Shown: one piece after another, positions 1 through 64,000 of the stretch | Layout: each line of letters begins with the position of its first letter | Numbering within the stretch: the first letter of the stretch is position 1 | Notes under the pieces: generated by a model | Databases searched by the model: none | Seen by the model: only the letters and a program-made list of their open reading frames with translations | What the model was told of the DNA's origin: nothing | Translations under genes and position numbers: made by a program | From: Roseococcus microcysteis | GTDB taxonomy: Bacteria; Pseudomonadota; Alphaproteobacteria; Acetobacterales; Acetobacteraceae | Length of the DNA stretch: 64,000 nucleotides | NCBI RefSeq assembly: GCF_014764365.1 | Contig: NZ_CP061718.1 | Coordinates: 930,001 to 994,000 of the forward strand | Reading direction: 5' to 3'

Positions 1-182
1 CAGGCGGCCAGCGCCACCGGGTCGCTGCCCCATTCATCGGCCGAATGGACGATTAGCCGCACACCCGGGCAATCCCGCAGCAGCATCTCGCGCGCGCGGT
101 CCACCGCCTGGCCGAGATGGCTGTCCATCGTCACGAAGACGAGATGGAGGGGGCTACCGCGAGTAATGAGCTTTTGCGTCAT
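1..182 (-). CDS. bchH: Magnesium-protoporphyrin chelatase subunit H, N-terminal fragment
   Basis: Only the first 60 codons are inside the window; the gene runs off the left edge. The peptide contains [16 protein letters not shown] and [14 protein letters not shown], which match the N-terminus of BchH, the large porphyrin-binding subunit that inserts Mg into protoporphyrin IX with BchI and BchD. The ATG chosen at 180-182 gives an extension starting MTQKLITRG and overlaps the end of bchB by 29 bp in another frame; GTG at 132-134 and ATG at 126-128 are alternatives. No strong ribosome site is visible, which fits coupling to bchB translation. The order bchF-N-B-H is that of other proteobacterial photosynthesis clusters. 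Confidence 0.9.
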
Positions 183-1698
183 ACAGGGTCTCGACGGTGA
201 TGGTGGCGACGCCGCGTTCCCGGGCGAAGGCTTCCGTGTTCCGACGGGCCTTGCCCCGGACGAAGAAGGGGATCTTTTTCAGCTCGGCCTCGGCGTCCGG
301 CGCCCAGCGCGTTTCGGCAGGCGCTTCCAGCACGGCCACGGCCTCGACCATGGGCGGCGCCTCGCGCACGGGGGGCGCCGCGGGGGCCGCCTTGTGGCCC
401 AGATGCGAGGGCGCCTGGTCGTTGAACTCGAAATCCTCGCGGAACATCCCGATCAGGTGTTCCTCCAGGCCCATCATCAGGGGATGGACCCAGGTGTCGA
501 AGATCACATTCGCGCCTTCGAACCCCATCTGCGGCGAGTGGCGCGCGGGGAAGTCCTGCACATGGACGGGCGCCGAGATCACGGCGCAGGCCACGCCCAG
601 CCGCTTGGCCGTGTGGCGCTCCATCTGCGTGCCGAGAACCAGCTCGGGGTGCGCGTCGGCGATGGCCTGCTCCACCGCCAGGTAGTCATCGGTGATGAGC
701 GCCTCCAGGCCCAAAGCCTTCGCGGCCTCCCGCACCTCGCGCGCCTGCTCGCGCGAATAGGTGCCGAGGCCCACCACCTCGAAGCCCAGCTCCTCGCGCG
801 CCACGCGGGCGGCGGCCACGGCGTGGGTCGCGTCACCGAAGATGAAGACGCGCTTGCCGGTCAGGTAAGTGCTGTCCACGCTGCGCGAATACCAGGGGAG
901 GCGGCTTTCCTCGGCGGCGAGCATGGCCGTGGCATCCAAGCCCGCCAGCGCGGCCACTTCCGCGATGAAGTCGCGCGTGGCGCCCACACCGATGGGCACG
1001 GTCCTGGTGAAGGGCTGGCCGAGGTTGCGCTGCATCCAGGACGCCGCGACGCCCGCCGTCTCGGGGTAGAGCACCACGTTGAAACTGGCCTCGCCCAGCC
1101 GCGCAAGATCGGCTGGCGTGGAGCCCATCGGCGCCACCACATTGACCGTGATGCCGAGCCGCGCGAGCAGCCCGCACACCTCCTTCACGTCGTCGCGGTG
1201 GCGGAAGCCCAGCGCCGTCGGCCCGAGCACATTGCAGGTGGCCGGGCGCTGCTCGGCCTTCACCGCGAAGCGCCGCACCAACTGATAAAACGTCTCGGCC
1301 GCGCCCCAGTTCTCCTTCTTGGAGTAGGAGGGCAGTTCCACCGGCACCACCGGCACATCCAGCCCCGCCGTGGCCGCGAGGCCGCCCGGATCGTCCTGGA
1401 TCAGCTCCGCCGTGCAGGAGGCGCCGACGATGAAGGCCTGCGGCTTGAAGCGCTCGGCCGCGTCCAGCAGGGCGCGCTTGAACAGTTCCGCCGTGTCGCC
1501 GCCGAGGTCCCGTGCCTGGAAGGTGGTGTAGGTGACGGGCGGGCGCTTGGAGCGCCGCTCGATCATGGTGAACAGCAGGTCCGCATAGGTGTCGCCCTGG
1601 GGCGCGTGCAGGACGTAGTGCAGCCCCTCCATGCCGGTCGCGACACGCATCGCCCCCACATGCGGCGGGCCTTCATAGGTCCAGAGCGTGAGCTGCAT
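154..1698 (-). CDS. bchB: Light-independent protochlorophyllide reductase subunit B
   Basis: 514-residue nitrogenase-like subunit. With BchN it forms the catalytic NB component of dark-operative protochlorophyllide oxidoreductase, which reduces ring D of protochlorophyllide using electrons from BchL. Asp36, the unusual aspartate ligand of the NB 4Fe-4S cluster, is present in HAPQGD(36). The sequence starts [18 protein letters not shown], as in the family, and ends with the small C-terminal PCP_red-type domain (about residues 465-514). It follows bchN after 4 bp and overlaps bchH, so it lies in one operon read from the bchF promoter. The enzyme works without light and is oxygen sensitive. BchL is expected downstream, outside the window. 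Confidence 0.97.
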
Positions 1699-1702
1699 GG
1701 CC

Positions 1703-3526
<1,824 letters not shown>

Positions 3527-3644
3527 CTACCCCTCCGCATCGGAACCGCTTCTCGTGCCGCCGCCTGCCCGCTTGGGCGAAACCGGGACGGGGCCTGGGC
3601 CCTCCCTCCGGATTCCGGCGGCCGGATCGCTCCGAACGGGTGAA

Positions 3645-3673
3645 AGCTAGGAGGCCGGAACCGCGCATGTCAA
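3645..3673 (-). promoter_or_regulatory. Predicted promoter of the bchFNBH operon
   Basis: On the minus strand a perfect -35 TTGACA (complement of 3668-3673) is followed after 17 bp by TAGCTT (complement of 3645-3650), a weak -10 matching TATAAT at three of six positions. The -35 box overlaps the first half of the predicted PpsR operator at 3668-3701, so repressor binding would block polymerase. Motif reading only. Confidence 0.45.
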
Positions 3674-3701
3674 GCAAGATTGACGTAAAGATGCGTTGAC
3701 A
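3668..3701. promoter_or_regulatory. Tandem PpsR/CrtJ-type operator between bchF and ppaA
   Basis: PpsR/CrtJ recognises TGT-N12-ACA. Here TGT-N12-ACG (3668-3685) is followed, overlapping by two bases, by CGT-N12-ACA (3684-3701). Each half departs from consensus by one base and together they make a 34-bp array. It overlaps the -35 boxes in both directions. PpsR is encoded 0.9 kb away, so autoregulation and repression of bchF from one site is a reasonable inference. Confidence 0.5.
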
Positions 3702-3725
3702 GATAGGACGCGTTCCGCCGATGAT
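3696..3725 (+). promoter_or_regulatory. Predicted promoter of ppaA-ppsR
   Basis: TTGACA at 3696-3701 is a perfect -35 hexamer; GATGAT at 3720-3725 is a four-of-six -10 after an 18-bp spacer. The -35 lies in the second PpsR-like half site, arguing for negative autoregulation. The ppaA start codon is 33 bp beyond the -10. Confidence 0.35.
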
Positions 3726-3757
3726 CCGGGCGTCAGGGAACGGTCCGAGGGCGGATA

Positions 3758-4585
3758 ATGCTGCACACACAGGCCAGGGTCGCGCCACCGAAGCGCTCCA
3801 CGCCGTACCGCGGCAGCAACGCGACCGCCGTGCTCGAACGCCGCATCCTGCGCCTCACCTCCCATATCGAAACGGCGCTCAGCCGCGAAATCCTGCCCCG
3901 CATCGGCGAGGCCCGCGAGGCCGCGGACCAGTCCGAGACGGAACGCCTGGCCCGCCTCGCCATTGCCGGAAATGCCGAGGCGCTGCTGGCCGCTGTCAGG
4001 GCGAAAAGACAGCAGGGCGACAGCGCCGAATCGCTCTGTCTTGTCACCTTGACAACAGTGGCGCGTGAGCTGGGCGACTGGTGGAAGCAGGACCGTTGCG
4101 GCTTCGTCGAGGTCACGCTCGGCATGCTGGCGCTGCAATCCGTCCTGCATGACCTCGCGCCTTCGCTGGCCGGCGGCAAGGTGGGTTCGCAGCGCCGCTC
4201 GGCCCTGATGCTGCCCATGCCGGGCGAGCAGCACAGCTTCGGCATCGCCATGGTGGCGGAGTTCTTCCGCGCCGGCGGCTGGCATGTCGCGCAGGATTGC
4301 GGCGGGACGGAGAAGGAACTGCGTCGCCGCGTCTCACGCGAATGGTTCGGCGTGGTGGCGCTGTCCTGTGGCGTCTCGGAGCGCCTGCCGGCCTTGCCTG
4401 GGCTGATCGCCTCGATTCGCACCCATTCCTTCAACCCTGACGTGGCGGTCATGGTGGGCGGTGCCGCCTTCCAGGACGACGCCGCGAAGGCGGCCATGGC
4501 GGGGGCCGATGCCACCGCAGATGACGCCGCCGGGGCCCTCGCGCGCGCGGAGGGCCTCGTGAGCTTGATGGCCGCGCATTCATGA
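3758..4585 (+). CDS. ppaA: PpaA/AerR-type B12-binding antirepressor
   Basis: 275 residues. The C-terminal half (about 140-275) is a cobalamin-binding fold; GEQHSFG carries an E-x-H-x-x-G motif (Glu157, His159, Gly162), a variant of the DxHxxG B12 loop in which His is the expected cobalt ligand. The helical middle contains VEVTLGMLALQSVLHDL, typical of AerR/PpaA. In Rhodobacter these proteins bind B12 in response to light and modulate CrtJ/PpsR. The position directly upstream of ppsR, 48 bp apart on the same strand, matches that system. The N-terminus (1-25) is basic and has no recognised domain. The start is ATG 3758, preceded by a GAGGG-like site. Confidence 0.9.
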   Translation: MLHTQARVAPPKRSTPYRGSNATAVLERRILRLTSHIETALSREILPRIGEAREAADQSETERLARLAIAGNAEALLAAVRAKRQQGDSAESLCLVTLTTVARELGDWWKQDRCGFVEVTLGMLALQSVLHDLAPSLAGGKVGSQRRSALMLPMPGEQHSFGIAMVAEFFRAGGWHVAQDCGGTEKELRRRVSREWFGVVALSCGVSERLPALPGLIASIRTHSFNPDVAVMVGGAAFQDDAAKAAMAGADATADDAAGALARAEGLVSLMAAHS

Positions 4586-4633
4586 TGTTCATGCCATGCC
4601 TCTCCCCTCATCCCCAAAAGGAACAAGCCGCAC

Positions 4634-6040
4634 GTGTTGGGTTTTGGTACCCCGAGCCAGTCGCTGGGGGTCATGGATGCGGAGGCTGCCTCTCGCCTCA
4701 TCGCGGCGGCGGCTGACGCCACGCTCGTGATGGACGGTGCGGGAGTGATCCGCGACATGGCCTTCGGCAATGCGGACCTGGCGGCAGCGCTGGGCGGGCG
4801 CAAGGCGTGGCTTGGCCGCGCGCTCGCCGACGCCGTTGCCGAGGACAGCCGCTCCAAGGTTCATGACATGCTGGGCGAAGCTTCGGCCCAGGACATGCCG
4901 CGCTGGCGGCATCTCAATCTGCGTGCGGCGGATGGTGCGTCCATTCCGTTACTTTGCGCGGCCAACCGGCTGCCGGGCACCGACCGCGTGGTGCTCTTCG
5001 CGCGTGATCTGCGGCTGCTGGCCTCCCTGCAGCAACGCCTCGTCGAGGCGCAGCAGGCCATGGAGCGCGAATACGGCAGGCTGCGCCAGGCCGAGACACG
5101 CTATCGCCTGCTCTTCCAGATGTCGGGCGAGCCGGTGATGGTGCTGGATGCCGCGAGCCTGCGCGTGCTGGAGGCGAACCTTGCCGCGGATCGCATCTTC
5201 GGCGCCCAGCCCTCCTTCCTCGACGCCTTCGCGCCCGAGGACCGCGCGCGGGTCGAGGCGCTGCTCGCCACCGTGCGCGCCGCCGGCACGGCCGAGGAGC
5301 GGCGCGTCTCCATGCGGGGCACCGGGCGCGAAGCGCTGCTCTCGGCCTCGCTGCTGCGGCATGAGCGCAGCTCGCTCTTCCTGGTGCGCCTCGCCTTCCT
5401 CGGCGGCGAGGCGGGTGAGAACCCCATCCCGGAATCGCGCGCCCGCCTTGCGGATTTCGTGGAGAGCACGCCCGACGCCTTCGTGCTGACGGCCGCCGAT
5501 GGGCGCATCATCACCGCCAACCCGGCCTTCCTCGAACTCGCGCAACTGCCCAACGAGGCGACGGCGCGGGGCGAGGAACTCTCCCGCTTCCTGGGCCGCC
5601 AGGCGGTGGAGCTGGACGTGCTGCTGGCGCAGGTGCGCGGGCGTGGCCCCGTGCGGCTGTTCCGCACCCGCATCCGCGGCGACCAGGGGGCGGAGGCGGA
5701 GGTCGAGGTCTCCGCCGCCTCCGTGCTCGATGGCGGGCAGCAATGCTTCGGCTTCACCATCCGCGACATCGGCCCCCGTCCCGCCCCCATCGAGACCGGC
5801 CCGCCCACCCTGCCCGCCGCGGCCGGCCAGCTCACGGAACTCGTGGGCCGGGTGCCGCTGAAGGAGCTGGTGCGCGAAGCCACCGACGTCATCGAGAAGC
5901 TGGCCATCGAGGCGGCGCTTGAGCTCACGAACAACAACCGCGCCTCCGCGGCCGAGATGCTGGGGCTGTCGCGGCAGTCGCTGTACGTGAAGCTGCGCCG
6001 CTACGGCATCGGCGACCTCGGCCCGGACGAGGAGAGCTGA
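4634..6040 (+). CDS. ppsR: PpsR/CrtJ transcriptional repressor of photosynthesis genes
   Basis: 468 residues with the PpsR layout: an N-terminal PAS-like domain (about 18-125), a helical linker rich in Gln/Glu (about 130-160), two further PAS domains (about 162-260 and 278-380) and a Fis-type helix-turn-helix at the C-terminus (RASAAEMLGLSRQSLYVKL, about 436-454). It should bind TGT-N12-ACA sites and repress bch, crt and puc genes under oxygen. The only cysteines are Cys108 and Cys371; position 424, a redox-active Cys in the Rhodobacter protein, is Ala here (KLAIEAALEL). The start is GTG 4634 with AAGGA 11 bp upstream; ATG at 4673 is an alternative. Confidence 0.95.
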   Translation: MLGFGTPSQSLGVMDAEAASRLIAAAADATLVMDGAGVIRDMAFGNADLAAALGGRKAWLGRALADAVAEDSRSKVHDMLGEASAQDMPRWRHLNLRAADGASIPLLCAANRLPGTDRVVLFARDLRLLASLQQRLVEAQQAMEREYGRLRQAETRYRLLFQMSGEPVMVLDAASLRVLEANLAADRIFGAQPSFLDAFAPEDRARVEALLATVRAAGTAEERRVSMRGTGREALLSASLLRHERSSLFLVRLAFLGGEAGENPIPESRARLADFVESTPDAFVLTAADGRIITANPAFLELAQLPNEATARGEELSRFLGRQAVELDVLLAQVRGRGPVRLFRTRIRGDQGAEAEVEVSAASVLDGGQQCFGFTIRDIGPRPAPIETGPPTLPAAAGQLTELVGRVPLKELVREATDVIEKLAIEAALELTNNNRASAAEMLGLSRQSLYVKLRRYGIGDLGPDEES

Positions 6041-6045
6041 GCGCG

Positions 6046-6933
6046 ATGTCCGGCCGAACCCTCACCCGCCTCGACCCCTCCGCGGTGCTGGAGCTGTTCA
6101 AGCCCGTCACCTGGTTTCCGCCGGTCTGGGCGTTCCTGTGCGGCGCGGTGGCCTCGGGCGCCAGCTTCGAGGGGAAGTGGGGGTATCTGGCGCTCGGCCT
6201 GCTGCTGGCCGGGCCCATGGTCTGCGCCACCAGCCAGGCGGTGAATGACTGGTTCGACCGGCATGTGGACGCGATCAACGAGCCCGACCGGCCCATCCCT
6301 TCGGGCCGCATCCCGGGGCGCTGGGGCCTCTACATCGCGATCTTCTGGTCCGGCATGTCGCTGCTGGTGGCGGCGGCGCTGGGCCCCTGGGGCTTCGGCG
6401 CCACGGTGGTGGCGCTGATCCTGGCCTGGATCTACTCGGCGCCGCCGCTGCGCCTGAAGCTGAATGGCTGGCTGGGCTGCACCGCCACGGGCCTCTCCTA
6501 CGAGACCCTGCCCTGGATCACGGCCGCCGCCATCATGGCGGGCGGCGCGCCACGCCCCGAGATCCTGCTGATCGCGCTGCTCTACGGCATCGGCGCCCAT
6601 GGCATCATGACCTTGAACGATTTCAAGGCCATCGAGGGTGATCGCCGCACCGGCATCAACTCCCTGCCCGTCCTGCTGGGGCCGGAGCGCGCGGCGCTGG
6701 TGGCCTGCTGGATGATGGCGGTGCCGCAGCTGGTGGTGGTCGGAATTCTCTTCGCCTGGGGCGCGGTATTGAGCCCGATCATCATCCTGGCCCTCATCGG
6801 CGTGCAAATCTGGGCCATGCGCCGGATGTTGACCGACCCCCGCAAGCTCGCCCCCTGGTACAACGCGACCGGCGTGGGACCCTATGTGCTGGGCATGCTG
6901 GCCGCCGCCTTCGCGCTGAGGGCCCTGGCATGA
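6046..6933 (+). CDS. bchG: Bacteriochlorophyll synthase (geranylgeranyl/phytyl transferase)
   Basis: 295-residue UbiA-superfamily integral membrane prenyltransferase. It esterifies bacteriochlorophyllide a with geranylgeranyl or phytyl diphosphate. The Mg-diphosphate motif lies in NDWFDRHVDAINEPDRP (N-D-x-x-D-x-x-x-D), the second Asp-rich loop is NDFKAIEGDR, and about eight hydrophobic segments are visible. It starts 5 bp after ppsR with a GAGGAGAG ribosome site in the ppsR end, and its stop overlaps the next ATG (ATGA at 6930-6933). The order ppsR-bchG-pucC-like-bchP is that of Rhodobacter. Confidence 0.97.
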   Translation: MSGRTLTRLDPSAVLELFKPVTWFPPVWAFLCGAVASGASFEGKWGYLALGLLLAGPMVCATSQAVNDWFDRHVDAINEPDRPIPSGRIPGRWGLYIAIFWSGMSLLVAAALGPWGFGATVVALILAWIYSAPPLRLKLNGWLGCTATGLSYETLPWITAAAIMAGGAPRPEILLIALLYGIGAHGIMTLNDFKAIEGDRRTGINSLPVLLGPERAALVACWMMAVPQLVVVGILFAWGAVLSPIIILALIGVQIWAMRRMLTDPRKLAPWYNATGVGPYVLGMLAAAFALRALA

Positions 6934-8243
6934 ACGGGCTCTCCTGGGTCTCCATCATCCGCCTCGGCCTCGTGCAGACGGCGCTGGGCGCCATCATCAT
7001 CATGACCACGACCACGCTGAACCGCGTGATGGTGGTGGAACTGGCCCTGCCCGCCACCCTGCCCGGCCTGCTGGTCGGCATCCATCACGGCGTGCAGATG
7101 CTGCGGCCGCGCCTGGGCTATGGCAGCGACATGGGCCGGCGGCGCACGCCCTGGATCATCGGCGGCATGGCGGTGCTGGGCGCGGGCGGCGCCACCGCGG
7201 CGCTGGGTGTGGCGCTGATGGGCAGCCTCTTCGTCCTGGGTGTCGCGGTGGCGGCGCTGGGCTTCTTCCTGGTGGGGCTGGGCTCGGGCGCGGCCGGCAC
7301 CTCCCTGCTGGCGCTGGTGGCCGCCAAGGTCGCGCCGCAGCGCCGCGCGCCGGCCGCCACCATCCTCTGGGTGATGATGATCGCGGGCTTCGCGGTGACG
7401 GCCACCACGGCGGGCCGCTTCCTCGACCCCTTCTCGCCCGAGCGCCTTGTGGCCGTCACCGCCATCATCTCGCTCATCGCGGTGTGCATCGCGACGCTGG
7501 CGGTGCGCGGGGTGGAGAATTCCGTGGCCACGCCGCCCGCGCCCCGCACCGTCGCCACCGGCCCCAAGCCCAGCTTCCGCGCCGTGCTGGGCGAGGTCTG
7601 GTCCGATGCCACGGCGCGGCGCTTCACCATCTTCGTCTTCGTCTCGATGCTGGCCTACAACCTCAGCGATCTGATCATCGAGCCCTTCGCGGGCCAGGTC
7701 TTCGGCATGACCATCGGCCAGTCCACCACGCTCGCCGGGCTGCAGAACGCCGGCACGCTGGCGGGCATGATCGTGATGGCCATCTTCGGCAGCGGCGTGC
7801 TGGGCGCGCGGCTGGCCTCGCTGCGCGGCTGGATGGTGGGGGGCTGCATCGGATCCGGCGCCATGCTGGTGGCGCTTTCCGCCACGCCGGAAATGGAAGC
7901 CCCGCCGCTCACGCTGATCTACATGGGCCTCGGCTTCGCGACCGGCGCCTTCGCCGCCGCCGCCATCGCCAGCATGATGCAGCTGGCCGGCGCGGGCCGT
8001 GCCGGGACGCGCATGGGCCTCTGGGGCGCGGCGCAGGCCATCGCCTTCGCCATCGGCGGCTTCGCGGGCGCCGTGCTGGCCGACATCGCCCGCGCGGCGC
8101 TCGGCAGCGCGGCGGCGGGCTATGGCGCGGTCTTTCTCTTCCAGGCCGGGCTTTTCCTGGTGGCCGCCGTGCTGGCGGCGCGGCTGACGGTGGCCCCCCG
8201 GCCCCTCTTCCCCATTCCGCCCCTGAAGGAGGCCGTCACGTGA
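6930..8243 (+). CDS. PucC/LhaA-family MFS protein (Bch2-like)
   Basis: 437 residues with about twelve hydrophobic segments, in the PucC (bacteriochlorophyll delivery) branch of the major facilitator superfamily. YGSDMGRRRTPWIIGG is the family's cytoplasmic loop 2-3 signature. Members between bchG and bchP (orf428/bch2 in Rhodobacter) are needed for normal pigment or antenna assembly; their substrate is unproven and may be bacteriochlorophyll itself. It is translationally coupled on both sides: ATGA with bchG and GTGA with bchP. LhaA near puhA and PucC near pucBA are relatives, so position is the main reason for calling this the Bch2-type member. Confidence 0.9.
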   Translation: MNGLSWVSIIRLGLVQTALGAIIIMTTTTLNRVMVVELALPATLPGLLVGIHHGVQMLRPRLGYGSDMGRRRTPWIIGGMAVLGAGGATAALGVALMGSLFVLGVAVAALGFFLVGLGSGAAGTSLLALVAAKVAPQRRAPAATILWVMMIAGFAVTATTAGRFLDPFSPERLVAVTAIISLIAVCIATLAVRGVENSVATPPAPRTVATGPKPSFRAVLGEVWSDATARRFTIFVFVSMLAYNLSDLIIEPFAGQVFGMTIGQSTTLAGLQNAGTLAGMIVMAIFGSGVLGARLASLRGWMVGGCIGSGAMLVALSATPEMEAPPLTLIYMGLGFATGAFAAAAIASMMQLAGAGRAGTRMGLWGAAQAIAFAIGGFAGAVLADIARAALGSAAAGYGAVFLFQAGLFLVAAVLAARLTVAPRPLFPIPPLKEAVT

Positions 8244-9430
8244 CAGCGGAAACCTATGACGTCCTTGTCGTCGGCGGCGGACCTTCGGGTGCGACGGCGG
8301 CCCATGACCTGGCGCGGGCCGGCAAGCACGTCGCCATGCTGGACCGCGCGGGGCGCATCAAGCCCTGCGGCGGCGCCATCCCTCCCCGCGCCATCCGTGA
8401 CTTCGCCATTCCGGACTACCTGCTGAAGGCGAAGATCACCTGCGCCGACATCATCTCGCCCAAGGGCAAGCGCGTGCCTATGCCGGTCGAGAATGGCTAT
8501 GTCGGCATGGTGGACCGCTGCGAATTCGACGAATGGCTGCGGGTGCGCGCGACCGAAGCCGGCGCCGAGCGCATCACGGGCGATGCCACCGCCCTGGAAC
8601 GCGACCCGGACGGCGTGGCCGTCATCGCCGTCGAACCCAAGGAAGGACCCGCCCAGCGCATCCGCGCGCGCATGGTGATCCTGGCCAATGGCGCGCGCAG
8701 CGACCTGGCCCGCCAGGCCATCCCGGGCCAGGCCCATCCGAAATGCGTCTTCGCCTATCACGAGATCGTGAAGGTGCCCGAGGACACCGCCGCCCGCGGG
8801 ACCTACGAGGCCACCCGCTGCGACGTGATCTACAACGGCCGCACCAGCCCCGATTTCTACGCCTGGATCTTTCCCCATGGGGACAGCGCCAGCATCGGCA
8901 CGGGCAGCGCGCGCAAGGGCTTTTCCCTGCGCGGCGCGACGGCCGAGGTGCGTGAACAGCACGGCCTGGCCGGTTTCGAGACCATCCGCCGCGAAGGCGC
9001 GCCCATCCCCATGAAGCCGCTGAAGCGCTGGGACAATGGCCGCGACGTGGTCCTGGCGGGCGACACCTCGGGCGTCGTCGCCCCCGCCTCGGGCGAGGGC
9101 ATCTACTACGCCATGCTGGGCGGGCGGCTCGCCGCCGAGGCGGTGCAGATGGCACTCGCCACCGGCGATGCGGCGGCGCTGAAGACCGCGCGCAAGCGCT
9201 TCATGAAGGACCACGGCAAGGTCTTCTGGATCCTCGGGATCATGCAGACCTTCTGGTACCGGACCGACTGGACGCGCGAGCACTTCGTGAAGATGTGCGA
9301 GGACAAGGATGTCCAGCGCCTGACCTGGGAATCCTACATGAACAAGGAACTGGTCCGGAAGGACCCCCTGGCGCACATCAAAATCTTCTTCAAGGACATG
9401 GCCCATCTGCTCGGGCTGGCGAGGGCTTAA
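8240..9430 (+). CDS. bchP: Geranylgeranyl (bacterio)chlorophyll reductase
   Basis: 396-residue FAD-dependent reductase that saturates the geranylgeranyl side chain of bacteriochlorophyll to phytyl. The N-terminal dinucleotide fold is YDVLVVGGGPSGATAA, followed by the family's RIKPCGGAIPPRA; the second FAD motif is VVLAGDTSGVVAPASGEGI. The start is GTG 8240, which overlaps the upstream stop (GTGA) and has a full AAGGAGG at 8226-8232, 7 bp upstream. The open frame extends much further upstream, but that part is antisense-like shadow of the transporter frame. hemC follows 3 bp after the stop. Confidence 0.96.
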   Translation: MTAETYDVLVVGGGPSGATAAHDLARAGKHVAMLDRAGRIKPCGGAIPPRAIRDFAIPDYLLKAKITCADIISPKGKRVPMPVENGYVGMVDRCEFDEWLRVRATEAGAERITGDATALERDPDGVAVIAVEPKEGPAQRIRARMVILANGARSDLARQAIPGQAHPKCVFAYHEIVKVPEDTAARGTYEATRCDVIYNGRTSPDFYAWIFPHGDSASIGTGSARKGFSLRGATAEVREQHGLAGFETIRREGAPIPMKPLKRWDNGRDVVLAGDTSGVVAPASGEGIYYAMLGGRLAAEAVQMALATGDAAALKTARKRFMKDHGKVFWILGIMQTFWYRTDWTREHFVKMCEDKDVQRLTWESYMNKELVRKDPLAHIKIFFKDMAHLLGLARA

Positions 9431-9433
9431 CAC

Positions 9434-10453
9434 ATGGATCTGGCTCACCCCCACCACGCCCGCGCCCGCGCGACACGGCATCATGGCCCCACCCTTCCGC
9501 TGAAGGTCGGCACGCGCGGCTCACCCCTCGCCCTCTACCAGACCCGGCATTTCCTCGACCTGATCCGCAGCGTCTGCCCCATCCTGCGTGATGTGGAGGC
9601 CTTCGAGGAACACGAGATCAGCACGGCCGGCGACCGCATCCAGGACCGGCGCCTCGCCGAGATCGGCGGCAAGGGCCTCTTCGCCAAGGAGATCCACGAG
9701 GCGCTGCTCGATGGCCGCGTGGATTTCGCGGTGCATTCGCTGAAGGACCTGGAGACGGAGCTTCCCCCCGGCATCGTCCTCGCCTGCACCCTGCGCCGCG
9801 AGGACCCGCGCGATGCCATCGTGCTCGGCACCGCCTGCGAGGGCACGGCCGAGGCCGCCTGCCGCGCCGGCGCCTCGCCCTTCTCCGCCCTCCCCTTCGG
9901 CGCCTTGATCGGCACCGCCTCCGTGCGGCGCCAGGCGCAGCTTCTGCACGCCCGGCCGGACCTGCGCTGCGAGGTGATCCGCGGGAATGTGCAGACCCGC
10001 CTCTCGCGCGTCGGCACGGGTGAGTTCGACGCCTCCCTGCTCGCCATCGCGGGGCTGAAGCGACTGGAACTCGACCACCGCGCGGGCGTGGTCATCAGCG
10101 AGGACGACATGGTGCCTGCCGCCTGCCAGGGCATCATCGGCGTCACCGTCCGCGCCGATGACGTGGAACTGCACGAATTGCTCAGCGCCATCTGCGACAC
10201 CGAATCCCGCGCGGTCAGCCTGGCCGAGCGCGCCTTCCTCGGCGCGCTGGACGGGTCTTGCCGCACGCCCATCGGCGGCCATGCGCGGCTGCTGCCCGAT
10301 GGCGGCATCCATCTGACGGGCCTCGTCGCGCGGGCCGATGGCAGCTTCCTGCTGCGCCGGACGCTGACGGGCCACGCCACGGATGCCGTGGCGCTGGGCC
10401 AGGCGCTGGGCGAGGAATTGCTGACCGACAGCCCGGCGGACATCTTCGGGTAG
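9434..10453 (+). CDS. hemC: Hydroxymethylbilane synthase (porphobilinogen deaminase)
   Basis: 339 residues. Polymerises four porphobilinogens into hydroxymethylbilane, the common tetrapyrrole precursor. Visible are VGTRGSPLAL, GGKGLFAKEI, the catalytic Asp in VHSLKDLE, GTASVRRQAQL, and Cys276 in DGSCRTPIGGHA, which holds the dipyrromethane cofactor. PAACQGI is usual in alphaproteobacterial enzymes. A His-rich N-terminal extension of about 20 residues precedes the conserved start and is unusual. It begins 3 bp after bchP, so it is the last gene of the ppsR-bchG-bchP transcript and would be induced with bacteriochlorophyll synthesis. Whether a second hemC exists elsewhere cannot be told here. 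Confidence 0.95.
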   Translation: MDLAHPHHARARATRHHGPTLPLKVGTRGSPLALYQTRHFLDLIRSVCPILRDVEAFEEHEISTAGDRIQDRRLAEIGGKGLFAKEIHEALLDGRVDFAVHSLKDLETELPPGIVLACTLRREDPRDAIVLGTACEGTAEAACRAGASPFSALPFGALIGTASVRRQAQLLHARPDLRCEVIRGNVQTRLSRVGTGEFDASLLAIAGLKRLELDHRAGVVISEDDMVPAACQGIIGVTVRADDVELHELLSAICDTESRAVSLAERAFLGALDGSCRTPIGGHARLLPDGGIHLTGLVARADGSFLLRRTLTGHATDAVALGQALGEELLTDSPADIFG

Positions 10454-10463
10454 GAGGCACCCT

Positions 10464-10675
10464 GCGAGGGGGCCCTGCCCCCTCGCGCTCCCCCGCCAGG
10501 GAACTTGTTCCCTGGACCCTTGGGACTTGGTGGGATTTGGAGGGAGGGGCCAGGTGCGCCCGTCACCCCGGGCGCTCGCGCGACGCCCCTCCCCCCAAAT
10601 CCCACAAGATCTCAAGAAGGGGTCCGGGGACCAAAAGTCCCCGGCGGGAGGGTTCGGGAGGGCAGCGCCCTCCCG
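10464..10675. repeat. Block of five consecutive palindromes between convergent genes
   Basis: The spacer between hemC and coq7 holds perfect stem-loops at 10464-10486 (10-bp stem), 10496-10515 (9 bp, 2-nt loop), 10624-10644 (8 bp, CAAAA loop) and 10655-10675 (9 bp). Between them is a larger inverted repeat whose arms 10530-10550 and 10584-10605 share GTGGGATTTGG and its complement plus G/C runs. None is followed by a T-run, so a classical terminator is not evident; a REP-like element acting as transcription barrier or mRNA stabiliser is possible. Confidence 0.7.
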
Positions 10676-10684
10676 CAGCGCCCC

Positions 10685-11206
10685 CTACACCCGACGTGCC
10701 GCCGCGACTGCCGCCTCGCTGCCCACGCCGACCATCCAGGACCAGCCGCGCAGCAGGGCGCCGACCACGCCCGCATGGCGTTCGCGCGCCTCGTCGCGGT
10801 GGTGGACCTCCTCCTCCTGGCAGCGGGCCAGCATGGCGCGGAGTTCGGGGAAGATGCCCTCCGCGTCCAGCCGGTCAATCTGCTGCTGGTAATGGTGATC
10901 CACGAAGCTCTCGACCGCATCAATGGTGGCATAGACGGCGCGCGGCCCCAGCAGGGCCGGCAGGGCGCCCGTGACCCAGCCCGCCACCCGCCAGATGGGC
11001 AGCAGGCGGGAGCGCTGGGCGGGCGGCAGCTCGGCCTCCAGCAGGCGCAGATGGCCCTGTTCGGTGGCCATGTGGCGCTCGGCGAAGTCGCGCAGCTCGG
11101 CGTCGCGGCAGAAGGCCAGGATGCCGCGGTAGATCATCACGGCGCCCGTCTCGCCCGCATGGTCGGAGCGGAGTTCGGCCACCAGCCAGTCCGGATAGGT
11201 GCTCAT
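10685..11206 (-). CDS. coq7: COQ7-type di-iron demethoxyubiquinone hydroxylase
   Basis: 173 residues. Hydroxylates demethoxyubiquinol in ubiquinone synthesis. The di-iron ligands appear as RSDHAGETGAV (Glu), RHMATEQGHL (E..H), FVDHHY (Glu before it in VESF) and EEEVHHRDEA (E..H), the full six-ligand set of the family. It replaces the flavoprotein UbiF in many alphaproteobacteria. The start is ATG 11204-11206; ATG 11216-11218 is equally possible, and neither has a clear ribosome site. It is divergent from the DCC gene, with about 50 bp between, and convergent with hemC. Quinone supply makes functional sense beside photosynthesis genes, but the link is only positional. Confidence 0.93.
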   Translation of the reverse strand: MSTYPDWLVAELRSDHAGETGAVMIYRGILAFCRDAELRDFAERHMATEQGHLRLLEAELPPAQRSRLLPIWRVAGWVTGALPALLGPRAVYATIDAVESFVDHHYQQQIDRLDAEGIFPELRAMLARCQEEEVHHRDEARERHAGVVGALLRGWSWMVGVGSEAAVAAARRV

Positions 11207-11256
11207 GCGCGACCACATGGGGTTGGCGCGAAGGAGGTCCAGACCATCTCTGGCCC

Positions 11257-11610
11257 ATGTCCGACACCCCCCGCTGCACCACCGTCTATTATGACGGCGC
11301 CTGCCCCGTCTGCTCGCGCGAGATCGCGCATTACCGCACCCGGCGCGGGGCGGAGACGCTCGCCTTCGTGGATGTCAGCCAGCAGGCCGAGCTTGGCCCG
11401 GACCTTGACCGCGAGGCGGCACTGCGACGGATGCATGTGCGGATGGCCGACGGCACGCTGCGCGACGGCGCCGCGGCCTTCGCCGCCATCTGGCGGGCGC
11501 TGCCGGGCTGGCGCTGGCTGGGCCGCGTCGCCGCCTGGCCAGGCATCGCGCAGGGGCTGGAGCTGGGGTATCGCGGCTTCCTGGGTGCCAGGCGGCTCTG
11601 GCGGCGGTAG
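11257..11610 (+). CDS. DUF393 / DCC-family thiol-disulfide oxidoreductase-like protein
   Basis: 117 residues starting with the family signature YYDGACPVCSREI, a thioredoxin-like CPVC in a D-G-x-C-x-x-C context, followed by the helical tail typical of DUF393 proteins (AAWPGIAQGLELGYR). A redox role is inferred from the motif; no substrate is known for this family. There is no signal peptide, so it is probably cytoplasmic. It is divergent from coq7 and ends 2 bp before the convergent small membrane protein. Confidence 0.85.
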   Translation: MSDTPRCTTVYYDGACPVCSREIAHYRTRRGAETLAFVDVSQQAELGPDLDREAALRRMHVRMADGTLRDGAAAFAAIWRALPGWRWLGRVAAWPGIAQGLELGYRGFLGARRLWRR

Positions 11611-11612
11611 GA

Positions 11613-11879
11613 TTATGCCCGCCACCGCCGCGTGATATCCCACAGATGCGCGGCAAAGGCGGCGAGCAGCGGCAGGGCCACGAGCGCCCAGCCCGCCCCG
11701 GTCAGCGCCGCCCGCAGCGCCAGGGCGAAGGCGGCCCCCGCCAGGAGGAAGGGCAGCATCGCCGCCAGCCCCGGCCCCTGCCCCGCCCAGCGCCGCAACG
11801 CCCAAAGCCCCGCGGCCTCCAGGGCCAAGGCCAGCAGCACGAGGTCCGCGGCGCGGCCCGTGTCGAACAGCGCCTGCAT
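11613..11879 (-). CDS. Small hydrophobic membrane protein, unknown function
   Basis: 88 residues with three hydrophobic stretches (about 10-24, 36-54 and 57-74) and a basic C-terminal tail (ITRRWRA). I do not recognise a family. The ATG at 11877-11879 overlaps the tspO stop (TGATG), which suggests translational coupling to tspO. If tspO is frameshifted in reality, the coupling still works because the second tspO frame reaches this stop. Confidence 0.6.
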   Translation of the reverse strand: MQALFDTGRAADLVLLALALEAAGLWALRRWAGQGPGLAAMLPFLLAGAAFALALRAALTGAGWALVALPLLAAFAAHLWDITRRWRA

Positions 11880-12345
11880 CAGCCGAAGGGCCCGTTCAGC
11901 CGCACGATGGCGAGGTTCAGCACGGCGGCGAAGCTCACCCAGGCGATGTAGGGGACGATGCACCAAGCCGCGACGCGGTCATGCCGGGCCGCAAGCCAGA
12001 TCATCGCCAGGATGGACAGCCACAGCGGAACGATTTCGATCAATGCCCAGTCAGGTCTCCGGGAGGTGAAAAAGAGGAAACTCCACAGCGCGTTCAACCC
12101 CCGTTCAGCACGAAGACACCGAGCAGAATTCCCCCCGCTCCGGCCCGCCAGGCGCGCATCAGCGCGTAGCCGGACAGCGCGAAAATCAAGGTCCAAGCTG
12201 GCCCGAAGGCCCAATCGGGGGGTTGGAACCAAGGGCGTTCCAGGCCCTGATACCAGGGCCCGATGGTGGTCAATGAGGCGCCCAGAAGGGCCGTGCCCAT
12301 GGCCCATGCCACACCGAGGGCCAGCGGCAACCATCTTTCGTTCAC
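11879..12345 (-). pseudogene. tspO: TspO/MBR tryptophan-rich sensory protein, frameshifted
   Basis: Two frames together give one complete TspO of about 155 residues. The first (12345 down to about 12100) codes MNERWLPLALGVAWAMGTA, YQGLERPWFQPPDWAFGPAW and ends in FVLNGG. The second continues LNALWSFLFF, LWLSILAMIWL and WVSFAAVLNLAIVRLN. They join if the G5 tract (C5 on the plus strand, 12098-12102) has one more G, giving NGGLNALWS, as expected for the family. Five transmembrane helices are rebuilt. TspO binds porphyrins and in Rhodobacter modulates expression of photosynthesis genes. A single-base homopolymer deletion may be a sequencing error rather than true loss. Confidence 0.85.
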
Positions 12346-12455
12346 AGGGTTATGCCTTTATCCCGTTGCGGTGGCGAAGTGATCACATGGGCTTGCGGCT
12401 TTGCCCACACTTCCCACAAATGGGTATGAACCGTGATCGAGGAGGAGATTTCCAT

Positions 12456-12833
12456 ATGCGGGCTTTGATGATCCTGGGCGCCGTCTTCGCCTTCGCTCCC
12501 TTCGGCGCCGCCATGGCGCAGGATGCGGCCGCCGGCCAGCGCGTGTTCAACCAGTGCCGCGCCTGCCACACCATCAATGAAGGCGGCCGCAACGGCGTCG
12601 GCCCCAACCTGCACGGTGTGTGGGAGCGTCCGGCCGCCTCCATCCAGGGCTTCCGCTATTCGGCGAACATGCAGGAACTGGCCCAGGGCGGGCTGGTGTG
12701 GAACGAGGCCAATCTTCGCCAGTACCTGACCAACCCGAAGGATCTGGTGCCGCGCGGCTCCATGGCCTTCAACGGTATCCGCAACGAGCAGCAGCTGAAC
12801 GACCTGCTGGCCTATCTCCAGGCCCAGCGCTGA
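12456..12833 (+). CDS. Periplasmic class I cytochrome c (cytochrome c2-like)
   Basis: 125 residues. A signal peptide (1-21, cleavage after AMA) exports it to the periplasm. One haem site, CRACH (Cys34, Cys37, His38), and Met103 in GSMAFNG as the distal ligand; GFRYSA and VGPNLHGV are typical of cytochrome c2/mitochondrial c. It should shuttle electrons from the bc1 complex to an oxidase or, in a phototroph, to the reaction centre. The start has GGAGGAG at 12441-12447, 8 bp upstream. It is divergent from tspO and followed by a strong terminator. Which partner it serves cannot be read from the sequence. Confidence 0.93.
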   Translation: MRALMILGAVFAFAPFGAAMAQDAAAGQRVFNQCRACHTINEGGRNGVGPNLHGVWERPAASIQGFRYSANMQELAQGGLVWNEANLRQYLTNPKDLVPRGSMAFNGIRNEQQLNDLLAYLQAQR

Positions 12834-12860
12834 TACGGCGCCACCAGCGCCAATCCCAGG

Positions 12861-12892
12861 AAGGCGCCGGCCATCAGGTCGGCGCCTTTTTT
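12861..12892 (+). terminator. Rho-independent terminator of the cytochrome c gene
   Basis: AAGGCGCC (12861-12868) pairs with GGCGCCTT (12881-12888) around a 12-nt loop and is followed by a run of six T including the end of the stem. It lies 28 bp after the cytochrome stop. Confidence 0.85.
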
Positions 12893-12902
12893 CATGCCGC
12901 CC

Positions 12903-13559
12903 TCAATGCGCGCCGGCGAAGGCCAGCATCACGGCGAAGACCTCGCGCGTCACATTGGACAGGGTGCGGCTGAGCTCCTCCAGATCCGCCACCTGGTCCA
13001 CACGCTTGCCCGCGCGGTCCTGCTCCTCGGGCGTCAGGATCAGCGGGATGAGACCGGCCGAGCGCGCCAGGCCCACCAGCAGCGCGTCCTGAGGGTCGGG
13101 GATCTCGTCCTGGAGAAGCACGGCGCGCAGGCGGGCGCGCACCTCGCGCACCTCCGCCTCGCCCAGCGGGCCCTTGGGGTAGCGGCGGTCGGGGAAGACC
13201 CAGAGGAAGCGCCCCTCCTCCAGCCGCAGAATGCCCTTGGCGACGAGCTGGTCCAGCACCATGCCGCGGTAATGTTCGGCGTTGCGGCCGAGCTCCACGA
13301 TCCAGTGGCGGCTGTCATGCCCATGCGGGCCGCGGGCGATCACGGCCAGCGCCTCGTCCAGCACCGGGTCGCCGGAGGGGGCCTCGTTCACCACCGTCAG
13401 CCGGTCGAGGTCGGTGTCGATACGGCCATCGAGCGAGAGCTGCATCAGGATGGCGGTGGCGATGGCATAGTCGCCGGCCGGGGCCGGCAGGCCGACGGGA
13501 CGGCCCGTCTTGTTGTCGAGCAGGAGGAGCATGATCTCCTCCGGCATGTTGGGCGTCAT
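12903..13559 (-). CDS. GPP34 (GOLPH3/Vps74-like) family protein, copy 1
   Basis: 218 residues of the GPP34 fold, best seen in [33 protein letters not shown], and the central [15 protein letters not shown]. In eukaryotes GOLPH3/Vps74 binds phosphatidylinositol-4-phosphate and retains glycosyltransferases in the Golgi; the role in bacteria is unknown and PI4P binding should not be assumed. There is no signal peptide or membrane segment. It shares many positions with the second copy at 16065-16706. The start ATG 13557-13559 is followed by an alternative Met at codon 5. It is divergent from the RutA-like gene. Confidence 0.85.
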
Positions 13560-13736
13560 GGCCGCGGCTCCGGGTCTGGGGTGCGCGGGAGGCTCCCGCG
13601 CTTCCGTCCGATGTTGTCCGCGCGCGGGGGCGCTGTCCAGCGAGGCAGGGGGCACCCCCTGGCATGGGGTTTGCTGCGTCGCACCCGCGCAACAACCGCG
13701 GCCGCTCCGGCGGCCCCTGAGGCGAGGGCCCAAGCG

Positions 13737-14822
13737 ATGGATATCGGCGTCTTCATCCCCATCAACAACAATGGGTGGCTGATCTCGGAAAACGCGCCCC
13801 AATACATGCCGAGCTTCGAGCTGAACCGGCAGGTGGTGCAGAAGGCCGAGGGCTACGGCATGGATTTCGCCCTCTCCATGATCAAGCTGCATGGATTCGG
13901 CGGCAAGACCGAATTCTGGGACCATGGGCTGGAGAGCTTCACCCTGATGGCGGGCCTCGCGGCCGTCACCACGCGCATCAAGCTCTTCGCCTCCACCGCC
14001 GTGCTGACCATCCCGCCCGCCATCGTGGCGCGGATGACGGTCACGATTGACAGCATCTCGGGCGGGCGCTTCGGGGTGAACATCGTCTCGGGCTGGCACA
14101 AGGTGGAATACACGCAGATGGGTCTGTGGCCGGGCGATGAACATTTCGGCAAGCGATACGACTACAGCACCGAATACGTGCAAATTCTGCGCGACCTCTG
14201 GGAGACGGGCGAGAGCGACCGCAAGGGCACCTACTTCCAGATGGACAAGTGCAAGCTGAGCCCCCGCCCGTCCAAGCCCATCGAGATCGTCAGCGCCGGC
14301 CAGTCGGACCGCGGCATGGAGTTCGGCGCCACCTACTGCAACTACAATTTCTGCCTGGGCGAGGGCGTGAACGAACCCACCAAGGCCGCCTCCGTCCCCG
14401 CCCGGGTGCTGGAGCACGCGAAGAAGACCGGGCGCGATGTGGGGGCCTACATGCTCTACATGGTGATCTGCGACGAGACGGACGAAGCCGCGCTGGCCAA
14501 GTGGGACAGCTACCAGAAGGGGGCGGACCGCGCGGCGCTGGCGCACCTGCTCGGCCATGCGGCGGCGGACGTGAACACGGAGGCGACCTCCATGGCGGCC
14601 TCCATCCAGCGCAGCCCCTCGCCCATCAACTTCAACATGGGCACCATCGTGGGCAGCCCCGCCACCTGCGCGCGCATGCTGGACGAGGTGGCGGCGATGC
14701 CCGGGGTGAAGGGCATCATGCTGTGCTTCGACGATTTCCTGGAGGGGATCGAGATGTTCGGCACCCGCATCCAGCCCCTGATGCAATGCCGGCAGGACCG
14801 GCTGCAACTGGCCGCGGAGTAA
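13737..14822 (+). CDS. rutA: RutA-like flavin-dependent pyrimidine monooxygenase
   Basis: 361-residue luciferase-like (LLM-class) protein. Stretches such as [52 protein letters not shown] and RIQPLMQCR are close to E. coli RutA, which opens the uracil ring with FMNH2 and O2. The other rut genes (rutBCDEF) and a transporter are absent nearby, so the substrate may be uracil, thymine or a related amide. The flavin reductase partner would have to come from elsewhere. The start is ATG 13737. It is preceded by 177 bp shared with the divergent GPP34 gene, in which I see no clear promoter. Confidence 0.85.
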
Positions 14823-14852
14823 GCGCTTCCGGGGGCGCCGCTGGCGTCTGAT

Positions 14853-14936
14853 CGGCTTCGGTGGAATCACCGAAGCCGTGAATCAGCCGCCCGGCCAAGA
14901 CTACAGCGTGACCAACACAGGTTGATCACGCTGTAG
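14853..14936. terminator. Two perfect stem-loops between convergent genes
   Basis: CGGCTTCGGTG (14853-14863) pairs with 14868-14878 around GAAT. CTACAGCGTGA (14901-14911) pairs with 14926-14936, and inside its 14-nt loop CAAC pairs with GTTG. Both have 11-bp perfect stems but no T-run. They sit between rutA and the convergent binding-protein gene, so a bidirectional termination or mRNA-end role is likely but unproven. Confidence 0.55.
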
Positions 14937-14960
14937 AGGCGCCCCCGGTTTCGCGCCGGC

Positions 14961-15956
14961 TCAGGCGCCGGCGCGGATGTTGTAGCGCTCGGCCACCTGG
15001 CGGGCGACGGCCTGGTCGGCCTCCATGATCCGCACGAAATCCGGGCCCAGCGGGATCGGGTTGCGCGGCAGGGTCTGGAGTTCCGTCATGCGCTGGATGA
15101 AGGCCTGGTCCTGGATGATCTTGGGGATCTCGGCCATCATCCGCTGCGCGATGGGCTCGGGCAGGTTGCGGGGGGCGGACATGCCCACCCATTGCGTCTG
15201 CACCAGGCTCGGGAAACCCAGCTCCGAGAAGGTGGGGAGGTCGGGGAAATCGGCCAGGCGGGCCGGCGCCGAGACGGCCAGGGCGCGCAGCACCCCGTTC
15301 TTCATGTTGTTCACATTGGTGGTGATGGGGTCGATGAAGCTCTCGATATGGCCGCCCATCAGGTCATTCAGCGCGGGCGCGCTGCCGGCATAGGGCGAGT
15401 GGTCGAGCTGGGTGAGGTTCGCAAGCCCCCCCAGCATGGCGCCCAGCATGTGCGGCGCCGAGCCGATGCCCGAGGAGCCATAGCGCGTGGGGCGCGTGCG
15501 CGCGTGCTGGAGGAAATCCTCGAAGGTGCGGATGGGGCTGTCGGCGCGCACCAGCAGCACGCTCGTCGCCTCGACCAGCAGGCCCAGATGGGTGAAGTCG
15601 CGGATGGGGTCGAAGGGCAGGCGCGGCAGGGTGGCGGCCGAATAGACCATCACGGAAGCGTGCGTCATCAGGAAGGTGTGGCCATCGGCCGGCTGCTTCG
15701 CCACGTAATCCGTGCCGATCACGCCACCCGCGCCCGCGCGGTTCTCCACCACCACGCTGTGCCCGCCCAGCGCACGGGAGAGCGGCGGCGCGGCGAGGCG
15801 GGTCACGGTGTCCACCAGCCCGCCGGGAGGGAACTGCGCGACCAGGCGGATGGGACGGCTGCCCGGCCAGGCGGCCTGGGCGTTGGCGATGGCGGGGGCG
15901 GCGAGCGGCGCGGCGATGAGGCCAGCGGCCATGCCGAAGATTTGGCGACGTTGCAT
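14961..15956 (-). CDS. Bug-family tripartite tricarboxylate transporter substrate-binding protein
   Basis: 331 residues. An N-terminal export signal with RRQIFG resembles a Tat motif and is probably cleaved after AIANA (about residue 26). The mature part shows the Bug signatures RPIRLVAQFPPGG, VVVENRAGAGGVIGTDYVA and DLMGGHIESFID. These periplasmic proteins capture carboxylates or similar solutes for TctAB permeases; no tctA or tctB gene is in the window, as is common for the many orphan Bug proteins. Substrate unknown. It is on the same strand as the upstream GPP34 copy 2 and ggt, 108 bp away; that gap holds a small hairpin (15995-16011). Confidence 0.92.
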   Translation of the reverse strand: MQRRQIFGMAAGLIAAPLAAPAIANAQAAWPGSRPIRLVAQFPPGGLVDTVTRLAAPPLSRALGGHSVVVENRAGAGGVIGTDYVAKQPADGHTFLMTHASVMVYSAATLPRLPFDPIRDFTHLGLLVEATSVLLVRADSPIRTFEDFLQHARTRPTRYGSSGIGSAPHMLGAMLGGLANLTQLDHSPYAGSAPALNDLMGGHIESFIDPITTNVNNMKNGVLRALAVSAPARLADFPDLPTFSELGFPSLVQTQWVGMSAPRNLPEPIAQRMMAEIPKIIQDQAFIQRMTELQTLPRNPIPLGPDFVRIMEADQAVARQVAERYNIRAGA

Positions 15957-16064
15957 GAAATCTGATCTCCCAGGGCGCGGCCCCGCCGGGTGTCTGCCTT
16001 ACAACAAGGCAATAACCCCGCAGGATTTCGTTGCGCCCCCAGACTCAAGCAAGAGACGTGCCAC

Positions 16065-16706
16065 TCAGCCCGACCGCATGCGGATCGAGTAGAGATCGCC
16101 CACCGCCTGCGTCAAGGATCGGTTCAGCGCCTCAAGCCCCGCCAAGAAGGCCACGCGCTCCTGCCGAATGGCCAGCAATTCGGCCGGCAGCAGCAGCGGC
16201 AACAAGGCCGTGGCGCGCGCCAAGCCCAGCAGCAGCGCCTCGCGCGGCTCGGGGATGTCGTCGGTCTCAATGGCGCGCAGCAGTCGGGCACGGACCTCGC
16301 GCGGCTCCGGGCGGTCCTCGGGCTTGAGCCAGCGCCGTTCGGGGAAGATCAGCAGCACACGGCCATCCACCCGGCGCAGCAGGCCCTGTTCTTCCAGCCG
16401 CGCCAGGAGGGTGGCACGCAGGCCGGCCTCCTCCCGCGCCAGCAGCATCAGCGCGCCCCGGCTGTCCTCGGCCCCGGCGATGCGCGCCAGGGCGCCGTCC
16501 AGCGCGGCATCGCCGAGCGGCTCGGTGGAGAGCACCTCCAGCCGGTCGCGGTCGGTGTCAACGCGGCCGGCGAGTGCCAGCTCCATCATCAGCGCGCCCG
16601 CCAGCGCCAGCCCCGCCGCCGGCCCCTGGCGCCCCACGGGGCGGCCCGTGGCGTCGTCCAGGGTGAGGAGGACGATCTCCTCCGGCAGGGAGAGCGCCTG
16701 GCTCAT
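16065..16706 (-). CDS. GPP34 (GOLPH3/Vps74-like) family protein, copy 2
   Basis: 213 residues, paralogue of the protein at 12903-13559. It shares LPEEIVLLTLDDATGRPVG, LALAGRVDTDRDRLEVLS, DGRVLLIFPERRW and the tail DIPEPREALLLGLAR with its sister. No signal peptide. Its ATG overlaps the stop of the gamma-glutamyltransferase gene (ATGA at 16703-16706), so the two are translationally coupled and probably work together or need matched amounts. Function in bacteria is unknown; lipid or membrane binding is a family-based guess. Confidence 0.85.
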   Translation of the reverse strand: MSQALSLPEEIVLLTLDDATGRPVGRQGPAAGLALAGALMMELALAGRVDTDRDRLEVLSTEPLGDAALDGALARIAGAEDSRGALMLLAREEAGLRATLLARLEEQGLLRRVDGRVLLIFPERRWLKPEDRPEPREVRARLLRAIETDDIPEPREALLLGLARATALLPLLLPAELLAIRQERVAFLAGLEALNRSLTQAVGDLYSIRMRSG

Positions 16707-18265
16707 TCGGCCACGGCCGCCGACCAGGGCGACATGGCATCCGTGATGCCGATGGTCATGCCCGCCTTGCGCTGGATGAGGTTGGGGCAGGCGAAGTTCA
16801 GCGGCATCACCCCATGCTCCACCACCTCCAGCGGGCTGTCGGCGCGCAGCGCGGCATGCACCGCCTCGCCCAGGCGCCGGTCGGCCGTGACGCGGTCGGG
16901 TCCGCTCACGTCGATGCGCGGGTGGTGGGCGGCCGCCTCCGGGTCCATGGCGAAGTCCGCCACATAGGAAAGCAGCTGGAACACGGCGGCCATGATGCGC
17001 CGCCCGCCCGAGGCCCCGCCCGCGATCTCGGGGTTCCCCTTCCCGTCCAGCATGATGACGGGGCACATGTTGCACAGCGGCCGCTTGCCCGGCGCGATGG
17101 CGTTGGCACTGCCCGGCGTCGGGTCGAACCACATCACGCCATTGTTCATCAGCACGCCGGTGCGCGGCAGCACCATGCGGCTGCCCATGGAGGAGAGCAG
17201 CGTGGTGGTCATCGCCACCATCATCCCGTCCTTGTCGCAGGTGGTCAGGTGGGTGGTGCAGCTGTCGGCGGCGGCGGGCTCGGCATCGCCCAGCACCTCC
17301 AGCCGCTCGGCATAGGCTTCGCGGAGCGCCCGCGCCAGATGGGCATACCAGGCCGCATCGGGGGTGGCGGTGTAGGGTGCCTCCTCCATGCGGCGCAGCA
17401 CGGCGGCCAGGGTCGGGCCCGCCGTCAGCCCCGCCGCCAGCATCCAGGTCCGGTCGCGGAAGCGCGCCTCGATGGCGGGCAGGCTGCGGGCCTGGCAGCC
17501 GCGCAGGTCCTCCGCCGTCACGAAGCCGCCCATCGCCTTCATGTCGGCCGCGATCTCGCGCGCGATGTCGCCCTCGTAGAAGTCGCGCAGACCGGCGTGC
17601 TGCAGCCGTTCCAGCGTGTCGGCCAGGCGCCCCTGCGGCATGAAGCCCGGCGTGCCCTGGTAGGGCGCGATGGGGGGCAGGCCGTTGGGGAGGTAGATGC
17701 GGGCGCTCTCCTCATAGAGGCGCAGCACGGCGGCGCTCGCGGCGATCTTGAGCGTCGTGTACCAGTCCTGCGGCAGGCCGCGCCTGGCCAGCGCCACGGC
17801 GGGCGCCATCACATCGCGCAGCGGCATCCGCCCATGGCGCTCATGCAGCAGCGCATAGCCGGCCACCGAGGAGGGGATCAGCGCCGATTTCGGCCCATGG
17901 ATGTTCACATCCCCCACCACCTCGGGCCAGGAGAACAGGTCCTGCTTCTGCCGCCCCGTGAGCGGATAGGCCGAGGGGTCGAGCCCGCGCGGGGCCACCG
18001 GGCCGAAATCGAAGGTCTGGCAGGAAGAACCCGGCGCCATCACCTGCGCGAAGCCGATGCCGCCAAGGCCGCTGTTCCAGGGCTCCACCGTGGCCAGGGC
18101 GAAGGCCGCCCCCACCGCCGCATCGGCCGCCGTGCCGCCGGCGCGCAGGATTTCCGCCCCCGCCTCCGCCGCCGCCTTGGCCTGGCTGGCCACCATCCCC
18201 CCCGCCGCGCGGCCCGCGGGCTTGCGGATGTGCCAGTTCTGCGTGAGGTGGGGCTGGATCGTCAT
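16703..18265 (-). CDS. Gamma-glutamyltransferase family protein (Ntn-hydrolase)
   Basis: 520 residues. GGTAADAAVGAAFALATVEP and GLGGIGFAQV are large-subunit signatures. The autoprocessing Thr is expected in SCTTHLTT, followed by TTTLLSSMGSRMVLPRTG and NNGVMWFDP. These enzymes cleave or transfer gamma-glutamyl groups or act as cephalosporin-type acylases; the substrate here is not known. No classical signal peptide is visible, so a cytoplasmic location is possible. I chose ATG 18263-18265, which has GGAGAGA upstream, rather than the in-frame ATG at 18343. It is translationally coupled to GPP34 copy 2. Confidence 0.85.
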   Translation of the reverse strand: MTIQPHLTQNWHIRKPAGRAAGGMVASQAKAAAEAGAEILRAGGTAADAAVGAAFALATVEPWNSGLGGIGFAQVMAPGSSCQTFDFGPVAPRGLDPSAYPLTGRQKQDLFSWPEVVGDVNIHGPKSALIPSSVAGYALLHERHGRMPLRDVMAPAVALARRGLPQDWYTTLKIAASAAVLRLYEESARIYLPNGLPPIAPYQGTPGFMPQGRLADTLERLQHAGLRDFYEGDIAREIAADMKAMGGFVTAEDLRGCQARSLPAIEARFRDRTWMLAAGLTAGPTLAAVLRRMEEAPYTATPDAAWYAHLARALREAYAERLEVLGDAEPAAADSCTTHLTTCDKDGMMVAMTTTLLSSMGSRMVLPRTGVLMNNGVMWFDPTPGSANAIAPGKRPLCNMCPVIMLDGKGNPEIAGGASGGRRIMAAVFQLLSYVADFAMDPEAAAHHPRIDVSGPDRVTADRRLGEAVHAALRADSPLEVVEHGVMPLNFACPNLIQRKAGMTIGITDAMSPWSAAVAE

Positions 18266-18409
18266 GCGGCGTCTCTCTCCGGGTTTGGAACCCATGGTGC
18301 CAGAGGGTGGCGCCACCTCCAACGGGGCGCCCCATTGGAACACCCGCCCCTTTCACAGCCCGCAGATGTTGCTTAAAGCCCATGATGACCCCGGCTGCTG
18401 GAGAGTGAA

Positions 18410-20548
18410 ATGACGCTGAACGTCGCCCCCGTGCTGAAGACCTTCCTGGAAACCGAAGCCCTGCCCGGCACCGGCGTCAGCCCCGAGGCCTTCTGGGATG
18501 GCTTCGCCGCCATCCTGGCCGATCTCGGCCCCCGCAACGCCGAGCTGCTGGCCGAGCGTGACGCGCTCCAGGCCAAGATCGACGCCTGGCACCAGGCCAA
18601 CCCCGCGCGCCCGATCGACGTGCCGGCCTATGAGGCCTTCCTGCGCGAGATCGGCTACCTGCTGCCCGAGCCGGGCGAGGTGCAGGTGACCACCGCCAAC
18701 ACCGACCCCGAGATGGGCGCCATCGCGGGCCCGCAGCTGGTGGTGCCGGTCTCCAACGCCCGCTACGCGCTGAACGCGGCCAATGCGCGCTGGGGCAGCC
18801 TCTATGACGCGCTCTATGGCACCGACGCCATTCCGGAGACCGAGGGTGCCACGCGCGGCGGCGGCTACAACCCCGCCCGCGGCCAGCGCGTCATCACCTT
18901 CGCGCGCAAGACGCTGGACAGCATGGTGCCCCTGCTGGGCGCGGGCCATGCCGAGGCGCTGAAGTATGTGGTGAAGGACGGGGCGCTGTCGGTCACGCTC
19001 TCGGGCGGCGGCGCCACGGTGCTGAAGTTCAAGGAGCGCTTCGCGGGCTACACCGGTGATGCCGCCTCGCCCTCCTCCATCCTGTTCCGCCACAACGGGC
19101 TGCACGCCGAGCTGGTGATCAACCGCAACCACCCCATCGGCAAGGAGGATGCGGCGGGTGTGGCGGACCTCATCCTGGAATCGGCGCTGACCACCATCCA
19201 GGATTGCGAGGACAGCGTCGCCGCCGTGGACGCCGAGGACAAGGTCGCGGTCTACCGCAACTGGCTCGGCCTGATGAACGGCTCGCTGAGCGCCGATCTG
19301 GAGAAGGGCGGCAAGACCATCACGCGCCGCCTGAACGAGGACCGCGTCTACACCGCGCCCGATGGCTCGACGCTGACGCTGCCTGGCCGCTCGGTCATGC
19401 TGGTCCGCAATGTGGGTCACCACATGATGACCGACGCCGTCACCTGGAACGGCGCGGAGACGGCCGAGACCATCCTGGACGCGATGGTGACGAGCCTCAT
19501 CGCCATCCATGACATCAAGGGCAAGCGCATGAATTCGCGCGCGGGCTCCGTCTACATCGTGAAGCCGAAGATGCACGGGCCCAAGGAAGTGGCCTGGGCG
19601 GTGGAGCTGTTCGGCCGTGTCGAGAAGGTGCTCGGCCTGCCGCACGCCACGCTGAAGATGGGCATCATGGACGAGGAGCGCCGGACCACCGTCAACCTCA
19701 AGGCCTGCATCGCTGCGGCCTCCGAGCGCGTGTGCTTCATCAACACGGGCTTCCTCGACCGCACCGGCGACGAGATCCACACCTCGATGGAAGCCGGCCC
19801 CATGATCCGCAAGAACGACATGCGGGGCACGGCCTGGATCAAGGCCTATGAGGATTGGAATGTGGATATCGGCCTGATGTGCGGGCTGCGCGGCCGCGCG
19901 CAGATCGGCAAGGGCATGTGGGCCATGCCCGATGCCATGGCCGCGATGCTGGAGCAGAAGGTGGGCCACCCGAAGGCGGGCGCGAACACGGCCTGGGTGC
20001 CCTCGCCCACCGCCGCCACGCTGCACGCCCTGCACTACCACCAGGTGGATGTGGCCGCGCGCCAGGAGGAGATCGCGAAGGGCGGCCGCCGCGCCCAGCT
20101 TGCGGACCTACTGACGGTTCCCGTCGCCACCAACACCAACTGGGCGCCGGCCGACCTGCAGGCCGAGCTGGACAACAACGCCCAGGGCATCCTGGGCTAT
20201 GTGGTGCGCTGGGTGGACCAGGGCGTGGGCTGCTCCAAGGTCCCCGACATCAACAATGTCGGCCTGATGGAGGACCGCGCGACACTGCGCATCTCGGCCC
20301 AGCACATCGCCAACTGGCTGCGCCATGGCATCGTGACGGAAGCGATGGTCGTGGAAACGATGAAGCGCATGGCCGGCGTGGTGGACAAGCAGAATGCGAG
20401 CGATGGGGCCTATGTGGCCATGGCGCCCAATTTCGACGGACCGGCCTTCCAGGCGGCGCTGGCCCTGGTGCTGGAGGGCGCGGCGCAGCCCAATGGCTAC
20501 ACGGAATTCCTGCTGACCAAGTTCCGTCGCGTGGCGAAGGGGGCATGA
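18410..20548 (+). CDS. glcB: Malate synthase G
   Basis: 712 residues, the usual length of the monomeric G isoform. It condenses glyoxylate with acetyl-CoA to malate. Recognisable are [65 protein letters not shown] and [17 protein letters not shown], plus the catalytic-domain ending around [18 protein letters not shown] site precedes the ATG. The divergent ggt start lies 144 bp upstream. No isocitrate lyase or glycolate oxidase gene is nearby, so whether it serves the glyoxylate shunt or glycolate use is open. Confidence 0.97.
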
Positions 20549-20585
20549 TTCCCGCCACCGATTCACGCCTGCGATCGGGGGCGGC

Positions 20586-21983
20586 GTGAGCACTCCCACC
20601 GACCCCGCCCTGATGGAGGCCGAGCAACTGCTCGGCCTCTACGCCCGCCGCGCCCTCTCGCCCGTCGAGGCGCTGAAGGCCGTGATGGAGCGGGTGGCGC
20701 GCATGAACCCCTGGGTCAACGCCTTCGCGGCGATGAACCCCCGCGCCCTGGCCCAGGCGGGCGAGAGCGAGGCGCGCTGGGCCGCCGGCCGCCCCATGGG
20801 GCCGCTCGATGGCGTGCCCTGCACCGTGAAGGACCTGCTGAACCTCGCGGGCTTCCCCACCCGCCGCGGTAGCCGCGCGACCGAGGCCACCCCGGCCAGC
20901 GAGGACGCACCCTCCGTGCTCGGGCTGAAGTCGGCCGGCGCGGTCATCCTGGGCAAGACCACCACCACCGAATTCGGCTGGAAGTCGCCGGGCGACTGCC
21001 CGCTGCACGGCATCACCCGCAACCCGTGGAACCGGGAGCGGACGCCGGGCGGATCGTCCTCCGGCGCGGGGGCCGCGGCCGCGGCCTGCTTCGGGCCGCT
21101 GCACATCGGCACCGATGCCGGCGGCTCCATCCGCATCCCGGCCGCCTTCTGCGGCGTGGTGGGCGTGAAGCCCAGCTTCGGGCGCGTGCCGCAATGGCCG
21201 CTCGGCGCCTTCGCCAATGTGGCGGTGGCCGGGCCCATGGCGCGCTCGGTGCGCGATGCCGCGCTGATGATGAACGCCATGGCGCGGCACGACCTGCGCG
21301 ACCCCTTCTGCCTGCCTGATGACAACCGCGACTGGCGCGATGGCATCGAGGACGGCGTGGCCGGGCTGCGCGTGGCCGTCGTCCGACGCCTGGGCTTCGA
21401 GGCCCCGCTGGACGCCGAGGGCGAGGAAGCGTTGCTCCAGGCCGCCCGTGCCCTGGAAGCCGCCGGCGCCCATGTCGAGGAAGCGGACCCCGCCCTTCCC
21501 GACACCCGCGCCATCTTCGGCCGCGTCTGGGGCGTGGCGCTGGCACGACTCGTGGCCTCCATCCCGGAGGAATCGCGCGGGCTGCTCGATGCGGGGATCA
21601 TGGAGGTGGCCGAGCGCCAGTCGCGCATGTCGGCCGTGGATTTCCTGGGCGCCGACGCGCTGCGCATCGAGGCCGCGCATGCCATGGCGCGCTTCCACCA
21701 GCGATTCGACCTGGTGCTGACCGCCGCGACTCCGACCGCCGCCTTCGCCGCCGACCAGCCCACCCTGCACCCCGAGACCGCCCTGTGGCGCGACTGGGCG
21801 CCCTGGACCTTCGCCTTCAACCTGACCCGCCAGCCGGCCATCTCCGTGCCCGTGGGCCTTGATTCCGAAGGCATGCCGCGCGCGGTGCAGGTGGCGGCGG
21901 CTCTGTATCGCGACGATCTGTGCTTCCGCGCCGCGCGTTCCCTGGAAATCGCATTGCAGGTTCCCAGCGCACCGGCCTTGTAA
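20586..21983 (+). CDS. Amidase-signature family hydrolase
   Basis: 465 residues with the Ser-cisSer-Lys triad: Lys82 in PCTVKDLL, the serines of TPGGSSSGAG (about 157-159) and Ser181 in GTDAGGSIRIP. The family hydrolyses amides and includes GatA, but no gatB or gatC is adjacent and the C-terminal half is not GatA-like, so a catabolic amidase is more likely. The start is GTG 20586, 37 bp after glcB. No signal peptide. A weak 6-bp hairpin (21985-22004) follows the stop. Confidence 0.88.
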   Translation: MSTPTDPALMEAEQLLGLYARRALSPVEALKAVMERVARMNPWVNAFAAMNPRALAQAGESEARWAAGRPMGPLDGVPCTVKDLLNLAGFPTRRGSRATEATPASEDAPSVLGLKSAGAVILGKTTTTEFGWKSPGDCPLHGITRNPWNRERTPGGSSSGAGAAAAACFGPLHIGTDAGGSIRIPAAFCGVVGVKPSFGRVPQWPLGAFANVAVAGPMARSVRDAALMMNAMARHDLRDPFCLPDDNRDWRDGIEDGVAGLRVAVVRRLGFEAPLDAEGEEALLQAARALEAAGAHVEEADPALPDTRAIFGRVWGVALARLVASIPEESRGLLDAGIMEVAERQSRMSAVDFLGADALRIEAAHAMARFHQRFDLVLTAATPTAAFAADQPTLHPETALWRDWAPWTFAFNLTRQPAISVPVGLDSEGMPRAVQVAAALYRDDLCFRAARSLEIALQVPSAPAL

Positions 21984-22082
21984 CCAAAGCGCAAAGATGC
22001 TTTGACCCCGCCACAGTCAAGGCGGCGCCGTGGCGGAACGGGGGCAACCCGAACCGCCGCGAGGGCCGGAGTGGAGGGAACC

Positions 22083-22280
22083 ATGCGTGTTCTGAAGCCC
22101 CTGATCCTGGCACGTCGCCGCCAGATCTCCGCCGGCCCCGCACGGCGCGAGGCCCCGCACCCCTTCGTGCTGGCGCTGCCCGTCGAGACCACCGACATCT
22201 TCGACATGCGCGACGAACCCCGCGCCTTCACCGACGCGACCATCCTGCCCTTGCCCGTTCCGCGCGTCGCCGCGGAGTAA
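22083..22280 (+). CDS. Small hypothetical protein
   Basis: 65 residues starting at ATG 22083 with a GGAGGGA-type site just upstream. The first 25 residues are basic (ILARRRQISAGPARRE), the rest acidic and proline-rich; no membrane segment, no motif I recognise. It lies between the amidase and the convergent serB. Coding status rests on the ribosome site and open frame only. Confidence 0.4.
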   Translation: MRVLKPLILARRRQISAGPARREAPHPFVLALPVETTDIFDMRDEPRAFTDATILPLPVPRVAAE

Positions 22281-22321
22281 TCCGCGGCGCCAGGGAGGGG
22301 GTCGCGGAATAGCCTTCGGGC

Positions 22322-23215
22322 TCAGGCCCGGCGGAATTCCGCCGCGCGATAGCCCTGGGCGAACAGCAGCCCCCGCAAATCCGCATGTTCCAGCCGGTGG
22401 CGCGCCGCGGCCGCCACCACGGGCTTGGCGCGGAAAGCCACCCCCAGCCCCGCCGCCTGGATCATGGCCAGGTCATTGGCGCCATCGCCCACCGTCGCGG
22501 CCTCGGTCAGCGGCACGCCGAGCTGCGCGGCCAGGCGCTTCAGCGTGGCGAGCTTGGCGTCGCGGTCCAGGATGGGCTGGCCCACCGCGCCGGTCAGCTT
22601 GCCCTCCTCGACCAGCAGCGTATTGGCATGGTGCTCATGAAAGCCCACGAGTTCCGCCACACGCGCGGTGAAGAAGGTGAAGCCGCCCGAGACCAGCGCG
22701 GTGTGGGCGCCGTTCGCGCGCATGGTGCCGACCAGCTCCGCCGCGCCGGGCGTGAGTTCCGTGGCCTTCCAGGTGGCCTCCAACGCGCTGTCATCGAGGC
22801 CGCGCAGCATGGCCACGCGCGCGGTCAGCGCCTGGGCGAAATCCAGCTCCCCATTCATGGAGCGGCGGGTGATCTCCGCGATCTGCTCCTTGAGGCCCGC
22901 GAAGGCCGCGATCTCGTCAAGCGTCTCGCTGGTGACGATGGTGCTGTCCATGTCGGCCAGCAGCAGCTTCTTGCGACGACCGTCGCGGGGCTGGGCGATG
23001 AGGTCCAGCGGCGCATCGCCCAGCGCGGCGCGCACCGCGGCCTCCGCCTGCTCGGCGGCGAGGGCCGTGAAGGGCTGGTCCACCGCCTCGGCCTCCGACA
23101 GCCATTCGGCCGCGTCCAGGTCGGCGCCCAGCGCCGAAAGGGCGGCGCGGGCGGCGCGCAGATGGTCAGGGGTCAGCGTGCCGGGGGCGGCGATCAGGGT
23201 CAGCATATGGGGCAT
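22322..23215 (-). CDS. serB: Phosphoserine phosphatase
   Basis: 297 residues, HAD superfamily. Last step of serine synthesis: O-phosphoserine to serine. The nucleophile motif is LLLADMDSTIVTSE, motif II is ALVSGGFTFF, and the Mg-binding end is ATVGDGANDLAMI. The N-terminal about 85 residues form the ACT-like regulatory part seen in SerB. The start Met may be at 23215 or codon 4. It is divergent from miaA with only 26 bp between start codons. Confidence 0.96.
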   Translation of the reverse strand: MPHMLTLIAAPGTLTPDHLRAARAALSALGADLDAAEWLSEAEAVDQPFTALAAEQAEAAVRAALGDAPLDLIAQPRDGRRKKLLLADMDSTIVTSETLDEIAAFAGLKEQIAEITRRSMNGELDFAQALTARVAMLRGLDDSALEATWKATELTPGAAELVGTMRANGAHTALVSGGFTFFTARVAELVGFHEHHANTLLVEEGKLTGAVGQPILDRDAKLATLKRLAAQLGVPLTEAATVGDGANDLAMIQAAGLGVAFRAKPVVAAAARHRLEHADLRGLLFAQGYRAAEFRRA

Positions 23216-23244
23216 GGCGGGCGGACCATGCCGGGTGCGGCGTG

Positions 23245-24201
23245 ATGCGCCAAGCCCTCATCATCGCCGGGCCGACGTGCAGCGGGAAATCGGCCCTGGC
23301 GCTGGAACTGGCCGGGCGGCTGGGCGGCACCGTCATCAACGCCGACGCCATGCAATGCTATCGCGAGCTTCGCGTGCTGACCGCCCGGCCCACGCCGGAG
23401 GAGGAGGCCCGCGTGCCGCATGCCCTCTATGGCGTGCTGCCGGCCGCCGTGGCGGGCAGCGTGGCCTGGTGGCGGGCGGCGGCGCTGGAGGCGATGGAAG
23501 GGGCAAGCTTGCCCATCCTCTGCGGCGGCACGGGGATGTATCTGCGCGCGTTGACCCAGGGCCTTTCGGCCCTGCCCGACGTGACGCCGGCCGCCCGCGC
23601 CGAGGCGCGCGCTCTTCTGGCGGAGCTAGGGCCGGAGGCGCTGCACGCGCGGCTCAACGCCGAGGATGCCGCGGCCATCCGCCCCTCCGACAGCCAGCGC
23701 ATCGCCCGCGCGCATGAGGTTTGGCTCAGCACGGGCCAGAGCCTGGCGCATTGGCAGCGCGCGGCCCCCCTGCTGCCGCCCGCGCCCTATGCCTTTCGCG
23801 CCATCCTGCTCGACCCACCGCGCGAGGCGTTGCGCGCAGCCATAGCGGCACGCTGGGACGCGATGCTGGCGGGCGGCGCGCGCGAGGAGGTCGCGGCGCT
23901 GCTGGCCCAGGGCCTCGACCCCGCCCTGCCCGCCATGCGCGCCCATGGCGTGCCGGAACTGGCGGCGCTGCTGCGCGGCGAGATCACGGAAGCGGAGGCG
24001 AGCCGCCGCGCCATCGCCAACACCGGCGCCTATACACGGCGCCAGGCCACTTGGTTCCGCCATCAGCCGCTGGTGGCCGTGCGGCACGCGCATAGGATCA
24101 ATGCGCGTTTCGCGGCTCTAGCGCAATTTTCAGAATGTGAACGGGCAAAAATCTTCGCATTTCTTCGTGAGGGTGTTGACGGGGCCGTCCCACCCCCGTA
24201 A
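23245..24201 (+). CDS. miaA: tRNA dimethylallyltransferase
   Basis: 318 residues. Adds a dimethylallyl group to A37 of tRNAs reading UNN codons. Motifs: P-loop IIAGPTCSGKSALA, INADAMQCYREL, LCGGTGMYLRAL and TRRQATWFRHQ near the end. ATG 23245 directly follows an alternative GTG at 23242. The C-terminus runs about 35 residues past the last conserved motif. The acetolactate synthase gene starts 34 bp after the stop; serB-miaA-ilvB-ilvH-ilvC is a frequent order in alphaproteobacteria. Confidence 0.96.
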   Translation: MRQALIIAGPTCSGKSALALELAGRLGGTVINADAMQCYRELRVLTARPTPEEEARVPHALYGVLPAAVAGSVAWWRAAALEAMEGASLPILCGGTGMYLRALTQGLSALPDVTPAARAEARALLAELGPEALHARLNAEDAAAIRPSDSQRIARAHEVWLSTGQSLAHWQRAAPLLPPAPYAFRAILLDPPREALRAAIAARWDAMLAGGAREEVAALLAQGLDPALPAMRAHGVPELAALLRGEITEAEASRRAIANTGAYTRRQATWFRHQPLVAVRHAHRINARFAALAQFSECERAKIFAFLREGVDGAVPPP

Positions 24202-24235
24202 GCCCTTCGCAGTCGCACATTTCCGGAACCTCGCC

Positions 24236-26050
24236 ATGTCCGCCACCGCCATGCCCACCGCCCCCGCCGCCACCGACCATCTGTCGGGCGCCGAGGTCGT
24301 CCTGCGCGCGCTGAAGGACCAGGGCGTGGACGTCATCTTCGGCTATCCCGGCGGCGCCGTGCTGCCGATCTATGACGCGCTGTTCCAGCAGAACCACATC
24401 CGCCACATCCTGGTGCGGCACGAGCAGGCCGCCGTCCACGCGGCCGAGGGCTATGCGCGCTCCACCGGCAAGGTGGGCGTGGTGCTTGTCACATCCGGCC
24501 CCGGCGCCACCAATGCCGTGACGGGGCTGGTGGATGCGCTGATGGACAGCATCCCGGTGGTCTGCCTGACGGGCCAGGTGCCCACGCACCTCATCGGCAA
24601 TGACGCCTTCCAGGAGGCCGACACCACCGGCATCACCCGCCCCGCCACCAAGCACAACTACCTGGTGAAGCGCAGCGAGGACCTGGCCCGCGTGATGCAT
24701 GACGCCTTCTATGTGGCGAAGTCCGGCCGGCCTGGCCCGGTGGTGATTGACCTGCCGAAGGACATCCTGATCAAGCCGGCACCCTATGTGGACGCGCCCA
24801 AGGCTGAGGCGCCCCACCGCTCCTACCGCCCCGTGACCTCGCCCAACCGCGACGCGATCCTGGAGGCGGTGCGACTGCTGAAGCGGTCCGAGCGGCCCAT
24901 CATCTATGCGGGCGGTGGTGTCATCAATTCCGGGCCCGAGGCGTCGCGCCTGCTGACGGAGTTCGTGCGCCTGACGGGCATGCCCTGCACCAACACGCTG
25001 ATGGGCCTCGGCGCCTATCCGGCCAGCGATCCGCAATTCGTGGGGATGCTGGGCATGCACGGCACCTATGAGGCGAACCTCGCCATGCATGGCTGCGACG
25101 TGATGTTCAACATCGGCGCGCGCTTCGACGACCGCATCACCGGGCGGCTGGACAAGTTCAGCGTGGGCTCGAAGAAGATCCATGCAGACATCGACCCCTC
25201 CTCCATCAACAAGAATGTGAAGGTGGACGTCGCCATCCTGGGCGATGCCGGCCAGGTGCTGGCCGCGATGATCGAGGCGTGGAAGAGCGATGACACGCCC
25301 ATCGCGAAGGACGCCCAGCTCGGCTGGTGGCGGAAGATTGACGGCTGGCGGTCCATCAACTGCCTCGCCTACACCCAGGCGCCCGAGCCCGGCGCCATCA
25401 TCAAGCCGCAGCACGCGGTGAAGCGCCTCTACGAGATCACGCAGGAGCTGGGGCGCGAAACCTTCATCTCCACCGAGGTGGGCCAGCACCAGATGTGGGC
25501 CGCGCAGTATTTCGGCTTCGACAAGCCCAACCGCTGGATGACGAGCGGTGGCCTCGGCACCATGGGCTACGGGCTGCCGGCGGCGATGGGCGTGCAGATC
25601 GCCCACCCCGACGCGCTGTGCATCGACATCGCGGGCGAGGCGTCCATCCTGATGAACATCCAGGAGATGGGCACGCTCGCGCAGTATCGCCTGCCGGTGA
25701 AGGTGTTCATCCTGAACAACGAGTACATGGGCATGGTGCGCCAGTGGCAGGAACTGCTGCATGGCGGGCGCTATTCGGAGAGCTACAGCGCCTCCCTGCC
25801 CGATTTCGTGAAGCTGGCGGAAAGCTTCCACGCGCGCGGGCTGCGGGCCACGAAGCTAGGCGAGCTGGATGACGTGATCCGCGAGATGATCGCCCATCCG
25901 GGCCCCGTCATTGCGGACATCTGTGTGGACCAGAAGGAGAACTGCTTCCCGATGATCCCGTCCGGCGCCGCCCATAACGAGATGATCCTGGGCCCGGACC
26001 AGGAGAAGAACGCGGCCAGCGTGACGGATGAGGGCAAGGTCCTTGTTTGA
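24236..26050 (+). CDS. ilvB: Acetolactate synthase large subunit
   Basis: 604 residues. ThDP- and FAD-dependent enzyme of valine, leucine and isoleucine synthesis. Key features: FGYPGGAVLPIYDAL, the cofactor-activating Glu in VRHEQAAVHAAEGYAR, VTSGPGATNAVTG, and the ThDP-binding region DIAGEASILMNIQEM, in which AGEAS replaces the usual GDGS, as common in alphaproteobacteria. I chose ATG 24236; the frame is open another 99 bp upstream but overlaps the miaA end and is not conserved-looking. No leader peptide or attenuator was found before it. Confidence 0.96.
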   Translation: MSATAMPTAPAATDHLSGAEVVLRALKDQGVDVIFGYPGGAVLPIYDALFQQNHIRHILVRHEQAAVHAAEGYARSTGKVGVVLVTSGPGATNAVTGLVDALMDSIPVVCLTGQVPTHLIGNDAFQEADTTGITRPATKHNYLVKRSEDLARVMHDAFYVAKSGRPGPVVIDLPKDILIKPAPYVDAPKAEAPHRSYRPVTSPNRDAILEAVRLLKRSERPIIYAGGGVINSGPEASRLLTEFVRLTGMPCTNTLMGLGAYPASDPQFVGMLGMHGTYEANLAMHGCDVMFNIGARFDDRITGRLDKFSVGSKKIHADIDPSSINKNVKVDVAILGDAGQVLAAMIEAWKSDDTPIAKDAQLGWWRKIDGWRSINCLAYTQAPEPGAIIKPQHAVKRLYEITQELGRETFISTEVGQHQMWAAQYFGFDKPNRWMTSGGLGTMGYGLPAAMGVQIAHPDALCIDIAGEASILMNIQEMGTLAQYRLPVKVFILNNEYMGMVRQWQELLHGGRYSESYSASLPDFVKLAESFHARGLRATKLGELDDVIREMIAHPGPVIADICVDQKENCFPMIPSGAAHNEMILGPDQEKNAASVTDEGKVLV

Positions 26051-26207
26051 TGCCCTCAGACGCCGGGCGCGGCCTCCGGCCGCTTGGCTTCGCGCCATCA
26101 TTGGTGCACGTGCCAAACGGTAGGTCTGGGCGCGGCGTCCGCTTCGCGGCCGCATTCGCCGAGGATGCGCCCTTCCCCATTACTTCCGCCTTGGATGACT
26201 GAAAAAA

Positions 26208-26723
26208 ATGTCGGCAATGGATACGCGCACGGCGACGATCGCCGTGCTGGTGGAAAACGAGGCGGGCGTGCTGGCCCGCGTGATCGGCCTGTTTTCGGGC
26301 CGTGGCTACAACATTGACAGCCTGACCGTGGCGCCGGTGGATGAGGCGGGGCGGCTGTCGCGCATCACCGTCGTGACCTCGGGCACGGAGATGGTGATCG
26401 AGCAGATCAAAGCGCAGCTGGATCGCCTCGTGCCCGTGCACAAGGTGGCGGATCTGACGGTGGAGGGGCCGCACCTCGTGCGGGAGTTGGCGCTGATCAA
26501 GGTTGTCGGCACCGGGGATCATCGTGTGGAGGCGCTGCGGCTGGCGGACGCCTTCCGTGCCCGCGTGGTGGACGCGACCACGGAAAGTTTCGTCTTCGAG
26601 ATGACCGGCAATGCCGAGAAGATAGATGCCTTCTGCGCGCTGATGCGCCCGCTAGGCTTAGCCGAGATTTGCCGGACCGGGGCGGTTGCCATCGCCCGCG
26701 GCACGCGGCAGATGGCGCTGTGA
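26208..26723 (+). CDS. ilvH: Acetolactate synthase small (regulatory) subunit
   Basis: 171 residues. The N-terminal ACT domain (about 7-80: TIAVLVENEAGVLARVIGLF, RGYNIDSLTVAPV) binds valine for feedback control; the C-terminal domain (about 85-165) activates the large subunit. It is separated from ilvB by 157 bp, which is long for this pair; that gap is GC-rich and contains no recognisable gene or attenuator. The ribosome site is poor (A-rich sequence before the ATG). Confidence 0.96.
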   Translation: MSAMDTRTATIAVLVENEAGVLARVIGLFSGRGYNIDSLTVAPVDEAGRLSRITVVTSGTEMVIEQIKAQLDRLVPVHKVADLTVEGPHLVRELALIKVVGTGDHRVEALRLADAFRARVVDATTESFVFEMTGNAEKIDAFCALMRPLGLAEICRTGAVAIARGTRQMAL

Positions 26724-27779
<1,056 letters not shown>

Positions 27780-27808
27780 GCCTGGTCGCGGGGCGGCGGG
27801 CGGTCGCG

Positions 27809-28615
27809 GTGGCGGGGTTGTTTGGCCTCGCCGCCTGCTCACCCGCCCGCCTTGCGAGTTGGCTCACGCCGAGCGAGGGCGTGCGGCGCGAGCAGGGGCT
27901 GGCCTACGGCCCCCTGCCCCGCCAGCGCCTCGATCTCTACACGCCCGAGGGACTGTCCTCCGACGCGCCTCTCGTACTTTTCCTCCCCGGGGGCGCCTGG
28001 GTCTCGGGCCAACGCGCGGAGTATGGCTTCGTGGGAATCACGCTCGCCCGGCTCGGTGCCGTCGCGGCGGTCGCGGACTACAGGCTCTGGCCCGAGGCCG
28101 CCTACCCTTCTTTCGTGGAGGATGCGGCGCTGGCGCTGCGCTTCCTGGCCCCACAAGACCGGCCCCTGGTGGTGATGGGCCATTCGGCCGGCGCGTTCAA
28201 CGCGGCCGCCGTGGCGCTCGATCCGCGCTGGGGCGTGCGGTCGCTGGTGTCAGGCCTCATCGGCATCTCCGGCCCTTATGAGTTCGGCGCGCATGAGGTG
28301 ACGCCGCCTGCCATCTTCGCGGGGCTGGAGCGCATCCAGGCCGCGCCCGCGCCGCTGACGGGGGCGGCCCCCATGCTGCTGCTGCACGGCGGGCGCGACA
28401 CCACGGTGGGCCCCTACCATTCCGAAATCCTGGCCGAACGGGCGCGCGCGGCCGGCGTGCCGGTGCGGCATGTGGTGTGGCCGCGCCTCTCCCATATTGA
28501 CATCATGGCGGGCTTCGCGCCCGCCTCGCGCTGGCTGCGATTGGGCGAGCCCGAGGTGGTGGCCGAGCTCGGCCGCTTCCTCACATCGGTGCGAGGGCAT
28601 CCCCCGGCCGGATGA
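27809..28615 (+). CDS. Alpha/beta hydrolase, probable lipoprotein
   Basis: 268 residues. The oxyanion-hole motif LPGGAWVSG, nucleophile GHSAG, Asp in GGRDTTV and His in LSHIDI make a complete triad of the BD-FAE/carboxylesterase type. The N-terminus GLFGLAAC fits a lipobox (LAAC), suggesting anchoring to a membrane. The start is GTG 27809; the hydrophobic stretch extends back through arginines to about 27782 without a standard start codon, so the true N-terminus is uncertain. It follows ilvC by 29 bp. Its last 35 bp overlap the convergent MOSC gene. Substrate unknown. Confidence 0.75.
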   Translation: MAGLFGLAACSPARLASWLTPSEGVRREQGLAYGPLPRQRLDLYTPEGLSSDAPLVLFLPGGAWVSGQRAEYGFVGITLARLGAVAAVADYRLWPEAAYPSFVEDAALALRFLAPQDRPLVVMGHSAGAFNAAAVALDPRWGVRSLVSGLIGISGPYEFGAHEVTPPAIFAGLERIQAAPAPLTGAAPMLLLHGGRDTTVGPYHSEILAERARAAGVPVRHVVWPRLSHIDIMAGFAPASRWLRLGEPEVVAELGRFLTSVRGHPPAG

Positions 28616-29048
28616 CACCGCCCCGCACAATGATGCAGTTCAGCCCCGAACGGTTGGTCAGCGGCTTGAACAGCCGCCGCCCCAGCAGGTCGTCCAGATA
28701 CTGGCAGGGCACGTTCAGCCGGATGCCCTCCAGCACCGCCTCCCCCACCCGGAAGCGCCGGCCGACCAGGTGGTTCAGCGGGACGCCCCGCACCGTCAGG
28801 TTCCGGCGATGCTCATGCGGCGCCAGTTCCAGCGCGTGGTCGCGGGCCAGGGCCTCCAGCGTCTCCACCTCGATCAGCGTCACCTGGCGTTCGCGCTGCG
28901 GCTTGGGGCTATAGGTGCCGGTGCCGAGCAGATAGCGGTCGCCCTCGATCCCCTGGCCCTCCAGCAGCCGCGCCTCGGGCCGCGCCTCCATGGGGGCGCC
29001 ACCGCGCGGGGTGGTGTGGATGTGCAGAAGGGTGCCGGACCATGTCAT
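28581..29048 (-). CDS. MOSC-domain protein
   Basis: 155 residues consisting of a single MOSC domain (MoCo sulfurase C-terminal-like beta-barrel). Recognisable are IEGDRYLLGTGTYS, QVTLIEVETLEAL, RRNLTVRGVPLN, FRVGEAVLEGI and Cys in NVPCQYLDDLL, the conserved Cys position of the domain. Stand-alone MOSC proteins are thought to bind molybdenum cofactor or carry sulfur; the role here is unknown. The start is ATG 29046-29048. It is followed convergently by the hydrolase gene with 35 bp of 3' overlap. Confidence 0.85.
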   Translation of the reverse strand: MTWSGTLLHIHTTPRGGAPMEARPEARLLEGQGIEGDRYLLGTGTYSPKPQRERQVTLIEVETLEALARDHALELAPHEHRRNLTVRGVPLNHLVGRRFRVGEAVLEGIRLNVPCQYLDDLLGRRLFKPLTNRSGLNCIIVRGGVIRPGDALAPM

Positions 29049-29079
29049 GCGCGCAGGCTGTGCGCCCCGCCGCGTGCGG

Positions 29080-29820
29080 TCAAGGCAGGGCCGGCCGCAC
29101 CATCTCCACCGCCACCGCCTGCCCCAGCGCCATGTCGGCCGCGACGCGCGAGGCGATGCCCGCCACCGCCCAGCCAGCCCCCTGCCGCACCAGCAGCGGC
29201 GCGCCCGAGGCGCCGCGCGTGCCCGCGCAATCATGCAGCAGCAGCCCGCCCCGCAGGTCGAGCAGCCGGCAGCCGGTGTCGGCCAGGATCATCTCCGGCT
29301 GGTCCTGCTGGTAGCCGCCCAGCACCAGCGGTGTGCGCGGGGCGGCGGGCCGGTCCAGCAGCGGAAGGGCCACGCCCCGGATGGGCTGGGCCAGCGTCAG
29401 GATGGCCCAATCCTCCCGCCCCGGCCCGCGCAGCGCGGGGTCATAGCCGGGGCCGGTCTGGTAGCCGATGACGGCGCCGCGCGCGCGGAAACGCCCGCGC
29501 TCATAGCCCAGCAGGAAGCTCACCCCGCGAGGATGGGTGAAGTCACCGGTGCGGACCAGCAGCAGGCAATGGGCGGCGGTCAGCACCCGGTCGGGCGCGA
29601 TCAGCGTGCCGGTGCAGCGCCCGCCCCCTTGGGTCTGCACCACGCCGATGGAGGTCCAGGGCGCCTCGCCCATCGAGACCGGCGCGCGCGGGTCGAAGCT
29701 GCCGATGCCCGGCAGCGGCACGGCCTGGGGCACGCCGCCCGGCGGCGCGGGGGATTTCGTCTGGGCGAAGGCCGGAGGGGCCAGCAGCAAGGCCAGCAGC
29801 GCGAGGGCGGTCCGCGTCAT
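29080..29820 (-). CDS. Secreted trypsin-like serine protease
   Basis: 246 residues with a signal peptide (1-19, ends AFA). Chymotrypsin-fold triad: His in LTAAHCLLL, Asp in REDWAILTL, Ser in TRGASGAPLL. Cys pairs around GGGRCTGT/AAHC and DTGCRLL/LLHDCAG fit disulfides. Closest in style to V8/S1-type bacterial proteases; expected in the periplasm or outside. Its ATG overlaps the stop of the sirtuin gene (ATGA), so it is translationally coupled to a cytoplasmic enzyme, an odd pairing. Confidence 0.85.
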   Translation of the reverse strand: MTRTALALLALLLAPPAFAQTKSPAPPGGVPQAVPLPGIGSFDPRAPVSMGEAPWTSIGVVQTQGGGRCTGTLIAPDRVLTAAHCLLLVRTGDFTHPRGVSFLLGYERGRFRARGAVIGYQTGPGYDPALRGPGREDWAILTLAQPIRGVALPLLDRPAAPRTPLVLGGYQQDQPEMILADTGCRLLDLRGGLLLHDCAGTRGASGAPLLVRQGAGWAVAGIASRVAADMALGQAVAVEMVRPALP

Positions 29821-30506
29821 CGCAACATCTCCTCCACCCATTCCGGCACGAGGCGCCCGGCGGGGCCATGGCGTGTCTCGTGGAAGATGGAGGTGCCGTC
29901 GGAAGCTTCCAGGTTGATTTCCAGCGTACGCGCCCGCCCGCGCACGGCGGCCGCGAAGCCCGCCGCCGGCCAGACCCGGCCCGAGGTGCCGATGGAGACG
30001 AGCATGTCGCACGCCTCCAGCGCCGCCTCGATGCGCTCCATCCCCAGCGGCACTTCACCGAACCACACCACATGCGGCCGCAGCCGGCCCATGGCGCCGC
30101 AGGCGGGGCAGGCGCTGGCCAGCGTGATGTCGTCCTGCCAGGGGCTGTCCGCTCGGCATTCCAGGCAGCGGGCGCGGCGCAGCTCGCCATGCATGTGGTG
30201 CAGGCGGCGACTGCCGGCACGTTCGTGCAGGTCATCCACGTTCTGCGTGACCAGCAGGAAATCGCCCCGGTCCCAGGCGGCATCCAGCCGGGCCAGGGCC
30301 GCATGGGCGGGGTTCGGCGCGACGGTGCGAAGCTGCGCGCGGCGCGCATTGTAGAAGCCCTGCACGCGTCCTGGGTCCGCGGCGAAGGCTTCGGGCGTCG
30401 CCACCTCCTCCAGCCGCACCTGGGACCAGATGCCGCCCAGGTCGCGGAAGGTGGCGAGCCCGCTTTCGGCCGAAATCCCGGCCCCGGTGAGGATGACAAG
30501 GTTCAT
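29817..30506 (-). CDS. cobB: NAD-dependent protein deacylase (sirtuin)
   Basis: 229 residues. NAD-binding motif LTGAGISAESGLATFRD, TQNVDDLHERAG, catalytic His in HMHGEL, and zinc cysteines in CLEC and CPAC. FYNARRAQL contains the Tyr/Arg pair of class III sirtuins (SIRT5-like), which prefer acidic acyl groups such as succinyl. It should reverse lysine acylation on metabolic enzymes. The start is ATG 30504-30506. Upstream lie the three 58-bp palindromic repeats, so its promoter, if local, is inside or next to them. Confidence 0.94.
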   Translation of the reverse strand: MNLVILTGAGISAESGLATFRDLGGIWSQVRLEEVATPEAFAADPGRVQGFYNARRAQLRTVAPNPAHAALARLDAAWDRGDFLLVTQNVDDLHERAGSRRLHHMHGELRRARCLECRADSPWQDDITLASACPACGAMGRLRPHVVWFGEVPLGMERIEAALEACDMLVSIGTSGRVWPAAGFAAAVRGRARTLEINLEASDGTSIFHETRHGPAGRLVPEWVEEMLR

Positions 30507-30542
30507 GCCCGCCATCCTGCACCCATTCGGGCCGCGTGTCTG

Positions 30543-30716
30543 GCGCGACCCGATTCAGACCTTCGGGCCGGACGGCCCTTCGGTCATCGGGGCGCTTGTG
30601 GCGCGGCCCGATTCAGACCTCCGGGCCAGATGGCCCTCCGGTCATCGGGACACATGTCGCGCGGCCCGATTCAGACCTCCGGGCCAGGAGGCCCTTCGGT
30701 CATCGGGGCGCGTGCG
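30543..30716. repeat. Three tandem 58-bp palindromic repeats
   Basis: Units start at 30543, 30601 and 30659 with GCGCG(A/G)CCCGATTCAG and repeat exactly every 58 bp with few differences. Each unit is an imperfect palindrome: CCCGAT...ATCGGG outside, GACC...GGTC next and GGGCC...GGCCC near the centre. A degenerate fourth piece precedes the first. They fill the gap between the pcuAC stop and the cobB start. Confidence 0.85.
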
Positions 30717-30724
30717 GCCAAGCC

Positions 30725-31222
30725 TCAGTGGCCGTGCCCGCGCGCACCCGCCGCCTGGACGCGAAGCTGCACGGTCACCTCGCCCGCCTCGGCGAAGCGC
30801 AGGGTCACGGGAATGGTCTCGCCCGCCACCAGCGCGCGGTTCAGCCCCATGAACATCAGGTGCAGCCCGCCCGGCGCGAGGGTCGCGCTGCCGCCCGCCG
30901 GCACCGGGATGTCCTGCACGGGGCGCATCCGCATCACGTCGCCGTCGCGGATATGGGTGTGCAGCTCCACCCGCCCCGCGACGGGCGAGGTGGCGGAAAC
31001 CAGCCGATCCGCCGCCGCGCCGGTGTTGCGGATGGTCATGAAGCCCGCCCCCTGGCGGCCTTCCAGCGCGGCGCGCGTCCAGGGCGCCTCGATCCGCAGC
31101 GGGCCAAGGCTGGTGGCGCCGTGCTGGTGCTGCACGGGCTGGGCATGGCCCTGGTGGTGATGGGCCTGCGCCGCCACGGGCAGCAGCGGCAGGGCGCCGA
31201 GAAGGATGCGGCGATGGATCAT
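30725..31222 (-). CDS. PCuAC copper chaperone
   Basis: 165 residues. A signal peptide ends near VAAQA (residue 20). The copper site follows the family pattern His...Met...His-x-Met: HTHIRDGDVMRM, then LHLMFMGL. Both the mature N-terminus (AHHHQGHAQ, HQHG) and the C-terminus (GARGHGH) are His-rich and could bind Cu(II). PCuAC proteins deliver Cu(I) to the CuA site of cytochrome oxidase with Sco. The ATG overlaps the upstream gene's stop (ATGA). Confidence 0.93.
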   Translation of the reverse strand: MIHRRILLGALPLLPVAAQAHHHQGHAQPVQHQHGATSLGPLRIEAPWTRAALEGRQGAGFMTIRNTGAAADRLVSATSPVAGRVELHTHIRDGDVMRMRPVQDIPVPAGGSATLAPGGLHLMFMGLNRALVAGETIPVTLRFAEAGEVTVQLRVQAAGARGHGH

Positions 31223-31563
31223 GTCGAAGGCTCCTCTTGCGGGGCAGGGGTTAGGATGTGGCGGGCGGCCTGGGCCGGCCGCGCCTCGATGCGGCCCGCG
31301 ATGCGCGCCAGCGCCGGCGCCTGGCGCACGGCGACCACCGGGTCGCCCTCAATGCAGCCGCGGCGCAGCGTGGCGAGGCCGGCTTCGAGCGTCGCCGCCT
31401 CCTCCGCCGTGGCGCGCGGGAGGGCGGCGGCGATGGCCACCTCCGCCCCCTCGGCCGCGGCCTGGCAGATCTCGGTCATGGCGCGCTCCATCTCCTCCGG
31501 GTCGCAGGCCCAAACGGCGATGGGGGCGGCGATCAGCCCCAGGGCCAGCAGCGCGCCCTTCAT
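31219..31563 (-). CDS. Small exported Cys-containing protein of the copper operon, unknown family
   Basis: 114 residues. The first 19 residues are a signal peptide, with cleavage probably before or at Cys20 (VWACDPEE); the lipobox is poor. The mature part is a short Ala/Glu-rich helical protein with cysteines in WACDPE, TEICQAA and RRGCIEG. I do not recognise a family. It is locked between ycnI and pcuAC by ATGA overlaps on both sides, so a part in periplasmic copper handling is inferred from context alone. Confidence 0.7.
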   Translation of the reverse strand: MKGALLALGLIAAPIAVWACDPEEMERAMTEICQAAAEGAEVAIAAALPRATAEEAATLEAGLATLRRGCIEGDPVVAVRQAPALARIAGRIEARPAQAARHILTPAPQEEPST

Positions 31564-32057
31564 GGCGCGGCCCCCAGGCGCAGGGTCGGCGCGGGGCTGC
31601 GCGGACGGGCCTGGCCGGCCGTCGCCACCTCCACCCAATCATGCCGCGCGCCACCCGCGCAAAGCTGCGCCACGGGGAAGAGCAGCGTCTCGCCCGGGCG
31701 GTTGGGGGTGCGGATCATCATCACGAACTCCTCGAAGAAGGGGTCGGGCAGGTTGCCGCCGCTCCAGGCGATGAAGCTGGGCGCCTCGCGCACCAGCCCA
31801 TGCCCGCCGGAGACGGGCCGTTCCAGCGGGCGCATCCGCACCGTCAGCTCCCAGCCCGGCTTGGGGCTGGGGCGGGCGGAGGTGATGCCCTCCGGCAGCG
31901 TCACCTCGATGGCCGTGGTGGGCTGCCCCGCGCAGCCATGCGGCACGCGGAAGGCGATGCGCTGGAAGCTGTTGGGGGCGGCCTCCGGCGGATCAATGGT
32001 GACATGGGCCCCGGCCGGCGCGCTGGCCAGCAGGAGCAGGGCGAGAAGCTTGCGCAT
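31560..32057 (-). CDS. YcnI-like (DUF1775) copper-binding protein
   Basis: 165 residues. After a signal peptide of 17 residues the mature protein starts with His18 (HVTIDPPEA), the ligand of the Cu(II) site described for Bacillus YcnI. FRVPHGCAG, VTLPEGI, KPGWELTV and FIAWSGG follow the family. There is no C-terminal membrane anchor here, unlike the Gram-positive form. Located in an operon with PCuAC and a TonB receptor, it probably captures Cu(II) in the periplasm. The stop overlaps the next start (ATGA). Confidence 0.92.
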   Translation of the reverse strand: MRKLLALLLLASAPAGAHVTIDPPEAAPNSFQRIAFRVPHGCAGQPTTAIEVTLPEGITSARPSPKPGWELTVRMRPLERPVSGGHGLVREAPSFIAWSGGNLPDPFFEEFVMMIRTPNRPGETLLFPVAQLCAGGARHDWVEVATAGQARPRSPAPTLRLGAAP

Positions 32058-32078
32058 GATGTGTCGCTCTCCTGCGGG

Positions 32079-34129
32079 TCAGAAGCGGAAGGTGGTGCCG
32101 GCGAAGACGGCGCGGCCGAAGCCGGGTTCGAACAGGGCGGAGCTGGCCGTCGCCACCGGCGTGACCGAGGCCGAGCTGATGTAGCGGCGGTCCAGCAGGT
32201 TGCGCCCCTCGACGAAGACGGAGATGCCGCGCTCGGGCAGTTCGAAGCCCGCGCGCAGGCCCATCAGCGTGTAGCTGTTGGTGCGCGTGGTGTTGGCGTT
32301 GTCCACGAAGAGGCCCTCCGGCACGTAGTCCAGATTGGGCGCCACCCACCAGCCGGCGGGGTGGTTGTAGCGCGCCTCGGCCCGCAGCACGTGGCGGGGC
32401 ACGCCGGGCAGGCGGTTGTCGCGGTAGGTCGGGTCGCCGTCGAAGCGGAAATCGCTGAAGCTGTAGGCGCCGCGCAGCACGACGCTGTCCTGCGCCGTGA
32501 CCAGGCTTTGCGCCGCGCGCCAGGTGGCGGCCAGCTCCGCGCCCTGGTGCAGGGTGCGGCCGGCGTTCAGCGCGAAGCTCGACCCGGCCGTGGGGCCCTG
32601 GAAGAGCTGGATCTCGTTGCGCAGCCAAGCGTGCCAGATGGCGGCCTCGATGTTGACCGGGCCCACCTCGCCCCGCACGCCGAGTTCGATGGTGGTGGCG
32701 CGCTGGGGTTTCAGCAGTTGGAAGCCGCCCAACGGCACCAGCGAGACGAGGTCCGACAGCGTCGGCGGCTCGGTGGACCAGGTCACGTTGCCATAGGCCT
32801 GCAGCCCCGGCGTCGCCTGCCACATCACGCCCAGGCGCGGATTGGCGAAGGACCAGTCGCCGGACCCGCTCAGCGCGGGGTTCAGGCGGTTGGAACTTTC
32901 GCGCCGCGCCTGCCCGCCCGAGATGCCGGTGACCAGCGCCAGGTTGTCCAGCACATAAAGGCTGTTCTCGACATAGGCGTCGAGGGTGGTGGCCGTCTCC
33001 CGCGCCGAGAAGGTCAGCGCCCCACGCCGCCCGGAAAGGTTGACGAAGCGGCGGTTGTCCACATCGCCCATGGCCGCGTTCACGCCCATGACCACACGGT
33101 TGCGAAGCCCACCCAGCCGTCCGTCCAGCGTGACGCGCGCGAAGAGGTTCACGTCGTCATTGCGGTTGTCGATCACCTGGAAGATCGGGTGATCCAGGCG
33201 CCGATGGACGTAGCTGCCGCCGAATTCCAGCAGCCCCCCTCGCCCAGCCGCACGGCGGTGCGGGAGCCGATCCGCAGGCTCTCGATGTTGCGGGCGTAGC
33301 GCAGGGCCAGATTGGCCGCCGCCGCTTGGCGCGGGTTGGACAGGGCCGCGGCGCGCGTCAGCGAGCCCGGGATGTCCTGCCGGATGGAATTGTAGGTGAA
33401 GAAGAGCCGCGTCTCGATGTCGTCATTCACGCGCCAGCCCAGGTTCATGTTCACCCGGGCGCTGTCGCCGCCGCTGTGGCGCCGGTAGCCATCCTGCCGC
33501 GCGCCCGTGATGCTGATGGCGCCGTCGAAGGGCCCGGACACCACCCCATGGGCCAATTGCCCGCGGAAGAGGCCGAAGCTGCCCGCCTCCAGCCGGACCA
33601 TGGAGCCCTGCCGGTCGCGCCCCGTCGGCGTCACGAAGTTGATGGCGCCGCCCAGGGTGTTGGCGCCCAGCGCGAAGGCATTGCCGCCGCGAAAGACCTC
33701 GACGCGCTGGAAGGTCAGCGGGTCCAGCTCCTGGAAGTCGCCACTGCCATCGGCCTGGTTCACCGGGATGCCATCCTGATAGAGGCGCACCCCCCGCAGG
33801 TGGAAGCCGCGCGCGACGCCGGAGCCCCGGATGGAGAGGCGCGAATCCTCGCCCCATTTGGGCTGTGTGAAGACGCCGGGGACGAATTCCAGCACGTCGC
33901 GCAGGGTGGTGGCGCCGGCGCGGTCCTGGAAATCGCTGGCCGGGACCACGGTGTTGTTGCCCGGGCTGAGCCAGGCCCGCACCCGCGCCTGCTCATTGCT
34001 CGGCACGGTGAGCGAGGGTGCCGGGGCCGTCACCAGCACGGAGGGGATTTCGGCGGGGGCCTGCGCCCAGGCGGGCGCGGCGAGCACGAGAAGCGGTGCG
34101 GCCCAGCAGGCGCGCGACGAAGCAGACAT
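32079..34129 (-). pseudogene. TonB-dependent outer-membrane receptor, frameshifted
   Basis: Two frames make one receptor of about 683 residues. The first (34129 down to about 33235) has a signal peptide (ends AWA), a plug with TLRDVLEFVPGVFTQ, SIRGSGVARGFHLRGV and NTLGGAINFVTP. The second (about 33235 to 32079) continues the barrel and ends in FAGTTFRF, with the terminal Phe needed for insertion. They join if the G6 tract (C6 on the plus strand, 33234-33239) had one more G, restoring EGGLLEFGGSYVHRR. With YcnI and PCuAC downstream, copper uptake is the likely role. A real inactivating mutation and a homopolymer reading error are both possible. Confidence 0.88.
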
Positions 34130-34190
34130 GGGGACTTTCCCGAGATGGCGTGAACGCGGCCACGCGGCGGGCGCCGCGCGGAGGGGGTGT

Positions 34191-34604
34191 TCAGGCCAGG
34201 ACGGGGGGTGCGCGGGTGCTGTAGGGCGGCGCGCGGGCGCGCGGGGCCGGCAGGGCGGTGCCAGTCAGGGAGAAGCCGGGGACGGCGGCGAAGATCACGG
34301 GCTCCGACAGCGTCGGCGCCGCCGGCAGCACCACGCCGGGCAGGCCGGCACAAGCGGGACAGATGCCGGAACCGGCCTCGGCCGGGGCCTCCATGGGCTG
34401 GCCCTCATGGTCCAGCAGGGCGAGGCGCTTGCCCTCGATGGTGCAGATCTCGACCAGCAGTCCATGGGCGGCGCCCAGGCCGCGCAGGCAATGCGCCGCA
34501 CCCACCCCGGCCTGCATGAACAGGACGAGGGCGAAGGCCAGGCAGCTCAGGCGGCGGAAGGCTCCCACATGGGAGGGTCTAGGCCAGCCTCGCGCCGCAC
34601 TCAA
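34191..34604 (-). CDS. DUF2946-family protein
   Basis: 137 residues. One hydrophobic N-terminal segment (about 18-37, LSCLAFALVLFMQAG), then the family's pattern EICTIEG, CPACAG and a final ARAPP-type tail. Members sit next to TonB receptors and copper genes and may bind metal through the Cys/His residues; function is unproven. TTG 34602-34604 overlaps the thpR stop (TTGA), like other couplings in this genome; GTG 34566-34568 would give a more typical signal peptide and is an alternative. It is 61 bp upstream of the TonB receptor gene. Confidence 0.75.
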   Translation of the reverse strand: MSAARGWPRPSHVGAFRRLSCLAFALVLFMQAGVGAAHCLRGLGAAHGLLVEICTIEGKRLALLDHEGQPMEAPAEAGSGICPACAGLPGVVLPAAPTLSEPVIFAAVPGFSLTGTALPAPRARAPPYSTRAPPVLA

Positions 34605-35137
34605 GCCGCCAGGGCATACTCCACCTCGGGGGTGTAGACCGCCATCTCCTTGCCCAGCCGTGAGGAGAAGAGCACGAAATGCTCCACCATCACGGGCTCG
34701 GTGCGGAACAGGTTGTGCGCCTGGACGAAGCCCGCGAGCTTGTCGATGGGCACTAGGTCGGTCCGCGCCAGGGTCACATGCGGCGTGAAGCGGCGCTTCT
34801 CGGCCGGCAGGCCCGCGCGTTGCAGCGCTGTCTCGATCTTGCCCTGGAGGTGAGCAAGGCCCGGCGTGCGCTCCGCCACCGCGTGCAGCGACTGGACGCG
34901 GCCGGCCTTCTCGAAGGTACCAAGGCCCTGCAGGCGCAGCTCGAAGGGCTTGGCGCGGATGGCGGCGAGGGCGAGGTCCACCTCCTCCGCCTCGACGGAG
35001 GTGACGTTGCCGATGAAGCGCAGCGTCAAGTGGTAGTTGGCCGGCGGCACCCAGCGCACACCGGGCAGGCCGCCCACCATCAGGGCCAGGCTGTCGCGCA
35101 CCGCCTCCGGAAGTTCGAGAGCGACGAAGAGACGCAT
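34601..35137 (-). CDS. thpR: RNA 2',3'-cyclic phosphodiesterase (2H family)
   Basis: 178 residues with the two H-x-T/S motifs HLTLRF and HVTLAR of the 2H phosphoesterases, spaced as in ThpR/LigT. Opens 2',3'-cyclic phosphates on RNA and can ligate tRNA half-molecules in vitro. It starts MRLFVALELPEAVR. ATG 35135-35137 has GGAAGGGGG upstream. It follows tesA by 25 bp on the same strand. Confidence 0.93.
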   Translation of the reverse strand: MRLFVALELPEAVRDSLALMVGGLPGVRWVPPANYHLTLRFIGNVTSVEAEEVDLALAAIRAKPFELRLQGLGTFEKAGRVQSLHAVAERTPGLAHLQGKIETALQRAGLPAEKRRFTPHVTLARTDLVPIDKLAGFVQAHNLFRTEPVMVEHFVLFSSRLGKEMAVYTPEVEYALAA

Positions 35138-35162
35138 GGGCACCCCCTTCCGGATTCGACCA

Positions 35163-35819
35163 TTATCCTGCCGGGGAAGACGCCACCCGGTCCAGCAGTT
35201 GTTCCGTGACAGGCAGGATCTCGGCGATCATCCGCTCAACGCCCCGGGCGTTCGGATGGATGCCGTCGGCCTGGTTCAGCGCCCGCTCACCCGCCACGCC
35301 CTCCAGGAAGAAGGGCATGAACAGCATGTTCGGCCGGCGCCGCGCCGCCTCCGTGAAGACCGCGTGGAACTCCCGCCCGTAATCGGCGCCGAGATTGGGC
35401 GGCGCGTGCATGCCGGCCAGCAGGATGGGGATGTTGCGCGCCTCCAGCCGGTCCAGAATGGAATTCAGCGCCTCGGCCATGCGCGGCACCGGCAGCCCGC
35501 GCAGCCCGTCATTGCCGCCGAGCGCCACGATGGCGGCCTGGGGCCGGTCGGCCAGCGCCCAGTCGAGCCGCGCGGCACCGCCGGCCATGGTGTCACCCGA
35601 GACGCCGCCATCCAGCACCCGCACCTGCCGGCCGCGCGCGTTCAGCGCCGCCTCCAGCCGGGGCACGAAGCCTTCGCCGCGCGGCAGGCCGTAGCCGGCG
35701 GTCAGGCTGTCGCCCAGCGCCAGCAGGCGCACCGGCTCCTGCGCTCTGGCGGCGCCGACACCTAGAGTTGCGGAAAGCAACAAACCCTTTTGCAGCGCAA
35801 CGCGGCGCCCATATCGCAA
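35163..35819 (-). CDS. tesA: GDSL esterase / acyl-CoA thioesterase I
   Basis: 218 residues if the TTG at 35817-35819 is the start. A signal peptide ends near ARAQ (about residue 26). SGNH motifs: LALGDSLTAGYGLP (Ser), GGVSGDT (Gly), ALGGNDGLRG (Asn), NQADGIHPNARG (Asp, His). Periplasmic esterase/thioesterase. It is divergent from an ABC transporter of the YbbA-YbbP type, as in E. coli. The start is uncertain: the TTG leaves only 1 bp to the GTG of the divergent gene, so promoters must lie inside the other gene. Confidence 0.88.
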   Translation of the reverse strand: MRYGRRVALQKGLLLSATLGVGAARAQEPVRLLALGDSLTAGYGLPRGEGFVPRLEAALNARGRQVRVLDGGVSGDTMAGGAARLDWALADRPQAAIVALGGNDGLRGLPVPRMAEALNSILDRLEARNIPILLAGMHAPPNLGADYGREFHAVFTEAARRRPNMLFMPFFLEGVAGERALNQADGIHPNARGVERMIAEILPVTEQLLDRVASSPAG

Positions 35820-35823
35820 GGTG

Positions 35824-36540
<717 letters not shown>

Positions 36541-36542
36541 CC

Positions 36543-39041
36543 ATGCGCGATGTGATGATGGGGCTGCGCCTCGCGCGGCGCGAATTGCGCGGCGGGGCGC
36601 GGGGGCTGTGGCTGGTTCTGGCCTGCCTCGCCTTGGGCGTGGCCGCCATCGCGGCCGTGGGCACGCTGCGCGCGGGCATCCAGGCCGGGCTGCAGGCGGA
36701 TGGCGCGCGTATCCTGGGCGGCGACCTCGAAATCCGCGGCGGCTATCAGCCGGTGGATGCGGCCACCCTCGACTGGGTGCGGGCGCGGGGCGGCACCATC
36801 AGCGAGGTGCGGATGCTGCGGGCCATGCTGGTGGCCCCCTCGGGCGAGCGGAGCCTGGTGGAACTCAAGGCCGCCGATGGCCTCTACCCCCTTTTCGGCG
36901 AGCTGCGGCTGGACCCGGCGGCGCCCCTCACCGGCCCCATCGTCGTGGCCGAACCCGCCGTGGCCGACCGCCTGGGCCTGACGACCGGCGATGCGGTACG
37001 GCTGGGCGAGGCGCAGTTCACCTTCGCCGCGCGCATCACGGAGGAACCGGACCGCGTCGCCACCCCCACCGTCTTCGGGCCGCGCGCCATCATCCCGCTG
37101 GACCAACTCGCCGGCACGGGCCTTGCCCAGCCCGGCAGCCTGATCAGCCATGAATACCGCATCCGCCTGCCCGAGGGCGCCTCGGCCCGGGCCTTCGGCA
37201 ATGAGCTGCGCGCGGCTTTCCCCTCCGCCCCCTGGCGCGTGCGGCTCGCGGAACAGGCCGAGCCGGGGGTGAACCGCTTCCTCGACCGCGCGGCCTCCTT
37301 CCTGACGCTGGCGGGGCTGACGGCGCTTCTGGTGGGCGGCATCGGGGTCGCCACGGGCGTGCGCGCCTGGCTGGAGGCGCGGGCGCGGACCATCGCGACC
37401 CTTCGCTGCATGGGCGCGCCGAGCACGGCCATCTTCTCGGCCTATCTGTTCCAGGTGCTGGCGCTCTCCACCGTGGGCATCCTCTTTGGCCTGCTGGCCG
37501 GCTGGGGCCTCACCTTCCTCGCCGCGCAATTGCTGGCGGGCGCCCTGCCCGTGCCGCCCCGAATGGGCTTCTACCCGGCGCCGCTGGGGCTGGCCGCCCT
37601 CTACGGGCTGTTGACGGCGCTGACCTTCGCGCTCTGGCCGCTCGGCCGCGCGGGGCGCATCCCGGGCGCGGCCCTGTTCCGTGACATGTTCCGCACCGAG
37701 GCCCGCCGCCCCGGCTGGCGCGTCATGGCGCTGAACGCGCTGACGGCCGCCGCCCTGGTGGCGCTGGTCATCCTGACGGCCGAGCAGCCCTTCTTCGCCA
37801 TGGCCTTCTGCGCGGGTGCCGCGGTGGCGCTGGTGCTGTTCCGCTTGGGTGCGGCGGTGCTGATGTGGGGGGCGAAGCGCCTGTCGCATATCCGCCGGCC
37901 GGCCATCCGGCTGGGGCTCGCCAACCTGCACCGGCCCGGCGCGGCCACGCCCATCATGCTGGTCGCGCTAGGGCTGGGGCTGACCACGCTGGCCGCCATC
38001 GCGCAGATCGAGGGCAATCTCCGCGCCGCCATCGGCAATGAGATGCCCAACCGTGCGCCCAATTTCTTCTTCATTGACATCCAGCCCGACCAGGTGCGCG
38101 ACTTCGACCGGCTGGCGCGTGAAACCCCCGGCGTGGAGGAAGTCCGCCGCGTGGCCAGCCTGCGCGCGCGCATCAGCGCCGTGCGCGGCATCCCGGCCGA
38201 GGAATACCAGACCACCCCGGACACCGCCTGGGCGCTCCGCGGCGAGCGCGGCCTGACCTACACGGCGGAAATGCCCGAGGGCACGCGGCTGGTCGAAGGC
38301 CAGTGGTGGGCGCCCGACCATTCAGGGCCCACCCTGCTCTCCTTCGACGCCAATCTCGCGCGCGGCTGGGGCGTGGGCATCGGCGACACCATCACGGTGA
38401 ATGTGCTGGGGCGCGAGGTGGAAATGACCATCGCGAACCTGCGCCAGGTGGAATGGCGCAGCCTGGCCATGAACTTCACGCTGGTGGCCTCGCCCGGCCT
38501 GCTCTCGGCGGCCCCGCACACCCATATCGCCACGGTGCGCGGCGACCCGGCGCAGGACGGGCTGCTGCTGCGCCGGATTACCGACGCATTGCCCAATGTC
38601 TCGGGCGTGCGGGTGCGCGATGCGCTGGCCCAGGTGGCGGAGCTGCTGGGCCGAATCGCCACCGCGCTGACGGCCACGGGCTCCGTGACCTTGCTCGCCG
38701 GCGCCCTGGTGCTGGCGGGTGCCGTCGCCGCCGGGCAGCGCCGCCGCGTGCGCGAGGCGGTGGTGCTCAAGACCGTGGGCGCCACGCGCGGCCAGATCCG
38801 CCGGGCTTTCCTGGTGGAGTTCGGGGCGCTCGGCGCCTTCGCGGGGCTTCTGGCCGCCGCGGCCGGCACCGCGGCCGCTTGGGGCGTGGTCCGCGGAATC
38901 ATGCGGCAGGAATGGCTTTTTCTTCCTGGCACCCTGGCCTTGACGGTTCTGGGCTGCATGGCTCTGGTATTGGCCTTCGGCTATGCCGGCACCGCGCTGG
39001 CGCTGCGCGCCCGCCCTGGCCCCCTGCTGCGGAACGACTAG
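36543..39041 (+). CDS. ybbP: FtsX/MacB-type ABC transporter permease (YbbP-like)
   Basis: 832 residues with two FtsX permease halves. Membrane segments lie at about 20-40, 255-280, 305-335, 350-375, 400-440 and three near the C-terminus (700-820); large periplasmic loops come between helices 1 and 2 and in the second half (about 470-690). The motif SLVELKAADGLYPLFGEL in the first loop is typical of YbbP. Together with the ATPase it forms an exporter-like complex with no known substrate. The order tesA (divergent)-ybbA-ybbP is conserved from E. coli. Confidence 0.92.
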   Translation: MRDVMMGLRLARRELRGGARGLWLVLACLALGVAAIAAVGTLRAGIQAGLQADGARILGGDLEIRGGYQPVDAATLDWVRARGGTISEVRMLRAMLVAPSGERSLVELKAADGLYPLFGELRLDPAAPLTGPIVVAEPAVADRLGLTTGDAVRLGEAQFTFAARITEEPDRVATPTVFGPRAIIPLDQLAGTGLAQPGSLISHEYRIRLPEGASARAFGNELRAAFPSAPWRVRLAEQAEPGVNRFLDRAASFLTLAGLTALLVGGIGVATGVRAWLEARARTIATLRCMGAPSTAIFSAYLFQVLALSTVGILFGLLAGWGLTFLAAQLLAGALPVPPRMGFYPAPLGLAALYGLLTALTFALWPLGRAGRIPGAALFRDMFRTEARRPGWRVMALNALTAAALVALVILTAEQPFFAMAFCAGAAVALVLFRLGAAVLMWGAKRLSHIRRPAIRLGLANLHRPGAATPIMLVALGLGLTTLAAIAQIEGNLRAAIGNEMPNRAPNFFFIDIQPDQVRDFDRLARETPGVEEVRRVASLRARISAVRGIPAEEYQTTPDTAWALRGERGLTYTAEMPEGTRLVEGQWWAPDHSGPTLLSFDANLARGWGVGIGDTITVNVLGREVEMTIANLRQVEWRSLAMNFTLVASPGLLSAAPHTHIATVRGDPAQDGLLLRRITDALPNVSGVRVRDALAQVAELLGRIATALTATGSVTLLAGALVLAGAVAAGQRRRVREAVVLKTVGATRGQIRRAFLVEFGALGAFAGLLAAAAGTAAAWGVVRGIMRQEWLFLPGTLALTVLGCMALVLAFGYAGTALALRARPGPLLRND

Positions 39042-39084
39042 ACCGCACCGCAGCGTAACGAAGGGTTGAGGTCGTGAAATGGCG

Positions 39085-39115
39085 TTGAATTCGGATTACA
39101 GCCGGTCCATATAGC
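39085..39115 (+). promoter_or_regulatory. Candidate promoter of the Bax-inhibitor-1 gene
   Basis: TTGAAT (39085-39090) and TATAGC (39110-39115) with a 19-bp spacer lie 43 bp before the start codon, in a less GC-rich pocket of the 116-bp gap. The spacer is longer than optimal, so confidence is low. Confidence 0.35.
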
Positions 39116-39157
39116 GGCATGACGGGCAACGCCCGATTCAGGAGGACACTTTCACCC

Positions 39158-39946
39158 ATGGCACTCCAACCCCAATCTCGGTGGACTCAGCCGCAGCAAG
39201 GCTGGGGCCGCGCCGGCGCGCTCGATCAGGCGGTCCTCGACGAGGGGCTGCGCAGCTACATGCTCCGCGTCTACAACTGGATGGCGTCGGGCCTGCTGCT
39301 CACGGCCATCGTGGCCTATCTGATCGCGAGCACGCCTGCCGTCGCCGAACTCTTCTACACCACGGTCCGCACGCCGCGGGGGCTGGCCACCGCGCCGACC
39401 ATCCTGGGCTGGATCGCGATGTTCTCGCCGCTGGCCTTCGTCCTTGCCCTGTCGTTCGGCATCAACCGGATGAGCAAGACGACGGCCCAGGCGCTGTTCT
39501 GGGTGTTCGCGGCCGTGATGGGCGCGAGCATGTCGAACATCTTCGTCATCTACACCGCGTCCTCGATCGCGAGCACCTTCTTCGCCACCTCGGCGATGTT
39601 CGCGGCGATGAGTCTGATCGGCTACACGACGAAGCGTGACCTGACGAAGCTCGGCAGCTTCATGATGATGGGCCTCATCGGCATCATCATCGCGATGGTG
39701 GTGAACATCTTCATCGGCTCTCCGGCCATTGCCTTCGTCGTCTCGATCCTGGGCGTGATCATCTTCTGCGGCCTGACCATGTGGGACACGCAGCGGATCA
39801 AGAACGACTACATCGAGCACGCCTATGCCGAGGGCTCGGAGATGGCGGGCAAGCGCAGCGTGATGGATGCGCTGGGCCTCTACCTGAACTTCATCAACCT
39901 GTTCCAGTTCCTGCTGCAGTTCATGGGCATGCGGAACCAGGACTGA
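39158..39946 (+). CDS. Bax inhibitor-1/YccA family membrane protein
   Basis: 262 residues, seven predicted membrane segments beginning at about residue 40 (LRVYNWMASGLLLTAIVAY). The C-terminal helix (LYLNFINLFQFLLQF) and the MWDTQRIKNDY pair of Asp/Arg are characteristic; in Bacillus BsYetJ the paired Asp residues form a pH-sensitive calcium leak. ATG 39158 was chosen because AGGAGGA lies about 12 bp upstream; the frame extends 13 codons further. A strong terminator follows. Confidence 0.93.
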   Translation: MALQPQSRWTQPQQGWGRAGALDQAVLDEGLRSYMLRVYNWMASGLLLTAIVAYLIASTPAVAELFYTTVRTPRGLATAPTILGWIAMFSPLAFVLALSFGINRMSKTTAQALFWVFAAVMGASMSNIFVIYTASSIASTFFATSAMFAAMSLIGYTTKRDLTKLGSFMMMGLIGIIIAMVVNIFIGSPAIAFVVSILGVIIFCGLTMWDTQRIKNDYIEHAYAEGSEMAGKRSVMDALGLYLNFINLFQFLLQFMGMRNQD

Positions 39947-39969
39947 CCGGGAACCATTTCCGGAGGACC

Positions 39970-39999
39970 GGCCCGGCGGAGCGATCCGCCGGGCCTTTT
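39970..39999. terminator. Rho-independent terminator
   Basis: An 11-bp perfect GC-rich stem (39970-39980 with 39985-39995, loop GCGA) is followed by TTTT on the plus strand. It ends the Bax-inhibitor-1 transcript and lies just beyond the 3' end of the convergent mccA gene. Confidence 0.85.
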
Positions 40000-40004
40000 C
40001 ATGT

Positions 40005-41972
40005 TCAGGGGTCGGCCAGGGTGACGACCTCGGTGCCTTCCTCGATGGAATCACCCGCGGCGCAGCCCAGATGCGCCACCACCCCGTCGCGCGGGGCGGT
40101 GATCTTGATCTCGGTCTTCATGGCCTCCAGCACCGCCAGCAATTGCCCGCGCGTCACGGCATCGCCGGGCGCGACCAGCATCTGCACCACCCGGCCCGGG
40201 ATGGGCGCGGCAAGGCGGCTTTCCGAGGCGCCCCCCTCCTCGACCGGCGCATAGGGGTCGCGGCGATGCAGCCGCCAGGCTTCGCCGCCGAGGCGCAGCG
40301 TCACGCCATCCTCCTCGGGCTGGAGGGTGAAGGCGCTCAGCCGGTCGCCCTCGCCCAGGGCCAGGCGACCGTCTTGCAGGGTGATGGTGACGTGGCGGGG
40401 CGCTTCGCCCTCCACCTCCGCCTCGAAGCCATCTTCCCGCCAGCGCAGCACCACGCGGCGCGGGGCCACGCCGTCTTCCCAGAGGGAAACCGTCTCCGCC
40501 CCGCCCTGCAAGCGCCAGCCCGCGGCCTGGGCCCAGGGCGTGGCCGGCGCCGCACGCTGCCGCGCCAGCATGGCCTCGCCCGCCGCGGCCGCGATCAGCA
40601 CCTCGGGCGGCGCGGCTTCGGGCGCGGCCAGCAGCGCCTCGCCATGGCGGGCGATGAAGCCGGTGTCGAGTTCGGCGGCCCGCAGCGCCTCGGTGCCCAG
40701 CAGGCGGCGGAGGAAACGCAAATTGTTGCCGACCCCCTCCACCTCCAGCGCCGCCAGCGCCTGGGAGAGCCGCAGCAGCGCCGCCCCCCGGTCCGGCCCC
40801 CAGGCGATCAGCTTCGCGAGCATGGGGTCATAGAAGGGCGTCACGCTGTCGCCTTCCGTGAAGCCCGTGTCCATCCGCACATCGGCGCCGAGGCCGGGCA
40901 GCGACAGCTTGCGCAGTCGCCCGGTGGCGGGGCGGAAATTGTGCTCCGGCTCCTCGGCATAGAGGCGCACCTCCACCGCGTGGCCCTGCGGCGCGGGAGG
41001 CCAGGAGGCAGGCAGGTGTTCCCCGGCGGCCACGCGCAATTGCCACTCCACCAGGTCGAGGCCCGTCACCATCTCGGTGACCGGGTGTTCCACCTGCAGG
41101 CGGGTGTTCATCTCCAGGAAGAAGGCGTTCTCCCCCTCCACCACGAATTCCACCGTGCCGGCATTCACATAGCCCACGGCGGCGGCTGCGTTCACCGCGG
41201 CCTCGTGCAGGCGCGCGCGCAGCGCGTCCGAGAGCGCGGGGGCCGGCGCCTCCTCCAGCACCTTCTGGTGGCGGCGCTGGATGGAGCAGTCGCGCGTGTG
41301 CAAATGGACGATGCGGCCATGGGTGTCGCCCATGACCTGCACCTCCACATGGCGCGGCTTCGTCAGATACTTTTCGATCAGCACGCGATCGTCGCCGAAG
41401 GCGGCCAGCGCCTCTCGCCGCGCGCCTTCCAGTTCGCGCGCAAAGTCGGCGGCGTCATACACGGGGCGCATCCCCTTCCCGCCCCCGCCAGCGCTGGCCT
41501 TGATCAACACGGGGAAGCCGATGCGCTGTGCTTCGGCCGCCAGCAGCGCGTCGTCCTGGCCCTCACCGTGATATCCGGGCACGGTGGGCACGCCGGCCGC
41601 CACCATCAGCCGCTTGCTCTCCGCCTTGCTGCCCATGGCGCGGATGGCGTGGGGCGTGGGGCCGATGAAGGCGATGCCGGCCTGGGCGCAGGCCTCGGCG
41701 AATTCGGCATTCTCGGACAGGAAGCCATAGCCGGGGTGGATGGCCTCCGCGCTGCTCAGCCGCGCCACTTCCAGGATGGCCTCGGCGCGGAGGTAGCTTT
41801 CGCGCGCCGGGGCGGGTCCGATGAAATACGCCTCATCCGCCTCGCGCACATGCAGGGCGCGGCGGTCGGCCTCGCTGAAGACGGCGACGGTCGAAATGCC
41901 CATGCGCCGCGCGGTGCGCATGATGCGGGCGGCGATCTCGCCGCGATTGGCGATCAGGATCTTGCGGAACAT
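40005..41972 (-). CDS. mccA: Methylcrotonyl-CoA carboxylase biotin-containing alpha subunit
   Basis: 655 residues: biotin carboxylase domain (about 1-445: LIANRGEIAARI, KASAGGGGKGMR, EMNTRLQVEHPVTE), a linker/BT region and a C-terminal biotinyl domain whose Lys lies in VLEAMKTEIKI. The usual AMKM is AMKT here. Next to isovaleryl-CoA dehydrogenase and a beta subunit, it should carboxylate 3-methylcrotonyl-CoA in leucine breakdown. ATG 41970-41972 gives the standard MFRKILIANRGE; a GTG at 41979-41981 overlaps the mccB stop (GTGA) and is a possible start three codons earlier. Confidence 0.93.
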   Translation of the reverse strand: MFRKILIANRGEIAARIMRTARRMGISTVAVFSEADRRALHVREADEAYFIGPAPARESYLRAEAILEVARLSSAEAIHPGYGFLSENAEFAEACAQAGIAFIGPTPHAIRAMGSKAESKRLMVAAGVPTVPGYHGEGQDDALLAAEAQRIGFPVLIKASAGGGGKGMRPVYDAADFARELEGARREALAAFGDDRVLIEKYLTKPRHVEVQVMGDTHGRIVHLHTRDCSIQRRHQKVLEEAPAPALSDALRARLHEAAVNAAAAVGYVNAGTVEFVVEGENAFFLEMNTRLQVEHPVTEMVTGLDLVEWQLRVAAGEHLPASWPPAPQGHAVEVRLYAEEPEHNFRPATGRLRKLSLPGLGADVRMDTGFTEGDSVTPFYDPMLAKLIAWGPDRGAALLRLSQALAALEVEGVGNNLRFLRRLLGTEALRAAELDTGFIARHGEALLAAPEAAPPEVLIAAAAGEAMLARQRAAPATPWAQAAGWRLQGGAETVSLWEDGVAPRRVVLRWREDGFEAEVEGEAPRHVTITLQDGRLALGEGDRLSAFTLQPEEDGVTLRLGGEAWRLHRRDPYAPVEEGGASESRLAAPIPGRVVQMLVAPGDAVTRGQLLAVLEAMKTEIKITAPRDGVVAHLGCAAGDSIEEGTEVVTLADP

Positions 41973-41977
41973 GCGCG

Positions 41978-43579
41978 TCACATCCGGAACAGGCCGAACT
42001 TCGTCGGCGGTATGGGCGCGTGCAGCGCGGCGTTGAACGCAAGGCCCAGCACGTCACGCGTCATGGCCGGCGGGATGATGCCGTCATCCCAGAGGCGGGC
42101 GGTGGCGTAGTAGGGATCGCCCTCGCGCTCGTACTTCTCCCGGATGGGCGCCTTGAACGCCTCCTCTTCCTCGGCACTCCAGGCGCGGCCGGAGGCTTCG
42201 AGATTGTCCCGCCGCAGCGTGGCCAGCACGGAGGCCGCCTGCTCGCCCCCCATCACGCTGATGCGCGCATTGGGCCAGGTGAAGAGGAAGCGCGGGCTGT
42301 AGGCGCGACCGCACATGCCGTAATTGCCCGCGCCGAAGCTGCCGCCGATCAGCACCGTGATCTTGGGCACCTGGGCGGTGGCGACCGCCGTCACCAGCTT
42401 GGCGCCATCCTTGGCGATGCCGCCGCTCTCGTATTTGCGGCCCACCATGAAGCCCGAGATGTTCTGCAGGAACAGCAGCGGGATGCCGCGCTGGCAGCAC
42501 AGCTCGATGAAATGGGCGCCCTTCTGCGCGCTCTCGCTGAAGAGGATGCCGTTGTTCGCGATGATGCCGACCGGCATGCCCCAGATGCGCGCGAAACCGG
42601 TCACCAGAGTGGTGCCATAGCGCGGCTTGAACTCGTCCAGCACGGAGCCGTCCACGATGCGCGCGATCACCTCGCGCACCTCAAAGGGCGCGCGCACGTC
42701 GGAGGGGATCACGCCATTCAGCTCGGCAGGGTCATAGGCGGGCGCCTCGGGCGCGAAGGGCGGCGCGGGCGGGGCGGCGGCGTTGAGGTTGCCCACGATG
42801 CGCCGCATCAGCCCCAGCGCGTGCATGTCGTCCTGCGCCAGGTGGTCGGCCACGCCCGAGAGGCGCGTGTGGACATCGCCGCCGCCCAAATCCTCGGCAC
42901 TCACCACCTCGCCCGTCGCCGCCTTCACCAGCGGCGGGCCACCCAGAAAGATGGTGCCCTGGTTGCGGACGATCACGGCCTCGTCGCACATCGCCGGCAC
43001 ATAGGCGCCGCCCGCGGTGCAGGAGCCCATCACGGACGCGATCTGCGGGATGCCCGAAGCCGACATGTTCGCCTGGTTGAAGAAGATGCGGCCGAAATGC
43101 TCGCGGTCGGGGAAGATCTCGTCCTGGTTGGGCAGGTTGGCGCCGCCGCTGTCCACGAGATAGAGGCAGGGCAGCCGGTTCTGCTGCGCCACCTCCTGCG
43201 CGCGGAGGTGCTTCTTCACCGTCATGGGGTAGTAGCTGCCGCCCTTCACCGTGGCGTCATTGGCCACGATGACACACGCCCGACCGGCCACGGTGCCGAT
43301 GCCGGTGATGAGGCCGGCACCCGCGATCTCCTCGCCATACATCCCGTGCGCCGCCAGCGGCGAAAGCTCCAGGAAGGGCGCGCCAGGATCGAGCAGCCGC
43401 TCCACCCGCTGCCGCGGCAGCAGCTTGCCGCGCGCGACATGCCGGGCCCGGGCGGCCTCGGGCCCGCCCAGGGCGGCCCGCACCGTGCGCGCCGCGAGTT
43501 CGTCCAGCAATTCCTGGGTGCGCGCCGCCTGAGCGCGGAAGTCCTTCCCGCGCGTGTCGAGGCTGGAGGTGATACGCAT
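41978..43579 (-). CDS. mccB: Methylcrotonyl-CoA carboxylase beta subunit
   Basis: 533-residue carboxyltransferase with two crotonase-like halves. Recognisable are [53 protein letters not shown] and [18 protein letters not shown], which set 3-methylcrotonyl-CoA carboxylase apart from propionyl-CoA carboxylase. It transfers the carboxyl group from biotin to the substrate. It starts 2 bp after the ivd stop and overlaps or abuts mccA, so all three genes form one operon. Confidence 0.95.
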
Positions 43580-43581
43580 GG

Positions 43582-44757
43582 TCAGGCCGTCTCGCGAAAC
43601 AGCTCGCGCCCGATCAGCAGGCGGCGGATTTCGCTGGTGCCGGCGCCGATCTCGTAGAGCTTGGCATCCCGCAGCAGGCGCCCCGTCGGGTAGTCATTGA
43701 TGTAGCCATTGCCGCCCAGGATCTGGATGGCGTCGAGCGCGGCGCGCGTCGCCTCCTCGGCCGCGAAGAGGATGGCGCCGGCCGCATCCTTGCGCGTGGT
43801 CTGCCCGGCATCGCAGGCGCGCGCCACCGCATAGACATAGGCCCGCGCCGCGTTGAAGCGCGTGTACATGTCGGCCACCTTGCCCTGGATGAACTGGAAC
43901 TCGCCGATCGCCTGGCCGAACTGCTTGCGCTCATGGATGTAGGGCACGACCACATCCAGGCAGGCCTGCATGATGCCAAGCGGCCCGGCGGCCAGCACCA
44001 CGCGCTCATAGTCCAGGCCCGACATCAGCACCCGCACTCCGCCATTGACCTGGCCGAGCACGTTTTCCTCCGGCACCTCGCAATCCTCGAAGACCAGTTC
44101 GGAGGTGGGGGAGCCGCGCATGCCGAGCTTGTCCAGCTTCTGCGCCGGCGTGAAACCCTTGAAGCCACGCTCGATCAGGAAGGCGGTGATGCCCTTGGGG
44201 CCGGCTTCGGGGTCGGTCTTGGCGTAGACGATCAGCGTCTCGGCGTAATGCGCGTTGGTGATCCACATCTTCGTGCCGTTCAGCACGTAGCGGTCGCCGC
44301 GCTTCTCGGCGCGCAGCTTCATGGACACCACGTCCGACCCCGCCCCCGGCTCGCTCATGGCCAGCGCGCCCAAATGTTCGCCGCTGATCAGCTTGGGCAG
44401 GTAGCGCGCCTTCTGCGCGGGGGTGCCGTTGCGCTCGATCTGGTTCACGCAGAGGTTCGAATGCGCGCCATAGCTCAGCCCCACGCTGGCGCTCGCCCGG
44501 CTGATCTCCTCCACCGCCACGCAATGCGCGACATAGCCCATGCCGGCCCCGCCCCGCGCCTCGTCCACCGTGATGCCGTGCAGGCCGAGCGCGCCCATCT
44601 CGGGCCAGAGGTGGCGGGGGAACTCGTCCGTCCGGTCGATCTCGGCGGCCAGCGGCGCGACGCGCTCGGCGGCGAAGGCGCGCACCGTGTCGCGCAGCGC
44701 GTCAATCTCAGGCCCCAGGCCGAAATCCAGCGAGGGGAGGTGGGCGTTTCCGGACAT
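43582..44757 (-). CDS. ivd: Isovaleryl-CoA dehydrogenase
   Basis: 391-residue FAD acyl-CoA dehydrogenase. Oxidises isovaleryl-CoA to 3-methylcrotonyl-CoA, the step before MccAB. Motifs [54 protein letters not shown], and [29 protein letters not shown] split over the C-terminal helices; the catalytic Glu of the isovaleryl subfamily lies in [10 protein letters not shown]. First gene of the leucine-degradation operon; AAGGGA is upstream of the ATG. Methylglutaconyl-CoA hydratase and HMG-CoA lyase are not in the window. Confidence 0.95.
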
Positions 44758-44798
44758 TTCGTTCCCTTCCTCGGAAGGGAGGCAGGCTAGCGCGGATT

Positions 44799-45560
44799 CT
44801 AGGCCGCCGGAACGCCCGATGCGCGCAGCCGCAGCGCCAGCGGCGGGTCGTCGGTCGCCATCGCGTCCACACCCAGGCGCAGGGCGCGGTGGATGGTGGG
44901 CGCATGGTTCGCCCCCCAGACGGAAAGCCGCAGCCCCTCGGCCCGCAGCGCGTCGCGCAGGGCGACATCGGACAGGCCCTCGGGCACGCCCAGCTCGGTC
45001 GCGCCGCAGCTGCGGCACATGGCCGCCGCGTCACGCGGGCGCATGCCGCGCAGCACGCGCCCCTCGGCCAGCCAGACGGTCTGGGCGAAGCCGCCAATGG
45101 CCGCGGCCTCGGCGACATTCGCCGCCTCGAAGCTCATGAAGACGGTGCGGGGGCGCATGCCGTGCTGGTCCACCACCGCGGCGCAGCGGGCGACCAGGCC
45201 CGGATAGGGCCGGCCCTGGGCATCGGCCTTCACCTCCAGCCGCAGCACCTGCCCGCCCCCATGGATCAGCCGCGCGGCGTGGGAGAGGTGCGGGATGGTC
45301 TCGCCCCCCGTGCCGCGCACGCGAAGCTGGGCCAGCGCCTCCCAGGACTGCGTCACGACCGGCCCCTGCCCGTCCGTCATGCGATCCAGCGTGGCGTCGT
45401 GCATGACCACCGGCTCGCCATCGGCCGAGGCATGGACATCCAGCTCCACCTGTTCGGTGGGCCACTTCAGCGCCTCGCGGATGGCGAGAAGGCTGTTCTC
45501 AGGCCAGAGGAAGGCACCGCCGCGGTGGCTGGCGATTTCGGGGAGGGTCAGGTTGTGCAT
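44799..45560 (-). CDS. Glycerophosphodiester phosphodiesterase
   Basis: 253 residues. GDPD motifs: [15 protein letters not shown] (His, catalytic Glu), [17 protein letters not shown] (metal-binding Glu/Asp, second His), LRLEVKAD and ATDDP near the end. Cleaves glycerophosphodiesters to glycerol-3-phosphate and an alcohol. No signal peptide, so the cytoplasmic UgpQ-like type. ATG 45558-45560 begins [14 protein letters not shown]; an in-frame upstream extension overlaps the neighbouring gene. It follows the flagellin-modification genes by 32 bp on the same strand. Confidence 0.9.
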
Positions 45561-45592
45561 GTCATATTGCTGGCCGGGAGGCGGCCAGGCCG

Positions 45593-47857
45593 TCAAGCCA
45601 CTCGCTGTTCCCAGGCCTGCCGCAGCGCCTGCCCCAGGTTCCGCCCAAAGCGTGGCCCGTCACACAGCGGCGAAGCCGCCACCCGCGCCCGCAGCCCGGC
45701 GCGCAGTTCCGCGAGCGCCCGCAGGTCCGTGGCGCGGCGCAGCGCCTCGGCCACATAGGCGTCCTCATCGGGCACGGCCCAATCCGGCAGGCCCACATTG
45801 GAGAGGTGCGACAGGGCGTGGCGGCCCGCGAAACCCTCGCTGACCTTGGTCAGCACCGGCACGCCCATCCAGAGCGATTCGCAGACCGTCAGGCCGCCCG
45901 TATAGGGAAAGGGGTCCAGCGAGAGGTCGATCTCGCCATAGGCGGCCAGCAGCGCCTCATGCGGCACGGCGCCGTGCAGTTCCAGCCGGTCCAGTGGCAT
46001 GCCGAGCGCGGCGGCGCGTTCCAGGAAGGCGGCGCGCGTGGGGTCATCGCCCAGGGCATGGGTCCGCAGCACCAGGCGCGCCGTGGGCAGCGCTGCCAGG
46101 ATGCGCGCCCAGGCACGCAGCACCGCGGGCGTCACCTTGGCCAGGTTGTTGTAGCAGCCGAAGGTGACATGGCCGCGTGCCAGGGCGGGCAGCGGCGCCA
46201 CATCCGGCGCGCGGTCGGGCGGGACGTAGCAGCAATAGCCATCGGGCATGCGCAGCAGGCGTTCGGTGTAATGGGGTTCGAAGCCCTCGGGCGTTTCCCA
46301 GCGGTCGGTCAGCATCCAGTCCATGTTGGGCACGCCGGAGCTGGCCGATTGCGACCCCACCCACTTGATCTGCACCGGCGCCGCGCGGTGGCGCAGCACC
46401 CGCACCCGCCCGCCCTGCCCATGGCCGCTGAGGTCAATCAGGATGTCCAGCGCCTCCGCGCGCAGACGTTCCAGCACGAGTTGGTCTCGCGCCCCCGGCT
46501 CGAAGCTGATCCAGCGGTCGGCGCGCGCGCGGAAGCGCCGCGCCAGCGGGTCGTCGCGGTCGGTGAGGCTGAACGCCACCACCTCGAATTCCTCGCGCGG
46601 CAGGTGTTCAATGGCCGGCAGGGTCAGCCACCCCACCGGATGCCGGCCTAGATTGGACGAGAGCAGCCCCACCCGCAGCCGCTCGCCGGGCGGGCGCGCC
46701 ACGGGCACATAGGGGTTGATGCCCTGCGACAGCCGCTGCTTCAGCGCACGGGCGGCTTCGCCCAGCGCCGCGGAGGTCGCCATGTCGGGGTGGTAGGGGC
46801 CGACATTGCACAGGGCATGGACCAGCGCGTTCTCGCCCCCCGCGGCCTCGGTGGCGAGCCGCGCCTCCTCCTGCAATCCCTGCGAGACGAGCACCAGGGC
46901 CAGCGTGGCATGGGTGCGTTCATCCCCGCCCAGATCGGCCAGGGTGGCGCGCAGTGATTCCGCCGCCTCGGCCAGGCGGTGCAGGCGGAACAGGATTTCG
47001 CCATGGCCCACGCGCAGGCCGCGCTCGCCGGGGGCCAGGGCCACCGCGCGCTCAAAGACCGGCAGGGCCGCCTTGTAGGCGCGCTCCCGCCACAGCCCAT
47101 GGGCAAGGCCCGAAAGGATGGCGACATCCTCCGGCGCCAGCGCCTCGGCCAGGTGCCAATGGCGCAGCCCCTCCCGCGTCTGCCCGAAGGCGTCGAGCAG
47201 GGTGGCATGGGCCGCGATCCGCGCGGGGGAGAGAGGGTCCGCCGCCAGCGCCTCCTCGCTGGCCGCGCGCGCGCCTTCCGCGCCGTCCCGCGCCAGCACC
47301 GCCTCGCTCCAGACGACACCGGCCAGGCCCGGGGCGCCTTCCCGGGCCAGCAGCGGCGCGGCCAGAGCCAGGGCCTCGACGGGCTGGTTCGCCGCCACAT
47401 GGGCGCGGGCCAGTTCCAGCGCGATGCCCTCATCCTGGGGGACGTAAAGCAGGGCTTCGCGCAGGAGTGTGACCGAAGCCTCCGCCCGGCCCTCGGCACG
47501 GGCCAGTTCGGCCAGGCCGCAAAGTGCCGCGACATGTCCGGGGTCCCGCACCAGCGCGGCCTCATAACCCTGGCGCGCGGCCTCGGCCTGGCCCCGCAGA
47601 TGCGCGAGGCGGCCGCGGCGGAAATGCGGTTCGGGATGATGGGGCAGCCGTTCCAGCGCGGTGGCGAGAGGGCCCGCCGCGGCGTCAAGCCGGCCCAGAT
47701 CCATCCGCGCCATGGCGAGGTTCAGCGCGGCCAGCCCATCCCAGGGCGCCTCGGCCAGCACGGCCTCCAGCAGGGGCAGCGCGGCCTGGGTGCGCCCCTG
47801 GCGCAGCAGGGCCAGGGCGGCCTGGAAGGCCGAGGCCTCGCCGGGCAGGCCGTCCAT
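45593..47857 (-). CDS. TPR-SPINDLY (GT41) glycosyltransferase, FlmG-like flagellin glycosyltransferase
   Basis: 754 residues. The N-terminal half (about 10-340) is a run of tetratricopeptide repeats; the C-terminal part (about 360-754) is an O-GlcNAc-transferase/SPINDLY GT-B fold with GRHPVGWLTLP (His406, matching the active-site His of OGT), CYNNLAKVTP (Lys574, matching the donor-binding Lys) and DPFPYTGGLTVCESLWMGVP. Caulobacter FlmG has the same TPR plus GT layout and glycosylates flagellin. Here the gene is 4 bp from a TPR-methyltransferase and 2 kb from flagellin on one strand, strongly suggesting flagellin as acceptor. The donor sugar is unknown. The start is ATG 47855-47857 with a GAGG site. 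Confidence 0.88.
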   Translation of the reverse strand: MDGLPGEASAFQAALALLRQGRTQAALPLLEAVLAEAPWDGLAALNLAMARMDLGRLDAAAGPLATALERLPHHPEPHFRRGRLAHLRGQAEAARQGYEAALVRDPGHVAALCGLAELARAEGRAEASVTLLREALLYVPQDEGIALELARAHVAANQPVEALALAAPLLAREGAPGLAGVVWSEAVLARDGAEGARAASEEALAADPLSPARIAAHATLLDAFGQTREGLRHWHLAEALAPEDVAILSGLAHGLWRERAYKAALPVFERAVALAPGERGLRVGHGEILFRLHRLAEAAESLRATLADLGGDERTHATLALVLVSQGLQEEARLATEAAGGENALVHALCNVGPYHPDMATSAALGEAARALKQRLSQGINPYVPVARPPGERLRVGLLSSNLGRHPVGWLTLPAIEHLPREEFEVVAFSLTDRDDPLARRFRARADRWISFEPGARDQLVLERLRAEALDILIDLSGHGQGGRVRVLRHRAAPVQIKWVGSQSASSGVPNMDWMLTDRWETPEGFEPHYTERLLRMPDGYCCYVPPDRAPDVAPLPALARGHVTFGCYNNLAKVTPAVLRAWARILAALPTARLVLRTHALGDDPTRAAFLERAAALGMPLDRLELHGAVPHEALLAAYGEIDLSLDPFPYTGGLTVCESLWMGVPVLTKVSEGFAGRHALSHLSNVGLPDWAVPDEDAYVAEALRRATDLRALAELRAGLRARVAASPLCDGPRFGRNLGQALRQAWEQRVA

Positions 47858-47861
47858 CGCC

Positions 47862-49289
47862 TCAACCCTCGCGGCGGACGAGGGCGATGACGCCCGGTAC
47901 GGTGGCCTCGCCCTCCCAGCGCAGCGTCTCCTCGCGGAACTCCAGCGTGGCGAGCCCCGCGCGTTCCAGCACGGCGCGCAGATAGCCGGGGTCATGACGG
48001 TAGCGAGCACTGGCCTGCAATTCCCAGCCGCCCTCAGCCGCGCCGGATTCGATGCTCAGCGCGACAAGGCCGCCCGGCTTGAGGCGGGAGGCGACAGCAC
48101 CGAGAACCGCATCCAGGCGACCAAAGTAGCAGAGCACATCCGACAGCAGGATCAGATCATAGAGGGTGGTGTCGGCGGCCATCGCCGCGGTGATCTCGGC
48201 GCAGCGCAGCTCGGTGTAGACGCACTTGGCTCGTGCCTCCTCCAGCATGCGCGGCGAGAGGTCCACACCCACCAGCCGCCCGCCCAGCATGTCGTGCAAG
48301 GTGGCGCCCATCAGGCCGGTGCCGCAGCCAAGGTCGAGCACATCGCCCAGATGCCGGCCGCCAGGGGCATAGCCCTGGCCCTCGATCAGCTTCAGCATAA
48401 CGCCCGGCACCCGGTAGCCGAGCGCGAAGAGCGCGGCCTCGAAGCGGTTCGCGTAGCCGTCGAAGACGTCGGCCACGTAGCGGTCGCTCGCGCGGTCCGG
48501 GGCGGCGCCGGCATTGGTCATCGCCGCCGCGAGGTGCTGGAGATATGTGTCCGCCGGGTCGAGCCGCGCGGCCTCGGCATAGGCCTCCGCCGCGGCTTCC
48601 TGCTGGCCAAGCCTCTGCCGCGCCTGACCGAGCACGGAATAGAGCGCCGCCTCGCCCTGCTGCCGCCCCAGCGCCCCTTCGATCAGCGCGATGGCCTTGT
48701 GCGGATCGCCGCCCAGCAGCGCGTTCTGCGCGCGTAGCGGCACGATGCCGCGCGCATAGGGCGCCATCGAATGCGCCAGCGCATAAAGCTCCTCGGCCGC
48801 GGCGTGGCGTCCGCCGCGCATCATGGCCATGGCCAGCATGGCCGAACGGTGCGGTGCCTCCGGCTCGGCCACGAAGGCCTGGTGGAACAGGAAGATGGCC
48901 TCGTCATGCCGCCCGGCCTCGGACAGGCAGGTGGCCAGCAGCGCCTTGGCGTCACGGTCGGAAGGAGCGGCCATCACGGCCGCGGCCGCGTCATCCATGG
49001 CGCCATCCGCATGGCCCAGGGCGCGCCGGATGCGGGCGCGCAGCAGGCGCAGCGCGGCATCATCGCGCAGGGTGAGTGCCGCGTCAGCGGCGATGAGTGC
49101 GGCCGGCGCGTCGTCGCTTTCCATCAGCGCCTCGGCCAGCAGGCCATGCGCCTCGGCGGGTGCCGCGGGCAGCGCGGCGGCGCGCGAAAGCAGCAGCGCG
49201 GCATCGGCTGGCCGGCGGTCGCGCAGCAGGTCGCGCCCGCGGTCGAGGAGGCGCAGGGCAGCCGTGTCATGCGTGGCGTGGATGTTCAT
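47862..49289 (-). CDS. TPR-repeat SAM-dependent methyltransferase
   Basis: 475 residues. Residues 1 to about 250 are tetratricopeptide repeats (Ala-rich helices such as YSVLGQARQRLGQQEAAAEAY); residues about 260-475 are a class I methyltransferase with motif I DVLDLGCGTGLMG (around 317-328), VGVDLSPRML and LILLSDVLCYFG. The TPR part resembles that of the adjoining glycosyltransferase in type and position. I infer that it docks on the same flagellin target and methylates its glycan or protein; no direct evidence. It sits 10 bp after flaF and 4 bp before the glycosyltransferase. Confidence 0.85.
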   Translation of the reverse strand: MNIHATHDTAALRLLDRGRDLLRDRRPADAALLLSRAAALPAAPAEAHGLLAEALMESDDAPAALIAADAALTLRDDAALRLLRARIRRALGHADGAMDDAAAAVMAAPSDRDAKALLATCLSEAGRHDEAIFLFHQAFVAEPEAPHRSAMLAMAMMRGGRHAAAEELYALAHSMAPYARGIVPLRAQNALLGGDPHKAIALIEGALGRQQGEAALYSVLGQARQRLGQQEAAAEAYAEAARLDPADTYLQHLAAAMTNAGAAPDRASDRYVADVFDGYANRFEAALFALGYRVPGVMLKLIEGQGYAPGGRHLGDVLDLGCGTGLMGATLHDMLGGRLVGVDLSPRMLEEARAKCVYTELRCAEITAAMAADTTLYDLILLSDVLCYFGRLDAVLGAVASRLKPGGLVALSIESGAAEGGWELQASARYRHDPGYLRAVLERAGLATLEFREETLRWEGEATVPGVIALVRREG

Positions 49290-49299
49290 GGCCGCCCCC

Positions 49300-49638
49300 T
49301 CAGTTCCACAGCGCGCCGGCCATCTGCTCGTTCATCTCGATGATGAACGCCGCGTCAGGCGCCTCGGCGTCGAGCTCGCGCAGCACGGCGCGGGCGAGCG
49401 AGGCGATCTGCGCGCGCAACGGCACGGCCAGGCGATTGGTGGGGTCCAGCACCGAGTCGAGCACGGCATCCCAAAGGCGCCGGTTGTCCGCGATGGCACG
49501 GGCCTGCGCGATGCCGCCTTCGGTGCCCGCGTCGCGCAGCGCGCGGGTCGCGCGCGCGAAGACCTCGGCCTCCATCTGCTTGGGCGTGAGCTGGCGGCGA
49601 TACCGGCCGGCAGAGGATGTGTTGCTGGCAAAGGACAT
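49300..49638 (-). CDS. flaF: Flagellin synthesis regulator FlaF
   Basis: 112 residues. The core RRLWDAVLDSVLDPTNRL and LRAQIASLARAVLREL match FlaF, which in Caulobacter is needed for flagellin translation and secretion opposite FlbT. No flbT gene is in the window. ATG 49636-49638 gives MSFASNTSSAGRYRR; the frame is open 12 codons further. Located directly downstream of flagellin, as usual. The 152-bp gap to flagellin shows no clear terminator or promoter. Confidence 0.9.
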   Translation of the reverse strand: MSFASNTSSAGRYRRQLTPKQMEAEVFARATRALRDAGTEGGIAQARAIADNRRLWDAVLDSVLDPTNRLAVPLRAQIASLARAVLRELDAEAPDAAFIIEMNEQMAGALWN

Positions 49639-49790
49639 GGTGGGAAACCTCCCGCGATGGATTTCGGAACCCAAACGGGCGCGCCCTCGGGGCCGCGACG
49701 CCGTGCATGGGGAAAATTCGGGAACGCATCAGCCAAGGGGGCTGCGCGGAAGGGGGGAAGGCGGCCTCCTGCCAGCCTCCGTTCAAGGTC

Positions 49791-50696
49791 TTACCGGAAG
49801 AGCGAGAGCAGAACCTGCGGCGCCTGGTTGGCGATGCCGAGCGCCTGGGAACCGAGCTGCTGACGGATCTGCAGGGACTGCAGCCGCGCGGATTCCTTGG
49901 CGAGATCGGCGTCGATCAGGGCGCCCATGCCGGCTTCCTGCGCGTCCATCTTGGCCTTGTTGAAGTTGATCTGGCTGTCCACGTAACGGCTGTAGCTGCC
50001 GAGGTTGTTCAGCGAGGTCAGGGTGTTGTTGATGGCGACATTGACCGCGCCGCCCGTCGTCAGGGCGTTGCTGAACTCGGTCAGGGCGGCCAGAAGCGAG
50101 GCCCCCGTCAGCATCGTGGCGCCGTTGTAGCCCACGGTGGTCAGCCCGGTGAAGGCAGCCGCGCCATTGATGGCCGCGGTCGCGATCTTGGCGAAGGAGT
50201 AGGTCGCGCCCTCGCCGTTACGCACCGTGCGGATTTCACCCAGCGTGGTCCCACCCGCCGTCGCCGCGGCGGCCGTCACCAGCATGGACTGCCCGTTGTA
50301 GCGCGTATCGGTGATGAAGTTCGCGATCTGCGAGAAGGTCTCCTTCAGCCCCGCCATGTACTGCTCGCGCTGGGCGGGCGTGATGTTGCTGTCCGAAAGC
50401 TTCACGACCGTGGCCTTCACGTCCTGCAACGCCTTGGAGACGTTCTCAAGACCGGTCCGGGTCGTGTCGAGCAGCCCCTTCGCCCCACCCAGCTGCTGGT
50501 TCGCCGAGGTGGTGGCCGCGAGGTCGCCGCGGATGCGCTCGGCCACGGCGAAAGCCGCGCCGTCATCCCGCGCATCCGCCACGCGCGAGCCGGTGGAGAT
50601 GCGCTTTTGCGTCGCCGCCATCTCCTCGTTCGTGCGGTTGAGCGACTGCAGCGCCACCATGGCGCCCAGGTTGGTATTCACGGAGTTCAGCGACAT
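49791..50696 (-). CDS. fliC: Flagellin
   Basis: 301 residues, a short flagellin with N-terminal D0/D1 (VNTNLGAMVALQSLNRT, STGSRVADARDDGAAFAVAE) and C-terminal D1/D0 (DLAKESARLQSLQIRQQLG, ANQAPQVLLSLFR) helices. The middle (about 130-225) is rich in Thr, Ser, Ala and Gly and would be the exposed, glycosylatable part. AAAGGA lies 10 bp before the ATG. The surrounding genes encode glycan-making enzymes on the same strand. No sigma-28 or sigma-54 promoter could be recognised in the 97-bp upstream gap. Confidence 0.96.
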   Translation of the reverse strand: MSLNSVNTNLGAMVALQSLNRTNEEMAATQKRISTGSRVADARDDGAAFAVAERIRGDLAATTSANQQLGGAKGLLDTTRTGLENVSKALQDVKATVVKLSDSNITPAQREQYMAGLKETFSQIANFITDTRYNGQSMLVTAAAATAGGTTLGEIRTVRNGEGATYSFAKIATAAINGAAAFTGLTTVGYNGATMLTGASLLAALTEFSNALTTGGAVNVAINNTLTSLNNLGSYSRYVDSQINFNKAKMDAQEAGMGALIDADLAKESARLQSLQIRQQLGSQALGIANQAPQVLLSLFR

Positions 50697-50793
50697 TGGT
50701 CTTTTTCCTTTGTCAGATGCGGCCCTCGGATTTCGGGGACCATCCGCCGTGTAGGAGACGAAGGGTTAAGGAAGGCTTGCGCCGCCTCCGCCT

Positions 50794-51795
50794 TCAGAAC
50801 ATGCGCTGCGTCCAGGTGCGCGGCGTCCTGTCGCTGACGATCTCGATGTCGAGGTGGTAGCGGAACTTGCGCGGCCCCACCTTGCGGATGAAGTCCGTGA
50901 TGGAGGCCAGCCCGTCCTCCAGCTTCGTCGTGGTGCGATAGCCCAGCAGCCGCCGCGCCTTGTCGGCCGAGCAGGTGGCGAACTTCACCTCCTGCGGCCG
51001 GCCGGGGACGTAGATGGGCGTGCCGGTGAAGTTGGTGAGCTTGGCGAGCACCCGCGACAGCTCATTGATGCTCACGAACTCCTCATCGGGGCCGATGTTC
51101 ACCGTCTCGCCCAGCGCCACGTCGTCGAGGCCCATGGCCAGCAGGCAGGAGAGGCAGTCCTCGACGTAGGAGAAGCAGCGCTTCTGCTCGCCATCGCCAT
51201 AGATGATGGGCGGGCGGCCTTGCAGCATCAGGTTCGCCATGATGGAGGCCACGTTGCGGTAGGGGTCGTCGAATTTCTGCCGCGGGCCGATGATGTTGTG
51301 CGGCACCGCGATGGACCACTCTACCCCGTGCACGGCGCAGAGGTTCTTCAGCGCCTCCTCCGCCGCCACCTTCGCGATTCCATAGGGATCCTGCGGGCGG
51401 GGCGTGTAATCCTCGCGGAACGGCACCTCATTGCTGCCGTAGCGCGCCATGGAGGAGCAGAAGACGATGCGCCGCGCCTTGTTCGCGATGGCCGCCGAAA
51501 ACAGCGAGACCGAGCCGCTCACGATGTTGTCCATCACCAGCGCGGGCGAGAAGACGGACAGCCCCTCATAGGCCGTGGCCGCGCAGTGGTAGACCAGCTC
51601 GCAGCCCTGCGAGATCTTCTGCATCGCGTTGAAGTCGCGGCAGTCATACTGGTAGAATTCGGCCTCGGGCGGGACGTGCCACAGCTCGCCGCCCAGCAGC
51701 GTGTCGCAGCCCACGACATGATGGCCCATGCCGATCAGCCGCTCGGCCAGGTGGCTGCCGAGAAAGCCCGCGATGCCGCTGACGAAGATTCGCAT
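50794..51795 (-). CDS. NAD-dependent sugar epimerase/dehydratase (extended SDR)
   Basis: 333 residues. Dinucleotide motif SGIAGFLGSHLAERL (GxxGxxG), catalytic SSMARYG...YGIAK (Ser, Tyr-x-x-x-Lys). The sequence is of the UDP-glucose 4-epimerase / UDP-glucuronate decarboxylase type, acting on nucleotide sugars. IIYGDGEQKRCFSYVEDC is a family signature. The exact product cannot be named. It lies upstream of flagellin and 9 bp after a methyltransferase gene, so it most likely supplies the modified sugar for the flagellin glycan. Confidence 0.88.
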   Translation of the reverse strand: MRIFVSGIAGFLGSHLAERLIGMGHHVVGCDTLLGGELWHVPPEAEFYQYDCRDFNAMQKISQGCELVYHCAATAYEGLSVFSPALVMDNIVSGSVSLFSAAIANKARRIVFCSSMARYGSNEVPFREDYTPRPQDPYGIAKVAAEEALKNLCAVHGVEWSIAVPHNIIGPRQKFDDPYRNVASIMANLMLQGRPPIIYGDGEQKRCFSYVEDCLSCLLAMGLDDVALGETVNIGPDEEFVSINELSRVLAKLTNFTGTPIYVPGRPQEVKFATCSADKARRLLGYRTTTKLEDGLASITDFIRKVGPRKFRYHLDIEIVSDRTPRTWTQRMF

Positions 51796-51804
51796 GGGGT
51801 GCTC

Positions 51805-52347
51805 CTAGCGGGTGATGAGGGCGCGGATGGCCTGGCCGCCCTTGTTGTGAAGGGTGTGCTGGCGGACCTGCGCGAAGCCCGCGAGCGCGGCCACGTCGCG
51901 AATCTTGCCCTGGGTGTAGGCCGATTTGTGGAACTGGCCGGCGCCGTTCTGATTGCCGAAGAACATCGTCTGCACGATGCCCCAGCGCTGCCCCGTGTCG
52001 CGGCCAGAGCCGAAGTAATGGTCGAGCGCGCCCGTCTGGTAGAAGGCGCGGAAGCGGTCCTCGCCGGCCAGGAAGGCCTGGCAGACCCATTCGAAATCCG
52101 GCACCTCGATTTCCAGCAGCCCGCCCGGACGCAACACGCGGGCGCATTCGCGCCAGAGGCGTTCCTCCTCCGCGAAGGCGAAATGCTCGAAGACATGCTC
52201 GGCCAGGATGTGCTCCACGCTGGCATCGCCGAAGGGCATGGCCAGCACGTCCACATCTGTCCGAACGCCGGGTGCGCGCGCCACGCTGTCAATGTTGACC
52301 CAGCCCTCCAGCACCTTGGGGCCACAGCCGATATGAAGCCGCGTCAT
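51805..52347 (-). CDS. SAM-dependent methyltransferase, predicted glycan-modifying
   Basis: 180 residues. LHIGCGPKVLEGWVNID is motif I of the Methyltransf_11-type sugar/glycan methyltransferases; EHVFEHFAFAEEERLWREC and LRPGGLLEIEVPDFEW follow. No signal peptide. Its ATG overlaps the stop of the glycosyltransferase gene (ATGA at 52344-52347). Acceptor unknown; context points to a nucleotide sugar or glycan of flagellin. Confidence 0.85.
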   Translation of the reverse strand: MTRLHIGCGPKVLEGWVNIDSVARAPGVRTDVDVLAMPFGDASVEHILAEHVFEHFAFAEEERLWRECARVLRPGGLLEIEVPDFEWVCQAFLAGEDRFRAFYQTGALDHYFGSGRDTGQRWGIVQTMFFGNQNGAGQFHKSAYTQGKIRDVAALAGFAQVRQHTLHNKGGQAIRALITR

Positions 52348-53432
52348 GCCGCCACCTCCGGCCCCACCGCGAGCCCGGTCTGCGCGCGCCAGGTGGCGGC
52401 CAGCGCCTCGGCCTCCCGACCGGGTTCGAGCACCCAGAGAAGGGCCTCCACCAGCCGCATCGCCTCGACGCGCAGCCGCGTGGCCGCGCCGGTCGCGCCG
52501 CCACGCGCCACCTCGCGCGCCTGGGACAGCACCCCTGGCAGCCGGGCCGTGACCTGCGCCGCCTCGCGCACGAATGAGGCCGACCAGCGGGCGCGCAGGA
52601 TGTCGCGCGCCGCCTCGATCAGCCCCGCACGCTCGGGCGCGCTCAGGCGGGCCAGGCTGAAGGTCTCCACATGCGCCCAGGCGCAGGAGGCGTTGGGCGC
52701 CAGCGGCCCGACATCGGCGAAGACATCGCGTTCGGAACGCACGCGCGCCCAGGCCATGCCGGCATTGCGCGCCAGACGCCACAGCGGCGCGGGGCCGCCA
52801 CGCCGCAGGAAGAGCGGCTCCGGGACATGGCGTATGTGGCCGTAGAGCGCGATCTCGGCCAGGAAGGCATGGTCCCAGCCGCCACAGGCCATGGGCTGGC
52901 TGGCGAGGTCCAGGGCCTCGCGGCGATAGATCCCCCAGAAGCTCGGCGAATAGGCGTAGCGCGACATGACATGCATGGCGCGCTGCAACGGCCCGCCATC
53001 GGGCGTGTCGAGGCGGGTATGCGCCGGCACCTCGCCCAGCACCGTGCCGGCCTCGTCAATGTTCAGCGCCCCGGCATGGCACATGGCCACGTCGCGATCC
53101 GCCTGCAGCACCGCCATCAGCTTCGCCATGAAGTCGGGCGCGATCAGGTCATCGGCGCTTTTCGGCATCACGAAATCGGCGTCGCCATGGGTGAAGGCGC
53201 GGCGATAGGCGCCCACGATGCCCTGGTTCGCGCGGTGGCGCTTCAGCGCGATGCGCCCATCCCGCGCGGCCCAGAAGGCCGCGATGGCCGGCCCGCCATC
53301 GGTGGAACCGTCATCGAGCAGCGTCAGCCGCCAATGCGGCCAGCTCTGCCCCACCACCGAGGCGATGGCGCCGTCCAGCGTCGCCTCCGCGTTGTGGTAG
53401 ATCAGGTTCACGTCCAGCACGTGCTCGGACAT
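52344..53432 (-). CDS. Family 2 glycosyltransferase
   Basis: 362 residues. The GT-A domain (about 1-230) shows NLIYHNAEATLDGAIASVV, LLDDGSTDGG (nucleotide binding), NQGIVGAYRRAF and PKSADDLIAPDFM (DxD-like D-D). WDHAFLAEIALYG follows as the acceptor-side acidic motif. The C-terminal about 130 residues are helical and unassigned. It probably adds a second sugar to the flagellin glycan or works on a precursor. Cytoplasmic; no membrane segments. Confidence 0.88.
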   Translation of the reverse strand: MSEHVLDVNLIYHNAEATLDGAIASVVGQSWPHWRLTLLDDGSTDGGPAIAAFWAARDGRIALKRHRANQGIVGAYRRAFTHGDADFVMPKSADDLIAPDFMAKLMAVLQADRDVAMCHAGALNIDEAGTVLGEVPAHTRLDTPDGGPLQRAMHVMSRYAYSPSFWGIYRREALDLASQPMACGGWDHAFLAEIALYGHIRHVPEPLFLRRGGPAPLWRLARNAGMAWARVRSERDVFADVGPLAPNASCAWAHVETFSLARLSAPERAGLIEAARDILRARWSASFVREAAQVTARLPGVLSQAREVARGGATGAATRLRVEAMRLVEALLWVLEPGREAEALAATWRAQTGLAVGPEVAA

Positions 53433-53435
53433 GTC

Positions 53436-54215
53436 TCAGACCTTCACGATCAGCCCCTGCCCCGTGGGCAGCGGCAGGACCAGCGCGCCGCGCGCGGCCG
53501 CGAAGTCCTGGAAGGCCAGCATCTGCTCCTCATGGCCGGCATAGGCGTAGTCATCCAGGATGATGACGCCGCCGGGCGAGAGCCTGTCCCAGAAGAACTC
53601 CGCCGCCGCGATCTCGGGCAGGGTGATGTTCATGTCGATGTGCAGCCAGGCCACGCGCGCGGGCGCGGCTTCGTGCAACGTGTCTGGCACCATGCCGGGC
53701 ACCAGCCGCGCATTGGGGAAGGGCGCGAAGCGGTGCCGCGCGATGGGCAGCACGTCGTCCGTGTAGTTGTTCCTGTTATGCCAGGTGCCGAGGCCCTTGG
53801 CCTCGCGCGCGCTCATCTGCTCCGTCGGGATGCCCCGGAAGGTGTCATAGAGCCAGAGCGTGCGGTCCGGCTGGGAGGCAAGGTCGATATAGGCCGCCAT
53901 GGTCCGCGACAGCAGGCCGTAATTCACCCCGCACTCGACGAAGTCACCCTCGATCAGCAGGGCCTGGCGCGCGGCCCAGCAGCAGACATAGGCCTTCCAC
54001 TCGATGCGGAGCACCTCGGGGGTCTTGTGCTGGATGAGGGGAATGAGCGGCACGGCCGAGGCCCGGAAGGCGGCCTTGAAGGCCTCGTCCCGCGCATAGG
54101 GCACGTTCAGCCCCCAGATGGCGAAGCGGTCCGCCACATGGGTGAACTTCGGCATCCGCGACGGCGGAGGCGTCTCGGTGGGCGATGGCAGGTTTTCTGC
54201 CAGGTCGGAACACAT
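53436..54215 (-). CDS. TylF/MycF-family O-methyltransferase
   Basis: 259 residues. Motif I FVECGVNYGLLSRTM, LWLYDTFRGIPTEQM, and the metal-binding LHIDMNITLPEIAAAEFFW with LSPGGVIILDDYAY are typical of the TylF/MycF sugar O-methyltransferases, which use Mg2+. It is the first gene of the eight-gene flagellin-glycan set. ATG 54213-54215 is used; a TTG three codons upstream is also in frame. A 10-bp inverted repeat ends exactly at this ATG. Substrate: probably a deoxy or amino sugar, not known. Confidence 0.87.
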   Translation of the reverse strand: MCSDLAENLPSPTETPPPSRMPKFTHVADRFAIWGLNVPYARDEAFKAAFRASAVPLIPLIQHKTPEVLRIEWKAYVCCWAARQALLIEGDFVECGVNYGLLSRTMAAYIDLASQPDRTLWLYDTFRGIPTEQMSAREAKGLGTWHNRNNYTDDVLPIARHRFAPFPNARLVPGMVPDTLHEAAPARVAWLHIDMNITLPEIAAAEFFWDRLSPGGVIILDDYAYAGHEEQMLAFQDFAAARGALVLPLPTGQGLIVKV

Positions 54216-54256
54216 CGGGCGCAAGCTCCATGTCCTGAGACCGGAACTTGCGCCCG
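54216..54256 (-). promoter_or_regulatory. Inverted repeat abutting the first start codon of the glycan operon
   Basis: CGGGCGCAAG (54216-54225) and CTTGCGCCCG (54247-54256) are perfect 10-bp arms separated by 21 nt. In the transcript the 3' arm is directly followed by the AUG at 54215, and a GGAG sequence lies at the loop/stem border. Folding would hide the ribosome site and start codon, so a translational switch is possible; a DNA-level operator is the alternative. Confidence 0.5.
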
Positions 54257-54265
54257 TGCTGGTTA

Positions 54266-54296
54266 ACGAAAGCCTGACGCCAAACCCGCGTCAGGC
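54266..54296 (-). terminator. Terminator after ilvD
   Basis: GCCTGACGC (54272-54280) and GCGTCAGGC (54288-54296) form a 9-bp stem with a 7-nt loop, 7 bp after the ilvD stop. On the minus strand it is followed by TTTCGTT. This separates ilvD from the glycan operon, whose promoter must lie in the remaining about 60 bp or inside ilvD. Confidence 0.7.
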
Positions 54297-54303
54297 GGAA
54301 AAT

Positions 54304-56022
54304 TCAGATATCCGCGTAGGTGTGCGTCTCGGCCTTCGCCCCCGGCTGGGTCACGGCGCCGTAGCGCGCCGGGCCGACCGTCTGCGCATACTTCCACAGC
54401 ACGCCCGAATTGTAGTTGTGGCCGCGCGGCTTCCACTCGGCGCGGCGCTTGGCCAGCTCCTCGTCGGAGAGCGCCACCTCGATGGTGCCGGCCTGGGCGT
54501 CCAGGATGATCTTGTCGCCATTCTTCAGCAGGCCGATGGGCCCGCCCACCGCGGCCTCCGGCCCCACATGGCCGATGCAGAAGCCGCGCGTGGCGCCCGA
54601 GAAACGGCCATCGGTGATCAGCGCCACCTTGTCGCCCATGCCCTGGCCATAGATGGCGCTGGTGGTGGACAGCATCTCGCGCATGCCCGGGCCGCCCTTG
54701 GGGCCTTCGTAGCGGATGACGATGACGTCGCCCGGCTTGTAGGCGCGCGCCTCGACGGCGGCGAAGGCATCCTCCTCGCAGTCGAAGCAGAGCGCCGTGC
54801 CTTCGAAGCGCAGCTTCTGCATGCCCGCGATCTTCACGATGGCGCCGTCCGGGGCCAGGTTGCCAAAGAGGCTCACCACGCCGCCGATCTGGCTGATCGG
54901 GTTGGAGACGGGCCGCACCACATCCTGGTTGGTGGGGAAGACCACGTCCTTGTGGTTCTCCTCCAGCGTCTTGCCGGTGGCGGTGATGCAGTCGCCATGC
55001 AGCAGCCCGCCCTCCAGCAGCGCCTTGATGATGACGGGCACGCCGCCGATGCGGTGCACGTCCTGCGCCACATACTTGCCGCCGGGCTTGAGGTCCGCGA
55101 TGTGCGGCGTGTCGCGCATCAGCCGCGCGACTTCCTCCAGCGGGAAGTCGATGCCGGCCTCATGCGCGATGGCGGGCAGGTGCAGGGCCGCATTGGTGGA
55201 GCCGCCCGTGGCCCCCACGATGCGCGCCGCATTCTCCAGCGCCTTGCGGGTCACGATGTCGCGCGGGCGAAGCTGGCTGCGGATCAGGTCCACCACCGCG
55301 CGGCCCGACTTGTAGGCGTATTCGTCCCGCTCCGTGTCCGGCGCCGGCGCCCCGGCGGAGAAGGGAATGGCGAGGCCGATCACCTCGCTGATGCAGGCCA
55401 TGGTGTTGGCGGTGAACTGGCCGCCGCAGGCGCCGGCGCCGGGGCAGGCATGCTGCTCCAGCTCCTCCAGCTCCTCGTCGGACATGTTGCCGCCGGCATG
55501 GGTGCCCACCGCCTCGAAGACGTCGAGCACGGTCACGTCGCGGCCCTTGTGCTGGCCGGGGCGGATGGAGCCGCCATACATGAAGACGCTGGGCACGTTC
55601 AGCCGCACCATCGCCATCATGACACCCGGCAGCGACTTGTCGCAGCCCGCCAGCCCCACCAGCGCGTCATAGCAATGGCCGCGCATGGTCAGCTCGATGC
55701 TGTCCGCGATCACGTCGCGCGACACCAGCGAGGACTTCATGCCCTGGTGGCCCATGGCGATACCATCGGTCACCGTGATGGTGGTGAATTCGCGCGGCGC
55801 GGCGCCGGCGTCACTCACACCGCGCTTGGCGGCCTGCGCCTGGCGGTTCAGCGCGATGTTGCAGGGCGCGGCCTCGTTCCAGCAGGTGGCCACGCCGACC
55901 AGCGGCGAGGCGATCTGCTCCTTCGTCATGCCCATCGCGTAGTAGTAGCTGCGATGCGGCGCGCGCTCGGGGCCCACGCTGACATGGCGGCTGGGCAGGC
56001 GGGATTTGTCCCAGGTGGTCAT
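54304..56022 (-). CDS. ilvD: Dihydroxy-acid dehydratase
   Basis: 572 residues. Dehydrates dihydroxyisovalerate in valine/isoleucine synthesis, completing the pathway with ilvBHC. Iron-sulfur cysteines lie in [23 protein letters not shown] and [11 protein letters not shown]; the catalytic end includes [14 protein letters not shown]. Length and motifs fit the plant/bacterial 2Fe-2S-type enzymes. It is 18 bp downstream of valS on the same strand and ends with a hairpin. Confidence 0.97.
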
Positions 56023-56040
56023 TGGCTGTTTCCTCGATGG

Positions 56041-58737
56041 TCAGCTGGAAATACGGGTGAGCGCGGCGTCGAGGCGCGCGACCTCGGCGGCGGCGTCGGT
56101 GAGCCGTTGCTCGGTCTCGGCGATGACGGCCTCCTCGGCCTTGGCGCGGAAGCCCGGGTTGGCGAGCTTGGCTTCGAGCTTGGCGCGCTCGGCCTCGGCC
56201 TTCGCGCGATCCTTGGCGAGGCGCTTGGCTTCGGCGGCCAGATCCACCACGCCCGAAAGCGGCAGGAAGAGCGGCACGTCAACCGCCACGGCACTCGCCC
56301 CCGGCCCCGCGCCCTCGGCGGCGTCGGCCACGAATTGCGGCGCCTCCACGCGCGCCAGGCGCATGATCTGCGGGGCGAAGTCGCGCAGCGCCTGGAGTGC
56401 CGCGGCACTCCCCTGCCCCACGCGCAGCGGCAGCACCGCCGCGGCCGGCACGTTCAGCGCCGAGCGCGCGGAGCGGATGGCGGTGATGGCGGCGATGGCG
56501 AGGTCCACCTCGGCGCTCGCCGCCCCCTGCCCTTCGGCCTTCGGATAGGCAGCGGTGGTCAGCGCCACGGCCTCGCCATAGCCCAGCTTCTCGAACAGCT
56601 CCGCCGTGATGAAGGGCATCACCGGGTGCAGCAGCCGCAGCACCTGCCCCAGCACATATTGCGCGACACCCCGCACCTCGTCCTTCTCAGGCCCATCGGG
56701 GCCGTTCAGCACGGGCTTCGCGAACTCGATGAACCAGTCGCAATAGGTGTTCCAGGTGAAGCCGTAGAGCGTGCTGGCGTAGTCGTCGAAGCGGAAGGCC
56801 TCCAGCGCCGCCGTCGCATCGCGCGCGGCGTCATCGGCCTTGGCCAGCAGCCAGCGCGCCAGCACGCCCTGGGCGCCCTCGGGCCGCCAGGAGGCATCCA
56901 CCCGCACGCCGTTCATCTCCAGGAAGCGCGCCGCATTCCACAGCTTGGTGGCGAAGGCGCGGTAGCCCTCCAGCCGCTGCGGGTCGAGCTTCACGTCGCG
57001 CCCGGGCGAGGCCAGCGCACACAGCGTGAAGCGCACCGCATCGGCGCCGTGCTGGTCGATCAGCTCCAGCGGGTCCAGCACATTGCCCTTGGACTTGCTC
57101 ATCTTCTGGCCGCGCGCGTCGCGCACCAGGCCATGGATGACGACATGCTTGAAGGGCACCTCGCCCTCCATGAAGTGCAGCCCCATCATCATCATCCGGG
57201 CGACCCAGAAGAAGATGATGTCGAAGCCTGTCACCAGCACGTCGGTCGGGTAGTGCTTCCTGAGTTCAGCCGTCTGCTCAGGCCAGCCCAGCGTCGAGAA
57301 GGGCCAGAGCGCGCTGCTGAACCAAGTGTCCAGCACGTCCGGGTCGCGCGTCAGTTCCACGGCGTGGCCGTAATGCGCGGCGGCGGCGGAGAGCGCCTCG
57401 GCCTCGCTGCGCTCCACGAAGACCTGCCCATCCGGCCCATACCAGGCCGGGATGCGATGCCCCCACCAGAGCTGGCGCGAGACGCACCAGGGCTGGATGT
57501 CGCGCATCCAGGCGAAGAAGAGGTTCTCGTATTGCCGCGGCACGAATTGCGTGCGGCCATCCTCCACCGCCGCGATGGCGGGCTTCGCCAGCGTGGCCGC
57601 GTCGCAATACCATTGCAGCGTCAGCCGCGGCTCGATGGGCACGCCCGAGCGGTCGCCATGCGGCACCTGATGGGTGTGCGGCTCGGTGGCCTCCAGCAAT
57701 TCCAGGCGTTCCAGTTCCGCCAGGATGGCCTTGCGGGCGGCGAAGCGGTCCATGCCCGCCAGCGACCGCACGAAGCCCGGGTCGGCCACGCCCTCCACGG
57801 CGGCAAGCTCGGCCTCGATCTCGCCCAGCATCACCCGCGCCTCGGCGTCCAGCACCGAGGGCATGGGCAGGTCGTGGCGTCGGCCCACCTCATAGTCGTT
57901 GAAGTCGTGCGCGGGCGTGATCTTCACTGCCCCGGTGCCCTTCTCCGGGTCCGAATAGGTGTCGGCGACGATGGGAATGCGCCGGCCGGTCAGCGGCAGG
58001 ATGGCGAACTTGCCCACGAGGTCCGCGAAGCGCAAATCTTCCGGGTGCACGGCCACCGCGGTATCGCCCAGCATGGTCTCGGGGCGGGTGGTGGCCACGC
58101 GGATGAAGCGGCCGGGCTGCCCCTCCACAGGATAGCGCAGCGTCCAGAGGTTGCCCTTCACCTCGCGGCTTTCCACCTCGAGGTCGCTGATGGCGGATTG
58201 GAACACCGGGTCCCAGTTCACCAGCCGCGTGTCGCGGTAGATCAGCCCTTCCTTGTGCAGGCGGACGAAGACCTCCAGCACGGCGGCCGAAAGCCCCTCA
58301 TCCATGGTGAAGCGCTCACGCTCCCAGTCGAGCGAAGCACCCAGGCGGCGCAGCTGGCGGGTGATGGTGCCGCCGCTCTCGCCCTTCCATTGCCAGACGC
58401 GCTCCAGGAAGGCTTCGCGCCCCATCTCCTGGCGCTTCTTCCCCTCCGTGGCCAGCAGGCGCTCCACCACCATCTGGGTGGCGATGCCCGCATGGTCGGT
58501 GCCGGGCATCCACAGCGCGTCGCGCCCCTGCATGCGGCGGAAGCGCACCAGCACGTCCTGCAGGGTGTTGTTCAGCGCATGGCCGATATGGAGGCTGCCC
58601 GTGACGTTGGGCGGCGGGATGACGATGGTGTAGGGCGCGGCCGCGCGCGACGGATCGGCATGGAAGGCGCCGGAGGCTTCCGAGGCGGCGTAGAGTCGGG
58701 CTTCCAGCGTGGCTGGGTCGAAGGCCTTGTCGAGCAT
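56041..58737 (-). CDS. valS: Valyl-tRNA synthetase
   Basis: 898 residues. Class I synthetase with PPPNVTGSLHIGHALNNT (HIGH), an editing domain in the middle (TTRPETMLGDTAVAV), KMSKSKGNVLDPL (KMSKS) and a C-terminal coiled-coil tail rich in Lys/Glu/Ala (about 830-898) that contacts tRNA. ATG 58735-58737 is used; a GTG five codons upstream is possible. Followed by ilvD after 18 bp, so valine charging and valine synthesis genes adjoin. Confidence 0.97.
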   Translation of the reverse strand: MLDKAFDPATLEARLYAASEASGAFHADPSRAAAPYTIVIPPPNVTGSLHIGHALNNTLQDVLVRFRRMQGRDALWMPGTDHAGIATQMVVERLLATEGKKRQEMGREAFLERVWQWKGESGGTITRQLRRLGASLDWERERFTMDEGLSAAVLEVFVRLHKEGLIYRDTRLVNWDPVFQSAISDLEVESREVKGNLWTLRYPVEGQPGRFIRVATTRPETMLGDTAVAVHPEDLRFADLVGKFAILPLTGRRIPIVADTYSDPEKGTGAVKITPAHDFNDYEVGRRHDLPMPSVLDAEARVMLGEIEAELAAVEGVADPGFVRSLAGMDRFAARKAILAELERLELLEATEPHTHQVPHGDRSGVPIEPRLTLQWYCDAATLAKPAIAAVEDGRTQFVPRQYENLFFAWMRDIQPWCVSRQLWWGHRIPAWYGPDGQVFVERSEAEALSAAAAHYGHAVELTRDPDVLDTWFSSALWPFSTLGWPEQTAELRKHYPTDVLVTGFDIIFFWVARMMMMGLHFMEGEVPFKHVVIHGLVRDARGQKMSKSKGNVLDPLELIDQHGADAVRFTLCALASPGRDVKLDPQRLEGYRAFATKLWNAARFLEMNGVRVDASWRPEGAQGVLARWLLAKADDAARDATAALEAFRFDDYASTLYGFTWNTYCDWFIEFAKPVLNGPDGPEKDEVRGVAQYVLGQVLRLLHPVMPFITAELFEKLGYGEAVALTTAAYPKAEGQGAASAEVDLAIAAITAIRSARSALNVPAAAVLPLRVGQGSAAALQALRDFAPQIMRLARVEAPQFVADAAEGAGPGASAVAVDVPLFLPLSGVVDLAAEAKRLAKDRAKAEAERAKLEAKLANPGFRAKAEEAVIAETEQRLTDAAAEVARLDAALTRISS

Positions 58738-58821
58738 GGACCAGAGGTCCACCGCGCGGGCGCGCGCGTCAAGGGGTGCGCGCGGCCTGTCTGGGCTGAA
58801 CGGCGCGGATGGCGCCGCGCC

Positions 58822-59343
58822 TCAGCCGGCGCGGGACATCACGCGCTCGATCTCGGCGCGCACCAGGCGTTCCACCAGGGGTGGCAGATGGGTGTCCAGC
58901 CATTCCTTCAGCAGGGGCCGCAATTCCTCGCGCACCACATCCTCGATGGAGAGGCCAGGCGCGCGGGAGATGATGGCCGCGCGATCCTGCGCCACCGCGC
59001 GGGAAAGCTGGCCCAACGCCGCCGCCGCCGCGGCCGCCGCGGGCGCAGAGACCAGCATGGGTGCGGCAGGCGGCTCCGGCAGGGGGGCGGGCGGTGGCGG
59101 CATGGGCGGGGGCGCTGGCTCCATCTGCAGGAGCTGGGGCGGGGCGGGCGGCGGCGCAACCTCAGGCGGCGCGATCATCATGTCGGGCGTAAGGTCGAGC
59201 GCCTCCTCCCCGGCCTCCACCGCGGCCGGGGCGGTGGCCGCCGCCGGCTGGGCCTCATCCTCGTTCAGGATCTTGCGGATCGAGGCGAGGATGTCGTCCA
59301 TCGAGGGGTCCGCGCCGGAGCCCGACGGAGGTGTGGCGGCCAT
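58822..59343 (-). CDS. popZ: PopZ-like polar organising protein (DUF2497)
   Basis: 173 residues. N-terminal amphipathic helix PSMDDILASIRKILNEDE (about 13-30), a disordered Pro/Ala-rich acidic middle (about 31-105) and the C-terminal oligomerisation helices IEDVVREELRPLLKEWLDT and LVERLVRAEIERVM. Caulobacter PopZ (177 residues) has this layout and anchors the chromosome origin (ParB) and other partners at the pole. Located between tolC and valS, the usual alphaproteobacterial position. Confidence 0.9.
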   Translation of the reverse strand: MAATPPSGSGADPSMDDILASIRKILNEDEAQPAAATAPAAVEAGEEALDLTPDMMIAPPEVAPPPAPPQLLQMEPAPPPMPPPPAPLPEPPAAPMLVSAPAAAAAAAALGQLSRAVAQDRAAIISRAPGLSIEDVVREELRPLLKEWLDTHLPPLVERLVRAEIERVMSRAG

Positions 59344-59347
59344 GTCG

Positions 59348-60808
59348 TCAGCGCCGCGCGGCGGCGGGGATGGAGTAATCCCCGAGGCCCACCCAGCGGT
59401 TCCGCACGGCGTTGTAATAGGCCGTCATGTCATATTGCTCCACCGGCAGCCCCAGATCCTGCGCCGTCAGGCGGCCGATGGACCCGGCCAGCGCGTAGGA
59501 TGCGTTGATGACCGTGGCCAGCGCGTTAACAAGGTTGGTGCGCGCGTTCAGCAATTCCTGCTCGGCGTTCAGCACATCGAGGGTGGTGCGGCTGCCCACG
59601 ATGGCCTCGCGCTGCACGCCGTCCAGCGCGATCTCGGCCGCGCGGATCTGGGAGCGGACGCTCTCCACCGTGGCGCGGGCGCTGCGCAGGCTTTCCCAGT
59701 TGGAGGCGGCCTGCTGCGCCACCAGGCGCCGCGCCTCGTCCACCTGTTGCAGGCTCTGCTGGGCGGTCTGGCGCGCCTGGCGCACCAGCGCGTGCTCGGC
59801 CCCGCCCTGGAAGATGGGCACCGAGAGGTTCAGCGTGGCCTGGCCGCCCGTGGTGGTGTTGCCCGCCGTCTGCTGGTTCTCCTGCCGGAAGGCCTGGGCC
59901 GAGGCGGAGAGGGTGGGCATCAGGGTGGACATCTGCACGTCAATGTTGTCGCGCGCGCCGGCGGCGGCGAAGAGCGCGGCCACCACGGTCGGGTTGTTGG
60001 TGGCGGCCAGCGCCTGGGCCTCGGCCGCGCTGGTCACGGGCACGCGCAGCGGCTGCGGGTTCACGAGGCGACCCGGCGCCTCGCCCACCACCCGCTGGAA
60101 GGTGGCGCGCGCCACCTGGAGGTTGCCCTCGGCCTGGGTGCGGCTGGTCCGCGCGCCGGCCAGCCGGCTTTCGGCCTGGGCCACGTCGGTGCGGGTGATC
60201 TCGCCCACCCGGAAACGCTCATTGGTGGCCTGGAGCTGGCGGGAGAGCACCTGCTCATTGTTCACGTTCAGCCGCACCAGCTCCGCCTGCTGGATCACGG
60301 AGATATAGGCGTTCACCGCCTCGCCCAGCACCTGCTGCTCGGTGGCCAGCAGGCGGGCGCGCTGGGCCAGCACCGCGTTCTCGGCCTGGCGCGTCTGCGC
60401 CACGGTCCGCCCGCCGCGGTAGAGAGGCTGGGTGACGGTCGCGGTCAGCGCGGTGGGGGAGCGTTCCACGGTGGTGGAGCGGCCCTGCTGGTCCACCCGG
60501 GTCTGCGCGGTGCCGACCGAGCCACTCAGCACCACGGTCGGCCGCCAGCCGGCCAGGGCCTGGGGCACGTTCTCGTCCACGGCGCGCAGCTGGGCGCGGG
60601 CGGCGAGCAGGGTGGGGTTGTTGCTGTAGGCGCGCGCCAGCGCCTCCTGCAGGGTCTGCGCGGAAGCAGGGGTGGCGATCAGCCATGCCCCGGCCATGGC
60701 CAGCCCGGCGATCGCCCAGCCGATTCGCGGGCGTGCGGCGCGGGCCAGGGAGTGCTGTGGGCGTGCGGCAGGGTGCGCCGGAAGGGGGCGGAGCGTGCGG
60801 TCGGACAT
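59348..60808 (-). CDS. tolC: TolC-family outer-membrane efflux protein
   Basis: 486 residues. A long N-terminus with a signal peptide ending near TPASA (about residue 50), then two OEP repeats: TLQEALARAYSNNPTLLAARAQLRAVDENVPQALAGW split over the first helices, VTQPLYRGGRTVAQTRQAE and LSVPIFQGGAEHALVRQA. GSRTTLDVLNAEQELLNAR is the family's C-terminal signature. Forms the trimeric exit duct for type I secretion and RND pumps. It ends 4 bp before popZ. Confidence 0.93.
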   Translation of the reverse strand: MSDRTLRPLPAHPAARPQHSLARAARPRIGWAIAGLAMAGAWLIATPASAQTLQEALARAYSNNPTLLAARAQLRAVDENVPQALAGWRPTVVLSGSVGTAQTRVDQQGRSTTVERSPTALTATVTQPLYRGGRTVAQTRQAENAVLAQRARLLATEQQVLGEAVNAYISVIQQAELVRLNVNNEQVLSRQLQATNERFRVGEITRTDVAQAESRLAGARTSRTQAEGNLQVARATFQRVVGEAPGRLVNPQPLRVPVTSAAEAQALAATNNPTVVAALFAAAGARDNIDVQMSTLMPTLSASAQAFRQENQQTAGNTTTGGQATLNLSVPIFQGGAEHALVRQARQTAQQSLQQVDEARRLVAQQAASNWESLRSARATVESVRSQIRAAEIALDGVQREAIVGSRTTLDVLNAEQELLNARTNLVNALATVINASYALAGSIGRLTAQDLGLPVEQYDMTAYYNAVRNRWVGLGDYSIPAAARR

Positions 60809-60898
60809 GCCCCGCACACTAAACCGGCGCGAAACGCCGCGCCACTCTGACGAATCTGCCCCAACCGTCAGTCGGGGCAGGGAAACATGACCGCTTTT

Positions 60899-61621
60899 TC
60901 AGAAGCTGAAGCGCGGCGGGGCGGCGAAATCCGGCAGGGGGTGGGAGGCGGTCTCGAAGGCCCAGCTTTCGCTCAAGCCCCCGCCGGCACGGCGGATCAG
61001 CACGCCACGGGCCACGGGGCCGCCCGCCTCGCCGGCCCGCAGCAGGGCCAGCCGCCCGCCCTCGCCCAGCTGGTGGGTCAGCGCCTCGGGCAGTGCTGCC
61101 ACCGCGCCCTCGATCAGGATGAGGCGCCAGGGGGCGCCGCCGGGCATCCCCGCGGCGGGGGCGCCCTCGATCCATTCCGGCGCCTGGGCGAGGCCCGCGG
61201 CCGCGAAGCCGCGCCGCGCCGCGTCACCCAGCCGGGCGTCGGATTCGATGGCCGTGACGGACAACCCCATCCGCGCCAGCACGGCCGCGCCATAGCCCAC
61301 GCCGGCCCCGAGCACGAGGGCGCGCTCGCCGGGCTGGGGCATGGTCAGCTGGATCATGCGTGCCAGGACCATGGGCGAGAGCATTACGCGTCCGCCGCCC
61401 AGCGCCAGGTGTTCGTCGGCATAGGCGCGCACGGCGAGCGCGGGGGGCAGGAAGGCCTCGCGCGGGACCTCGCGCAGGGCCTCGATCAGCAGCGGGTCAA
61501 TCACGCCATTGGGGGTGATCTGCCCCAGCACCATCAGCCGGCGCGCCGCCGCGTGGTCGTGCGGACGCGCCTCCATGCCTGCGGGAAGCCCTGCCTGTTC
61601 CGCCTGGGTCTGCGCGTTCAT
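60899..61621 (-). CDS. Protein-L-isoaspartate O-methyltransferase family protein
   Basis: 240 residues. RRLMVLGQITPNGVID, LREVPREAFLPPALAVRAYAD and ALVLGAGVGYGAAVLARMG (motif I) match the Pcm-related proteins that lie next to tolC in alphaproteobacteria. The typical GTGSGY of true Pcm is GAGVGY here, and the substrate-binding segment is reduced, so repair of isoaspartate is uncertain. It is on the same strand as tolC, 90 bp upstream. Confidence 0.8.
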   Translation of the reverse strand: MNAQTQAEQAGLPAGMEARPHDHAAARRLMVLGQITPNGVIDPLLIEALREVPREAFLPPALAVRAYADEHLALGGGRVMLSPMVLARMIQLTMPQPGERALVLGAGVGYGAAVLARMGLSVTAIESDARLGDAARRGFAAAGLAQAPEWIEGAPAAGMPGGAPWRLILIEGAVAALPEALTHQLGEGGRLALLRAGEAGGPVARGVLIRRAGGGLSESWAFETASHPLPDFAAPPRFSF

Positions 61622-61686
61622 CGTCACATCCTGCCTTTCCGGGGGCGCTTATACGGGCCTGGGCGCGGCGCGGAAAGCCGGGACGC

Positions 61687-61715
61687 TTGACCCCGGGCGC
61701 CGGGCATTCGATACA
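61687..61715 (+). promoter_or_regulatory. Candidate promoter of tRNA-Cys
   Basis: TTGACC (61687-61692) and GATACA (61710-61715) with a 17-bp spacer end 12 bp before the tRNA. The -35 matches five of six consensus positions, the -10 three. Confidence 0.45.
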
Positions 61716-61727
61716 GCGCCCGCATGG

Positions 61728-61801
61728 GGTCCGGTGGCCGAGTGGTCAGGCAAGGGTCTGCAAAACCCTCTACGGCGGTTCAATTCCGCCCCGGACCTCC
61801 A
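61728..61801 (+). tRNA. tRNA-Cys (GCA)
   Basis: 74 nt including encoded CCA (61799-61801). Acceptor stem GGTCCGG with CCGGACC, discriminator T. The anticodon stem AGGGT/ACCCT holds loop CTGCAAA with anticodon GCA at 61760-61762. The T arm is GGCGG-TTCAATT-CCGCC. Confidence 0.97.
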
Positions 61802-61852
61802 GCGCACCCCATCCTCCTCGTCGCTTTCCGCACATGAAGGCAGGGGGGTGTG

Positions 61853-61881
61853 TTGCGGGACCGGGCGGCCTCTGGTATCAG
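61853..61881 (+). promoter_or_regulatory. Candidate promoter of tRNA-Asn
   Basis: TTGCGG (61853-61858) and TATCAG (61876-61881), 17-bp spacer, end 15 bp before the tRNA; its presence suggests that tRNA-Asn can be transcribed separately from tRNA-Cys. Confidence 0.4.
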
Positions 61882-61896
61882 CCCGCCACCGCATGA

Positions 61897-61971
61897 TCCG
61901 GCGTGGCGCAGCGGTAGCGCAGCGGACTGTTAATCCGTTGGTCGTAGGTTCGAATCCTACCGCCGGAGCCA
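61897..61971 (+). tRNA. tRNA-Asn (GTT)
   Basis: 75 nt including encoded CCA (61969-61971). Acceptor TCCGGCG with CGCCGGA, discriminator G. Anticodon loop CTGTTAA gives GTT at 61929-61931. The T arm is GTAGG-TTCGAAT-CCTAC. Confidence 0.98.
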
Positions 61972-62033
61972 TCATGCCAGCTCTCCCATCGCGGCTTGCC
62001 TGAAACCGCCCCACAGCCGCGCCGCGCGCCCCC

Positions 62034-62927
62034 TCATGCGACACCAGCCCGTCGCACGTGCTCGATCAGCGCCCGCAGCTTGGGCGCCATGTGGTGACGC
62101 TGCGGGAAATACAGGAAGAAGCCCGGGAAGGGCGGCAGGAAGTCGCCCAGCAGCGGCACCAATTCCCCCGCGTCGATATAGGGCCGGAAGACATCCTCCG
62201 GCGCGAAGGTGATCCCGCCCCCCGCCAGTGCGGTACGCAGCATCAGCGTCAGATCATTGGTGGTGACCTGCGGCTCGACCGCCACGTCGAAGGGAACGCC
62301 ACCCTCCGCGAATTCCCAGCGATAGGGCGGCAGATGGGGCGCGGGGCGCCAGCCGATGCAGCGGTGACGCACCAGCTCGCGCGGATGCGCGGGCGCGCCA
62401 TGCGCCGCCAGGTAGGCCGGGCTTGCGACCGCCATCTCGCGCTGCTCGCCGGTGATGGGGATGGCGATCATGTCCTGCGCGATCACCTCGCCCAGCCGGA
62501 CGCCGGCGTCATGGCCCGTGGCGACGATATCGAATTCCTCATCCGTCACCGTCACGTCGAGGGTGACGCCCGGATGGGCGGCCGCGAAGGAGGCGATGAG
62601 CGGCCCCGAGAGAAAACGCTGCGCGATGGAGGTGACCGCGATCCGCAGCAGGCCATGCGGCGCGTCCTGCGCCGCCACATCCTCCAGGGCTTGCGCCACC
62701 TCGCCCAACGGGCGCGAGAGGGCGGCGTGCAGGCGTTCCCCCGCCTCCGTCAGATGGACGGAACGCGTGGTCCGCATCACCAGCGCGATGCCGAGCCCAT
62801 CCTCCAGCCGCCGGATCGCCTGGCTCACGGCGGAGCGCGTCACGCCCAGCCGGTCCGCGGCGGCGCGGAAACTGCGTTCCTGCCCCACGGCCAGGAACAG
62901 CGGCAGGAGGTTGAGGTCGGTCGTCAT
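62034..62927 (-). CDS. LysR-family transcriptional regulator
   Basis: 297 residues. Winged HTH at 1-62 (SFRAAADRLGVTRSAVSQAIRRLEDGLG), effector-binding domain from about 90 (LRIAVTSIAQRFLSGPLI; HDAGVRLGEVIAQDMIAIPI). The GHDAGVRLGE sequence is typical of the CrgA/YafC-like subgroup. It is divergent from a short-chain dehydrogenase with a 97-bp shared spacer, the classic arrangement for a LysR regulator and its target. Effector unknown. Confidence 0.93.
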   Translation of the reverse strand: MTTDLNLLPLFLAVGQERSFRAAADRLGVTRSAVSQAIRRLEDGLGIALVMRTTRSVHLTEAGERLHAALSRPLGEVAQALEDVAAQDAPHGLLRIAVTSIAQRFLSGPLIASFAAAHPGVTLDVTVTDEEFDIVATGHDAGVRLGEVIAQDMIAIPITGEQREMAVASPAYLAAHGAPAHPRELVRHRCIGWRPAPHLPPYRWEFAEGGVPFDVAVEPQVTTNDLTLMLRTALAGGGITFAPEDVFRPYIDAGELVPLLGDFLPPFPGFFLYFPQRHHMAPKLRALIEHVRRAGVA

Positions 62928-63024
62928 TGTCCAGCGTCACTAACCACCCAGTCCAGCGAAAGGCGGATACCAGCACCAATCCGCCGGGTCCATCTGTTCC
63001 CACACACCGTTCAAGGAGATGGAC

Positions 63025-63747
63025 ATGGACAAGATCATCGTCATCACGGGCGCCTCCAGCGGCATCGGCGAAGGCCTGGCTCGGGAATTGGCGGGCGCGG
63101 GTGCCAAGGTGCTGCTGGGCGCGCGCCGGCTGGACCGCATCGAGGCCATCGCCACGCAGCTTCGTGCCGCGGGCGGCACCGCCGAGGCGCAGCGACTGGA
63201 TGTCACCTCCCGCCCTTCCATGGCCGCCTTCGTGCAGGCGGCGGTGGAGAAATGGGGCCGCGTGGACGTGCAGATCAACAATGCGGGCGTGATGCCGCTC
63301 TCGCCCCTCGCGGCCGTCCAGCAGGATGAGTGGGAGCGGATGGTGGACGTCAACATCAAGGGCGTGCTGTGGGGCATCGGCGCCGTCCTGCCGGTCATGG
63401 AGGCGCAGGGCAGCGGCCATGTCATCAACATCGCCTCGATCGGGGCCTTGCAGGTGGTGCCGACGGCGGCGGTCTATTGCGCCACCAAGTTCGCCGTCCG
63501 CGCCATTTCCGACGGGTTGCGGCAGGAAAGCCGGAACATCCGCGTCACCTGCGTCAATCCTGGCGTGGTCGAGAGCGAACTGGCCTCCAGCATCACCCAC
63601 GCCGAGACCCTGGCGATAATGGAAAGCTACCGTGCCACGGCCCTGCAGCCGGCCGACATCGCCCGCGCCGTGCGCCAGGTGATCGAGGCGCCAGCGAATG
63701 TGGACACGACCGAGATCACCATCCGGCCCACCGCCTCCGCGAATTGA
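63025..63747 (+). CDS. Short-chain dehydrogenase/reductase
   Basis: 240 residues. Cofactor motif ITGASSGIGEGLA, NNAG, catalytic Ser in NIASIG and YCATK (Tyr-x-x-x-Lys). ARRLDRIEAIA after strand 2 suggests NADP(H). The AAGGAG at 63013-63018 is 6 bp before ATG 63025 but touches the earlier ATG 63019, so I take 63025 as the start. Probably controlled by the divergent LysR protein. Substrate unknown. Confidence 0.93.
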   Translation: MDKIIVITGASSGIGEGLARELAGAGAKVLLGARRLDRIEAIATQLRAAGGTAEAQRLDVTSRPSMAAFVQAAVEKWGRVDVQINNAGVMPLSPLAAVQQDEWERMVDVNIKGVLWGIGAVLPVMEAQGSGHVINIASIGALQVVPTAAVYCATKFAVRAISDGLRQESRNIRVTCVNPGVVESELASSITHAETLAIMESYRATALQPADIARAVRQVIEAPANVDTTEITIRPTASAN

Positions 63748-63757
63748 GGCCCGCGCC

Positions 63758-64000
63758 TCAATTCCCCTCCACGGTCGCGCGCGGCTTCGGCGCCGCATCG
63801 GGCAGCCAGGCCGCGCCCTCCGGCAGGCTCGCGATCTCGGTGCGGCGACGCGGCAGGGCGCCCGGATACTCCGCCTGCAGCCACGCGATGAGCTTCTCCC
63901 GCACCTCGCAGCGCAGGTCGAAGGCGCGGCCGGCGCTGGTGGCACTCACCAGCATGCGGATTTCCATCGTGTCCTGCCGCAATTCCAGCACCTGCAGCCC
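63758..64000 (-). CDS. MscS-like mechanosensitive channel, C-terminal fragment
   Basis: The last 81 codons of a gene that starts beyond the right edge. The peptide MEIRMLVSATSAGRAFDLR followed by CEVREKLIAWLQAEYPGALPR matches the cytoplasmic C-terminus of a group of alphaproteobacterial MscS-family channels. The final 25 residues are a Pro/Ala-rich tail. It converges with the dehydrogenase gene, 10 bp apart. Family assignment rests on a short piece. Confidence 0.6.
   Translation of the reverse strand, partial: GLQVLELRQDTMEIRMLVSATSAGRAFDLRCEVREKLIAWLQAEYPGALPRRRTEIASLPEGAAWLPDAAPKPRATVEGN

Follow-up and report, generated by a model that had tools for sequence, protein, structure and literature searches.

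A flagellin locus of Roseococcus microcysteis combining a TPR-methyltransferase–SPINDLY core with a lineage-restricted cassette of putative glycan-modifying enzymes

The window analyzed here, the whole stretch of 64,000 nucleotides from Roseococcus microcysteis, contains eight consecutive minus-strand genes between positions 45593 and 54215, each with an over-cut-off Pfam match; coordinates and Pfam thus bear out the gene set and the domains named in the initial annotation. The host genome (4.2 Mb, a single contig) encodes FlhA. With glycosyltransferase and sugar-enzyme genes adjoining the flagellin gene, the locus has the make-up of a flagellin-glycosylation island. Its features, in their order on the minus strand after the ilvD hairpin, are:

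54272–54296, minus strand: terminator-like hairpin after ilvD (9 pairs), the likely upstream boundary of the island
53436–54215, minus strand: TylF-like (macrocin O-methyltransferase family) SAM methyltransferase (PF05711, 4.2e-20), with an ATG at 54215 and a TTG at 54224
52344–53432, minus strand: GT2 glycosyltransferase of the cassette (PF00535, Glycos_transf_2, 3.7e-20), relatives' homologues at 42–51%
51805–52347, minus strand: small class I SAM methyltransferase of the cassette, 180 aa (PF08241, Methyltransf_11, 1.1e-09)
50794–51795, minus strand: NDP-sugar epimerase, an extended SDR (PF01370, Epimerase, 7e-45)
50721–50741, minus strand: inverted repeat in the fliC leader, similar repeats being visible in relatives
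49791–50696, minus strand: fliC, a short flagellin of 301 aa (PF00669, Flagellin_N, 4.9e-23; PF00700, Flagellin_C, 2.1e-11)
49300–49638, minus strand: flaF, 112 aa from the ATG at 49638 (PF07309, FlaF, 1.6e-14)
47862–49289, minus strand: TPR-methyltransferase of the flagellin-linked clade, 475 aa (Methyltransf_25, 1.2e-15, plus TPR)
45593–47857, minus strand: TPR-SPINDLY glycosyltransferase of family GT41, 754 aa from the ATG at 47857, in a frame open from a GTG at 48010 (PF13844, Glyco_transf_41, 7.7e-36, plus TPR)

According to these coordinates, the TylF-like and GT2 genes lie 3 bp apart, the GT2 and small methyltransferase genes overlap by 4 bp, and 9 bp separate the latter from the epimerase gene; further down, the spacing is 10 bp between flaF and the TPR-methyltransferase gene, and 4 bp between this and SPINDLY. 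With gaps of 97 bp before fliC and 152 bp after it, the tightly packed genes fall in two groups. We will refer to the four genes preceding fliC as the “cassette”, and to fliC, flaF, TPR-methyltransferase and SPINDLY as the “core”. The same island is found in Roseococcus thiosulfatophilus RB-3 and R. suduntuyensis DSM 19979. A GDPD gene (44799–45596) was considered as a further member and rejected; many relatives have it in the vicinity, yet neither its strand nor its distance from the locus is constant. In a PF00669 profile search fliC is the sole strong flagellin match of the genome, and FlgL is the probable identity of a second match, at 2433918 with 27.9 bits. A terminator scan returned 3 such sites, including the ilvD hairpin, versus 2.7 expected by chance. 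The consensus fold of 20 fliC leaders is weak, with changes on both sides in 2 of its 8 pairs and a covariation term of 0; scanning 17 leaders upstream of fliC yielded no full sigma-54 match and one loose sigma-28 match, and the single site of the sigma-70 scan is on the opposite strand.

The island is composed of two modules, an older flagellin core and a mobile cassette, rather than of one eight-gene unit. The core was followed by mapping the proteins of the window onto sequence segments, at most 20 kb long, that surround TPR-methyltransferase matches in the family. Among the 34 loci with the stronger matches (L044–L077), fliC is present in all 34, and flaF and SPINDLY in 33 each; these loci were picked for carrying the TPR-methyltransferase, and the counts therefore test its linkage to fliC and not its presence. 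One of them (L066) carries the TPR-methyltransferase and fliC without SPINDLY in its 20 kb, and no fliC was found at the six weaker matches (L078–L083). In the flank examined, 3 of the 34 loci contain the epimerase cassette and 4 have just a GT2 relative, which leaves 27 with neither. At the level of genomes, flagellin (PF00669) is matched in 122 of 150 members of the family, and 46 of these 122 have a TPR-methyltransferase within 6 kb of flagellin, so the core is not universal. The 46 were counted by eye from the match tables; one genome was dropped (G055, with fliC on the other strand and a TPR-methyltransferase of another clade), and G111, G113 and G134, where contig ends split flagellin and TPR-methyltransferase, stand outside the count.

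The presence of the glycan genes in flagellin-less relatives had been put forward as an observation that would speak against flagellin decoration, and the reading survives it. TPR-methyltransferase matches better than 1e-12 were absent from 26 of the 28 family genomes without a PF00669 match, the two exceptions being G113 and G034. In G113, a TPR-methyltransferase of the flagellar clade is accompanied by flaF and SPINDLY, and the contig stops 385 bp beyond flaF; G034 (1.1e-36), which is outside the tree described below, gives a match range like that of the non-flagellar paralogue. Within the genus (21 genomes: 19 with flagellin, 10 with TPR-methyltransferase at 1e-40, 5 with epimerase at 1e-60), neither of the two genomes lacking flagellin has a TPR-methyltransferase, and nine of the ten TPR-methyltransferase matches lie within 2 kb of the flagellin match, the tenth (G017) starting at a contig end. 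The same threshold leaves 9 of the 19 flagellated genomes of the genus without TPR-methyltransferase, two of which have low completeness (G007, 74%; G018, 57%). The best flagellin match scores 101–104 bits in the other seven, versus 60–88 bits in nine of the ten TPR-methyltransferase genomes and 71 in G017; this difference suggests that the core accompanies one flagellin type of the genus and not another. The eight genes are thus no single conserved unit in relatives, but a core to which a mobile cassette is added.

The TPR-methyltransferase of the core forms a group of its own. A maximum-likelihood tree built from 87 TPR-methyltransferases places 40 of the 42 flagellin-linked rows in one dedicated METHYLTRANSFERASE clade of 42 rows (support 97/99), which spans the families f1, f41 and f28; the two remaining rows of the clade (L090, L164) sit at contig ends, and two flagellin-linked proteins (L185, L188) are outside it. 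The second copy of the host genome (L078), a non-flagellar paralogue, belongs to a different supported group. The tree left out L044, L045, L097, L104–L133 and proteins shorter than 330 or longer than 620 aa, and its flagellin labels were set by hand. In a class-level search, 93 of 387 genomes match at 1e-30 or better, and fliC or flaF was present in 5 of the 40 loci fetched. Pfam and NCBIfam assign the protein to generic SAM-methyltransferase and TPR families only. Its model (mean pLDDT 89.2) combines a TPR superhelix with a SAM-methyltransferase domain. The superhelix is matched by the TPR domain of human OGT (1w3b_A, with an rmsd of 2.8 across 250 columns) and by SPINDLY structures; its sequence similarity to the TPR part of the neighboring SPINDLY is no more than generic (28% across 138 aa, E 0.039). 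The methyltransferase part has class I matches that include UbiG, BioC and the protein N-terminal methyltransferases NRMT2, ScNTM1 and NTMT1. Two family genomes show shortened counterparts: in G092 the position is taken by a 159-aa TPR-like frame without a methyltransferase domain (L088, 2745–3224), and the match adjoining flagellin in G065 covers residues 6–269 only.

The cassette is predicted from its distribution to be mobile and confined to some lineages. The epimerase is matched at 1e-60 in 12 of the 150 family genomes, all 12 flagellated and 9 with an adjacent core (Fisher p 0.0013, a statistic that ignores kinship). An epimerase profile recovered 30 named loci, partly from the same genomes, so that the two sets of counts are not independent; 23 also carry the small methyltransferase (trio loci), and 7 the epimerase alone. 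Among the 23, the stretch examined includes fliC, flaF, TPR-methyltransferase or SPINDLY in 14, and the remaining 9, some on short contigs, have no flagellar gene in the flank examined. Two arrangements occur at this one kind of locus, and a functional link between cassette and flagellin is proposed for that reason: the cassette precedes fliC at four named loci of Roseococcus and Rubritepida, and directly follows SPINDLY at ten named loci of other Acetobacteraceae. In the genus, the epimerase stands directly before fliC in all five genomes carrying it. Ten loci have the TylF gene behind the epimerase, as a fragment in one case and cut short in two, and in Roseococcus it leads the cassette. Cassette and flagellin are on different contigs in G024, G069, G071 and G111.

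Regarding the cassette enzymes, the epimerase has S114/S115, Y138 and K142 invariant in 9 sequences, residues that we take to be catalytic in this superfamily, and its nearest solved chain is a UDP-glucose 4-epimerase (4zrm); an identity as LegB was rejected on this match and on its score (113.2 bits, cut-off 475). It is the only sugar-nucleotide enzyme of the island, and the “full sugar-making set” first reported cannot be maintained. The TylF-like protein has O-methyltransferases as nearest solved relatives, followed by MycF (mycinamicin 3''-O-methyltransferase) and NovP, both of which act on sugars. Its D194, D221 and D222, presumably metal ligands, are invariant in 8 sequences, and MycF and NovP have Asp at the corresponding positions; together with the family profile, these residues place it among the TylF/MycF sugar O-methyltransferases. 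The small methyltransferase was modeled as a class I fold (mean pLDDT 82), and its structure search gave 644 generic matches at 0.001 or better.

SPINDLY, with a GT41 domain and TPR repeats, belongs to the GT41 (SPINDLY/OGT) family; its closest solved relative is Arabidopsis SPY (1.3e-74), followed by XcOGT (2e-43 to 4e-43) and human OGT. The available text on Arabidopsis SPY describes an O-fucosyltransferase that regulates intracellular proteins, for which H495, S496, K665, Y744 and T748 matter and whose donor size is set by Y744 (PMC9715652). In the alignment these five residues correspond to His406, Pro407, Lys574, Tyr652 and Leu656. All 32 flagellar SPINDLYs longer than 700 aa keep the His, Lys and Tyr, and for this reason activity with a small donor is expected of the enzyme. 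The same 32 proteins have Pro and Leu in place of S496 and T748; they are thus not simply of the plant-SPY type, and donor or acceptor would therefore differ from those of plant SPY. A NeuB search (PF03102) gave no match at 0.001 in the host genome and did find the control match in Caulobacter; pseudaminic and legionaminic acid were rejected as donors on this ground. A GDP-mannose 4,6-dehydratase is over the cut-off in the genome (428.8 versus 415), which makes a GDP-6-deoxyhexose possible, although naming it as the donor of SPINDLY is a guess.

Taken together, flagellin is the likely target of the core genes, and its modification is well supported because the linkage to fliC is conserved; this part of the earlier proposal that the island decorates flagellin stands, and the reading of the eight genes as one conserved unit does not. 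We infer the chemistry (acceptor, donor, order of steps and methylation sites) from sequence, and give slight preference to a modification in two layers. The TPR superhelix of SPINDLY would hold newly made flagellin, and the enzyme would O-link one small sugar, not a nonulosonic acid, to Ser/Thr; the TPR-methyltransferase would then dock on the same flagellin through its own superhelix and methylate the attached sugar before FlaF-assisted export. In some lineages, there would be an accessory layer, in which an NDP-sugar made by the epimerase is joined to the first sugar by GT2 and O-methylated by the small methyltransferase and the TylF-like enzyme. A multiply methylated oligosaccharide on flagellin is accordingly plausible as originally suggested. 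A narrower version is held with somewhat under even confidence, namely a relay in which the dedicated orthologous group of TPR-methyltransferases and SPINDLY, both with OGT-like TPR superhelices, would hold flagellin in turn, the sugar being added and then methylated in place.

The TPR domain of the methyltransferase suggests a protein substrate, NRMT2, ScNTM1 and NTMT1 are among the better structure matches of its catalytic domain, and FliB is known to methylate lysines of flagellin (PMC4875605, in the text available). The enzyme could hence methylate the flagellin polypeptide, at a lysine side chain or the N-terminus in a FliB-like manner, instead of a glycan. We regard this as rather unlikely, as the fold matches generic class I enzymes, with UbiG and BioC scoring alike, and the presence of SPINDLY beside the methyltransferase at 33 of 34 loci suggests a common glycan pathway. 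A further possibility, that the targets of SPINDLY and the TPR-methyltransferase are regulators or several proteins of the cytoplasm, and not mainly the filament, would agree with the intracellular action of Arabidopsis SPY (PMC9715652, as far as its available text goes); it is made very improbable by the linkage to fliC and flaF in the loci that were examined and by the 26 flagellin-less family genomes without the methyltransferase.

The cassette might, for its part, make another glycan, such as a surface or storage polysaccharide, and stand next to fliC by chance or for regulation only. The nine named loci without a flagellar gene in the flank, the four genomes with cassette and flagellin on different contigs and the 97-bp gap to fliC in Roseococcus agree with such a role, which is nonetheless quite unlikely given its placement before fliC or directly after SPINDLY in different lineages and the association of the epimerase with flagellated genomes (12/12) and with an adjacent core (9; the Fisher test ignoring kinship). 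If the two-layer modification holds, species with the core only and species with core plus cassette offer a natural contrast, in which each layer could be read from filament masses. The TPR-methyltransferase serves as a marker gene and as a testable enzyme for protein-docked methylation, and 46 of the 122 flagellated family genomes in the sample would share an apparently unstudied flagellin modification, in the host genome at least without NeuB. Were the relay true, it would provide a substrate-docked glycan methyltransferase and a methylated O-glycan core common to one flagellin lineage of the Acetobacteraceae, to which a swappable cassette adds strain-specific outer sugars.

Several described systems resemble parts of this arrangement. 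In the flagellin islands of Enterobacteriaceae, SPINDLY-type GT41 proteins, sugar genes and SAM methyltransferases are found beside fliC, as here (De Maayer and Cowan, 2016; PMC4875605). According to the available text of that work, in which “tpr” occurs 0 times, most of those GT41 proteins carry the methyltransferase domain themselves, whereas here it belongs to a distinct TPR protein that has a clade to itself; GT2 and GT41 are there mutually exclusive per island or strain, whereas both occur together here. The available description of Caulobacter FlmG comprises an N-terminal TPR domain that binds flagellin for glycosylation, a C-terminal glycosyltransferase, cytoplasmic O-glycosylation of flagellin and FlaF as a secretion chaperone, which is the likeness to our locus; FlmG, however, uses pseudaminic acid and needs NeuB, and that text describes no methyltransferase partner (PMC7591256). 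The initial annotation had cited FlmG as a TPR plus GT41 enzyme; the paper speaks of a GT-B catalytic domain, and “gt41” and “spindly” occur 0 times in its main text (PMC7591256). As the NeuB step of its donor pathway was not found here, the resemblance is one of analogy only, and its pseudaminic-acid donor is unlikely in R. microcysteis. Arabidopsis SPY shares the active-site His, Lys and Tyr and differs in S496 and T748 (here Pro and Leu) and in its substrate, as far as the accessible text covers it (PMC9715652). Systems of this kind are known, GT41 with methyltransferases having precedents in the Enterobacteriaceae; the split and clade-conserved pairing is what appears new, and a separate TPR-methyltransferase paired with SPINDLY looks like an undescribed arrangement. 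Literature searches, with most subscription journals outside their reach, returned no title or abstract describing this system. VioM, from the viosamine island of Pseudomonas syringae, is a methyltransferase. That island likewise provides a flagellin glycan with an island-made modified sugar, and differs in its viosamine and rhamnose and, as far as described in the text available, in having other enzymes (PMC3927599).

The elements upstream of fliC, and the gene following SPINDLY, are placed in the window as follows:

50764-50769, minus strand: TTAA(CC) motif, upstream of fliC
50721-50741, minus strand: G+C-rich inverted repeat in the fliC leader
44799-45596, minus strand: glycerophosphodiester phosphodiesterase gene, after SPINDLY in gene order

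The G+C-rich inverted repeat is common to the fliC leaders of many relatives, where it lies 20-45 nt 5' of the fliC start and occurs as two sequence types; a consensus fold of 20 leaders lends it weak support. In Caulobacter, FlbT binds a flagellin leader, and the repeat merits attention for this reason. The TTAA(CC) motif is also repeatedly present upstream of fliC in relatives, often with TTTCA after it. The glycerophosphodiester phosphodiesterase gene is likewise found near the locus in several relatives, its strand varying.

At two loci (L119:2993-4721 and L122:2671-4442), the FlbT gene sits between fliC and flaF, and a gene for a DUF1217 protein separates flaF from the TPR-methyltransferase. 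In another family of the class (locus L185), four consecutive SPINDLY-like matches are flanked by a TPR-methyltransferase and two flagellin matches. Elsewhere, TPR-only forms adjoin flagellin in place of the TPR-methyltransferase (locus L088:2745-3224; genome G065:C79:41653-42441), apparently natural losses of the methyltransferase half. The own genome encodes a second TPR-methyltransferase of 393 aa (L078:9711-10892, near 2955722), distant from flagellin, and the tree assigns it to a different, supported group.

Relatives of the epimerase (50-56%) were found at loci L128-L132, in records labelled Bdellovibrionaceae, Actinomarina, DPANN, proteobacterium and Pelagibacteraceae; its cassette partners (TylF, GT2 and the small methyltransferase) were not found at these loci. 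Finally, flagellin matches score higher (101-104 bits) in flagellated genomes of the same genus without the TPR-methyltransferase (G004, G008, G009, G010, G012, G014 and G015), which suggests that the genus has a second type of flagellin.
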